Assembly: GCA_002686885.1 (NCBI GenBank)
Contig: NYYT01000133.1
Span: forward strand, 1-45,374
From: Pedosphaera sp.
GTDB lineage: Bacteria; Verrucomicrobiota; Verrucomicrobiia; Limisphaerales; AAA164-E04
DNA: 45,374 bases
Reading direction: 5' to 3'
Below the pieces are notes generated by a model. That model made no database searches. It had not been told where the DNA came from and saw only the letters and a list, made by a program, of their open reading frames with translations. This document shows, piece after piece, positions 1-45,374 of the stretch (positions within the stretch are counted from its first letter, which is position 1; each line of letters starts with the position of its first letter). The position numbers were made by a program, and so were the translations under genes.

Positions 1-364
1 CATTCATCCCCTGAACTTACCTGAAGTTGCTCGGGAACCTGGGTCCTATTGGGTTAGCACGCGTCGAGGAAAACAATTCAACACCCTGATATACAGTGAG
101 GTGGACCCCTTGAATGGGGCTCCACGCAAAGCGGTCTTGATCAGTCATGAAGATTGTCATCGTGAAGGTCTGACCAAGGGAGATCGAGTGATACTGAAAA
201 ACGCGATGGGTCGTTTCGAAGGTGTTGCGTGGCCTGTTGAAATGGCTCCAGGCAATCTTCAGATCCATTGGCCCGAGGGTAATGACCTGATTGCCTCAGG
301 GCGCACCGATCGAGGTGGAGGTGTTCCCGACTACAATGCCCGTGTGACGCTTGAAGTGCGGTAA
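1..364 (+). CDS. Molybdopterin oxidoreductase, C-terminal end (partial)
   Basis: The reading frame is open from base 2 to the TAA at 362-364, so the gene begins before the window. The visible 120 residues match the molybdopterin-dinucleotide-binding C-terminal domain of formate-dehydrogenase-like (FdhF/YdeP type) oxidoreductases. Recognisable pieces are STRRGKQFNT, the DPLNGA stretch, IHWPEGNDLI and the terminal GVPDYNARV. In this family the domain caps the bis-MGD cofactor and the enzymes oxidise or reduce small substrates; the substrate cannot be told from the tail. A GTG at 101 lies inside the conserved domain and is not the true start. About 138 bases without a recognisable gene separate it from the convergent methyltransferase. 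Confidence 0.85.
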   Translation, partial: IHPLNLPEVAREPGSYWVSTRRGKQFNTLIYSEVDPLNGAPRKAVLISHEDCHREGLTKGDRVILKNAMGRFEGVAWPVEMAPGNLQIHWPEGNDLIASGRTDRGGGVPDYNARVTLEVR

Positions 365-502
365 AGGCACTGAAATCGTTCGGATCCCAAAGCTACCAAT
401 GGCTTTCCGCAACCCGTGGCACGCTTCCCGCGAGTTTTTTGCCAGGTTCCTTCCCCATGAAGTCATCCTCTCCCATCTGGAGCGGATGCACTGACCAAAC
501 CT

Positions 503-1207
503 CTAAGGACGTTTGCGAATCAGCAAAGCCGTATTCCACGCGAGGAACTCCCGTATCAAGGGGCATTGGGTGATCCAGGCAAACTCAGGATAATAGCGGG
601 GAACGCAGTGAAGGCACTCCAGGTGAGGTTCCTGACGTATCCAACCAAGCGTCTGACCAATATAGGTTGGATAAAGGGTCTCAAAGGGCTGGTGAATTCG
701 TGGTTTGCCAATCAGGCGGTCGTAGAGCCGAGGGCCCCAGACAGGCCCCAGATAATGAAAGGGGGAAAAATCATGCCCGCCCCATGGTGAGAGCCAATTG
801 GTCCAGCTGAGATAGAGCCATCCTCCTGGTTCCAGGGTCTGTCCGATCTGGCTCAGAAAGCGTTGAGGGCTGGCGAGGTGCTCGAAGACGTTGGAGCAGA
901 CAATGAAGGGATAGGTACCCAATGAACGATAGTCGTCCTTGTCGAGGTCTACGGAAAGAAATGGCTGAGATCGTAATTCCGGTTCAAGCTGGCAGTCCAC
1001 ATCAGCAAAAGTGACCTGGCATCCTTTTTGCATGAGGGACTTGCCAAAAACACCGTGACCACAACCTAAATCAAGTGTTCTCAGTGAAGGTGCCAAAACC
1101 CTTCCGCAGGTCTCCATCCAGGTGATGGCGTCTTCGGCTTGCATGCGATAGAAGGCGGCATCATCTCCGTATTTGAGGTGATGGCCAATGAGTCGGTGGA
1201 GGATCAT
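503..1207 (-). CDS. Class I SAM-dependent methyltransferase
   Basis: This is a 234-residue cytoplasmic protein starting at an ATG. The glycine-rich SAM motif LDLGCGHGVFG lies near residues 45-55. It is followed by an acidic strand end (FADVD) and the post-motif region CSNVFEHLASP, typical of Methyltransf_11/23-type enzymes. The C-terminal half (LSWTNWLSPWGGHDFSPFHYL) is aromatic-rich and resembles bacterial methyltransferases found near glycan or lipid genes, but the acceptor is unknown. It lies 27 bases downstream of the DUF1501 gene on the same strand, so the two are probably co-transcribed. Confidence 0.8.
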   Translation of the reverse strand: MILHRLIGHHLKYGDDAAFYRMQAEDAITWMETCGRVLAPSLRTLDLGCGHGVFGKSLMQKGCQVTFADVDCQLEPELRSQPFLSVDLDKDDYRSLGTYPFIVCSNVFEHLASPQRFLSQIGQTLEPGGWLYLSWTNWLSPWGGHDFSPFHYLGPVWGPRLYDRLIGKPRIHQPFETLYPTYIGQTLGWIRQEPHLECLHCVPRYYPEFAWITQCPLIREFLAWNTALLIRKRP

Positions 1208-1234
1208 GCGCTGGAAAGGGTGCCATGGATGGCT

Positions 1235-2662
1235 TCAGGCCAACCAAGGCTGGATGATGTTGCCGGCAACGTCCGTGAGTCTGTATTGCCGGCCTTGGAA
1301 GCGAAAGGTCAAATCGAGGTGGTTGATGCCGAGTAGATGGAGCATTGTGGCATGCAGGTCGTGTACGGAGACCGGGTCTTTGACAATGTTGTAGCTGAAG
1401 TCATCGGTCTGCCCGTAGGAAAGGCCCCTACGGATCCCACCACCCGCCAACCAGATGGAAAAGCATCGTGGGTGGTGGTCGCGTCCGTAATCCTTTGCTG
1501 TTGCCTTGCCCTGTGAATAGGTGGTTCGGCCGAATTCGCCTCCCCAGACCACCAGAGTGTCTTCCAACAGCCCACGCTGCTTCAGGTCCGTGACGAGGGC
1601 TGCAGATGCTTGATCGGTCTGCTGACATCGCGCCGAGAGGTTGGCCGGCAGACTGGAGTGATGATCCCAGCCTCGGTGGAAGAGCTGGATGAAACGAACA
1701 TCCCTTTCGGCAAGTCGGCGCGCCATCAGGCAATGATTGGCAAAGGTACCCGGTTGACGGGCATCTTCCCCGTAAAGATCGAAGGTGGCCTTGGTTTCAT
1801 GGGACAGGTCGGTCAGCTCCGGTATGGAGCGTTGCATGCGGTAAGCCATCTCATATTGGGCCATGCGCGTCAGAATCTCGGGATCTCCAGTTTGTTCGAA
1901 GGATTCCATGCTCAAGGCCATGAGATCGTCCAAAATCTGCCGCCTGACTTCTCTGGTCAAGCCTTTGGGGTCGGATAAATACAGCACCGGATCGCCCTTG
2001 GAGCGGAATTTGACCCCTTGATGAAGAGAGGGCAGGAACCCGCTCCCCCAAAGTCGATGATACAGTGGCTGGCCACCGCGATTGGATACCATGACCACAA
2101 AGCCTGGAAGTTGGTCGTTTTCGCTCCCCATTCCATACGAAAGCCATGAACCCATGCTGGGTCGTCCGGCAATTTGAAAACCTGTTTGAAAAAAGGTGAT
2201 GGCAGGATCGTGGTTGATGGCCTCGGTGTGCATGCTGCGAACCACACATAAATCGTCCGCAATGCGGGCCATGTGAGGCAGGGCCTCACTGATGAACTGG
2301 CCGGACTGCCCATGTTGATGAAAGTCAAACTTTGAGGGTGTGACGGGGAATTGATCCTGGCCGGCGGTCATGCCTGTGAGGCGCTGCCCATTGCGAATGG
2401 AATCAGGGAGTTCCTGTCCCGCATGGGTTTTGAGGTGAGGCTTGTGATCCCACAGATCCAGCTGAGAGGGACCACCGGATTGGAAAAGAAAAATCACCCG
2501 TTTGGCCCTGGGGCGATGATGAAAGGGAGGATGTGAGCCTGGTAAACGGGAAGTTGAGAGGCCTTCCCCTTGCATGGCAAGATGCCACCAGGCCATGCTT
2601 CCCAGCCCCATGAAACTTTTTTTCATGAAAGTCCTGCGACTCTGTTGGGAAGTGTGTCTCAT
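1235..2662 (-). CDS. DUF1501 family protein with Tat-like signal
   Basis: The ATG at 2662 gives 475 residues and places a twin-arginine motif (SRRTFMKKS) close to the N-terminus; the frame also stays open upstream to 2701. DUF1501 proteins are predicted exported members of the alkaline-phosphatase/sulfatase fold. Visible family landmarks are VIFLFQSGGPSQLDLWD, an RSMHTEAINHDPA stretch, the WDHHSSL segment and the WGGEFGRTTYSQG motif, followed by DYGRDHHP. The biochemical role is unproven. Most family members sit beside a DUF1549/DUF1553 cytochrome gene; this one does not and is paired only with a methyltransferase. It is divergent from the hydrolase gene, with under 100 bases between the two starts. 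Confidence 0.85.
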   Translation of the reverse strand: MRHTSQQSRRTFMKKSFMGLGSMAWWHLAMQGEGLSTSRLPGSHPPFHHRPRAKRVIFLFQSGGPSQLDLWDHKPHLKTHAGQELPDSIRNGQRLTGMTAGQDQFPVTPSKFDFHQHGQSGQFISEALPHMARIADDLCVVRSMHTEAINHDPAITFFQTGFQIAGRPSMGSWLSYGMGSENDQLPGFVVMVSNRGGQPLYHRLWGSGFLPSLHQGVKFRSKGDPVLYLSDPKGLTREVRRQILDDLMALSMESFEQTGDPEILTRMAQYEMAYRMQRSIPELTDLSHETKATFDLYGEDARQPGTFANHCLMARRLAERDVRFIQLFHRGWDHHSSLPANLSARCQQTDQASAALVTDLKQRGLLEDTLVVWGGEFGRTTYSQGKATAKDYGRDHHPRCFSIWLAGGGIRRGLSYGQTDDFSYNIVKDPVSVHDLHATMLHLLGINHLDLTFRFQGRQYRLTDVAGNIIQPWLA

Positions 2663-2756
2663 GCGGCGGGTGTCCTGACCTAGAAAGTATGATTCAAACA
2701 TGACTCTCGCCTTGTGGCAATGGATTGATCACTTGAAGCCAAACCCCATTCGTGAT

Positions 2757-4781
2757 ATGCCCGCATGCATGAATTTCGCCTCCAAACCTTGTCATCATGG
2801 CCTTTTGTGGAGAGCGGGGCTGATGGGCGTGGTATGCATGCTTCAGATATCAGGCATGCAAGCCGCTGGTTTGATGACACCTGGACTTCGACTGAACGAT
2901 CAGCAAATAGAAGACTTGAGACGCACTCTGGAGCCTCTTAATGAAGCGCTTGAAGTGCTTGTCGAACCCGATCACGCCTGGGCAGCTACCTACCTTCCAG
3001 ATGTGTTGATTTATCAGAAGGCTGTAGCCTCTGCGCTCGAGCATCGTGAATTTCATGACGTGTCCCAGCTGGAGGTGGCCAAGGGGTTGATTGAGGATGG
3101 GCTGGCGCGTGCTGCTCATTTGCTGAATGGAAGGGCTCCATGGGCCTCTAAGCAGGGCTTGGTGGTGCGTGGTTATCGATCCCGCATTGACGACTCGATT
3201 CAGCCCTATGGATTGGTGGTTCCCGAAAATTGGGATGCGGCGGTCTCGTTTCCCTTTCCCATGGACGTTTGGCTGCATGGCAGGGATAACCGGCTGACCG
3301 AACTGAAGTTCATTGAGCAGCGTCAACGTTCTGCCGGGACTTTTGCTCCTGCCAACACCTTGGTACTCCATCCCTATGGTCGGTTTTGCAACGCCTTCAA
3401 ATTTGCCGGGGAGACCGATGTCTTTGAAGCCATGGAGGCAGTCAAGAGACACTACCCGGTGGATGATCGGCGCATCGCCATCCGCGGTTTTTCCATGGGA
3501 GGGGCAGGGTGCTGGCACTTGGCAGTGCATCACGCAGACCAATGGGTCGCGGCTACACCTGGCGCCGGTTTTGCCGAGTCTGCCGAGTATCTTGGTTTAT
3601 GGAAAAAGGAGATCAAACCTCTGTGGTTTGAGACTCAGCTCTGGCGTCTTTATGACGCCGATGTCTATGCCATGAATCTCTTTCATCTTCCAACCCTTGC
3701 TTACAGTGGTGGGAATGACAAACAGATTCAGGCAGCTCAAGTGATGGAGAAGGCCATGGCAGAGCATGGCATGGATCTGGCCCATTTGATTGGGCCAGAA
3801 ACCGGGCATGCCTACCATCCCCAATCCAAAGAGGAGTTGGTCGCGCGCCATCGGGACATGGTGCGACAAGGGAAGGAAGTCATGCCCACCAAAGTGCGTC
3901 TGACGACTTTTACGTTACGGTATCCGGAAATGCATTGGGTGCGACTGGAAGGTCTGCAACGCCACTGGCATCGTGCCAGGGTGGAAGCAGAGATCCGGAA
4001 TGAATCCGAAATCGAACTCCTTTCCGAGAACGTTTCGGCTCTCACCCTCCACATGCCAGCCGGCAGCTGTCCGCTGGCTTCCGATAAGGCTCCGGTAGTG
4101 AGTTTGGACGGTCAGAGGGTGGTGGCTCCCAGAGTTGGCTCGGACCGCTCATGGAAAGCCCACTTCGTTAAAAAAGGAGGGCAATGGCAAGGGGTCGAGG
4201 ATCATCCCATGCCTGCAGGGCAGTGGCGTAAGAAACCGGGCTTGCAAGGCCCCATCGATGACGCCTTCATGGATCGGTTTGTGGTCGTCAAGCCCAGCGG
4301 CCAGGCCAGGCGCAGCTATGCGGATCGGTGGGCTCGAAGAGAGATGGGGCGGCTCACTGAACAATGGCGCGCACAATTCAGGGGCGAGGCCCTCCAGGTG
4401 CTCGATCTCGATTTCCAGGATGATGCTTTTCAAGATGCCCACTGGGTTCTGTTTGGGACACCTGAAACCAATGCCGTCCTGAAAAAAATCCTTCCCTATC
4501 TGCCTCTGAAATGGCGTTCGGATCAGTTGATGATGGGGCCTTACCTCTTCGATGCCGCTCGCCATGTGCCTGTCATGATCTATCCGAATCCGTTGAATCC
4601 CGGCAAATACGTGGTGATTAACAGTGGGTTTACGTTTCGAGGATTCGGAAGCAACGCTACTCAAGTGCCTCGTTTGCCTGATTATGCGGTGATCGATGCC
4701 CGCACACGGGCGAGTGAAGACGTACCGGGGCGCATCGAACTGGCAGGCTTTTTCGATGAGGCCTGGCAGTGGGGGTTTTGA
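2757..4781 (+). CDS. Secreted alpha/beta hydrolase (prolyl-oligopeptidase-like)
   Basis: This 674-residue protein has an N-terminal hydrophobic stretch (LLWRAGLMGVVCMLQISG) that looks like a signal peptide. ATG 2757 or ATG 2769 are the likely starts; the frame is also open to 2700. The nucleophile elbow GFSMGG is encoded at 3485-3502. A likely acid residue follows in YSGGNDKQ, and the histidine in PETGHAYHP (about 3800-3820), giving a complete Ser-Asp-His set. This order fits S9/prolyl-oligopeptidase-like esterases that are common in the PVC group. The C-terminal 250 residues form an extra region I do not recognise. Its stop overlaps the ABC ATPase start by one base (TGATG), so translation is probably coupled. 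Confidence 0.75.
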   Translation: MPACMNFASKPCHHGLLWRAGLMGVVCMLQISGMQAAGLMTPGLRLNDQQIEDLRRTLEPLNEALEVLVEPDHAWAATYLPDVLIYQKAVASALEHREFHDVSQLEVAKGLIEDGLARAAHLLNGRAPWASKQGLVVRGYRSRIDDSIQPYGLVVPENWDAAVSFPFPMDVWLHGRDNRLTELKFIEQRQRSAGTFAPANTLVLHPYGRFCNAFKFAGETDVFEAMEAVKRHYPVDDRRIAIRGFSMGGAGCWHLAVHHADQWVAATPGAGFAESAEYLGLWKKEIKPLWFETQLWRLYDADVYAMNLFHLPTLAYSGGNDKQIQAAQVMEKAMAEHGMDLAHLIGPETGHAYHPQSKEELVARHRDMVRQGKEVMPTKVRLTTFTLRYPEMHWVRLEGLQRHWHRARVEAEIRNESEIELLSENVSALTLHMPAGSCPLASDKAPVVSLDGQRVVAPRVGSDRSWKAHFVKKGGQWQGVEDHPMPAGQWRKKPGLQGPIDDAFMDRFVVVKPSGQARRSYADRWARREMGRLTEQWRAQFRGEALQVLDLDFQDDAFQDAHWVLFGTPETNAVLKKILPYLPLKWRSDQLMMGPYLFDAARHVPVMIYPNPLNPGKYVVINSGFTFRGFGSNATQVPRLPDYAVIDARTRASEDVPGRIELAGFFDEAWQWGF

Positions 4782-5677
4782 TGAAAAAGACCATGCCTCG
4801 CTCTTCCGTTGATCCATCGAAATCACTTGCCGGCCGTGAAAGGGAAAAGACTTTTCGCTCGATGGCTCCGCATCCTTCCATTCTCGAGGTGGAGCGTCTC
4901 TCTGTCACCCGCAATGGGACTCGCATCCTGCAAAAGGTTGATTGGACGATACGGCGAGGGGAGCATTGGGTGTTGATGGGAGCCAATGGCTCTGGCAAGA
5001 CCACGCTCTTGAGCTCCTTGCTGGGTTATTTTGTGCCCACCGCGGGGTCGATTCAGTTGCTGGGTGAAACCTATGGGGAAGGGGATTGGCGAGAACTTCG
5101 TCAGCGTTTGGGGGTGGTCAGCTCTTCACTGAGGGAGCTGATGCCAGACGAAGAGCCGGCCTTGCATACCGTCATCAGCGGGAAGTATGCGATGATTGAT
5201 CTCTGGGGAAAGCCCAAGTCAGAGGATGTCAAGCAAGCAAAGCGCATCCTGCGCCAGATCGAGTGTCTTTCGCTGGCACACCGCCCCTGGTCGGTGCTCT
5301 CTCAAGGGGAACGCCAACGCATTCTCATCGGCCGTGCTTTGATGGCCGGCCCGGAATTGCTTGTTCTGGATGAGCCCTGTGCTGGTCTGGATCCTGCCGC
5401 CCGGGAGCATTTTCTTCAATTTCTGGAACGGCTCAATGGCGTGCCCAAGGCACCTTCCTTTGTGTTGGTGACGCACCACGTCGAGGAAATTACGCCTTTG
5501 TATACGCACATGCTGACCTTGCGGAAAGGCCGGGTCGTGGCATCGGGGCCTCTTGCCAAAATAATGAGTTCACAGACACTGTCCCGCACCTTTGGGACTC
5601 CAATGAAGTTGCGCAAGAGACCACATGGTTGGCAAGCAGAAGTCCAGCCTCATGCATCTTGCCGCCGCATCCTTTGA
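4781..5677 (+). CDS. ABC transporter ATP-binding protein
   Basis: The ATG at 4781 shares one base with the upstream TGA; an in-frame GTG-type start at 4769 is less likely. The 298-residue cytoplasmic ATPase has Walker A (GANGSGKTT, residues 67-75), signature LSQGE (173-177), Walker B LLVLDEP ending in the catalytic Glu near 198, the D-loop AGLD, and the H-loop histidine in VTHHVEE. The Q-loop region reads LGVVSSSLRE without the usual Gln, as in the YlmA/ModF-like group of ABC ATPases. About 30 basic N-terminal residues precede the domain. No permease gene is adjacent, so its transport partner must be elsewhere or it may not be a transporter. Confidence 0.85.
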   Translation: MKKTMPRSSVDPSKSLAGREREKTFRSMAPHPSILEVERLSVTRNGTRILQKVDWTIRRGEHWVLMGANGSGKTTLLSSLLGYFVPTAGSIQLLGETYGEGDWRELRQRLGVVSSSLRELMPDEEPALHTVISGKYAMIDLWGKPKSEDVKQAKRILRQIECLSLAHRPWSVLSQGERQRILIGRALMAGPELLVLDEPCAGLDPAAREHFLQFLERLNGVPKAPSFVLVTHHVEEITPLYTHMLTLRKGRVVASGPLAKIMSSQTLSRTFGTPMKLRKRPHGWQAEVQPHASCRRIL

Positions 5678-5680
5678 AGT

Positions 5681-5706
5681 GAAGCCGTCAAGTCCTACGA
5701 GGCTTC
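5681..5706. terminator. Possible stem-loop between convergent genes
   Basis: GAAGCC at 5681-5686 can pair with GGCTTC at 5701-5706 around a 14-base loop, just where the ABC ATPase and TPR genes converge. The loop is long and no clear T-run follows on either strand. A two-way terminator role is therefore only a guess from position. Confidence 0.2.
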
Positions 5707-6561
5707 GTCGATCATTTTGAGTCGTTTAGCCGCCTTCATGGCAGCAGCCGTATCCGGATAACGCTCCACCAGATCCCTGAGCAGTGCGATGGCCTTTTCG
5801 GGTTGGTCCAGTCGCCCGGAGTAAAGGTTTGAGAGATGAACAGCCATCCAGGCCCATCGCTCCGGGGCCAGGCGCTGTTTGAGGATTTCTTCGTATTCCA
5901 TGGCTGCAGCCAAATAATTCGAGAGATCCTTTTCATAGATTTCCGCGATGCGAATGGCGGCATGCTGTTGAAGTGGATTGATCTCCAAATAGCTGCGAAG
6001 AAGATCGATGGCCTCGATAAAGGTACCTCTGGCCCAGGCCGCCTCTGCCTTTTCATACAAGTCATAACCTTCGGTTCCGCCACCATCGTCATTGTAAATC
6101 AAGTCGACGGATTTCTTTGCGGAGGCCTGTATCACATCCCATGCCACCAAGATGCCAAGCCCAACGGCAGAGAAGACAAACCATCCCAAATACCAACCAA
6201 TGCGATTGGGAGGTGATTCGGCGTTTGCGCTTTCTTGGGTATCCGATGCGCTATCCAACCCCTGGTCCTCCGCTGAGTCAGCCAACTCGGATGCATCCAA
6301 GGGTTCCTTGGGCTCATCTACTTGTTCCGATTCTTCTGAAGGGCTGGTAGGTGACCCATCGGATGTGTCAGAGCCCCTATCCATCTCCTGGTCCTCAGAA
6401 GTCAGTGAAGCGGGTTTGTCGTCGAACACCGCCTCTTCCATCGCCTCACCGCGAGCCTCGCTTTCATCGGATAACCGATGGTATTCCTTGAAAAATGCAT
6501 TGCCAAAACCGACCAAGGATGTCGCAAGCAGGATATAAAGGATGATTTTGAGAGCCTTCAT
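5695..6561 (-). CDS. Membrane-anchored TPR protein with acidic linker
   Basis: This 288-residue protein has an N-terminal membrane segment (about residues 4-23), then about 95 residues rich in Glu, Asp and Ser. A second hydrophobic segment follows (about 121-145, WYLGWFVFSAVGLGILVAW), then a C-terminal half built of tetratricopeptide-like helices (for example EKAEAAWARGTFIEAIDLL and AIALLRDLVERYPD). Such TPR domains act as protein-binding scaffolds. With two membrane segments, the acidic loop would be outside the cytoplasm and the TPR domain inside. I do not recognise a named family. It converges on the ABC ATPase gene with 17 bases between the stop codons. Confidence 0.7.
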   Translation of the reverse strand: MKALKIILYILLATSLVGFGNAFFKEYHRLSDESEARGEAMEEAVFDDKPASLTSEDQEMDRGSDTSDGSPTSPSEESEQVDEPKEPLDASELADSAEDQGLDSASDTQESANAESPPNRIGWYLGWFVFSAVGLGILVAWDVIQASAKKSVDLIYNDDGGGTEGYDLYEKAEAAWARGTFIEAIDLLRSYLEINPLQQHAAIRIAEIYEKDLSNYLAAAMEYEEILKQRLAPERWAWMAVHLSNLYSGRLDQPEKAIALLRDLVERYPDTAAAMKAAKRLKMIDEAS

Positions 6562-6651
6562 GGTTGCCGTATAGCTGGAAAGCTAAACAGACGCAGCCAT
6601 CGGCGACAAAGCAATTCTTCAGCCTGAAAGCTCACCAAGATGCCGCCTTAG

Positions 6652-6667
6652 ATCAGGTCTTCCTGAT
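6652..6667. other. Small perfect hairpin in intergenic gap
   Basis: ATCAGG (6652-6657), a TCTT loop and CCTGAT (6662-6667) form a six-pair hairpin about 45 bases beyond the HDOD stop codon on the minus strand. No T-run follows, so it is not a standard intrinsic terminator. It could act as an RNA processing or 3'-end stability element before the TPR gene. Confidence 0.3.
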
Positions 6668-6710
6668 GATGGAGAGCTGGAATGTGAAGGACCTTGCTCG
6701 GATGCCTCAA

Positions 6711-7619
6711 TCAATTGGCAGTGTATAGATTGAGGGTTTCCTGGTCGTTGAGAATGTTGAGGATCACCCTCTCAATATCATCCACCCGCAATCCGGAGAA
6801 TTCGAGGGCTTCGGGTTTGAGCTTGACTCTGAAGTTTGCCAAACCACCGGTGGCGCTGATGAACCTGGAGGCATAGTCCGCTACATGAACGATGGCTGCC
6901 ATTTGATGAGAAGCTTTCGGATTGTGGTGATGACGAATCGCATCAATGATTTCCTTGGGGAGTTTCCACCGTTTCACCAAAATGGCTCCCAAGGCGGCGT
7001 GGTCGATACCGCACAGGCTTTTCTCCAGTTTGAGCCAGGTACCCTTGGCTTTTCCCATCTCGCTGGAAACTGCTTGAGGATCTTGACCGAGATCGGTGTT
7101 CAAACCAGCCTTGCCAATATCGTGCATCACCCCCGCAATGAACCCAAGTGAAGGATCATGCATGGCGCGATTGGAGTCTTGAAGCACCTCGCAAAAGCGC
7201 TGCGTTGCCAAGGCGGTGGTTACCGAATGCAGCCACAATTCCCGCTTGCCGTAACCATAGCCACGAAATTCAGCAGATAAGATCTGCCCGACACTCAATG
7301 CCGAAACCAAGCTAAGAATCGCGCGATATCCCATGTGAAGCACAGCGTCGAAAAGGATCTTGAGAATTTCCGCCTCGGTTTTGGAGTCCATGGAGTCCTC
7401 GCCCTGTTTGAGTTTCTCCTTGTCCTTCATTGCCAGGCGTGTAACCAGCTGCATGGTCAGGTCTTTGTCAGTGAGGAGCACTTCAACGACTTCTTCGTTT
7501 TCCTGCGTGGGATTGCGGAGCATCATCATCAGACGGCATACCACTTCGAGGGAAGTGGGCAGTTCACCGAGCTGGCGATTGATTCGCTCCTCGGCCTCCT
7601 GGTTTTTCATTGTGCTCAT
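6711..7619 (-). CDS. HDOD domain signalling protein
   Basis: ATG 7619 gives a 302-residue protein and overlaps the upstream CheD-like stop codon by four bases (ATGA); the longer frame to 7784 lies inside that gene and is not used. The opening GELPTSLEVVCRLMMMLRNP is typical of HDOD domains. The HD-type residues are largely kept: His131, the HD pair at 166-167 (VMHDIGK), His207, the HHH cluster at 230-232 and Asp248. HDOD proteins serve as regulatory or output domains in bacterial signal transduction, often without catalysis. The preserved HD residues leave phosphohydrolase activity open. The overlap with a CheD-like gene suggests a shared chemosensory or motility-related role. Confidence 0.85.
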   Translation of the reverse strand: MSTMKNQEAEERINRQLGELPTSLEVVCRLMMMLRNPTQENEEVVEVLLTDKDLTMQLVTRLAMKDKEKLKQGEDSMDSKTEAEILKILFDAVLHMGYRAILSLVSALSVGQILSAEFRGYGYGKRELWLHSVTTALATQRFCEVLQDSNRAMHDPSLGFIAGVMHDIGKAGLNTDLGQDPQAVSSEMGKAKGTWLKLEKSLCGIDHAALGAILVKRWKLPKEIIDAIRHHHNPKASHQMAAIVHVADYASRFISATGGLANFRVKLKPEALEFSGLRVDDIERVILNILNDQETLNLYTAN

Positions 7620-8212
7620 GCCAGTTTCTTGGTTTTGCCCCCTCGCGTGAGATGCCATTCGGGAAACTTGATGGCAATTTCCGAAACAGTGGGTTCGCGA
7701 TTCAAGATATCTTCTTCCGCAATGGTCATGCGGTTGCCTCGAATTTGCATGGAACGACGGTTGGCTCCTGCTGTGAGTTCCCAATGGAGAGGGATGACTG
7801 ACCCTCTGAGATGCACTTTAATATTTTCGGTCGTTCTTGGGCTGATATCGAGCTCGGAGGGATGTAGTTTTTTCAGAGCGGTCCCTACAAGTGGCCGGCA
7901 GCCACCCACCAGCACAGCCCCTAGTCGCGGAGCGAGTGTCTCCTGAGTCAGCTCAGCATACGCTTCGTGGGTCTTCAGCATCTGCTGGATGAGGCCTTCG
8001 ACTGCCAAATCTCCGTAGGTCATGGGATTGATGATAGAAGTTTTCGCGTTTTGCGTGGAATCGTGAAAGATGACATGAGCCACACCTATCGCCATGTGCT
8101 CAGCTTCACATAAGACGAGAACGTTACCGTAACCGATTTTGTCGACTCGAATTTCGGCCTCGGGATCAGCGATTGCGATTCCCTCTGCTGGTTGCAATTG
8201 GATTTTTTTCAC
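7616..8212 (-). CDS. CheD-like protein lacking the usual catalytic cysteine
   Basis: The start is a GTG at 8212; an in-frame TAG lies just upstream. The first 80 residues resemble CheD, the chemoreceptor glutamine deamidase: a GYG turn (27-29), GVAHVIFHDS with the conserved His (His46), then NPMTYGDLAVEGLIQQMLK. In CheD the turn reads GLGSC with the nucleophilic Cys; here the same place reads GYGNV, and the nearest Cys is residue 35. The middle (LGAVLVGGC) fits the next CheD strand. The C-terminal 80 residues (RGSVIPLHWELTAGANRR) diverge strongly. It may be a non-catalytic binding relative of CheD. The ATGA overlap couples it to the HDOD gene. Confidence 0.55.
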   Translation of the reverse strand: MKKIQLQPAEGIAIADPEAEIRVDKIGYGNVLVLCEAEHMAIGVAHVIFHDSTQNAKTSIINPMTYGDLAVEGLIQQMLKTHEAYAELTQETLAPRLGAVLVGGCRPLVGTALKKLHPSELDISPRTTENIKVHLRGSVIPLHWELTAGANRRSMQIRGNRMTIAEEDILNREPTVSEIAIKFPEWHLTRGGKTKKLA

Positions 8213-8391
8213 TTCAAATAGCTAAGAAATATCTGTTTTCAGACCTCAAGGTGATTGCCACCTTCCCTAGCTAACGCAGATGGTATTCATAGGCTGACGA
8301 ATAGCATCATCCTTTAGAATGTCACATAATAGAAAATTTTCAACAGGTATTTCTGTTAGTTTCTTGCGATTAATAAATTACAATTTCTCTC
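8213..8391. other. AT-rich intergenic gap upstream of the CheD-like/HDOD operon
   Basis: This gap is visibly richer in A and T than its surroundings, especially about 8310-8390, and holds no credible reading frame. It should contain the minus-strand promoter of the CheD-like/HDOD pair. I could not pick out a convincing -35/-10 pair. Confidence 0.4.
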
Positions 8392-10299
8392 TCATGGGAG
8401 AGGATTCAGCTTTGTGGCCATTTCCTGCATGAGGCCGGCGGCCAGTTCCTGAGTGGCCTCATCCAGTTCCCGAATGCCCTGCTTGAGGCGATCGGTATCT
8501 CCGGTGCGGCTTTCTGTGTTTTCAGAACCGATGATTTGCCGGATAAGTGAAATCTTCTGTTCGATGGCCTCTCTCTCTTCCGTGGAGATGAGTCCACTGG
8601 CATGCACCAAGCTCGATTGGGCGGCTTGAGTTAATTGGTCTGCCTTGAGCTTCTGTTCAATCCAGTGCCTGGAGTCCATGTCCTCAAGAGCATGCTCCAG
8701 AGAGCTTTCCACCATCTCCGTCACTTGCTGATCGGTGACGTCAATGGCCGACTGGATTTCCAGGACTTGTTCTTCTCCGGTATGGAGATTGCGCGCGAGC
8801 ACGTGGAGGATACCGTTGGCGTCGATTTCAAACTGAACGCCCACTCGGGGGACTCCCTTGGGTGAGGGCTCAAAAGGAACCACGAAACGTCCGAGACTCC
8901 AATTGTCGGATGCCTTTTCCCTCTCTCCCTGAAGGACATGAATCAATATCTCCCTTTGGTTGTCGACAGCGGTGGTAAAAACCTCTCCAGCTTTAAGCGG
9001 AATGGTAGAATTGCGTGGTATGAGCACATTCATGAGTCCACCAAAGGTTTCAAGCCCCAGGGAGAGTGGGGTGACATCCAGAAGCGTCATGTGCTCCAGG
9101 CTCCCGGAGAGCATGGCCCCTTGGATGGCCGCTCCAAGAGCGATGGCCTCATCGGGATGTTGTCCCACGTTGAGCGTGGGGCCTTTTTGCGCGTGGAAAT
9201 CTTGACCCAGCCGGATGTTTCCCCTGGTCTCTTCAAAATCCGAACACTGGAAGAAGTCGCCCACCCGTTCTCGAACCATGGGCATGCGGGTCTGGCCTCC
9301 AACCAGTACGACTTGATCCAGCTCTTGGGACTCTACGTTGGCATCATGCATGGCTCGCAAGCAACATTCTCGTGTGCGGTCGATCCATGGAGCTGCCAAT
9401 TTCTCCAGGGTCTCACGATGGAAAGGGAACCTCATGTGGAGCGACTGTGTTAGAAAGGGGATTTCGATCCAAGTTTCCAGCTCCTGACTCAAAGTTTTCT
9501 TGGCTTGTTCTGCTGCGGCCCGGAGCTTTGCCATGGTTTCTGGACTTTGAAGGAGCTCCTTTTTGGATTTCTGAAGCTCTTCTTGTTCCAGAAAATGTTC
9601 GACGATGCTTTGATCGATGTCGTGGCCTCCCAATCGCGTGTGACCATGTGTGGCCAGAACTCTGAAGACGCCATCGACCATCTCCAGGATGGTGATGTCA
9701 AAAGTGCCTCCTCCCAAGTCATACACGGCAATTCTGGAGCTTTCCTTGAGGCGGTGCAGACCGTAGGCCAGGGCCGCCGCGGTTGGCTCATGAATGATTC
9801 TTTCGACTTTGAGCCCAGCTTGTCGGCCTGCTTCCAAGGTGGCCTGGCGCTGAGCATCATTGAAATAGGCGGGCACCGTAATCACCGCTCTATCAAGGCT
9901 CGCTTCCATCGCTGACTCGGCCACCCTTTTGAGGTGTGCCAGAACGGCGGCAGAGACCGATTCAGGACGCACCGAAGATTCGCCCATGAGCACCTCGATG
10001 GGGCTTCCGGGATCCGTAGAGAGCTCGTAGCCGATGTTCCGCTCGTCTTCCTTCAGATCGGTGGTGCGGCGTCCCATGAAGCGTTTGACATCATACACCG
10101 TTCGCTTCGGAGCCGTGGAGCGCATGCGCAGTGCCTCATGACCGACCTTGGGCTCACCTCCGCCTGCAGGATAGTGCACGACCGAGGGAGTCAATCGGTT
10201 TCCATCCCTGTCTGCCAGTATCAGCGGAAACCCCGCGTCGACAACGGCCACGGCTGAGTGCGTCGTTCCAAGATCAATCCCCAGTATTTTGTCGTTCAT
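8392..10299 (-). CDS. Hsp70/DnaK-family chaperone with an insertion
   Basis: This is a 635-residue cytoplasmic ATP-dependent chaperone. Landmarks are phosphate-1 [10 protein letters not shown]-type motif ([14 protein letters not shown]), [26 protein letters not shown], phosphate-2 [21 protein letters not shown], and the linker [13 protein letters not shown] leading to the substrate domain. Compared with E. coli DnaK, about 22 extra residues lie between DFFQ and [11 protein letters not shown] in the nucleotide-binding domain. The C-terminal acidic/EEVDK-like tail is missing and the lid is short. No DnaJ, GrpE or iron-sulfur genes are adjacent, so it is probably a paralogue (HscA/HscC-like) rather than the main DnaK. 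It starts at ATG 10299. Confidence 0.9.
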
Positions 10300-10477
10300 G
10301 AGCGCTTTTTACACCCATTGAAGGATGAAGCTTTGTTCAAGAAAGCTTGCCATTTGTGCCGTAGATTGCAACCGGCATTCCAGTCACACCTGTCTCTCGA
10401 GTGGAAGGTTCTTAGCACTTGAGATCATGAAGTGAATTGGAATAGTGTTCTTCCCCAATCAGTGAAGCTCACCCAAG

Positions 10478-10753
10478 ATGCTTTGCCTGGATCACGCTAT
10501 GGCAACCGATACATCAGTTGGAACATTCAAGGAATCGCATACTCGGAGCATCCTAAAAGGCTTTTCATGGAGAATTATTGCCAGTTGTACGACGATATTG
10601 GTGGCTTATTGGGTCACTGGGGAAACCGAGACTGCGCTCAAGGTCGGGGGGATTGAGTTTTTTGGAAAGATCGGAATCTATTATCTTCATGAACGTGCCT
10701 GGCAGGCCATCCCCAGAGGGCACGTCAGGACCTGGTTTGGGGGGCGCTCCTGA
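10478..10753 (+). CDS. DUF2061 small membrane protein
   Basis: This 91-residue protein (start ATG 10478, or ATG 10499 giving 84 residues) shows the DUF2061 pattern clearly: SILKGFSWRIIASCTTIL, then AYWVTGETETALKVGG, then EFFGKIGIYYLHERAW. DUF2061 proteins are short predicted membrane proteins of unknown function with two hydrophobic helices. It stands alone between the Hsp70 gene (divergent) and the PAP2 gene (convergent, 18 bases between stop codons). Another frame over the same bases (10432-10656) has no family resemblance. Confidence 0.75.
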   Translation: MLCLDHAMATDTSVGTFKESHTRSILKGFSWRIIASCTTILVAYWVTGETETALKVGGIEFFGKIGIYYLHERAWQAIPRGHVRTWFGGRS

Positions 10754-10771
10754 GCTGAAAACGCAACGGAC

Positions 10772-11779
10772 TCAATGTCCTGAAGGGCAGGCATGACAAT
10801 AGCGCGAGTGGATCCATTGCACTGCCTTGGGCCAACCGATCCATAACCAGCCAATCGCGAAATTGATCGCCAAGCCCCACCCACACCATCCGGGGAGGCC
10901 TGCTTCCTGGATGGGGGGAAGGATTTGCTTGAGGCAGACGTAGCCAATGGCCCCGAATGCCAAACCACCTATGGCACTGGCGCTTCGGGTCCGCCAGCTC
11001 TCGCTGGCCCCATCGTTGGGTTGCCATCTCTGCGACAAGCGAGCCCAAAAGCTGGAAGAAAGGAAGAGGGCCGCGTAGATAAGATGCGTCCGGTAGGTAA
11101 GGGTGGGGATGGCCGTATAAGGATGGGCAACTTCCGTGCTCAAGCCAGGCCAGGAAGCTAGATCGAAGACGGTGTCGGTGGTTCGATAAAAACAGACACC
11201 CCACACCCATCCGGGCAAAAGCCACCCCAGTTCCCACCAAGGTGTCAACGATTTCTCCTTGGTTTCTGATCTTGCGTGATTCGCGGAAAATAGCCCCCTC
11301 ATGAGCAGGTAACCGATCGTCCATCCTACGGCGATCTGCAGGGGGGAGTGGAGTCCGAGGAAGGCGCGTGAGCAGCCGATACAAAAAACCAGCGCCAGTC
11401 CTGATGTCTGAATCCATGAATTCCTCGACTTCGCGCAAAGACCATACCAGACCCAGGCCATCATGGCATGCCCTGAAGGCATGCCAAAGCTACCAGAAGG
11501 CCCCCATGGAACGATGTCCGGCTCCAGCCAGTAGGGTCGTGGATGCTGAAAGAAATCCTTGGCCAGCACCATGTAAAAACCACTCAGACTGAGGAATTGA
11601 AGGGTTCGAATGCCCACATTCCTTTGTGCCGCCAGACTGACGACGATGACGAGAGACATGAGCACCGGGGTATGGCCCAGTTCACTGATCCATCGCATGG
11701 CTTCCATGAGCCACTGCGGAGCGGATTGGAGCCACAGAATGAGTTCCATTTCCCATTTTGCTATGGGTGCGAAGTTCAT
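10772..11779 (-). CDS. PAP2-type membrane phosphatase with altered third motif
   Basis: This 335-residue multi-pass membrane protein of the PAP2/phosphatidic acid phosphatase superfamily carries motif 1 as KDFFQHPRP (Lys74, Arg81), motif 2 as PSGH (101-104) and motif 3 as SRAFLGLH (Arg138, His144). Enzymes of this superfamily remove phosphate from lipid phosphates such as undecaprenyl or phosphatidyl phosphates at the membrane. The Asp normally four residues after the motif 3 His is Gln148 here. The C-terminal 170 residues add several further hydrophobic segments beyond the core domain. It is divergent from the DciA-like gene. Confidence 0.8.
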   Translation of the reverse strand: MNFAPIAKWEMELILWLQSAPQWLMEAMRWISELGHTPVLMSLVIVVSLAAQRNVGIRTLQFLSLSGFYMVLAKDFFQHPRPYWLEPDIVPWGPSGSFGMPSGHAMMAWVWYGLCAKSRNSWIQTSGLALVFCIGCSRAFLGLHSPLQIAVGWTIGYLLMRGLFSANHARSETKEKSLTPWWELGWLLPGWVWGVCFYRTTDTVFDLASWPGLSTEVAHPYTAIPTLTYRTHLIYAALFLSSSFWARLSQRWQPNDGASESWRTRSASAIGGLAFGAIGYVCLKQILPPIQEAGLPGWCGWGLAINFAIGWLWIGWPKAVQWIHSRYCHACPSGH

Positions 11780-11873
11780 GGGAAAAGAAAATCAGTGGCC
11801 CATGGGAATCTTTGCTCGAAAGCCTGCCCTTTTCTTGTTACTTCCTTCATCTGTAGAAAGGGACTGTTCGGTC

Positions 11874-12299
11874 ATGACGCGTCATGCTGGGCTATCCGCC
11901 ATGGCTTGTCAAAAGCCCATCTCCATGACACACAAGAAGACATCCAGGGATAAGGTGCTCAACCAGTGGAAGCGCGTGGACACGCAGGATGAGGAAAGGC
12001 GCCGTGCGTTTCAGCCCAAGGAAAGCTCCGAGCTGATGGAAGGTGTGCTTCAGACCATGCGAATGGATGAACGCTCTTCCGAGACTCAAATTCTCAAGGC
12101 ATGGAATCAGTTGCTGGATCCTACCCTGACCGAGCATGCCCAGCCGGTGGGGATTCGAAAGGGGACGCTTTTTGTAAATGTTGATCACCCGACCTGGCTT
12201 TCGGAGATTGTTCGTTACCGTCGAGTTGAAATCCTTGAAAGACTTCAACACTGTTTTGGTAAGGATTTGGTCCAACGCATTTCGTACCGTATTGGGTGA
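11874..12299 (+). CDS. DUF721 / DciA-like protein
   Basis: ATG 11874 gives 141 residues; ATGs at 11901 and 11925 are possible alternatives, and the frame is open much further upstream but there overlaps the PAP2 gene. The C-terminal 90 residues show the DUF721 pattern: ILKAWNQLLDPTLTEHAQPV, then IRKGTLFVNVDHPTWLSE and the end VQRISYRIG. DUF721 includes DciA, which loads the replicative helicase in many bacteria that lack DnaC. This protein probably binds DnaB or DNA in the cytoplasm, but the role here is inferred from family membership only. Confidence 0.75.
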   Translation: MTRHAGLSAMACQKPISMTHKKTSRDKVLNQWKRVDTQDEERRRAFQPKESSELMEGVLQTMRMDERSSETQILKAWNQLLDPTLTEHAQPVGIRKGTLFVNVDHPTWLSEIVRYRRVEILERLQHCFGKDLVQRISYRIG

Positions 12300-12339
12300 A
12301 ACCCTTTCCCCCTGGTGCCTTTGAGCTGCATTCCAAATG

Positions 12340-13101
12340 TCATGGGGCCAATGAAAAATCAAAGTAGGTCTCTGGGTAGGGTTCGTCCCTCAGGGTAAAG
12401 TGCCACCATTCCACCGTGTAAGGTTTGAAGCCGTGTTTTTCCATGAGCGTTTTGAGCAGCAGGCGATTGGATCGCTGTTGACCTGAAAGTTCAGGGAAAC
12501 GTGTGGCTGAGGCCTCACCGAAAAAATCAAATGGAGCTCCCATGTCCAGTGGCTGGGGTGGGGTGTCATCGGAAAGGCTACAAAGTGTCAGGTCGACTGT
12601 GCTACCCCTTGTGTGACCCGATTTTTCAGAAATGAACCCTTGAGGGAAAAGATCTTTCTTGGCCACCTTGGGGTAGTAGCGCGCCTTGATCGATGCTGCC
12701 TCATCGGGCTTGAGCGACCATGCGACAAAAAAATCGACTGCTTTCTGGGGGCGGAAGGCATCAAAGACCATCAAGGAGAGCCCCATGGGGCGTAGTTCCT
12801 CCTGAACCTTGATCAGGGCATTGGCTGCGGCACGGGTGATCCAACAGGCCGGGGTTTCGTAGCCGGCGACCACTTGGCCGGTAAAGTTGTCCGCGGTGGC
12901 ATATTTAAGATCCAGCACAATATCTGGGATGGCATGATCCAATCGCACGAAGTCCTCAGGTCGTTCTGCTTCTGCCGCCGTGCTTTGGAGTCTGCTGGCA
13001 AGGTGCATCCAACCCATCAACCCCCACAGGGAAAGAAGGATCCGTTTCCGAAATGGCCTTTGCGATGGTCGGGTGCTCCCAAGCATGGTTTCATCACACA
13101 T
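12340..13101 (-). CDS. Exported D-Ala-D-Ala dipeptidase (VanX/DdpX family)
   Basis: ATG 13101 (253 residues) or ATG 13086 are the likely starts; the frame stays open to 13278 but would then overlap the divergent neighbour. After a basic stretch (RPFRKR) there is a hydrophobic segment, LLSLWGLMGWMHLASRL, consistent with a signal peptide or anchor. The peptidase M15D zinc site is complete: SGHTRGSTVDLTL gives the His and Asp ligands, and EWWHF gives the catalytic Glu and third zinc His. FDAFRP is also conserved. VanX-type enzymes cut D-alanyl-D-alanine. In Gram-negative bacteria, exported relatives are thought to recycle wall peptides. Confidence 0.9.
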   Translation of the reverse strand: MCDETMLGSTRPSQRPFRKRILLSLWGLMGWMHLASRLQSTAAEAERPEDFVRLDHAIPDIVLDLKYATADNFTGQVVAGYETPACWITRAAANALIKVQEELRPMGLSLMVFDAFRPQKAVDFFVAWSLKPDEAASIKARYYPKVAKKDLFPQGFISEKSGHTRGSTVDLTLCSLSDDTPPQPLDMGAPFDFFGEASATRFPELSGQQRSNRLLLKTLMEKHGFKPYTVEWWHFTLRDEPYPETYFDFSLAP

Positions 13102-13260
13102 GGGAGCATTAGAAATCAGATGACCATTCCTCTTCAAGTGAGATTGTGGTCTGGAATTTGGTCTCCAGCACCTGCTAGTCTTGACGTATGAAAAGATGGT
13201 GCCCGCTTGATTGGAAAGGAAGTTTTCAATGGCCGCCTGAGTTGGTAATGGTTCAAACGC

Positions 13261-14100
13261 ATGCAGTGGATTGATCATATATTGAACCTGGCTGCCTGGA
13301 TTCTATGGATCAACGGTAGCATGGGTTTGATGCAGCCATGGAAGCCCCAGAGTGGGATTTCCCTCGTGGGAACACTCAAGGCGCTTTCGCCGTCTAGAAT
13401 GAATCCGGCCTGGTTTTTCATTCTGGGGGTGGCATTGATCCTGTGTTTCAAGATTCTATTGTTGCATTATCTCGGAAAACCATTGGCCTCCACGGTGGCT
13501 GTGGACTTTCTATTGTTCCCGGTCTTTTTTAAAACGGGGAGCCTCTCCCACATGGCCTTGATGGGAGTTGTTACCTTCATTCGATTTTCGTTCATGGGCT
13601 ACCTTTGGCTTTGGTTTCTAAGGTGCCTGACCACTGGGAAAGGGATGGATCCCCTGCACGGCATGCTCGATGCCGTCCTGGGACCACTCGGACAACGGAA
13701 AGCCTGGTTGCAGGGGGTTCTTTTGTGGTTGCTTGGAGTGATGCTCTGGACACTGCTTGGTGCGTTGTTGGCTCGATTGGAAATCCTTCCGGGTCGAGAC
13801 GCGTCCAGCTTGCTTTGGCAGGCAACTTTGATCTCCTCGGCAGCGTGGATGTCTCTTCGGTGGCTGATTTACGGTATGCTCGCCCTTTACCTTGTGCACA
13901 GCTATGTCTACCTCGGAGGATGGGAAGGTTGGGATTGGCTGGACCAAGGGGTGGAGCGCCTTTTATGGCCTATAAAGCCGCTGAGACTTCACTGGAAGCG
14001 CATTGATTTCACCCCCATGGTTGCCTGGCCACTTTACGGACTTCTTTTTGCCCTTATCAGTCGCTGGCTGACCCATCAGGGAGTCGTGGCTGCGCTTTAG
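13261..14100 (+). CDS. YggT-like multi-pass membrane protein
   Basis: This 279-residue protein has about six strongly hydrophobic segments. The end (GVERLLWPIKPLRLHWKRIDFTPMVAW, read in parts) resembles the YggT repeat, where a short helix ending in a basic loop is followed by a DFSP-type motif before the last membrane helix. A similar but weaker pattern (MLDAVLGPLG) occurs near the middle, so the protein may hold two YggT-like units. YggT proteins are poorly understood and have been linked to osmotic stress and cell division. It lies about 84 bases upstream of the methionyl-tRNA synthetase gene on the same strand. Confidence 0.55.
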   Translation: MQWIDHILNLAAWILWINGSMGLMQPWKPQSGISLVGTLKALSPSRMNPAWFFILGVALILCFKILLLHYLGKPLASTVAVDFLLFPVFFKTGSLSHMALMGVVTFIRFSFMGYLWLWFLRCLTTGKGMDPLHGMLDAVLGPLGQRKAWLQGVLLWLLGVMLWTLLGALLARLEILPGRDASSLLWQATLISSAAWMSLRWLIYGMLALYLVHSYVYLGGWEGWDWLDQGVERLLWPIKPLRLHWKRIDFTPMVAWPLYGLLFALISRWLTHQGVVAAL

Positions 14101-14184
14101 TTCGATCAAAACCCCTATCCATTTAAAAAGAGTTGGTAATGAGTGGGACCTTACTTCATTTTCACTGGGAGTTGCGTTGATTTC

Positions 14185-15747
14185 ATGAGTAAAAAATACT
14201 ACCTCACCACCGCCATTGACTATGTCAATGGGCATCCTCATCTCGGGCATGCCTATGAAAAGGTTGTGACCGATGCCATCGCCAGGGTGCACCAGAGTTT
14301 TGGAGAATCTACGTTTTTTCTGACGGGCCTGGATGAACACGGACAGAAGGTCCAAAAGGCAGCGACCGAACAGGGTCTGAACCCTCAGGATTACTGCGAT
14401 GATTTGGCTGCCAGCTGGAAGGTCTTTGTAGATCAACTGGGCCTTTGCCATGACGATTTCGTGCGCACGACCCAGGACCGGCATCGGGAAGTGGTTCAGA
14501 AGCTCCTGATGCGGTTGCATGAGGAGGGACATTTCTACAAGGCGACTTACCAGGGCTACTATTCGGCCAAGCAAGAAACCTTCCTGACTGAAAAAGACCG
14601 TGGAGAGGATGGGGCCTTTGATCCCTTATACGGTGAGGTGGTGGAATTGCTCGAAGACAACTACTACTTTAAACTGGGAAGGCATCAGCAGTGGCTGATT
14701 GAATACATTGAATCGCACCCGGATTTTGTCACTCCCGAATACCGTCGCAACGAAGTCCTTGGATTCCTCAAAAATCAAACTCTCGAGGATCTTTGTATTT
14801 CCCGGCCTCAGTCTCGTTTGAGTTGGGGGATTCCCCTTCCGTTTGATCCCGATTATGTCACCTACGTGTGGTTTGACGCCCTGACCAACTATGCCTCAAT
14901 CCCTGCTTCCATGGGAGATCCTGCTCTTCCCGGTTTCGGTAAAGCCCCCGACAAGGAGGCAGCTCTTTGGCCTGCAGACATCCACGTCATAGGAAAAGAC
15001 ATCCTCAAGTTTCACGCAGTTTATTGGCCTATCATGCTCAAAGCCGCCGGTTTTGCCATGCCGCGTCAGATTTGCGTCCACGGCTGGTGGCAGAAAGATG
15101 GTCAGAAGATGAGTAAGTCGACGGGTAATGTGGTGGATCCCATCGAGGTGATCGAGGAGTGGGGGGTGGATGCCTTTCGGTATTATTTGTTGCGAGAACT
15201 GGATATTGGACCAGATGGTAACTGGACGGATAAAGGGTTTCATGCGCGCTACAGCGCTGAGTTGGCCAACGGGCTTGGTAATTTGATCAATCGCTCGCTT
15301 GCCATGCTCAATCGCTACCGTTCAGGTGTGGTGCCGGCCCCTTGTGATGAGCTTAAACCTGAGGTGAGCGAAGCGGCTGATGAGGTTTTGGACCTGGCCC
15401 GATCACATCGCCTTCAAGCCTCGTTAAGAAGGATCTGGGAGCTGATCGCCAGGGTGAATCAATTCATCGATCAAACAGCACCCTTCAAACTAGCCAAAGA
15501 TCCGTCCCAATCCGATCGACTGGATGAGATTCTCTACACTTTGGTGGAATCCTGTCGTGTGATCGGTGTCCTGCTCCATCCTTTTCTTCCGATCACTTCA
15601 AAGAAGATTTATGAGCAGCTGGGCCTGGAGGTCGTCCCTCACCTTTTTGAGTATGCAACATGGGGTGGGCTGCCCCAAGGTCATCAGGCGTGCGCTCCGG
15701 AGCCACTGTTTCCGAGAAAGGATCTGCCAACAAAGCAGGAGAGCTGA
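14185..15747 (+). CDS. metG: Methionyl-tRNA synthetase
   Basis: ATG 14185 begins MSKKYYLTTAIDYVNG, the standard start of the enzyme. The class I signature is HLGH (residues 19-22) and the second signature is KMSKS (308-312, encoded at 15106-15120), followed by TGNVVDP. FLTGLDEHGQKVQ and the Trp-rich VCVHGWW-like stretch (ICVHGWWQKDGQ) are also typical. The enzyme charges tRNA-Met with methionine. At 520 residues it ends after the anticodon-binding helices and lacks the C-terminal EMAP-II tRNA-binding domain. The connective-peptide zinc cysteines seen in many bacterial enzymes are absent, the region reading GYYSAKQETFLTEKD. Confidence 0.97.
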   Translation: MSKKYYLTTAIDYVNGHPHLGHAYEKVVTDAIARVHQSFGESTFFLTGLDEHGQKVQKAATEQGLNPQDYCDDLAASWKVFVDQLGLCHDDFVRTTQDRHREVVQKLLMRLHEEGHFYKATYQGYYSAKQETFLTEKDRGEDGAFDPLYGEVVELLEDNYYFKLGRHQQWLIEYIESHPDFVTPEYRRNEVLGFLKNQTLEDLCISRPQSRLSWGIPLPFDPDYVTYVWFDALTNYASIPASMGDPALPGFGKAPDKEAALWPADIHVIGKDILKFHAVYWPIMLKAAGFAMPRQICVHGWWQKDGQKMSKSTGNVVDPIEVIEEWGVDAFRYYLLRELDIGPDGNWTDKGFHARYSAELANGLGNLINRSLAMLNRYRSGVVPAPCDELKPEVSEAADEVLDLARSHRLQASLRRIWELIARVNQFIDQTAPFKLAKDPSQSDRLDEILYTLVESCRVIGVLLHPFLPITSKKIYEQLGLEVVPHLFEYATWGGLPQGHQACAPEPLFPRKDLPTKQES

Positions 15748-15813
15748 GGCAGTGCGGTGCGAGGGTCTCGAAATCCCTGAACCCGCGCTTTCATAGGATT
15801 GCTCCGTGGTTTG

Positions 15814-16806
15814 TCAGGAGTTCTTGAGAAGCGACCACTCCGCAGTCCGGTGGTGCCCCACCGCTAGCAGTGAGTTGGCATCTTGGCTCAAAGCGATCTG
15901 GTGGACATACATGGGTGATTCCGTTTCGTGTATGGCCTTATGGGTGAGGGGGTCCAAAAGCATGAGAAATCCCTTGCCACTTCCGCCAGCGGCGATCAGG
16001 TAAGGCTCGGAAGGATGGTATTGCAGGCTTTCCACCAAGCCCTTGTGGCTGTCACTTTCAAACAGTCCGGAGGGCTCTCCCGATTGCAGGTCAAACCACT
16101 CCACGCGGGCTTTTCCCCCCAATCCATCCACGTTTTGGACATGGCCCATGCCACCCACAGCGAGGGTCTGCTGATCGGTTGAAAAAGCCAATGATCGAAT
16201 CCCACCGATGGAGCGCAGACGCTGGACTTCATCCCAAGTATACATGGCAGGGGCACTCATTTTTTGCAGGAGCTTGCCACTGGGTAGTTCCCAAAGCAGG
16301 ATCTCTCCGATGCGGTCTGCGGTGGCAAGGAGAGTGCCATCCGGAGAAAAGGCACATGTGTAAAGCATTGAGGAAAACCCTTGAGGGCTTTGCTTGGCGT
16401 GACCTTCGAGTGAATGAATGAGTCGGGCGGTGAGTGCATCCCAGATCATCACCTTCATGTCATCGCCAACGGTTGCCATCCATGGTTGATGAGGGGCTAC
16501 CCGGATATCGCGTACCCATTTTTGATGCGCCTGGTGGCTGGCGTGCAAGGTATTGCCATGAGGCTTCCATGCATTGAGCAGACCGTCGTAACCTACAGAC
16601 CACAAAAACGACTCACTCGAGGCGACCCCGGTGACGTAACTTTGGTGGCCACCGAGGGCTTGCAGCGATGGGAGCGTCTTCCCGCTGCTATCGAGGCCAT
16701 GGATACGTGCATCCGAGCCACCCGCAAACCAATGACCGTCGTGTGCGGTCAGGCATAAGAGAATCGTCTGGTGCTCTGTTTGGTTTTCCAACTGGAAGGT
16801 GAACAT
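15814..16806 (-). CDS. WD40-repeat protein
   Basis: This 330-residue beta-propeller has no signal peptide. Repeats include LGGHQSYVTGVASSE, HQKWVRDIRVAPHQPWMATVGDDM, VMIWDALTARLIHSLEGHA and CAFSPDGTLLATADRIGEILLWE. WD40 propellers bind other proteins. The start is set by a good Shine-Dalgarno sequence before ATG 16806, not by the TTG at 16818. It lies 17 bases after the DUF1501 stop and is the last gene of a three-gene operon. WD40 genes often accompany DUF1501/DUF1549/DUF1553 operons in the PVC group, which suggests that it works with those two products, although they are exported and it seems not to be. Confidence 0.85.
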   Translation of the reverse strand: MFTFQLENQTEHQTILLCLTAHDGHWFAGGSDARIHGLDSSGKTLPSLQALGGHQSYVTGVASSESFLWSVGYDGLLNAWKPHGNTLHASHQAHQKWVRDIRVAPHQPWMATVGDDMKVMIWDALTARLIHSLEGHAKQSPQGFSSMLYTCAFSPDGTLLATADRIGEILLWELPSGKLLQKMSAPAMYTWDEVQRLRSIGGIRSLAFSTDQQTLAVGGMGHVQNVDGLGGKARVEWFDLQSGEPSGLFESDSHKGLVESLQYHPSEPYLIAAGGSGKGFLMLLDPLTHKAIHETESPMYVHQIALSQDANSLLAVGHHRTAEWSLLKNS

Positions 16807-16811
16807 GTTGG

Positions 16812-16816
16812 CCTCC
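16812..16816 (-). promoter_or_regulatory. Strong ribosome binding site for the WD40 gene
   Basis: GGAGG lies five bases upstream of ATG 16806 on the minus strand, between the DUF1501 stop (TAG, 16824-16826) and the WD40 gene. It decides the WD40 start over the in-frame TTG at 16818. It stands out because most other starts inspected in this window have no such sequence. Confidence 0.75.
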
Positions 16817-16823
16817 AAGACAG

Positions 16824-18149
16824 CTAGGTCAGTATTTGGCGAATCGGTTCAATGCCGTAGTTGACCAGAGGGATCGGGCGTTGCCCGAATTGATAGTGCT
16901 TGGTGTGTGGGATGCCCACAGCCTGAAGCATGGTGGCAAAGAGTTCTCCAGCTCCCACTTCTCCTTCAATCACCTCCTTGCCATCCGGGTCAGTGGCTCC
17001 GAAGACGGCGCCCTCCTGAACTCCGCATCCAGCCATCAAGGCGCTCCATGCCCGCGAGAAGTGATCACGGCCCAGTTGCGAGTTGATGGCTGGAGTGCGT
17101 CCAAACTCTCCCATGACCACGACGAGCGTATGATCGAGCATGCCTCGATGCCGCAGGTCGTCCAGCAGTGCGGAGAGAACACGATCCAGTTCGGGAACCA
17201 TTTCCTGATGCGTTTCAAAGTTCTGCCCGTGGCTATCCCACCAGGCGCGCCCGACGCGGATGAATGGAACACCTGCCTCAGCCAGACGACGAGCCATGAG
17301 CATTTGTTGGCCAAATTGGCTGGGTCCATAGCGTTCACGGATCGAAGCGGGTTCCCTTTCAATATCAAAGAGAGGTTCGCTGCTCATCAAACCGGCAACA
17401 CGCGCGTAGGCGGCTGCATGGCTCTTGACCCATGGGGAGGCGTGATTTTTGGCAAACTGGTTTCCTAGAAGCGCCTGAAGTTCAGCTCGGGCAGCGTGAT
17501 CCAGGTCGGTGATGCGATCTGATTTTCTCAAGTGCGGCGGCATCATGGACGCATTCAATTCCATGGGGGCATACCGTGCGCCGAGAAAACTGGGTGTCAG
17601 CTTTGAAAAGGATCTTCCCTCCGTCTGCGAGTAAAAAGAAACGTAATCGGGCACGGCACTATCGGCTCGCGCGAGTTCTTTAGCGAGTATCGCCCCAATG
17701 TCAGGGTATTTCATGGCCGGTTCATCCTTGCGACCGCGCATCATCATGACCGATGCGGTGTCATGCCCACTGTCCTTGGTGTTGAGGGATCGTATGAGGC
17801 ATGTTTGATGCATGCGCCGGGCCATCTTTGGCATGAGCTCTGAAATATGCAGGCCTGGAACGGAGGTGGGAAGGGTTCCAAAAGGTCCCCCTGTGGCCCT
17901 TCCGGGTTTGGGGTCCCACGTTTCAAATTGACTGGCACCGCCAGCCAACCAAACCAGAATCACACTGCGCCCCTTTGCCTTGAGTTCTTTCTGAAGGGGT
18001 GCCTGATCAAAAAGATGTGCAGAGCCAGCATTGCCTACCAGGCCGCCGGTGCCCGCCAGACTGACGGCCAAACTGTTCATGAAAAGCCTTCGGCTCATGC
18101 CATGCTCAGCGCCCAGCGTATGGGAGGTATTCTTTGAGATGGGGTTCAT
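16824..18149 (-). CDS. DUF1501 family protein with Tat signal
   Basis: This 441-residue protein begins with MSRRLFMNSLAVSLAG after an 17-residue extension, a twin-arginine signal for folded export. The domain shows VILVWLAGGASQFETWDPKP, RSLNTKDSGHDTASV, WWDSHGQNFETH and the VMGEFGRTPAIN motif followed by GRDHFSRAWS, all typical of DUF1501 (alkaline-phosphatase-like fold). Its enzyme activity is not established. It is the middle gene of an operon, 7 bases after the DUF1549/DUF1553 gene and 17 bases before the WD40 gene. That pairing is very common in Planctomycetota and Verrucomicrobiota and implies a shared extracytoplasmic function. Confidence 0.92.
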   Translation of the reverse strand: MNPISKNTSHTLGAEHGMSRRLFMNSLAVSLAGTGGLVGNAGSAHLFDQAPLQKELKAKGRSVILVWLAGGASQFETWDPKPGRATGGPFGTLPTSVPGLHISELMPKMARRMHQTCLIRSLNTKDSGHDTASVMMMRGRKDEPAMKYPDIGAILAKELARADSAVPDYVSFYSQTEGRSFSKLTPSFLGARYAPMELNASMMPPHLRKSDRITDLDHAARAELQALLGNQFAKNHASPWVKSHAAAYARVAGLMSSEPLFDIEREPASIRERYGPSQFGQQMLMARRLAEAGVPFIRVGRAWWDSHGQNFETHQEMVPELDRVLSALLDDLRHRGMLDHTLVVVMGEFGRTPAINSQLGRDHFSRAWSALMAGCGVQEGAVFGATDPDGKEVIEGEVGAGELFATMLQAVGIPHTKHYQFGQRPIPLVNYGIEPIRQILT

Positions 18150-18156
18150 ATCGGGA

Positions 18157-20202
18157 TCAATGTTGCAATCGGTTTTCAGGTCCAGTGGCCAGAGACCAGA
18201 TCAAGGCCTTCCATGGAGTGGTATCGCCAGCGGGATAGGAGTCCATAAAGCGAGCAGATGTCTCCTGTTCGTTGAGGGTCGGAGACCGTTGAAGAATATG
18301 CCGAAAAACCAGATTCAGTGCCTTGTTGGAAGGCTCATGGAGCGCACAGGCTTCAATCCATTGGGCTTCTTGTGCATGCAGCATCGCTTCGAGCTCGGAT
18401 GCGTTGCTCATTTGCAGGGCTTCATCGACCGCAAAGTGCACTTGATCGGAAGTGCGTTCAAACCATTGAGTCGTGCCATCGATGCCTTTCATGGTTTGGG
18501 TTAGGTGTTTTGCGTGCTCCGGTGAGTCCGAAGAAAGGGCCAACCAGTCGTGCGGATCGGAGGAAGCCAAGTGCAGTGCCGAAGCGTATTGGCGAGGCGT
18601 CAGAGGCCTTACGATGAAGCGGGCAAAGGACTCATTCGGTGGCGCGGAATCGGTCAGCCATTGACTGGAGCGCTGATAGGTTTGACTGCGGACCAGGGCA
18701 GCAATGAGCTGCCGAGGGTCGTGCCCATGATGCTGAAACCATTGGGAAAGCCAGAGAAGCAGTTCTGGATGGGTTGGGGGATTGGCTCCATGCATTTGGT
18801 CGACCGGCTCAACCAATCCTCTTCCCATGAATTGCTTCCAGATCCGGTTGACGGCCGAGCGGGCAAAATAACCACCTTGTGCATTGGCCAGTCCCTCCTG
18901 AACGAGCAATTTACGACGACTGGAGCTTGGAAGAGACGCTGGTTTCTTTTCTTTTTTGAGCTGCTCCAAGCGTTCTTTTTCCTTCTTCCGGCCCTCATCG
19001 TCCAGACGGACCAGCAGGGTTTCTTCAATGGGCGGTCGATCAAAAAACTGCAAACTCGCCTCGAGAGTTTCCCCCCGCGTGTTCTTATAAGTCACTTCTC
19101 CCTCACTTCGTTCAGCCACAAATCCGCCATTGTCGAAAGTAGCGCTGAAAAAGGATTTCATGCCATAGTAACTGGCTTGTGTCCAATGCGGCACATTGGG
19201 ATGATCGTGGCATTGGGCACAACTGATGTTGACACCAAAAAATTGAATGGCGACGTCGTTGGTGAGTCGATCCAGATCGGAAACACGTTTTTTGAGAAAG
19301 GCCGGGGCGCCGCTGGCTTGATCGTTCCGATAATCTGCGAGGATCACCTCCTGATAAAGTTGGTCCCATCCTTTACCTTCTTTCCAGACCGTTTGCAGGT
19401 ATTTCCCGAACTCCGAGTGATTTTCGCCCATCAAAGACCAGTTGAGCTCGCGAATCTGTTGGTGATGGAAGTCATCTGACTTCATGAGATCTTCCACCAA
19501 GTGGTTCCATTTGTCCTGTCTAGGGTCAAAAAGGAAGGCCTGCCGCTCACTGGGTGTTGGAGGTCGTCCCATGAGGTCCAGGTAGACTCTCCGAATGCGT
19601 ATCGATTCGCTGGCCATGGGGGAGGGCGTGAGAGAGAGCTCCTGGAGTTGGCGTAAAACGAAGGTGTCAATGACTTCAGCCGCATCGCTTTCAAGAGAGG
19701 GCAGAGTTGTTATCAATGTGGTTTCCCACCAAGGCTTCTGGTTCGTTTCGATCGCATCCTCGTTCCTTTCCGGGAAAGGAGCCCCTTGATCGATCCATTT
19801 CTCCAAGTCCACAATTTGCTGCTCACTCAGCGGCTGGTCAGGTGGCATTTGAAGATCGGGATCCTGATAGCGTACGGCGCGAATCATCAGGCTTTGATCC
19901 GCCTTTCCTGGAACCAGGGAGGGTCCGCTCTCTCCACCTATGAGCAGAGATTCACGTCGATCGAGAAAAAGCCCGCCCTTGGACTTTTTGCGAGATTCCG
20001 AGTGGCAATCATAGCAAGCCTGGGACAATAGAGGGCGAATCTTGGTCTCGAAAAAGTTCTCCGGATCAGCTCCTGCTCCCCATCCTTGCAATGGCTGCAG
20101 AAGGAACAGCAACCCGAACCCCAGTCGAAATCGTCCCGAAACCAAACGGTGCAAGAACCGTTGGGGGCCCGACCAAGGTATCTGAGGCAAGCATGGGATC
20201 AT
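18157..20202 (-). CDS. PSCyt1/DUF1549/DUF1553 cytochrome-type protein
   Basis: This 681-residue secreted protein has an N-terminal hydrophobic segment (RFRLGFGLLFLLQPLQGWG), then a PSCyt1 cytochrome-like domain with the haem-c motif CYDCH and the later MPP element (LQMPPDQPLS) expected to supply the axial Met. DUF1549 follows (RRVYLDLMGRPPTPSE) with a second CxxCH, CAQCHDHP, and then DUF1553 near the C-terminus (GGYFARSAVNRIWKQFMGRGLVEPVDQ, read in parts). The domain order is standard for the family but the protein is shorter than most relatives. These proteins are assumed to bind haem outside the cytoplasm; their substrate is unknown. It is the first gene of the operon. Confidence 0.92.
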   Translation of the reverse strand: MIPCLPQIPWSGPQRFLHRLVSGRFRLGFGLLFLLQPLQGWGAGADPENFFETKIRPLLSQACYDCHSESRKKSKGGLFLDRRESLLIGGESGPSLVPGKADQSLMIRAVRYQDPDLQMPPDQPLSEQQIVDLEKWIDQGAPFPERNEDAIETNQKPWWETTLITTLPSLESDAAEVIDTFVLRQLQELSLTPSPMASESIRIRRVYLDLMGRPPTPSERQAFLFDPRQDKWNHLVEDLMKSDDFHHQQIRELNWSLMGENHSEFGKYLQTVWKEGKGWDQLYQEVILADYRNDQASGAPAFLKKRVSDLDRLTNDVAIQFFGVNISCAQCHDHPNVPHWTQASYYGMKSFFSATFDNGGFVAERSEGEVTYKNTRGETLEASLQFFDRPPIEETLLVRLDDEGRKKEKERLEQLKKEKKPASLPSSSRRKLLVQEGLANAQGGYFARSAVNRIWKQFMGRGLVEPVDQMHGANPPTHPELLLWLSQWFQHHGHDPRQLIAALVRSQTYQRSSQWLTDSAPPNESFARFIVRPLTPRQYASALHLASSDPHDWLALSSDSPEHAKHLTQTMKGIDGTTQWFERTSDQVHFAVDEALQMSNASELEAMLHAQEAQWIEACALHEPSNKALNLVFRHILQRSPTLNEQETSARFMDSYPAGDTTPWKALIWSLATGPENRLQH

Positions 20203-20394
20203 TACGGTGGACTAATTAAACCCTACCGGTTTTCAGCGGGGTAACAAGCCTTAAACCTTTGCAGAATCCTGCGATGGAAGGTGTCCTTAAATGCGTTTGG
20301 AGAGGGCACCGTTTGGGCTGCAAAGGCATCGGAACAGATCGAAGGTTGCATTCATGATCACGATTGTCTTTGCTGGATCCCCACAAGCTCCATC

Positions 20395-21267
20395 ATGGCA
20401 AAACCAACTCCATTCCAATTCAAAACGTTGCTCGTTTTGGGGCGCATGTCCAATCTCCCGACCGTTTGGTCGAACCTCATGCTGGGTTGGTTGATGGGAC
20501 AGACAGAACCTTCATTTGAGGTGTTGGCTTGGCTTTGCCTGGGCGGAAGTCTGATCTACACGGGTGGCATGTATCTCAACGATGCCTTCGACGTGCGCTT
20601 TGATCGTTCTTTTCGCCCTGAGAGGCCTATTCCATCGGGGGCCATTTCTCTGGGTTGGGTGCGTTTCCTCGGCTGGTTCCAGTTGGTCGCTGGATCGGTG
20701 ATCTTGTCCTTGGGTTCCCAAGTTGCCTTGGGTTGGATCCTGGCACTCAATGCAAGCGTCATCGCTTACAATGCCTTTCACAAGCGTATGGTGTTTTCTC
20801 CAGTAATGATGGCGGCTTGTCGATTCTTCCTGCTGATGGCTGCTTACAGTGCAGAGAGCGGTCAAGCATGGAGAGGGGCCGCCTTGTGGCCGAGCTTTGC
20901 CCTTGGTTCGTATATTGTGGGTTTGACCTATGTGGCCAAGCGGGAGTCCGCCGGAGGGGTTATTGCCTGGTGGCCCTGTCTTTTTCTCTATTTTCCCATT
21001 CTCATGGCAGGTTTCATGCACCAATCCAACCATTGGCTGACTCTCTGCCTTCCCGCGACGGCCTTCTTACTCTGGAGCCTGTGGTGTCTCCGGCACATTT
21101 TTTGGGGAAGTAAGAGCCACATCGGACGCGCCGTCTCAGGATTGCTCGCAGGAATGCCCATGGTGGACATGCTATTCCTCTCCAGTCAGCATCCGGTGTG
21201 GATGCTGATTTGCGCGGCTTGGTTTTTGGCAGCCTTGTTGTTTCAACGCTTTGTTCCGGCTACTTGA
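20395..21267 (+). CDS. UbiA-family prenyltransferase
   Basis: ATG 20395 gives 290 residues with about eight hydrophobic segments; a GTG at 20281 would add 38 residues without family resemblance. The first Asp-rich motif NDAFDVRFD (residues 62-70) binds the Mg-diphosphate of a prenyl donor and is followed by RPERPIPSG, both diagnostic of UbiA enzymes. The place of the second Asp motif reads YVAKRE, so it deviates from the usual DxxxD. UbiA enzymes attach prenyl chains to aromatic acceptors for quinones, haems or pigments. No quinone or haem genes are nearby, so the acceptor is unknown; an EboC-like or chlorophyll-synthase-like role is possible. Confidence 0.82.
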   Translation: MAKPTPFQFKTLLVLGRMSNLPTVWSNLMLGWLMGQTEPSFEVLAWLCLGGSLIYTGGMYLNDAFDVRFDRSFRPERPIPSGAISLGWVRFLGWFQLVAGSVILSLGSQVALGWILALNASVIAYNAFHKRMVFSPVMMAACRFFLLMAAYSAESGQAWRGAALWPSFALGSYIVGLTYVAKRESAGGVIAWWPCLFLYFPILMAGFMHQSNHWLTLCLPATAFLLWSLWCLRHIFWGSKSHIGRAVSGLLAGMPMVDMLFLSSQHPVWMLICAAWFLAALLFQRFVPAT

Positions 21268-21308
21268 GTCTCAGTTTGACCGCACCTGAGGTCTTTTCAT
21301 TTTCGCCC

Positions 21309-22547
21309 TCAGGGTAGGGTGAGAAAGGCTTTCTTTGCTGCCAAGGTGTCCAGTTCTGAGAGCTTGAGTCGAATGCTGACGATATAGGGTGGTTTTCCTT
21401 CCTGCCAGTGTCCGTAGGTCGTGGTTAGAATGGTTCCATCTGGTAGCATTTCGACACCCGGGTAGGCGCAGTCTGCTGCCTTGGTGTTATCCATCAGTCG
21501 CACTCGATACTGGCCTTCACGCCCCAGCTGAATGTCGTCATAGGTTCCCACCCATGCGACCCAATCTCCTTTGGTAGGTGATTCGTGCGTCGTGTCTCTG
21601 AATGAAATGAACAGCCGACCATCCGGTGCATACACGCCTGTATGGCGATCACCTGTCAGTGCTGCAGGCAATTCCTTCGGCGCACTCCAGGTCTTGGCCT
21701 CATCTCGACTGAAAATAACGTGTGAATTTTTTCTTCGAGCATTCTCCCGAAGCAAGACTGCCATCTCCTTTCCATCTGGAGATCGAATCAATCCGGGTTC
21801 GCAAAGGTGAACAGAGGATGCGCTGTAGATGGCCTGTGGGGTGGACCAGCTCAAACCGCCGTCCCTGGAAAAGGTCTGATACAAGGTCATCGATGGCGAA
21901 CGTTTTCCCGAACCGGTGAAAAATCGGCCATCATCATGAAACATGGCCAGGTAATGGCCAGAACCGGTCTGCAAAGGTTCGACACAGCCCATGACCACAA
22001 TGCCACCCCAATCACCGACAGGCCTCAAGCCACTCCAATGTTGGCCATCATCTTCACTGACGGCCAATCGGGCAGGATAAAGCCCGGACCACATGATGAT
22101 CCGCTTTTTTCCGTGGGCATCGATGACACGATGCAGGGTGGGAACTTCCAAGGAAGTGGCCCATGAGGGTGGCGTTTTCAGACGCTTAGACCATGTTCGG
22201 CCTCCGTCTTCACTTCGCTTGTAAACGATGGCACCTCGACCGTGGCCTTTTGGATAGACGCAGAGAACGGTTTTTCCATCTTCAAGCAGGCAGGTGGTCG
22301 GGTGACCGAGGTATTGCCCCTCTTCACGGTCCACGACGGTTTGTCGTTGATGATCTTCCGCCAAATCAATGATGGGAAGGGTGTAGCCCTTGCTCATTTC
22401 AGCGGCCTGAGTCAGAGGCATGAACTTTAAGGGAAGCGGGCACAACCCGGAAAGTACCCATGCAGTCAGCAAGTAGCTGAGGGTTTTCCCTGGCCATCCA
22501 TCCGATGGTTGATGAGAGAAGGCCGAAACATTGGAAAAGGTGGTCAT
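21309..22547 (-). CDS. Secreted sialidase-like (BNR repeat) protein
   Basis: ATG 22547 gives 412 residues; the frame is open to 22649 but the shorter start puts a signal peptide (LSYLLTAWVLSGLCPLPL) near the N-terminus. Asp-box repeats of the sialidase propeller are clear: SEDGGRTWS, SEDDGQHWS, SRDGGLSWS and SRDEAKTWS. Proteins of this group cleave or bind terminal sugars, and exo-alpha-sialidase is only one possible activity. EPGLIRSPDGKEMAVLLREN supplies an Arg and Glu in the expected region. It lies downstream of truA on the same strand with a 98-base gap, so it may have its own promoter. Confidence 0.8.
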   Translation of the reverse strand: MTTFSNVSAFSHQPSDGWPGKTLSYLLTAWVLSGLCPLPLKFMPLTQAAEMSKGYTLPIIDLAEDHQRQTVVDREEGQYLGHPTTCLLEDGKTVLCVYPKGHGRGAIVYKRSEDGGRTWSKRLKTPPSWATSLEVPTLHRVIDAHGKKRIIMWSGLYPARLAVSEDDGQHWSGLRPVGDWGGIVVMGCVEPLQTGSGHYLAMFHDDGRFFTGSGKRSPSMTLYQTFSRDGGLSWSTPQAIYSASSVHLCEPGLIRSPDGKEMAVLLRENARRKNSHVIFSRDEAKTWSAPKELPAALTGDRHTGVYAPDGRLFISFRDTTHESPTKGDWVAWVGTYDDIQLGREGQYRVRLMDNTKAADCAYPGVEMLPDGTILTTTYGHWQEGKPPYIVSIRLKLSELDTLAAKKAFLTLP

Positions 22548-22645
22548 TCTAAGTTCAAACCCTAGGACGATCAGTGGACGAAACCAATGATTTTTCTCTT
22601 GAGTTCGATTGAATCGAGGCCCGTCACATGAGAGGGGGGGCTGAA

Positions 22646-23425
22646 TCACTCAGACAAGATTTTTTTGGCGGAGGATCCCCCATACATCACCCGTTGAAGC
22701 GTGAGGCCGCAGGCGGGGGCATTCATGCCGCTTTGACATCGGTTTTTGGCTTGAAGCATATCTGGGATCTGGTCGGGCTTCCACTTGCCTTTTCCGACCG
22801 CCACCAAGGTGCCGACAATGCCTCGACACATTTTGTAGAGGAAGCCATCTCCCTCCAAGGTGATCTCCATGTCACTGGCTCGATGAGTGACACTGCACCG
22901 AAAGAGAGTGCGTACAGTGGTTTCATAGGCGTAGTTGCGATTTGAAGCGACCGAACGGAAATCGTGCGTTCCCACAAAATGCCCAGACGCCTGCTTCATG
23001 TCAGTTCGATTCAAAGGAACAGGTACGTGCCAGGCAAGCCCGTTGAGCAACGGGTTCATGGCAGGATGGTTCCAGATGCGATAGCGGTACTGCTTGGCGG
23101 TGGCATGATAGCGAGCGTGAAATTGTTTGGGAACACGAGTGATGCGAACCACTCGTATGTCGGAAGGTAGGTGAGCATTCATGGCCAATCGGAGTTTTTC
23201 CGGCCGCATGCCGGCCTGGCTTTTGGGCAATTCCACATGGGCGACCATACCCATCGCATGGACGCCTGTATCGGTTCGGCTGGATCCGCAGAGGCGACTG
23301 GCAAGGGGGCAGAAACGCTGCAAAACCTCTTCAAGGACGCTCTGAACGCCACGCCCTGTTTTCTGAGCCTGCCAGCCTTGGTAGGCCGCTCCATGGTAAG
23401 CGATCACCCATTTGAGTTTGATCAT
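22646..23425 (-). CDS. truA: tRNA pseudouridine(38-40) synthase TruA
   Basis: The preferred start is ATG 23425 (MIKLKWVIAYHG), giving 259 residues; the frame extends 5 codons further. The catalytic motif SSRTDTGVHA holds the nucleophilic Asp52. The opening YHGAAYQGWQ and the later DFRSVASNR, plus GDGFLYKMCRGIVGTL, are all standard TruA elements. The enzyme converts uridines 38-40 of the tRNA anticodon stem to pseudouridine. It is divergent from the LamG gene. Confidence 0.95.
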   Translation of the reverse strand: MIKLKWVIAYHGAAYQGWQAQKTGRGVQSVLEEVLQRFCPLASRLCGSSRTDTGVHAMGMVAHVELPKSQAGMRPEKLRLAMNAHLPSDIRVVRITRVPKQFHARYHATAKQYRYRIWNHPAMNPLLNGLAWHVPVPLNRTDMKQASGHFVGTHDFRSVASNRNYAYETTVRTLFRCSVTHRASDMEITLEGDGFLYKMCRGIVGTLVAVGKGKWKPDQIPDMLQAKNRCQSGMNAPACGLTLQRVMYGGSSAKKILSE

Positions 23426-23488
23426 TTCATTGTCCAACACCGAGCGATTTACACTTTTATTTGTCCGTGCAAAAGGTAAAAGGATTGC

Positions 23489-24394
23489 ATGTTACCCCTC
23501 ATCCAGTCCTGCGAGCGCCCATGGAAGACTCGGTTCTCTATGATGTCGATGCTTGCTTTGAGTTTTGCGCTCTTCCAACCCCAGAGTGTTTCATCTGCAT
23601 CCAGGCAAGGTATTGTCGACTCCATGACCTTTCTGAGCACCTTTGACCGTGGTATGGAGGCTGAGCTTGCCAAAGGAGATCCTTCCATTCATACCCGCAC
23701 TTCGACTCAACCCGAAGAAGTGGTGCGGCGAGGTTTGCATGCACAGGGACAAACGCAATGGGTGAGGCATGGCGGAGTGAAGGGGAGCGGGGCCTTGCAA
23801 TTCATGCATCGGGACGCTGCGTGGATCTTTTACCGTGGTGAAAAAAATGTTGCCTACAAGCAGCGTGATTGGAGTGGGACTGTGTCCCTGTGGCTCAAGT
23901 TTGACTCGGAGCAGGCCCTGGCTCCGGGTTATGCTGATCCCCTGCAGCTGACCACCCGTTCCTGGAATGACGGAGCGTTCTTTGTTGACTTCAACAAAGA
24001 TGGAGACCCACGTGATTTTCGTCTGGGTGCCTTCGCCGACCTGAAGGTTTGGAACCCGGAAGACAAGGACATACCTGAATCGCAGCGACCTCTTTTGCCC
24101 GTCAAGGAGCCTCCCTTTTCTGCGGAGCATTGGACACACGTTTGCTTTACTTGGACGGGGTTCAATTCAGGAGAGAAGGATGGGAAGGCCCACCTGTATC
24201 TCAATGGAAAGGACCAAGGGGTGATCCAGGGATGGAATCAGCAATTCACCTGGAAAAGTGATGAAGCCATCCGTCTTTATCTCGGTCTGAATTACATTGG
24301 TTGGCTGGATGAGGTCAGCTGTTTTGACCGTCCATTGACAGCCAAGGAAGTTGCGTGGATTTCCAACCATCCCGGCCAACTGGTTTCGGAATAG
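23489..24394 (+). CDS. Secreted LamG/concanavalin-like protein
   Basis: This 301-residue protein has an N-terminal signal (MMSMLALSFALFQPQSVSSA); ATG 23489 and ATG 23540 are both possible starts. The remainder fits a single LamG-like jelly-roll domain: GSGALQFMHRDAAWIFY, GTVSLWLKFDSEQ, HWTHVCFTWTG, AHLYLNGKDQG and the closing IGWLDEVSCFDRPLTAKEV. This fold binds sugars or surfaces and occurs in many exported PVC-group proteins. No catalytic residues can be assigned. Its stop lies four bases from the stop of the convergent amidohydrolase gene. Confidence 0.78.
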   Translation: MLPLIQSCERPWKTRFSMMSMLALSFALFQPQSVSSASRQGIVDSMTFLSTFDRGMEAELAKGDPSIHTRTSTQPEEVVRRGLHAQGQTQWVRHGGVKGSGALQFMHRDAAWIFYRGEKNVAYKQRDWSGTVSLWLKFDSEQALAPGYADPLQLTTRSWNDGAFFVDFNKDGDPRDFRLGAFADLKVWNPEDKDIPESQRPLLPVKEPPFSAEHWTHVCFTWTGFNSGEKDGKAHLYLNGKDQGVIQGWNQQFTWKSDEAIRLYLGLNYIGWLDEVSCFDRPLTAKEVAWISNHPGQLVSE

Positions 24395-24398
24395 TGGA

Positions 24399-25709
24399 TC
24401 AACGCTCAGGAACTTTGGGGCGTTTTCGGTATTTTTCGTAGAGGCGAGTGTGACGACTCTCCAGGGAAACGGGTTGTCCTTTGATCCACATATGGGTGAC
24501 CTGCGAACGGATGTCCAGTAAGGGGCCATTGAGGGTCACCAGGGATGCTTCCATGCCCGTCTTCAGACTTCCAATCCGATGACCCATGCCCAGCACTTCG
24601 GCCGGGTAGCGCGTAATGCCTTTCATCGCCTCATCCTCAGGGAGCCCAAAGGCGGCTGCTTGAGCCGCAGCGTAGGGAAGATTGCGGACGGCGGAGGCAG
24701 CGAATCGATTCGAACCTTCACTGAAGATGACTTTGACTCCAGCGCGATAGAGGATGGAAGGAGCTGTAAACTGGACATCATAGCTTGCCGTATCATCCTG
24801 CGGCAAAGTGAAGGTGTGTTCATAAACGACGGGGACCTTGAGGTCTGCAAGTCGATGAGCTGATTTCCAGGCATCGCGTCCTCCCACCAGCACCACCTTG
24901 GATGCGTTTGTCTCCACCCAGTCCAGCACGGATTGAATCTGACGGTGTTCACTGGCATGAATGAACAAAGGTTCCTGCCCCTCGACCCAAGCTATCATGG
25001 CTTCCCAGCTGGGAATGGGGCTCAGGGTTTCGTTGCTGCGAAGGCCCTGCACATAGGCTTTGGATGAGGCCAGGAACTCAGTAATGGCTTCCACTTTTTT
25101 TCGATGGGCTGTTTTTTGATCCTTGGGGTTTTTCCAATTGGATGGTTGGGCCATGAGGGCTTTGGGTGTGTGCTGGATCGCGGCACTGGGCCAGAATAGA
25201 TGGTAACCGACCGAAGGTTTGACCAGCATGTCCTCCAAGGTCCATCCATCGAGCTGGAGGAGCCCGGATTGTCCACTCAAGGTGCCCCCCAGGGGAATGG
25301 GCTGTGCGTGGGTGATCCCATTGGCTCTGGCAACGGGTAGAAGTTCTGACGAGGGGTTGACGGCGCGCCAGGATAAGACCTCCGGCGTCCATTGTCCCAC
25401 CTCAGTCGTATCCAAGGTCGCTCGGACGGAGTTGATCTCCAGGAGGCCCAGGGTCGTGGTCATGGCAATCATGCCCGGATACACATGGGCCTCCTCAAGA
25501 TCCATGACAGCGTCTGCTGGTGAAGTGATGCGGTCGGCAATCATGGCGATCTTCTGATTCTGGATCAGCAGGTCGCCCTTCACGACAGGCTGATGGGACA
25601 TGGTATGGAATATCCCGTTTTTTAATAGGAGGGTCCCCGCATGTGTCAGGGAGGCTCCCTGGAGAAAGAACACGGTGAGAAGGATGCTAGCGTGAATGCA
25701 AAGTCTCAT
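24399..25709 (-). CDS. Secreted amidohydrolase-like protein without the HxH metal motif
   Basis: This 436-residue protein has a clear signal peptide (CIHASILLTVFFLQGAS). It follows the amidohydrolase layout: an N-terminal beta sandwich (LLLKNGIFHTM, DLLIQNQKIAMIAD), the barrel start VYPGMIAMTT, and a C-terminal return to the sandwich (SLKTGMEASLVTLNGPLLD). In active members the barrel begins PGLIDxHxH; here both His are replaced (PGM-IAMTTT). The terminal Asp region reads IFSEGSNR. It is therefore probably not a standard metal-dependent hydrolase. It lies 50 bases after the larger amidohydrolase gene and may form a complex with that protein. Confidence 0.75.
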   Translation of the reverse strand: MRLCIHASILLTVFFLQGASLTHAGTLLLKNGIFHTMSHQPVVKGDLLIQNQKIAMIADRITSPADAVMDLEEAHVYPGMIAMTTTLGLLEINSVRATLDTTEVGQWTPEVLSWRAVNPSSELLPVARANGITHAQPIPLGGTLSGQSGLLQLDGWTLEDMLVKPSVGYHLFWPSAAIQHTPKALMAQPSNWKNPKDQKTAHRKKVEAITEFLASSKAYVQGLRSNETLSPIPSWEAMIAWVEGQEPLFIHASEHRQIQSVLDWVETNASKVVLVGGRDAWKSAHRLADLKVPVVYEHTFTLPQDDTASYDVQFTAPSILYRAGVKVIFSEGSNRFAASAVRNLPYAAAQAAAFGLPEDEAMKGITRYPAEVLGMGHRIGSLKTGMEASLVTLNGPLLDIRSQVTHMWIKGQPVSLESRHTRLYEKYRKRPKVPER

Positions 25710-25759
25710 GGGTTGGAATCGTTGAGTGTTGACTTGGTTTTGAGTCGGTCAGGTGCTCC

Positions 25760-28618
25760 TCAGTCGTCACAATGAAGGATTTGGCCTTCGTGAAGTTTTT
25801 CCAGAGCCCTCTGAAAGAACAAAGCTTCGGCATCGGGGGATGCATCCGATGGTTTTTCATGGTCTGGATTTTTTGCCTGTTGGATCAAGGCAGCTTTCTC
25901 TCTAGCCTGTCTGGCCACCCGCTCCCTGTCCTGGTAGCGATCAAAGAATTTGACCCCTTCAATCCAGGTCTCCAAGCAGGTGGTGCGTGTGTCCAGGGGC
26001 GAAGCTGACCACAGGGCAAAATCGGCATGCTTTCCCACCTCCAGAGATCCGACCCAAGAATCGATGCGCAATTGTTGTGCAGGGTAGAGGGTGACAAAGT
26101 TCAACGCCTCTTCCGGGGGAGTGTTCCCGTATTTCACAGCTTTGGCTGCCTCGAGATACATGCGCCTGGCCAGATCACTGTCATCCGAATTGAAGGAAAC
26201 CAAAGCGCCTCGCTCATGCATCAAGCTTCCTGCGTAGGGGATGGCATCGATGACCTCAAACTTGTAAGCCCACCAATCAGAAAAACAGGAAGCGCCTGCA
26301 CCATGTGCCGCGATTTCATCAGCCACCTTGTATCCTTCCAGAGCGTGCTGGAGGGTGCCTACCTGAATGCCAAACTGTTCCATCACCCTTAGAAAAACCA
26401 GAATCTCATCTTGTCGGTAGGAGTGGCAATGGATCCAGCGGCGCCCATCCAGGATTTCGACCAGCGTTTCCAGCTCAAGGTCAGTGCGAGGGCGGGGCCC
26501 CTTTCCTTCTCTGAAAGCTTGCCAATCCTGCTGGTAAGTCCGTGCTGCCGTGAAACGGTTTTCATAGAAAACAGGGACTCCCATGCGCGACTGAGGAAAG
26601 CGAGTGGTGCGTTCATCACCCCAATTGGATTGTTTGACGTTTTCTCCCAGCGCGAACTTGATCCCAGCCGGTGCCTCGCGGAACAACAATCCATCCGGAT
26701 CCGCACCCCAACGAAGCTTGATGACCGCATTTTGTCCTCCTATCGGATTGGCGGAACCATGCAAAAGATTGGCGACGGTCAGTCCTCCAGCGAGCTGGTA
26801 GTAGATGTGATCGGTTTCGGAATTAACCACGTCTGCCACCCGCACCATGGCAGTGGAAGGCATGGTGCCTTCATTGACGCCACCCATGATCATGCTGTGG
26901 GAATGGGCATCGATGAGCCCGGGTGTCAGATGCTTGCCGTGGGCGTCAATGACCAGACAGCTTCCAAGATCTCCCTCAGGTAAACTCAGTCCTCGTCCAA
27001 CCTTCACGATATGACCATGCTGAACCAATAAGTCGGCCTCCTCCATGATGCCCATTGGACCACACGTCCAAAGGGTAGCCCCTCGGATGAGTAGGGTATC
27101 CGGACCTTGGCGCGCTGGGCGATCTTCATCGGGGAATCGAGCGATACGCTGATAGATTTGAGTTGCCTGTGAGTTGTCGTCCCCCGTGTCGGCATTTTTT
27201 GAGTCGGATTCTGATGCCTCTTCCTTTGGTGCTTTGTCATCTGAATGGGGATAACGACGACCTTGGACCCAGGTTTCGCGGATGGGCGATTGCGGGTCGA
27301 AGTAATCCCCTTCGACCACGCAGAGATTAGCCAATTTCCCGGGAGTCAGGGTGCCCATTTGATCGGAAAGATCGCACATTTCGGCCGGCACGGTGGTCAT
27401 GCCTGCCAAGGCCGCCTGGGGGCTCAGTCCACGATCAATGGCCTGTCGGAGATGTTTTCGAAACGCCTTGTGATCGCTCAAGCCATGGAGGCTTAGCGCG
27501 ATGCGTTGACCCATGTCATTGAGCCATGCAGGGATTTCGGGTGCCCAATCCCACTGGCGGAGGAGATCCAGCTCCACGGCTTCCCAATCCGCTTCTTCAT
27601 CAAGTTGAGGGGCTTGTGGAAAGCGCATTGGAACAATCCAGGCCGTATCAATTCCGGACACCAGGTCGGGCCGTCTCCATTCCTGACCGCTGGCCACCAG
27701 GATGGGACGGATGCCGAAGGCGTTCGCAATTTGATGGGTTCGGCTTGCCATGAGCACACTGCCTGGCTCGATGAGAAGTCGCGTTTGCCCTGAAAGCACG
27801 GGCAGCAAGGCCTCGAGTGATGGGTCGTATTCGAGCTTGCCCGTTTGCTGGGTTGAGTATTGGGCATTGAGGAGGGTTTGCCGCATCAGGCTCAGGGCCC
27901 CCATGAGCGAGCGTGGGAATTCATCTGCTTGGCTCGAGCGGGTTGTCAAGGCCAGGTGCTGCATCATGAGAGGTTGGACAAGCAAGCGGTTGGGGGAATC
28001 GTTGCCAGTCAGTGAAACAGCCCCACGACCTCGCCAGATTCCCTTTGAAGGGCTGAGCTGCACGGCAGTAAACCCCATTTCCCTCCATTTTTTGCGTTCA
28101 TCGCTTTCAAAGTCCCAGTGGTCGACCACCCGGTAATCTGATCGTACCGTGTGGTAACTGCCTCCGGGGCCCTTTTCGCCTGGATCTTCCTCATCCCCGG
28201 TCATTCCAAAGAAATGCCACGCTCCAGTTGCACGATGCGTGGCATCCTCTTCCGCATGAGTGCGCGTGACTTGAGGCTTCTCTCCTCCGGTTGTCGTCAA
28301 GACGTATGGATCAATGAAGCCGGGATACAGTGTGGTGCCGGTCATGTCCCAGACTCTCGCCCCCGTTGGAGGCGTGAGGTCTTCTTCCACGCGCACGATG
28401 GTGTCCCCTTCGATAATCAACATCGCATTGGTCAAGGTCAGGGAAGGGGAGACGATGATGTTGCCACCCCTCAGGGCGTGGAGTCCGAGAGGCCTGGGTT
28501 CATAGCCTGGAGGTAGTAGGTCTGGCGATGATGCGGCAGCTCCGCTCAGAACCAGCCAAACCATACTCCAGGAGGCCATCGCGAGGAGAGGTTGAGATTT
28601 GAGGAATGTCTTCTGCAT
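25760..28618 (-). CDS. Secreted double amidohydrolase, N-half degenerate
   Basis: ATG 28618 gives 952 residues with a signal peptide (LLAMASWSMVWLVLSGAAAS). Two amidohydrolase units follow one another. In the first (about residues 50-455) the barrel starts YPGFIDPYVL, lacking HxH, and it ends with GTLTPGKLANLCVVEGD. A charged linker (about 460-500) leads to the second unit, which has an intact PGLIDAHSHS (His572, His574), WIHCHSYRQDE, LQHALEGY and SFNSDDSD, so all metal-site elements are present. It ends with VGSLEVGKHADFALW. Only the C-terminal half should be catalytic, cutting amide or related bonds outside the cytoplasm; the substrate is unknown. It is first in a two-gene operon. Confidence 0.85.
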   Translation of the reverse strand: MQKTFLKSQPLLAMASWSMVWLVLSGAAASSPDLLPPGYEPRPLGLHALRGGNIIVSPSLTLTNAMLIIEGDTIVRVEEDLTPPTGARVWDMTGTTLYPGFIDPYVLTTTGGEKPQVTRTHAEEDATHRATGAWHFFGMTGDEEDPGEKGPGGSYHTVRSDYRVVDHWDFESDERKKWREMGFTAVQLSPSKGIWRGRGAVSLTGNDSPNRLLVQPLMMQHLALTTRSSQADEFPRSLMGALSLMRQTLLNAQYSTQQTGKLEYDPSLEALLPVLSGQTRLLIEPGSVLMASRTHQIANAFGIRPILVASGQEWRRPDLVSGIDTAWIVPMRFPQAPQLDEEADWEAVELDLLRQWDWAPEIPAWLNDMGQRIALSLHGLSDHKAFRKHLRQAIDRGLSPQAALAGMTTVPAEMCDLSDQMGTLTPGKLANLCVVEGDYFDPQSPIRETWVQGRRYPHSDDKAPKEEASESDSKNADTGDDNSQATQIYQRIARFPDEDRPARQGPDTLLIRGATLWTCGPMGIMEEADLLVQHGHIVKVGRGLSLPEGDLGSCLVIDAHGKHLTPGLIDAHSHSMIMGGVNEGTMPSTAMVRVADVVNSETDHIYYQLAGGLTVANLLHGSANPIGGQNAVIKLRWGADPDGLLFREAPAGIKFALGENVKQSNWGDERTTRFPQSRMGVPVFYENRFTAARTYQQDWQAFREGKGPRPRTDLELETLVEILDGRRWIHCHSYRQDEILVFLRVMEQFGIQVGTLQHALEGYKVADEIAAHGAGASCFSDWWAYKFEVIDAIPYAGSLMHERGALVSFNSDDSDLARRMYLEAAKAVKYGNTPPEEALNFVTLYPAQQLRIDSWVGSLEVGKHADFALWSASPLDTRTTCLETWIEGVKFFDRYQDRERVARQAREKAALIQQAKNPDHEKPSDASPDAEALFFQRALEKLHEGQILHCDD

Positions 28619-28718
28619 GGTTTGTTGAAGTGAATGGCCGATTCTAGGGACTAAGGCATTCAAGAACCAATCATTTTAGTACCCTTGGGCGAGGGACATG
28701 CCTAGCTATGAGAAGGCT

Positions 28719-29126
28719 TCAATCAAAGAAAGCTGGGCCAAGAATGTGGGTCTTGATCCATGCGGTAGCCGAGGCCTTTTGACCCGAGGCCAGGAGGCGA
28801 CGGATCTTCTGGACGATACGCAGCGCCTTTTCGAGTGAGAGTTCTTTTTGCCTGACCTGCTCCAGGGCCAAGCAAACGAAGGTGCGACACGATTCAGGGC
28901 GATGGGCGTATATACTGCAACACCTCTTCTTGAGCGCTCGACAGGGTTGGATCAGAACATGTCTGCGAGACTCTTCCTCCTCCACCTCAAGCCCCAGGAA
29001 CTCCATGGAATCAGCCTCGCTCGACCCCTTGAGCTCGACATCGGAAAAAAGCGAGCCATCGCAGCACAATCCGCAACGGGTGCACAGGGATGAGGTCTTT
29101 TGATCATGGTCGGATTTTGAGGCCAA
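28719..29126 (-). CDS. YkgJ-family cysteine cluster protein
   Basis: This is a 135-residue cytoplasmic protein. The start is a TTG at 29126, because an in-frame TAG lies shortly upstream and no ATG fits. The cysteine pattern CTRCGLCC, then PCRALKKRCCSIYAHRPESCRTFVC is that of the YkgJ (CxxCxxCC) family, thought to bind zinc or iron. The function is not established for the family. The C-terminal 50 residues are helical (LEKALRIVQKIRRLLASG). It lies about 100 bases upstream of nothing else on its strand except the amidohydrolase operon start's far side, so it is probably expressed alone. Confidence 0.82.
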   Translation of the reverse strand: MASKSDHDQKTSSLCTRCGLCCDGSLFSDVELKGSSEADSMEFLGLEVEEEESRRHVLIQPCRALKKRCCSIYAHRPESCRTFVCLALEQVRQKELSLEKALRIVQKIRRLLASGQKASATAWIKTHILGPAFFD

Positions 29127-29299
29127 TGCGTCATTCTAGAGCCATTGAGGACCGAATGGACAGTCTCAATGATCCTGAGGATATGGAAGTTCAGGATGAT
29201 CCAAGGCGGGGGCCAGGTTTCATGGCCTCACCCGCCATGGATGGCAAGGGACTGATTCTGAGAACCCGTCATCATCTTTACCGTATCGAAGACCGCTAG
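29126..29299 (+). pseudogene. Remnant resembling the end of a PQQ-type beta-propeller protein
   Basis: A 57-residue frame (ATG 29126 to TAG 29297-29299) ends in FMASPAMDGKGLILRTRHHLYRI. This resembles the last blade of PVC-group PQQ/BamB-like propeller proteins, where an ASPA-DGR-hydrophobic-RT-HLYCI pattern closes the protein. The first 30 residues (for example RAIEDRMDSLNDPEDM) are not recognisable, and upstream sequence in the frame runs into the YkgJ gene on the other strand. The simplest reading is the stub of a gene lost by deletion. A genuine small gene cannot be excluded. Confidence 0.45.
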
Positions 29300-29329
29300 G
29301 GCCATGCAGTAGGGATGAGCCCCACGGAT

Positions 29330-32278
29330 TCACCTTCCAGATGTGAGGCCGAACCATTCTTGGTAAATGGAATCAATCTGAAACCCATCGACTCCCTGCC
29401 GGATGAGTGCCTTGATATCTGCCTCCGCTTCCTCATGGTGCCGGTTTGCTGGATAGCGGAAAGTATTGATGGCTGGAAGGACCAACACACCGGCAGCTTG
29501 AAGCTTTTGAATGTCACCGGCTTGAAGTTGGCTGGGTAGACCAAACCAGAAACGGTCGGAAAGCTCCATTCGATCGCCTTGCCTGAGAGCCTTCAATTCA
29601 TCAGCGGTCAGCGTGAATCGGGTGTGCCTGAGATGGCGACGGGTGGCGGGTTCCCCAGTGATGCACAATGAGGCATCCGCCAGTCCATGTCTCACCAGGC
29701 TCTCTCCAATGGTGTGGAGAAACCCTGGGTCCTCCTGGTGAGTCTTCAGGTCGAGCATCACCCCTAGTCCCAGAGACTGGCAGGCGTTCAGTGCTGTCTC
29801 GAGAGTGATGAGCGGTTGATCTCCTATCAGGCTACGCATCGATGTCAATTGTTTGGCAGTCCAATCGATGATCTTCCCTTCACGCCCACAGGCCTTCACC
29901 AAGTCGTGGTCATGGAACACGATCGGGACGCCGTCTTTGCTTTGCTGGAGATCGAGCTCGACCATGTCGTATCCTTCCCGTGCCGCTCGCTCAATGGCCG
30001 TGAGTGAGCCTTCAGGGGAGTCCGAGGTGATCACACCTCCACGATGGGCAATGAGAAAGGGGGTGGCTCGCAAGCCACGGTGTCCTTGGCGAAAATCTGG
30101 AAGTCTTCTGGAAGCCGCTTTTTTCTCAGAGACCCACTGGGCTGCCTCAAAGATGAGCATGGCGGCTTGTCCCCGAGTCAATGAAAGAGATTTCGGTAAC
30201 GACGACGGCCAGGCAAACTCTTCATGTAATAAACCTTTGAGGATTTTTAAGGCTTGAGCATGGCTCACAGGGTTTTCAGGGCGAGCCAGGAGTTCGGTGC
30301 GCGAGTTGGAACCCTCCTTGGAGGCATGTGTGTCGAACGGGAAGAAGGGTTTCGTGGACTGGGAGGAAAGGTCATAAAGGGTCTCGATGTAGGGAAAGGC
30401 CTGGTGTCCTCGCCGCACATCCTGGAAGTGGGCTGCCGTGATGCTCCAGGGTATCTCTAAACCCTCTAGGGCCATTTGGGCAAACGCCCCCATGGTGACT
30501 GGGGCATCGGGTCGAAACCGGTAGGCCTCAAAGTCCAAATCACTGAGGGTATTGGCGGTGCTTTTCAATGGGAATTGTTCGATGGTACGATCGTCCATGG
30601 CGCCTTTCAGGCTGAGGAGTTGCACGGCCTCAAAGCATGGTGCCTCGGCGGCTAAGTCGGTGTAGAAATAGAGTTGGCAACCCTGGCGCACGAGCTCTTG
30701 CTGAATGCTGGCGGTGGGTACTTCGGCGAGTTCGACGCCTTGATCCATGCTCAAGGCGGCTGCGACTCCAGCGGCTTGACCGAGAGCCGCCCAAACGGGT
30801 TCCATGCGTACCGTGCACATGGCCACATGCGTGCTGGAGATGCCGATGGGGAACAAGATACCCTGATGGCTTTTGGGGACCATGACACCGTAGGGGATTT
30901 GGTAAGGGCCTGTCACATCAAACAAATGCAAGGTGCCTTCAGCCGCCCCTTCACCGCTCGGGGGCTCCGGCGAACGTGTTGGGCCTTGAACGTTGTGGGC
31001 ATCGATGCCGTATACTCCAATGGCTACTGAATTTGCGTTTAAGGGGCCCCTGAGACCATTGCCGCGCAGATCCTTGTGAATATCACTCTCGTTGAGGGTT
31101 TCATGGCCCTCGATGCGTCTGCCTTGACGTACGTAAAGTCGGTAGGGAAGGTGGTCATTATCGGTAAACTCATCGTCGGGTAATCCAATCTGTGGCGACT
31201 GACCTTCGGTTTGGATGTAGTAAAGCCACCCCAAATCATATTGGCGGAAGATGGACTCCAGTTCCTTGCGTTCCTCCCAATCAGCCAAGACCCACCGGGT
31301 TCCATGACCCGTGAGATCTCCACCCCAACTGATGCCAAGCAGATCAAACTTGCGATTGGGGATGATGGGCTTTGTGTTTCGATTCCAACGATACAAACTG
31401 GGGTCATACCCTGGGGGTGGCTCCTGGATACGAAAAGGGTGATCTGGGCGGCCGTAATCCTTTCCGGTCAATCGATAGGTGAAAGCCTGGCTGCGGTGAT
31501 CGGGTTCCCCAGTGCTATGTGGAAGAATGGTGTTGGAGGGAACGCCAGCCACATGGCGAAAATAATTTGTGTAGATCCTTCCAGCATGAGGCTCTTCCGG
31601 GGAGCGGGCCTCTCGCCCAATGCGGTAAGGTATCTTGGCAAAGGCTGCCAGATCTCCTTCATAGGTGGCATCGATGATCACTTTGGCACGGTAGGTATGC
31701 TGCTGGCCAAGGTTTCCTTGATTGTCTCGATCTCGGGTGACCACTCCGACGACCCTGTGTCCTTCCATAATGACATCGACAGCGACTTGCTGGAACAAAG
31801 TAGAGATGGATGGGTGTTCACCCACCATTTCACTGTAAATGCGAGCGGCGGTGTGAGGCTCCCATGCTCTGCCTTCGGCAATATTCCACGGACGGTTGGC
31901 GGGCAGGTTCCTATGGGCCTTCACCAGGGGGTCGGAAGCAAGCTCGGTTCGATGATAATCTCTGACTCGCCGACGGAAGGATTCCATGACACCGCTGTTG
32001 GAGGCTGCATACAAATCGTCCATGCGGATGACTCCAGAGGAATGGACGCCTCCCAAAACCGGTGATTGTTCGATGATCAGTATGTCTTTTCCCAATGTGG
32101 CCGCACCAATGGCCGCTGCAATGCCTGCTGGTGTGCCCCCGATGACCAGCAGGTCCACTGCGGCATGGGGCTGGATTGTTGGTTCATCGCCTTGAGCCGT
32201 GTGAAAACAAAGACCTGCAACGATCGATTGAAGAAGGGCGACCAAAGGTAATTTTGAAACGTGGTTCGGGATACCCAT
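29330..32278 (-). CDS. Secreted FAD oxidoreductase - SLH-like - GDPD fusion protein
   Basis: ATG 32278 gives 982 residues with a signal peptide (LPLVALLQSIVAGLC); the frame is open to 32431. Residues about 40-545 form an FAD-dependent oxidoreductase (FAD_oxidored family): LLVIGGTPAGIAAAIGAA binds the dinucleotide, with VIIDATYEGDLAA and the C-terminal VWAALGQAAGVAAA. Residues about 547-742 (encoded about 30053-30640) carry SLH-like elements, FRPDAPVTMGAFAQMAL, HFQDVRRGHQAFPYI and SLTRGQAAMLI. Residues about 743-982 form a glycerophosphodiester phosphodiesterase domain: IAHRGGV, MVELDLQ and FHDHDL supply the His and acidic metal residues, ending GVDGFQIDS. It is divergent from the pectate-lyase-like gene (160-base gap). 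Confidence 0.85.
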   Translation of the reverse strand: MGIPNHVSKLPLVALLQSIVAGLCFHTAQGDEPTIQPHAAVDLLVIGGTPAGIAAAIGAATLGKDILIIEQSPVLGGVHSSGVIRMDDLYAASNSGVMESFRRRVRDYHRTELASDPLVKAHRNLPANRPWNIAEGRAWEPHTAARIYSEMVGEHPSISTLFQQVAVDVIMEGHRVVGVVTRDRDNQGNLGQQHTYRAKVIIDATYEGDLAAFAKIPYRIGREARSPEEPHAGRIYTNYFRHVAGVPSNTILPHSTGEPDHRSQAFTYRLTGKDYGRPDHPFRIQEPPPGYDPSLYRWNRNTKPIIPNRKFDLLGISWGGDLTGHGTRWVLADWEERKELESIFRQYDLGWLYYIQTEGQSPQIGLPDDEFTDNDHLPYRLYVRQGRRIEGHETLNESDIHKDLRGNGLRGPLNANSVAIGVYGIDAHNVQGPTRSPEPPSGEGAAEGTLHLFDVTGPYQIPYGVMVPKSHQGILFPIGISSTHVAMCTVRMEPVWAALGQAAGVAAALSMDQGVELAEVPTASIQQELVRQGCQLYFYTDLAAEAPCFEAVQLLSLKGAMDDRTIEQFPLKSTANTLSDLDFEAYRFRPDAPVTMGAFAQMALEGLEIPWSITAAHFQDVRRGHQAFPYIETLYDLSSQSTKPFFPFDTHASKEGSNSRTELLARPENPVSHAQALKILKGLLHEEFAWPSSLPKSLSLTRGQAAMLIFEAAQWVSEKKAASRRLPDFRQGHRGLRATPFLIAHRGGVITSDSPEGSLTAIERAAREGYDMVELDLQQSKDGVPIVFHDHDLVKACGREGKIIDWTAKQLTSMRSLIGDQPLITLETALNACQSLGLGVMLDLKTHQEDPGFLHTIGESLVRHGLADASLCITGEPATRRHLRHTRFTLTADELKALRQGDRMELSDRFWFGLPSQLQAGDIQKLQAAGVLVLPAINTFRYPANRHHEEAEADIKALIRQGVDGFQIDSIYQEWFGLTSGR

Positions 32279-32438
32279 CTGTGCAGGATGGCCTCCTGCT
32301 TTGAATCTGGCAATACTGGGTCGTGTCTTCTCCTCTTTTAGTCGCCTGTAAGATCCGATGGGCGCGTTTTGAGTTGGAGATGCTTCTGTTTTTCCCTTAG
32401 AAGAATAGTCAGTATTCAAAGCAGCCCACACCTATTGT
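32279..32438. promoter_or_regulatory. Divergent promoter region for the fusion gene and the sulfatase cluster
   Basis: This 160-base gap separates the starts of two divergent genes and must hold promoters for both unless transcription begins further away. TTGGAG near 32373 followed after 17 bases by TTAGAA is the best plus-strand candidate, but it is weak. No operator repeat is evident. Confidence 0.35.
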
Positions 32439-33767
32439 ATGAGATTTAATCTGATTGTCTGTCTGTGTTTCTTAGCGTTGAGTTGCCTCGGCCAAGCTGC
32501 CGAACCGATACTGGCTTTTCCTACTGCCGAGGGCTTCGGTCGTCATGCAGAGGGAGGGAGGGGAGGGAAGGTCCTTTTTGTGACCCATCTGAGGGATCAT
32601 GGGCCCGGTAGTTTGCGGGCAGCTATCGAGGATCCAGAACCGAGAATTGTGATTTTCCGAGTGGGAGGGACCATTGAATTGGAGTCTCCTTTGCGAATCA
32701 CACATCCCTACATCACCATTGCTGGACAGACGGCACCGGGAGATGGAATTTGTCTGCGCAAATACCCTTTAATGATTTCTGCGGACCACAGTGTGATTCG
32801 CTTTCTGAGGGTTCGACTGGGGGATGAAGCAGGGAAACTGATGGATGGGATGGATATCTCTCATGCCAGCCATGTCATCGTGGATCATTGTTCAGTCAGT
32901 TGGACGTTGGACGAAGGGGTCAATACCTATCACGGCACGCATTATGCCACCATTCAGTGGTGCTTGATCTCCGAATCCCTGGATGATTCCCCTTTGCGCA
33001 ATGGCCATGGTTTTGCGGCCTCATTGGGAGGTCAGCATACTTCTTATCACCACAATCTTTTCGCCAACAATGCGGGTCGTAACCCAAGCATTGCGGGCGA
33101 AACGCGTGACCCAACCGTGGCGCTTGATTTTCGCAACAATGCCATATTCAACTGGAAAAAAAGGCGACTCGATGGGCGGCCTGAAAGCATCAATGTCATC
33201 AACAACTACTACAAGGCGGGGCCGGCATCCGAACAACTCCAGAACATCGTCAAAATGCAGTGCCTGGATAATGGTGAGTTTGGAAGATGGTATGTATCCG
33301 GTAATGTGCTTGATCGGTATGGAGCGTTGATCCGGGGTGAAGAGCTTGTCATCATTGATGATCCTGACCATGTGCCTTCCTTTGCCCTGGCTGAACAGCC
33401 CTTGGAGGTGGCCCCGGTTCGAACCGAACCCGCTGAGGTGGCTTTTGAAAAGATACTCAAACGCGCTGGAGCCATTCGACCTGCCCGAGATTCTCACGAT
33501 GCACGTATTGTTCGAGAGGCGCTTAGTGGCAAGACCACTTTTGGTAATGGTATCATCTCTTCACAATCTCAGGTCGGCGGATGGCCTGAGTTGCGTGGAG
33601 GCCAAGCACTGATGGATGCCGACCTGGATGGGATGCCGGATGCATGGGAGCGGCGGTTCAGTCCAAACCGGGGTCTGGAGATGAATGCCTGCGACGATCT
33701 GGATGGAGATGGGTATACCAATCTGGAAGAATACCTCAATCAGACCCATCCCAATCAAAAGGGATGA
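32439..33767 (+). CDS. Secreted pectate-lyase-like polysaccharide lyase
   Basis: This 442-residue protein has a strong signal peptide (IVCLCFLALSCLGQAAE). It is a right-handed beta-helix of the pectate lyase (PL1-like) group: AFPTAEGFGRHAEGGRGG, then GSLRAAIEDPEPRIVIF, VDHCSVSWTLDEGVN and the Arg in NAGRNPSIAGE at the expected catalytic position. The last 45 residues hold a calcium-loop pair, DADLDGMPDAWE and DDLDGDGYTNLEEYL, like thrombospondin type 3 or dockerin loops. Such enzymes cut acidic polysaccharides by beta-elimination outside the cytoplasm. It is the first gene of the plus-strand polysaccharide cluster. Confidence 0.88.
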   Translation: MRFNLIVCLCFLALSCLGQAAEPILAFPTAEGFGRHAEGGRGGKVLFVTHLRDHGPGSLRAAIEDPEPRIVIFRVGGTIELESPLRITHPYITIAGQTAPGDGICLRKYPLMISADHSVIRFLRVRLGDEAGKLMDGMDISHASHVIVDHCSVSWTLDEGVNTYHGTHYATIQWCLISESLDDSPLRNGHGFAASLGGQHTSYHHNLFANNAGRNPSIAGETRDPTVALDFRNNAIFNWKKRRLDGRPESINVINNYYKAGPASEQLQNIVKMQCLDNGEFGRWYVSGNVLDRYGALIRGEELVIIDDPDHVPSFALAEQPLEVAPVRTEPAEVAFEKILKRAGAIRPARDSHDARIVREALSGKTTFGNGIISSQSQVGGWPELRGGQALMDADLDGMPDAWERRFSPNRGLEMNACDDLDGDGYTNLEEYLNQTHPNQKG

Positions 33768-33839
33768 GTCTCAAGTGGAACTCTTTAAAGTTTGGAGAAG
33801 GGTTCTTTTTGGGTGCAGTCTCAGCCAAAACGGTGCACG

Positions 33840-35324
33840 ATGCCTTCTGTGAACCCGTGCTGTATCCAAGTGCTCTGGCTGTTGGTTCTGTGGTCATCCA
33901 TCTTGCCTGCCGATGCTTCACGCCCCAATGTTCTTTTGATTTGGGTGGATGATCTGCGACCGGCAATGGGCTGTTATGGCGATCCTTTGGCAAAGACCCC
34001 ACACATGGATCGTCTCGCCTCTCGTGGCCGTCTCTTTCAAAAGGCCTACTGCAATCAAGCTGTCTGTGGGCCTTCCAGGGCTTCGATGATGACCGGTCGT
34101 TTGCCTGATCATATTCGGGTTTGGCACAATCGAGACCGGTTTCGTGATCACCAGCCAGACCTCCTGACCTTGCCACAATATTTTCAACACCATGGCTACC
34201 GAACAGTATCGTTGGGAAAGGTTTTCAGTGGCAATGCTCGTGAGCTGGATCCGATTTCTTGGTCCGAACCCGAAATCCTTCAGCAACCAGGATGGACAAC
34301 GTATCGTCTCAAGAAACCGGGAGGCCCCACCAAGGGCAAGCCTACCGAACAGACGGAGGTGACAGATGATGCTTATCCGGATGGCCAGCTCGCAGAGTTG
34401 GCCATCGACAAGCTCAAAAGGCTGGGGCAGGAGCCCCAACCCTTTTTTCTTGCGATAGGCTTTTTCAAGCCCCATCTCCCGTTCAATGCCCCCAAAAAAT
34501 ATTGGGACATGCATCAGTCTGCCTCATTTGCCTTGGGAGAAGAGTGTATGCCTCCAAGCGAAGTGTTTCCATGGACCTACTCCAAACAGATGGAATTAGG
34601 AGGTTATCAAGGGGTTGCTGGAAATGAGGCCATTTCGTTTGATCAGGCACAGCATCTCAGACATGGCTACTATGCCTGCGTGAGCTATGTGGATGCCCAG
34701 ATCGGACGCGTATTGGATGCGCTCGATCGTCTGGAAGCAGGGAAAAACACCATCGTCCTATTGCTGGGCGATCATGGCTTTTCTCTTGGTGAGGCGGAAC
34801 ATTGGTGCAAGAAGACTAATTTTGAGTTGGATACACATGTGCCTTTGATCGGATTTTACCCGGGGATGCGCTATCCAGGTGTGAAGACAAAGGCTATGGT
34901 GGAATTGGTTGATATCTATCCTACCCTTGTCGAATGGGCTGGTCTCCCCAAGCCTGCCGACCTAGAGGGGACCAGCTTCATGCAGGCCTTGGAGGAACCA
35001 AAGGCCAAGGCGCGCGCGATGGTGCTGAGCCAGCATTCGCGGCCCTGGGCCAAGGGAGAGCCATTGGTCATGGGCTATTCCATTCGAACCGCTGAGCATC
35101 GGTATACCCGTTGGGTCGAGTGGAGAAGTCACAAACTGTTGGCTGAGGAACTATACGATTACAACGCGATAGAAAGCGTACGCACCTCTGGTGGCTATTT
35201 CATTGAGAGGCAAAACCTTCTTCAGGTGCCATCCTATCACGAGACGGGTCAACAACTGCGTGAGGCCATGGACCTGACTCTTTCGACGCGAGTCGGTTTG
35301 CTGTCAACACCCCCTCAGCCCTGA
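33840..35324 (+). CDS. Secreted sulfatase, iduronate-2-sulfatase-like
   Basis: ATG 33840 gives 494 residues with a signal peptide (VLWLLVLWSSILPADA); the TTG at 33792 is an unlikely start. The formylglycine motif is CGPSR (Cys76-Arg80) within QAVCGPSRASMMTGR. The surrounding VDDLRPAMGCYGD, YRTVSLGKVFSG and LLLGDHGFSLGE match human iduronate-2-sulfatase and the related bacterial S1_7-type sulfatases. It should remove sulfate esters from a glycan outside the cytoplasm once the Cys is oxidised to formylglycine; no maturase gene is in the window. It is followed after 6 bases by a second sulfatase gene. Confidence 0.92.
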   Translation: MPSVNPCCIQVLWLLVLWSSILPADASRPNVLLIWVDDLRPAMGCYGDPLAKTPHMDRLASRGRLFQKAYCNQAVCGPSRASMMTGRLPDHIRVWHNRDRFRDHQPDLLTLPQYFQHHGYRTVSLGKVFSGNARELDPISWSEPEILQQPGWTTYRLKKPGGPTKGKPTEQTEVTDDAYPDGQLAELAIDKLKRLGQEPQPFFLAIGFFKPHLPFNAPKKYWDMHQSASFALGEECMPPSEVFPWTYSKQMELGGYQGVAGNEAISFDQAQHLRHGYYACVSYVDAQIGRVLDALDRLEAGKNTIVLLLGDHGFSLGEAEHWCKKTNFELDTHVPLIGFYPGMRYPGVKTKAMVELVDIYPTLVEWAGLPKPADLEGTSFMQALEEPKAKARAMVLSQHSRPWAKGEPLVMGYSIRTAEHRYTRWVEWRSHKLLAEELYDYNAIESVRTSGGYFIERQNLLQVPSYHETGQQLREAMDLTLSTRVGLLSTPPQP

Positions 35325-35330
35325 GATACC

Positions 35331-36875
35331 ATGGTAAGATTCCCTATTTCAATCTCTGCTCGAACGTGCCTCTTTTTCCTGGGGCTCTTCCATATGGCAC
35401 TCTTTCTGCAGAGTGCCAAGGTTCCCAATATCTTGCTTATTGTCTCCGAAGATAACGGCCCTGAATTGGGTTGTTATGGCGATCGATATGCACGAACACC
35501 AAATTTGGATCGATTGGCATCGCAGGGACTTCAGTTCAATCGCGCTTATGTGCCGCAGGCAGGTTGCAGTCAGAGCCGTGCTAGTTTTCTGACCGGTCTT
35601 TATCCTCACCAACATGGTCAAATTGGTTTGGCGACCTGGAATTTTCGCCTCTATCGAAAGGATACGGCCAACCTGCCACGTCAATTGAAAGCGGCGGGCT
35701 ACCGAACCGGGCTCATAGGTAAGTTGCATATCAACCCCGCTGAGGCCTTTCCCTTTGATATCCACGAGATTCCCAGTGCTAATTTTCAACGAAAACACCT
35801 CGCGGATTACGCGCGTCACGCCGAAGCGTTCATGCGTGCGGATGAATCCCCTTTTTTTCTGAGTGTCAATTATCCGGATCCTCATGATCCCTGGCTGAGA
35901 CAAGTCGATGGATTGCCTCGCAACCCGCAGACCGGAAGCGAAGTGCGAGCCATGCCTTATATGGGCATTGATCCCCCGGATGCTCGGGAAATGATAGCTG
36001 ATTATTACAACTGTCTCAGCCGGATGGATACCCTGGTAGGGGATCTGCTCAAGGCTTTGGATGATTGCGGAAAAGCCAGAGACACCCTTGTCGTGTATTT
36101 TGGGGATCACGGCGCGGACATGTGGAGGGGTAAGCGTACCTGTTACGAAGGCGGGTTACGCATTCCACTTCTGGTGCGTTGGCCAGATCAGATCGTGCCT
36201 CAGATAAGGGAGGAATTGGTTTCGACCATCGACCTTTTGCCAACCCTCTTGACGGCTGCCCAGGCCCATCCGGTCGAAGGTGTTCCCGGGCGCGCCTGGC
36301 AGCCGCTTTTTAAACCCGGTCATGTCAGCTGGCGCTCGCATCTCTTTGCTGAATATCACATGCATGCAGCCAATAATTTTTTTCCTCAGCGCGTGGTTGT
36401 CGACCAACGCTTCAAGCTGATTGAAAACCTACTTCCCGGTGAGGTGCATCCAGACTTTGCGCTGACACTCAGGAAAATGGCTGGAGAGGTTCGCCTGGCG
36501 TCCCCCCAAGTCAGCTTGGACTATCTGAAGGTGATCGATGAGGCCCCACCCAATATTCGAGAGGCCTATCAAAGGATGCGCCAACCTCCTCGCTATGAGC
36601 TCTACGACCTGTTTGCCGATCCCTATGAATTCAACAATTTGGCTGAGGATTCGCATCATCGAGAGATTTTTTTGACCCTCAAACAGACATTGCATGCCTG
36701 GCGTGTCCAAAGCGATGATCCTCTGCTGAAGTCAGAAAATGTCGCTCGTCTCAAGGCCGAGGTCCATGGTGTGCCAAATAAGAAAGCTGCCAAACAACAG
36801 GCATGGAAATACCCTCAATATTTTTTTCCAACCATCGCTCCTAGCCATGCCGCTCCAGTGGATCCCGGGAGTTGA
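35331..36875 (+). CDS. Secreted sulfatase, heparan-N-sulfatase-like, CSQSR motif
   Basis: This 514-residue protein has a signal peptide (CLFFLGLFHMALFLQSA). SEDNGPELGCYGD, LTGLYPHQHGQIGL, TGLIGKLHINP and YFGDHGADMWRGKRTCYEGG resemble the SGSH (heparan N-sulfatase) branch, S1_8-like. The active-site motif reads CSQSR (Cys79-Arg83), so the third place holds Gln instead of the usual Pro or Ala. Cys and Arg are intact, so formylglycine formation may still occur. The C-terminal sub-domain ends in a Lys-rich tail. Its TGA overlaps the next sulfatase start by one base, which suggests coupled translation. Confidence 0.9.
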   Translation: MVRFPISISARTCLFFLGLFHMALFLQSAKVPNILLIVSEDNGPELGCYGDRYARTPNLDRLASQGLQFNRAYVPQAGCSQSRASFLTGLYPHQHGQIGLATWNFRLYRKDTANLPRQLKAAGYRTGLIGKLHINPAEAFPFDIHEIPSANFQRKHLADYARHAEAFMRADESPFFLSVNYPDPHDPWLRQVDGLPRNPQTGSEVRAMPYMGIDPPDAREMIADYYNCLSRMDTLVGDLLKALDDCGKARDTLVVYFGDHGADMWRGKRTCYEGGLRIPLLVRWPDQIVPQIREELVSTIDLLPTLLTAAQAHPVEGVPGRAWQPLFKPGHVSWRSHLFAEYHMHAANNFFPQRVVVDQRFKLIENLLPGEVHPDFALTLRKMAGEVRLASPQVSLDYLKVIDEAPPNIREAYQRMRQPPRYELYDLFADPYEFNNLAEDSHHREIFLTLKQTLHAWRVQSDDPLLKSENVARLKAEVHGVPNKKAAKQQAWKYPQYFFPTIAPSHAAPVDPGS

Positions 36876-38389
36876 TGCCAGCCCGTTCCATCCATATGCT
36901 GAGTCTCCCTGCTTCCAATGACATGAAAAACGCTTCTTCATGGTTCCTGTGTGGGGTCTTGTCAGTGCTCTGCTTGCAAGCCCCATCGATGCTGGCGAAG
37001 GCCCTGCATGCTTCGCCGTCGATGAATATCGTTCTGTTCCTTATCGATGATCTTGGTTGGATGGACTTGGGGTGTCAGGGTAGTTCTTACTATCAGACCC
37101 CGCACATCGATTCGTTGGCCAGTCAAGGAGCACGATTCACCGACGCCTATGCCGCTTGCGCCGTTTGTTCCCCTACACGCGCCGCCCTATTGACCGGAAA
37201 ATACCCTGCTCGACTGCTTTTGACCGATTGGCTTCCTTCTGGAAGGTGGCATCCCAATGCTAAACTACGAGAAGGCAGGCGCGTGCGTGCCTTGCCTGTG
37301 GAAGAATGGACCTTGGCCGAAGCCCTGCGAGAGGCGGGTTATCGAACGGCCAGCGTGGGGAAATGGCATCTGGGTAGTGCACCCTTCTCGCTTCCGCAGC
37401 ACCATGGGTTTGATGTCAACGTGGCGGGCAATGGGCATGGCGCTCCCGGAAATTACTTTCACCCTTATGAGGGTGATTGGTTGGTGCCAACCACCGGTTT
37501 GCGGGTTCAGTGGAACACGCTTTTAGATGGAGTCAGTGGTGAATACCTGACCGATCGATTGACCTCGGAAGCCGTCTCCTTCATTGAAAAAGGCGATGAC
37601 AAGCCTTTCTTTCTCTACTTTCCTCATTACGGGGTACATACCCCCTTGCAGGCGAAGCGTGAGATGGTGGAACGCTATCAAAAAGTCTCTCCCAAAAACC
37701 GTCAGGGTGATCCTGTTTATGCAGCCATGGTCGAAAGTATTGACCAAAGCGTCGGTGCGGTGTTGAGCGCACTCAAGCGCAAGGGTGTGGAAGAGCATAC
37801 CATGGTGATCTTTGCTTCGGACAACGGAGGTTTTTACAAGGCGACCAGCAATGCACCTTTGCGCGCCAACAAAGGTGCCTACTATGAGGGAGGTATCCGT
37901 GTGCCTCTCTTGATTAAGTGGCCCGGTGTGACACAGCCTGGCTCCGTGATTCAGGAACCGGTAACCAGCATGGATCTTTATCCGACCTGTCTGGAGGCCG
38001 CGGGTTTGCCGCTTCGCCCCAATCAGCACCAAGATGGACTGAGTCTTCGCCCATTGTTTGCAGGAACCCCGCGACTGCGGCGGGAGGCCTTGTTCTGGCA
38101 CTTTCCACATTACAATCAGCATCCATCGAGCGCACCTTCCAGCGTGATCCGTCAAGGACCTTGGAAGTTGATTGAAAGTTTCGACCCCGAGCGCATCGAA
38201 CTTTTTCGCTTGGATCACGACCTAGGAGAAACCCATGACCTTTCCAGCGTTTATCCTGCCCGAGTGCAAGCTCTCCAGGCGCGGTTGGACCAGTGGCGTC
38301 GTGAGGTTGGAGCGCAAATGATGGAGCCGAATCCTGATTACGATCCGACGGTGAAGCCCATTCAAAAAGGAAAGAACAGAAAACCGTGA
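36875..38389 (+). CDS. Secreted sulfatase, arylsulfatase-A-like
   Basis: The ATG at 36875 overlaps the preceding TGA by one base and gives 504 residues. ATG 36923 would start the signal peptide directly (MKNASSWFLCGVLSVLCL) and is a good alternative. The formylglycine motif is CSPTR (residues 82-86 from ATG 36923). LIDDLGWMDLGCQGSSYY, TASVGKWHLG, FASDNGGFYKAT and GIRVPLLIKWPG are typical of arylsulfatase A / N-acetylgalactosamine-6-sulfatase-like enzymes (S1_16-type). It should desulfate a carbohydrate in the periplasm or outside. The next sulfatase begins at a GTG overlapping its stop by four bases. Confidence 0.92.
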   Translation: MPARSIHMLSLPASNDMKNASSWFLCGVLSVLCLQAPSMLAKALHASPSMNIVLFLIDDLGWMDLGCQGSSYYQTPHIDSLASQGARFTDAYAACAVCSPTRAALLTGKYPARLLLTDWLPSGRWHPNAKLREGRRVRALPVEEWTLAEALREAGYRTASVGKWHLGSAPFSLPQHHGFDVNVAGNGHGAPGNYFHPYEGDWLVPTTGLRVQWNTLLDGVSGEYLTDRLTSEAVSFIEKGDDKPFFLYFPHYGVHTPLQAKREMVERYQKVSPKNRQGDPVYAAMVESIDQSVGAVLSALKRKGVEEHTMVIFASDNGGFYKATSNAPLRANKGAYYEGGIRVPLLIKWPGVTQPGSVIQEPVTSMDLYPTCLEAAGLPLRPNQHQDGLSLRPLFAGTPRLRREALFWHFPHYNQHPSSAPSSVIRQGPWKLIESFDPERIELFRLDHDLGETHDLSSVYPARVQALQARLDQWRREVGAQMMEPNPDYDPTVKPIQKGKNRKP

Positions 38390-39891
38390 GAAACGTTGGA
38401 TCGAGCACCAAGGATGGATTGGCTTGGTTTTTACTCCTGGGGTGTTGGGGGTGGCTGCATTGCGCGGAGGCAGCACATGGAGAGGCTCTGAGCCCCCAGC
38501 GTCCTAACGTTCTCATGATCATCGTCGATGATTTGAATGATTGGGTGGGATGCCTGGGTGGCCATCCAGGGGTGCAAACACCCCACCTGGACCAACTTGC
38601 CAAAAGGGGGGTGCTTTTCACCAATGCACACGTTCCTTCGCCTGTATGCAACCCATCCAGAGTGGCAGTTCTGACCGGACGCATGCCTGCCACGAGCGGT
38701 GTTTATGACAACAAGCCCATCTGGCATGAATGGATGCCGCACGTGCCCTCGATTCCAAGCCATTTCAAGGCTTCAGGATATCAGGTTTATGGGGGGGGCA
38801 AAGTCAACCATCACATGCCTGGATTTAACCGACGCTCTGACTGGCATGAGTATTTTGACCAGCGATTCGATGGGGCCTATCAAGATCAACTCTCGCGTGG
38901 CCAGGATGTTTCCGATTTCCAGTGGACAGACGGGTTTCCTTTGAATGGACTTGCATCGGTCAAGGCGCTGACTCAACCACCGAAAAACCCACGTGAATTC
39001 GACTGGGGGCCTCTGGGTAAATCAGACGATGAGACCGGTGACGGACGAATGATTCGATGGGCTGAAGCTTTGCTTTCGCACCCTCCAAAAGAACCTTTTT
39101 TCATGGCTGCTGGCATCTATCGCCCCCATCTGCCCATGTATGCACCCGAGGCTTATTTCAAGGGACACCCAACCGAAAGCATCGCCTTACCTGCCCTCAA
39201 GGCTGACGATTTGGAAGATGTGCCGCCTGCAGGTAAGGCCATGGCCGCTCATCGTGCCGATGATTTCAAATTGGTGGTTGAAAGCGGAAGGTACCGTGAA
39301 TTGCTTCAGGCTTACATGGCAAGTGTGAGTTTTGCCGATGCCATGGTAGGTCGATTGCTGGATGCTCTGGACGCAGGGTCGGCTGCACACAATACCATCG
39401 TTGTTTTGTGGTCGGATCATGGGTGGCATCTTGGTGAAAAAAACCGCCTTCACAAAATGACCCTTTGGGAACGATCCACTCGCATTCCCATGGTTTTGGC
39501 AGCCTCAGGGTGGACCGAGGCCGGAGGACGCTGTGATCGTGCTGTTGGGGCGATTGATCTGTTTCCTACTTTGATCCAGCTCTGCGACCTTCCGGAGCTT
39601 TCCTTACTGGACGGTCAGAGTCTCGTGCCTTTGTTGAAAGATCCCGCTCAATCATGGACTCGTCCCGCCCTGACTACTTATGGCCAAGGCAATCATGCAG
39701 TTCGCTCAGACAGGTATCGATTCATTCATTACGCCAATGGGGATGAAGAGCTCTATGACCACCATGGGGATCCTCATGAGTGGCACAATCTGGCTTCGGA
39801 TTCGCGGAGTGATCAGATCAAAGAACAACTTCGGGCCTGGCTGCCCGAACATGATGCAAAGCCCTTGAAACAGCGAAAGCCTAACCTATGA
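38386..39891 (+). CDS. Secreted sulfatase, second iduronate-2-sulfatase-like
   Basis: The GTG start at 38386 overlaps the previous TGA (GTGA) and gives 501 residues with a signal region (GLAWFLLLGCWGWLHCAEAA). The formylglycine motif is CNPSR (Cys88-Arg92). VDDLNDWVGCLGGHPG, FFMAAGIYRPHLPMY and LWSDHGWHLGEKN match the iduronate-2-sulfatase/choline-sulfatase-like branch. It resembles the first sulfatase of the cluster in layout, but the two are far from identical. Its stop overlaps the next gene by four bases (ATGA), so production is probably matched to that of its neighbours. Confidence 0.92.
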   Translation: MRNVGSSTKDGLAWFLLLGCWGWLHCAEAAHGEALSPQRPNVLMIIVDDLNDWVGCLGGHPGVQTPHLDQLAKRGVLFTNAHVPSPVCNPSRVAVLTGRMPATSGVYDNKPIWHEWMPHVPSIPSHFKASGYQVYGGGKVNHHMPGFNRRSDWHEYFDQRFDGAYQDQLSRGQDVSDFQWTDGFPLNGLASVKALTQPPKNPREFDWGPLGKSDDETGDGRMIRWAEALLSHPPKEPFFMAAGIYRPHLPMYAPEAYFKGHPTESIALPALKADDLEDVPPAGKAMAAHRADDFKLVVESGRYRELLQAYMASVSFADAMVGRLLDALDAGSAAHNTIVVLWSDHGWHLGEKNRLHKMTLWERSTRIPMVLAASGWTEAGGRCDRAVGAIDLFPTLIQLCDLPELSLLDGQSLVPLLKDPAQSWTRPALTTYGQGNHAVRSDRYRFIHYANGDEELYDHHGDPHEWHNLASDSRSDQIKEQLRAWLPEHDAKPLKQRKPNL

Positions 39892-41057
39892 AACTTGTTT
39901 TGGCACTGCCGATGGTCCTGAGCTCATTTCTGCTGAATGCTCAGGAAAAATCCTATCTGGGGGATATCACCGATCATCACGTGATTCGTCGAGTCGAACA
40001 GCACCCACAAGCCTGGCGGATCTGGCAGCCTTTCATTGTTCAAGGTCAAACCGAAGGTGATTTGATCGTCGCCTACGGAGCCATGCGTCACGGTAAGAAA
40101 GATATGGGCGATATTTTCGTGACCCTCTCTCAGAACGATGGAGAAAGCTGGAGCGAACCCGTGGCCGTTTTCGATCACACCGTGCGCCAGGGGAATATCC
40201 AATTTGCCTACGCCAACCCAGTACTTTTTCGGGGCCATGGTCAGCAGGTGGTTTGGTGTTATGCGATGCGCTGTTCCATCGCACAGCGTAACAGTGAGGA
40301 GTCCCACCTGGTTGGGGCATTCAGTGCCGACTGGGGGCGCACCTGGACTTCTGTGGAAATGGCCATGCAGTATACGGGGCCACTGATTCTCAACGCCGGC
40401 ATCGTGGAAACAGAAATCCATGGGTCAAGGCGTTTCCTGTTGCCAGCACATCGCAACACGCTGGCGTCGGACCCAAGAGGCTCTCGTGAACACTTTCTTC
40501 TCAGTAGCAGCAGTTTGCTGGAATGGAAATTGGAGGCCTACATACCGCAAGCAACACCTAAAAGAGTCTTTCTGCACGAGGGAAACTTGGGGGTAGGGAA
40601 ACGCGCGGGTGAACTCAAAATCGTGATGCGCACCGCGCAGTATGAGGATTCGGATAAGACCACGGATCCACCACGTGCGTATTCCAGCGTAAGTTTTGAC
40701 GGCGGCCACACCTGGAGCCTGGCTCAGCCCGAGCCTGAGCTGCACAATGCCAAAGCAAAGGGTTTCTTCTCTCACACCATGAACGGTAGATACATCTACG
40801 TTTACAATGATGGGCCGGCTCAGCGGGACAAGGTGCCTGGTTTTCCAAATGGAGGGCGCACCTCGCTGCGCTACAAGGTTCAATCATCCGGTGGAAGTTG
40901 GAGCGATCAAAAAACGTTCTATGATGCCGGGATTAAGAACTCTTATCCTACCTTGGTAGAGGTTGCTCCGAATGATTTTCGCTGTGTTTGGGACAGTGGA
41001 ACGGAGAAGCGGTCTCGGACGCATATTTCCTTTGGTAAGCTCAAGATCGAACCCTGA
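39888..41057 (+). CDS. Secreted sialidase-like (BNR repeat) protein
   Basis: This 389-residue protein has a short signal peptide (LVLALPMVLSSFLLNA). Asp-boxes SQNDGESWS, SADWGRTWT and SFDGGHTWS mark a sialidase-type propeller. YAMRCSIAQ and FLLPAHRNTLASDP occur in conserved blade positions. It may cleave a terminal sugar from the sulfated glycan handled by its neighbours, but the sugar cannot be inferred and a binding role is possible. It overlaps the preceding sulfatase by four bases. It differs in sequence from the other sialidase-like protein at 21.3-22.5 kb. Confidence 0.8.
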   Translation: MKLVLALPMVLSSFLLNAQEKSYLGDITDHHVIRRVEQHPQAWRIWQPFIVQGQTEGDLIVAYGAMRHGKKDMGDIFVTLSQNDGESWSEPVAVFDHTVRQGNIQFAYANPVLFRGHGQQVVWCYAMRCSIAQRNSEESHLVGAFSADWGRTWTSVEMAMQYTGPLILNAGIVETEIHGSRRFLLPAHRNTLASDPRGSREHFLLSSSSLLEWKLEAYIPQATPKRVFLHEGNLGVGKRAGELKIVMRTAQYEDSDKTTDPPRAYSSVSFDGGHTWSLAQPEPELHNAKAKGFFSHTMNGRYIYVYNDGPAQRDKVPGFPNGGRTSLRYKVQSSGGSWSDQKTFYDAGIKNSYPTLVEVAPNDFRCVWDSGTEKRSRTHISFGKLKIEP

Positions 41058-41067
41058 CTGCTGGCTT

Positions 41068-42300
41068 ATGGATAAAATTAGCAAACGTACGTTTCTGAAA
41101 GGCGCTCCTGTATTGGGAATCACCGCTGGCGGTCCCATCTTGGCAGGTGCTGCAACCCATTCAGAAAACCCACTTTCCAAGCAAGAAACGCTGCTGGACC
41201 CCCATTATTATTCGGAGTCCGGATGGCAGTTTGGTTCTCAGGCCATTCATCATGGTGAGCAAGAGGGTTATCAGGTAACGCCTATCAGCCAGGACAAGTG
41301 CGCGCCGGGCTATCAGCGTCCGGGTAATCTCAAAAACCCCACGGTGGCTGCCTTGTTGCGCAAGGTCATGGAGCTCGAAGGAACCCAAGCCGCGGTAGGA
41401 GGTCCCTGTGGCATGGGAATCATCGCTCAGACATACATGGCTTTGCTCAGGCCAGGGGATCGCGTCGTGGCGCATCGATGCAATTATGACTGGGTGATGA
41501 CCTTACTGCGAGAGTATCTGCCCTCCTGGGGCATTGAGGTGCAGTTCTTGGATTTTAATCAACCAGAACGGTTGGAAGAGTCACTTCGAAAGCGTTCCGC
41601 TAAGCTGGTGCATTGGGAGCCTTACGTGAACCCCTCCATGGAGGTGCTCGATACTCAGAGACTGGTTGAAATAGCCAAAGCATTCGGTGCCCTAAGTTTG
41701 GTGGACAATACCTGGCTGACGCCCTACTTGCTTCAACCAGCGGCCCTAGGTGCGGATCTGGTCATGCACAGTGTGACCAAGTACATGGGGGGGCACGGCA
41801 ATGCCATGGGTGGGGTGGTGAGCGGTCGAAGGGATCTCATCTCAACCATTGACCGATCGCAAAATTGGCTGGGTGGGCTCCTCAGGCCCATGGACGCCTT
41901 CATGGTCACCCAAGGAGTGAAGACACTGCCATTGAGAATGACACAGCATTCCAAAACGGCCCAAGTTGTCGCCGAATATTTGGCAGACCACCCTGCAGTG
42001 AAACGGGTTCGTTATGGGGGTTTGCCCTCCTGGAATGCTCTTGGGCAGCAAGCCTCACCCAGAGGTTTTGGCGGTATGCTGGGGATTGAATGGAAACAGG
42101 ATCGCGTGCATCAGTCTCTGGGGAATCATGTCCGGTTGATTCTCAATGCGACCAGCCTCGGAGATCCCTGTTCGCGCATCATGGCACGTCAGGAAGAAAC
42201 GGACCGGGGGATTCCTGCCCGCTACACCCGTGTGTCCATCGGGCTCGAAGAGGCGGATGATTTGATGGCCGATTTTAAACAGGCCATTGAAAAATGTTAG
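41068..42300 (+). CDS. Cys/Met metabolism PLP-dependent enzyme with Tat-like signal
   Basis: ATG 41068, 10 bases after the sialidase-like gene, gives 410 residues. The N-terminus SKRTFLKGAPVLGITAGGPI has the layout of a twin-arginine signal with Lys in the first Arg place. The rest is a full gamma-family PLP enzyme: NLKNPTVAALLRKVMELEG, VDNTWLTPYLL with the PLP-ring Asp213, SVTKYMGGHG with the Schiff-base Lys238, and the closing ARYTRVSIGLEEADDL. Relatives include cystathionine lyases/synthases and methionine gamma-lyase, which are cytoplasmic. Export in folded form by Tat would be unusual. The reaction is not determined; C-S or C-O lyase chemistry on an amino acid derivative is the family norm. 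Confidence 0.82.
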   Translation: MDKISKRTFLKGAPVLGITAGGPILAGAATHSENPLSKQETLLDPHYYSESGWQFGSQAIHHGEQEGYQVTPISQDKCAPGYQRPGNLKNPTVAALLRKVMELEGTQAAVGGPCGMGIIAQTYMALLRPGDRVVAHRCNYDWVMTLLREYLPSWGIEVQFLDFNQPERLEESLRKRSAKLVHWEPYVNPSMEVLDTQRLVEIAKAFGALSLVDNTWLTPYLLQPAALGADLVMHSVTKYMGGHGNAMGGVVSGRRDLISTIDRSQNWLGGLLRPMDAFMVTQGVKTLPLRMTQHSKTAQVVAEYLADHPAVKRVRYGGLPSWNALGQQASPRGFGGMLGIEWKQDRVHQSLGNHVRLILNATSLGDPCSRIMARQEETDRGIPARYTRVSIGLEEADDLMADFKQAIEKC

Positions 42301-42593
42301 ACAGCCTGGATGCATCGATGAGGTTCTCTGTGACGTGCTCCTATCGGTTCACTCGGCTTGCTGTCCAAACCACGCCTGCATGGACTGCATGTAGAGGTTT
42401 GAGAGTCATCTCCTGCCCGACAGAGGTATGAGATGGTATCGTGTCGGGATCAGGCGCCTGCCTGAAGAGCGACGTGTCACCTTTGTGGCTACTTGGAAGG
42501 GTGGGGGATTTAAATTTTCCAGTAACCACGGCGATGCCTGGGCCAATGATTTCTGCAACGGAAAGACCGATTTGCCAATCAGCTTCATGAGAC
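42301..42593. other. Gap between the convergent cluster ends
   Basis: This 293-base stretch between the PLP enzyme and the TIM-barrel gene holds no intact recognised gene. Its right half contains an open frame of protein-like composition described separately as a possible remnant. No terminator hairpin with a T-run was seen. Confidence 0.4.
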
Positions 42594-42601
42594 TCACTTG
42601 A
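42395..42601 (+). pseudogene. Possible C-terminal gene remnant, family unknown
   Basis: The frame is open from 42395 (after a TAG at 42392-42394) to the TGA at 42599-42601; an ATG at 42428 would give 57 residues. The product reads like a real folded segment, for example RVTFVATWKGGGFKFSSNHG and DAWANDFCNGKTDLPISF, with aromatic and glycine-rich beta character. I do not recognise the family. It overlaps the end of the minus-strand TIM-barrel gene by 8 bases. It may be the tail of a deleted gene or a tiny unannotated gene; minus-strand frames over the same bases look less protein-like. Confidence 0.3.
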
Positions 42602-43427
42602 GGCTCAACAAGGATCGCAAATGCTGAGAGGTTCGGGTTGCAACCTCCATTGGGCTTGATCCGTCTTCAGGCGCCGATTGATGAACGGTGAAGATACCAT
42701 CATAGCATACCTCTTTGAGTGCGCTGAATATTAAACCGAAATCAATGCCCCCGGGCTCGGTCATGCTGACATTATCCAATGAGACCGGTCCGTTTGTCCA
42801 GGTGTCCAGAGTGAGTGCCCCTTTGGAACGGATAATTTGATTTTGCAGATAAACATTCTTGATCCATGGAGCCAGGCGTCGAATGGTTTTCCTGCCGTAG
42901 TCCTGTCGGCATTGCTCCAGGTTGGCTGCTTCGTAGATAAGCCCAAAATTGGGGCGACCGATTCGACGCAGGCAGGATTCGATCTGATCGACGGTTTCGA
43001 AAAGGCTTTGGACGTGACATTGATGGACCAGACTTATTTGTCGTTCTTTAGCCTCATCGGCAGCCTTTTGGGCAGCCTTTAAATCGTCTTCATGCTTGAT
43101 GCAGACACGGATGAGTTGGGTATCCAGTCGCTCTGCAAGATCAAGATAAGGGGTAATATCCTGAAGACATCTGGGGCCATGATCACTATTGTATACAATA
43201 TCGAAATCTCCGGACACCATGCTCACGGCAAGTCCCGAGCGGTGAATGAGATTCGCAGCTTTTTCTGTTTCATCCACCGTGTGGGCAATACCAAGCTGTG
43301 AGGCGCGCATGCAGATGGAATCAAAAGGAGCCTGCACTGCCAGATGGCACAGTTCGGCAAGGTCCATGATCGCTTCTCTCTTTGAAAGAAAGCCCTCGGC
43401 GATGCGGCAAGAAAGGGAAAGATTCAT
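42594..43427 (-). CDS. Sugar phosphate isomerase/epimerase-like TIM barrel
   Basis: This 277-residue cytoplasmic protein matches the xylose-isomerase-like / AP-endonuclease-2 barrel fold. It has LAVSMVSGDFDIVYN, YLDLAERLDTQLIRVCIK, ISLVHQCHVQSLFETVDQIE, FGLIYEAANLEQC, IKNVYLQNQII and GIDFGLIFSALKEVCYDGIFTV. The acidic and His metal residues of the family are expected in the VHQCH and IYEAAN strands, but I cannot confirm all four. Such enzymes isomerise or epimerise sugars, inositols or related acids. It lies 25 bases after the DJ-1-type gene and ends a symporter operon, consistent with use of an imported sugar. Confidence 0.78.
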   Translation of the reverse strand: MNLSLSCRIAEGFLSKREAIMDLAELCHLAVQAPFDSICMRASQLGIAHTVDETEKAANLIHRSGLAVSMVSGDFDIVYNSDHGPRCLQDITPYLDLAERLDTQLIRVCIKHEDDLKAAQKAADEAKERQISLVHQCHVQSLFETVDQIESCLRRIGRPNFGLIYEAANLEQCRQDYGRKTIRRLAPWIKNVYLQNQIIRSKGALTLDTWTNGPVSLDNVSMTEPGGIDFGLIFSALKEVCYDGIFTVHQSAPEDGSSPMEVATRTSQHLRSLLSLK

Positions 43428-43452
43428 GGAAGCGTCTTCTTTTCGCTCGAGC

Positions 43453-44019
43453 TCAGCTCTTGTTGAGGAGACGTAAAAACGCTTTCAAAACCTCCGTATT
43501 TTCAGCGTATCCCCGGCCAGTGATGAGCTTGCCATCCAACACCACATCCTGGTCAACGTAACAGGCTCCACCCTGTTCGGCATCCATTTGACACTTCGGG
43601 ACGGTGGTGACACGTTTGCCTTGGATGCAGTCTGCTGCCGTCAGGATTTCGATACCGTGACAGAGGCAGGCAATGGGTTTTCCCGCTTCTGCGATTTGCC
43701 GTATGCACCGACAGAGATCCTTGTCGTAACGAATGTATTCCGGAGCACGCCCCCCTGAAACAAACGCACCCACAAAATCTTCCGCCCGGAGTTCAGCGAA
43801 AGGCATGCTGGCGCGGAGGTGGTAACCGGGTCGTTCCTGAGTAATGTCCCACGGAACATCCGGGTTGGGTGGGATTTCGTGGAGCACGGTATGGTAGAGC
43901 CTTGCTTGCGGAGCGGCCACCACCACTTCATATCCATCCTCGGGAAGTCGGTAGTAGGCATAGAAGGTGTCCAATGCCTCGGTGCCATCGCCAATGGGCA
44001 TGAGTATCTTGGGTTTCAT
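43453..44019 (-). CDS. DJ-1/PfpI family protein
   Basis: This 188-residue cytoplasmic protein has the DJ-1/PfpI landmarks ILMPIGDGTEALD (conserved Glu near residue 14), AFVSGGRAPEYIR and the nucleophile elbow ACLCHGIEIL with Cys120-His121. Members act as glyoxalases, amidases or chaperones; PfpI-type proteases belong to the same family. Its start overlaps the symporter stop by four bases (ATGA), so the two are coupled. In a sugar-use operon a detoxifying or sugar-acid-related role is plausible but unproven. Confidence 0.88.
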   Translation of the reverse strand: MKPKILMPIGDGTEALDTFYAYYRLPEDGYEVVVAAPQARLYHTVLHEIPPNPDVPWDITQERPGYHLRASMPFAELRAEDFVGAFVSGGRAPEYIRYDKDLCRCIRQIAEAGKPIACLCHGIEILTAADCIQGKRVTTVPKCQMDAEQGGACYVDQDVVLDGKLITGRGYAENTEVLKAFLRLLNKS

Positions 44020-45374
44020 TTAGTAAGAATTTTCTTTGAAGTTGATGGGAAAAATCGGCTGGCTAAAACGCCTGTCAGAACGATGGAAGTGGTCCCTAGG
44101 ACAACGGTCATGAAACCATGCAGTGGATTGGCATATCCATTGAACAACTTTAGCCAGCCATCGGTCTGGGAAAGCGACATCCACATGATCAGCAAGATGC
44201 CTACTGTGGCTGCTGTCATGGCGTGAGCATTGCGTGCTCGTCTGGAAATCAGACCCAATAGAAACAAGCCCAACATCCCACCGGTAAAGATACCCTGTAA
44301 TTTCCACCATGCATCCAGGGCACTGCGTACGTTGATCATGGCCAGTGCAGCGAACGTTCCCGCCACGCCCATAATGACTGTTGCTGCATAAAGCACGCGC
44401 ATGGACTCTCGATCGGTGGCCGCAGGGTTCAGGTAACGCTGGTGGATGTCGCACAAATAAAGAGTGGCTGAGCTGTTAAGGCTGGTGTCCATGCTGCTCA
44501 TGGCTGCGGCGAAGATGGCCGCAATCAGCAACCCTGCCAGACCAACGGGCAATTGGGTGACGATAAAATGAGGCAGCACCTTGTCACCGACATCTGCAGG
44601 CTTCAAGCTGTTTGCAGTTTCACTGATGGTGGTAGGGGTTATTTCTTTTCCATTCTGTTGCAGCTGGGTGATCGCGACCTGCGAACGAAGTTCTTCGAGG
44701 TGTTTAGGGTTGGCTTCATACAAACTGAACAATCCGGTTCCAATAAAGAAAAAGACCGCTGATAGGGTTGGGAACAGCAAGGTGGCTAGCCACAGACTGA
44801 ATTGTGCATCTCGATCTGATTTAGCCGCGACATATCGTTGAACAAAGCCCTGATCGATTCCGAAATTTTGGAGATTGATGAAAATGCCGTAAAGCAGAAC
44901 CATCCAAAACGTCGGGTTGGTCCACTGCAAGGAGGCTGGATGGAAGGCAAAACTGCCCAGACTGAATTTCTCATGCTTGTTGGCAATTTCCATCAAGTTT
45001 GTCAGGCCGCCGGGCATACTTTGAATGATGATGAAAGCGCAAAAGAAAGCACCCGCTATTAAAACTATGCTTTGAATCACGTCGGTCCAAATCACCGCCT
45101 CGATTCCTCCAAGCAGGGTATAGAGGGTTACCAACATGCCGGTGATGAGAATGATGTGGGTGATACTCCATCCTGTCAGCGGAGCCAGTGCCAGAGCCAC
45201 GAGATAAAGAATGGTTCCGATCCGCGCAAGCTGGGCAAGAAGGAAGCAGACCAATGCGTAGGTCCTTGCCCAGGGACCAAAGCGCTTTTCCAAATGAGCG
45301 TAGGCAGAAATATCCTGGCTACTTCGATACAGTGGTATGAACCATTTGACCGCGATCCATCCAGCGATGGGGAG
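44016..45374 (-). CDS. Sodium:solute symporter (SSS family), 5' end outside window
   Basis: The frame stays open to the window edge, so the N-terminus is missing; the TTG at 45293 is internal. About 452 codons are visible with ten or more hydrophobic segments. ISAYAHLEKRFGPWAR, LLGGIEAVIWTDVIQ, NFGIDQGFVQRYVAAKSDRDA and IFAAAMSSMDTSLNS are hallmarks of SSS transporters (SGLT/NIS type), the last including the Na+-site Ser residues. These carriers bring in sugars, sialic acid or other organic solutes with sodium. It is the first visible gene of the minus-strand operon with the DJ-1 and TIM-barrel genes. It may import the product released by the neighbouring sulfatase cluster. Confidence 0.92.
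   Translation of the reverse strand, partial: LPIAGWIAVKWFIPLYRSSQDISAYAHLEKRFGPWARTYALVCFLLAQLARIGTILYLVALALAPLTGWSITHIILITGMLVTLYTLLGGIEAVIWTDVIQSIVLIAGAFFCAFIIIQSMPGGLTNLMEIANKHEKFSLGSFAFHPASLQWTNPTFWMVLLYGIFINLQNFGIDQGFVQRYVAAKSDRDAQFSLWLATLLFPTLSAVFFFIGTGLFSLYEANPKHLEELRSQVAITQLQQNGKEITPTTISETANSLKPADVGDKVLPHFIVTQLPVGLAGLLIAAIFAAAMSSMDTSLNSSATLYLCDIHQRYLNPAATDRESMRVLYAATVIMGVAGTFAALAMINVRSALDAWWKLQGIFTGGMLGLFLLGLISRRARNAHAMTAATVGILLIMWMSLSQTDGWLKLFNGYANPLHGFMTVVLGTTSIVLTGVLASRFFPSTSKKILTK

Follow-up and report, generated by a model that had tools for sequence, protein, structure and literature searches.

Architecture and genomic setting of the fusion gene

The window, by which we mean the whole stretch of 45,374 nucleotides analyzed from Pedosphaera sp., contained a minus-strand gene encoding a signal peptide, a FAD_oxidored domain, an SLH-like segment, and a glycerophosphodiester phosphodiesterase (GDPD) domain (Table 1). 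Its frame ran uninterrupted from position 32431 down to the stop at 29330, corresponding to 1033 codons; the length of 982 aa is counted from position 32278, the start chosen in a preliminary description of this DNA. Reading of the frame and Pfam searches bore out that description of one uninterrupted frame holding all four features, and the domain search that it had proposed recovered both PF12831 (286 bits; curated cut-off, 27) over the full model length at residues 93–580 of the 1033-codon frame and PF03009 (67 bits; curated cut-off, 23.6) from residue 796. The FAD_oxidored, SLH-like, and GDPD parts are all real components of the protein, far beyond chance, the SLH-like part on the strength of its orthologues. 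The hydrophobic 12-mer of the signal peptide had a mean hydropathy of 2.25, and a nucleotide-binding motif (VIGGTPAGIAAA) was visible by eye in the FAD_oxidored part, which is predicted to be an FAD-binding oxidoreductase.

Table 1. Positions of the fusion gene, its parts, and the neighboring genes in the window
Feature	Position	Strand	Remarks
Fusion gene (signal peptide, FAD_oxidored, SLH-like segment, GDPD)	29330..32278	-	982 aa
Signal peptide, about residues 1–30 of 982	32189..32278	-	Hydrophobic 12-mer LVALLQSIVAGL; predicted cleavage position
FAD_oxidored domain, PF12831	30692..32155	-	E 7e-85; model positions 1–416 of 416
C-terminal SLH-like part of the FAD enzyme, with about 2.5 degenerate repeats	30143..30679	-	PF00395 matches of orthologous segments
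Junction	30047..30142	-	FAD enzyme tail AAQWVSEKKAASRR, then mature GDPD N-terminus LPDFRQGHRGLRATPF, without an intervening signal peptide
GDPD domain, PF03009, catalytic HRG, ELD, HDH	29351..30046	-	E 3e-18; 43–55% identity to secreted GDPDs of the order
Divergent neighbor, pectate-lyase-like secreted protein	32439..33767	+	Assigned by eye, no Pfam match; 64% identity in G001
Four sulfatase genes, PF00884	33792..39891	+	Beyond the pectate-lyase-like gene

The catalytic histidines and metal ligands of GDPDs (HRG, PE, E.D, and HD) were all present in the fusion protein. In an alignment of eight members of its GDPD family, these letters were invariant except for the PE glutamate, which was Q in one row. 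The domain had been called complete with its HRG, ELD, and HDH residues; this held for the residues, and the best Pfam stretch covered 111 of the 244 PF03009 positions, the remainder aligning solely within the narrow family.

The divergent order of the FAD gene and the pectate-lyase-like gene was kept in a genome of the same genus (G001; locus L030). The sulfatases were absent beside the FAD orthologue of that genome, and efflux-type genes stood in their place. Elsewhere, sulfatases adjoined FAD-SLH genes in three genomes (G045, at the second copy, G175, and G170) and lay within several kb of the GDPD gene in five (G002, G004, G006, G010, and G045). The question raised earlier, whether the architecture travels with sulfatase genes, is thus answered by a partial linkage: it recurs next to FAD-SLH in the three genomes named but is missing in G001, and the window's genome has about 80 sulfatase genes in any case. 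The case for the suggested joint control of the fusion gene and the sulfatases is weak, although such control is possible. The window's genome (G000; 4.27 Mb) is very sulfatase-rich, with 83 sulfatase matches, or about one per 50 kb. A further minus-strand gene (25760–28663) encodes a protein of 967 aa with several stretches matching PF07969 and PF01979, which appears to contain two amidohydrolase units in tandem.

The junction and the unfused state in relatives

Elsewhere in the order, the two halves of the protein were encoded by separate genes. The stand-alone FAD-SLH genes had about 700–741 codons and their own stop, and their products terminated just past the motif LTRGEAAQLI. The GDPD formed a separate secreted gene of about 278–317 codons with its own signal peptide, which in G166 was of the lipoprotein type. 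In these relatives, FAD-SLH and GDPD were found on different contigs; the window was the one place where a single contig carried both. The comparison indicates that FAD-SLH is an old stand-alone exported unit and that the GDPD alone is the new addition. The preliminary description had spoken of a protein that joins three parts; the fusion is real, but it is a join of two units rather than a three-way join.

The FAD tail in the window continued into LPDFRQGHRGLRATPFLIAHRGG, which in the alignment matched the N-terminus of the mature stand-alone proteins of the GDPD family (IDLTDRADLTTRSPILIAHRGG), and the join directly preceded the mature GDPD start (IDLxD..LxxR.PILIAHRGG). A GDPD signal peptide was found at the junction in none of the three frames, which speaks against two intact genes separated by an overlooked stop or a frameshift.

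The exact FAD-SLH-GDPD join occurred in one of 320 genomes of the order, that of the window, which is a draft of 140 contigs with 6.7% contamination. No second copy of the fusion was found in a class-wide draw of 384 genomes or a phylum-wide draw of 388, both of which are weak negatives that left out most of the family's drafts. The restriction to one draft, probably metagenome-derived, genome and the unfused state as the rule in relatives would suit an assembly or sequencing artefact. We regard such an origin as highly improbable, in that the join was in frame and lay exactly at the mature end of a GDPD deprived of its signal peptide. Moreover, no repeat liable to cause misassembly was found at the junction, the sequence contained no N, and the two halves matched each other and the neighboring genes in codon usage and G+C content. 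In G001, the FAD gene was 88% identical, and its contig ended at residue 471, inside the FAD part; neither the rest of this gene nor a close GDPD was found elsewhere in that genome. Their joint absence is what would be expected of adjacent sequences, and the gap fits FAD and GDPD being adjacent there too, without proving it. The in-frame join and the unfused state in relatives thus uphold a genuine fusion of two units. As to its novelty, the earlier remark that no such protein was known to be described agreed with our literature search, which found no description of this architecture in a body of papers that included few subscription titles. The domain arrangement is new; its parts are known.

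The SLH-like segment and the spread of the FAD gene

The SLH-like repeats had been proposed as a possible anchor to the wall or surface. Their resemblance to SLH domains was confirmed at the level of the family, as all ten orthologous segments matched PF00395 (best E value, 4.7e-9) and several orthologues exceeded the cut-off. It was weak for the window protein alone, which gave no SLH match as a whole and 20.0 bits (cut-off, 20.8) as an isolated segment (30143–30676). By eye on the alignment, the segment comprised about 2.5 degenerate repeats, and three intact repeats were absent. A profile search of the segment against solved structures returned no match.

The segment was present in every FAD orthologue long enough to reach that region. 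It was also recognizable in FAD homologues of Bosea and Streptomyces, which were 35–38% identical, began directly at the nucleotide-binding fold without a signal peptide, and lay amid catabolic genes: the Bosea gene adjoined a sodium-solute symporter gene and one encoding a beta-keto acid cleavage enzyme, and the Streptomyces gene adjoined an aldehyde dehydrogenase gene. A structure predicted from the window, Bosea, and Streptomyces sequences had a pLDDT of 34.5 and was discarded. Export of the window protein and its orthologues, as predicted from their signal peptides, and the uniform PF00395 matches would both be in keeping with repeats that attach the protein to the wall or the surface of the cell. 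Nevertheless, we consider such anchoring very unlikely, because homologues without a signal peptide retain the segment, which gives it the look of an enzyme part; its degenerate, incomplete repeats and its profile, which matches no solved SLH structure, point the same way. The segment is probably an ordinary part of the FAD enzyme, and the anchoring role first proposed for it was not supported. SLH-like repeats in FAD_oxidored flavoenzymes are thus not by themselves a sign of surface anchoring, a tempting misreading that is corrected here.

The homologues of Bosea and Streptomyces were the sole matches in a scan of named genomes. A plasmid search gave matches in 98 records, the best of which were FAD homologues, and none of the 98 covered 80% of the fusion protein. 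Scans of viral contigs with both the FAD and the GDPD part found no relatives. Within the order, the FAD-SLH proteins of genus g2 (family f1; L062, L025, L028, and L029) clustered with that of G170 from family f2 at 84% identity, closer than to the window's own genus; the FAD-SLH gene has likely moved between the two families by horizontal transfer. Short pieces resembling the FAD N-terminus (55–58% identity) were present in G006 (C14:66184-66456), G004 (C6:53446-53709), and G010 (C25:102537-102809). Two of the three carried an internal stop, and they are probably what is left of a second copy of the FAD gene.

Recurrence of the GDPD domain and putative function of the fusion

Among the 320 genomes of the order, FAD-SLH was found in 11 and the GDPD family in 9, with both in 6 (Fisher 2.6e-8, a value that ignores descent and overstates independence, the co-occurrence resting on about 14 genomes that are related and show evident horizontal transfer). 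The shared genomes included the distant G045, and in genus g4 of family f2 both genes were present, in different species. Other sugar oxidases also neighbored the GDPD: in G166 there was a 4-base overlap between it and a gene whose matches were GSDH-like and to cytochrome c, and three g2 genomes had a GSDH about 5 kb from it.

In three genomes, the GDPD made up the C-terminal portion of a longer secreted protein, joined to FAD-SLH in the window, to a propeller-like domain in G002, and to an esterase-like domain in G045. The esterase-like partner existed unfused in other genomes (62% identity), and the window's own genome carried the propeller as a frame of 267 codons. An initial GDPD tree, for which a distant paralogue served as outgroup, gave no resolution. 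The AU test rejected a single clade of the three fused GDPDs (p 0.013, on a poorly resolved tree); therefore, separate captures are, at moderate strength, the better reading of the three fusions. The propeller-like secreted domain was itself combined with varied enzymes: in G045 it was joined instead to an endonuclease/exonuclease/phosphatase domain (L085:42-1664), in G015 to an acyltransferase and an M14 carboxypeptidase (L087:259-3003), and in G002 to the GDPD (L034:8351-10051).

Taken with its unfused relatives, the gene is, in our estimate with fair probability, a lineage-specific fusion encoding an exported, bifunctional enzyme for glycan degradation, in which both activities, a common substrate, and the glycan nature of that substrate are predicted on the basis of the co-occurrence, the sugar oxidases near the GDPD, and established GDPD chemistry. 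An old exported flavoenzyme, consisting of FAD_oxidored and its intrinsic SLH-like domain, would have gained a secreted GDPD, in its mature form, at its C-terminus; the GDPD would have lost its own signal peptide and would be exported via that of the flavoenzyme. In the periplasm or at the cell exterior, the flavin domain may oxidize a hydroxyl group on a sugar or on a derivative of one, and the GDPD may cut a phosphodiester bond, such as that of a glycerophosphoryl substituent, in the same glycan class.

A real fusion need not imply a shared function, as the GDPD could have been captured by chance and be carried, active or not, as a passenger on the export signal of the flavoenzyme. The occurrence of the join in a single genome and the common shuffling of modules in these genomes would agree with such an accident, and the two unrelated partners of the GDPD family elsewhere suggest promiscuous capture rather than one pathway. 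Against this, the GDPD has retained its catalytic residues, the frame is intact across both halves with normal codon use, and FAD-SLH and GDPD genes co-occur; we judge a chance passenger rather unlikely. Fusion of genes that are separate elsewhere is one of the better clues to a common function, and the bifunctional enzyme that we favor would link two enzyme families in sulfatase-rich bacteria through one protein that allows tests of both activities. More speculatively, the narrow secreted GDPD family might be a mobile C-terminal module that different exported enzymes have acquired on at least three occasions and that constitutes, with the FAD-SLH oxidase, an unrecognized two-step route of oxidation and phosphodiester cleavage that degrades phosphodiester-bearing, possibly sulfated, glycans; this wider proposal is doubtful at present.

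Compared with known systems, the fusion protein resembles the stand-alone PF12831 orthologues (G004, G009, G010, G045, and G170; 64–69% identity) in the whole FAD domain, the SLH-like tail, and the export signal, whereas these end after the tail without a GDPD. Its C-terminal part shares a pre-domain motif and the catalytic residues with the secreted PF03009 proteins of the order (L035–L038, L040, and L064), which, unlike it, are separate genes with their own signal peptide. The propeller-GDPD protein of G002 (573-codon frame) and the esterase-like-GDPD protein of G045 (962-codon frame) carry the same GDPD family at the C-terminus of a secreted protein with the same join point, but their N-terminal partners are unrelated to the FAD enzyme. 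Solved bacterial GDPDs (e.g., 3qvq and 2pz0) align over the N-terminal half of the barrel with the HRG, E.D, and HD motifs; they are single-domain proteins of about 250 residues, from which the C-terminal half of the GDPD in the fusion has diverged.
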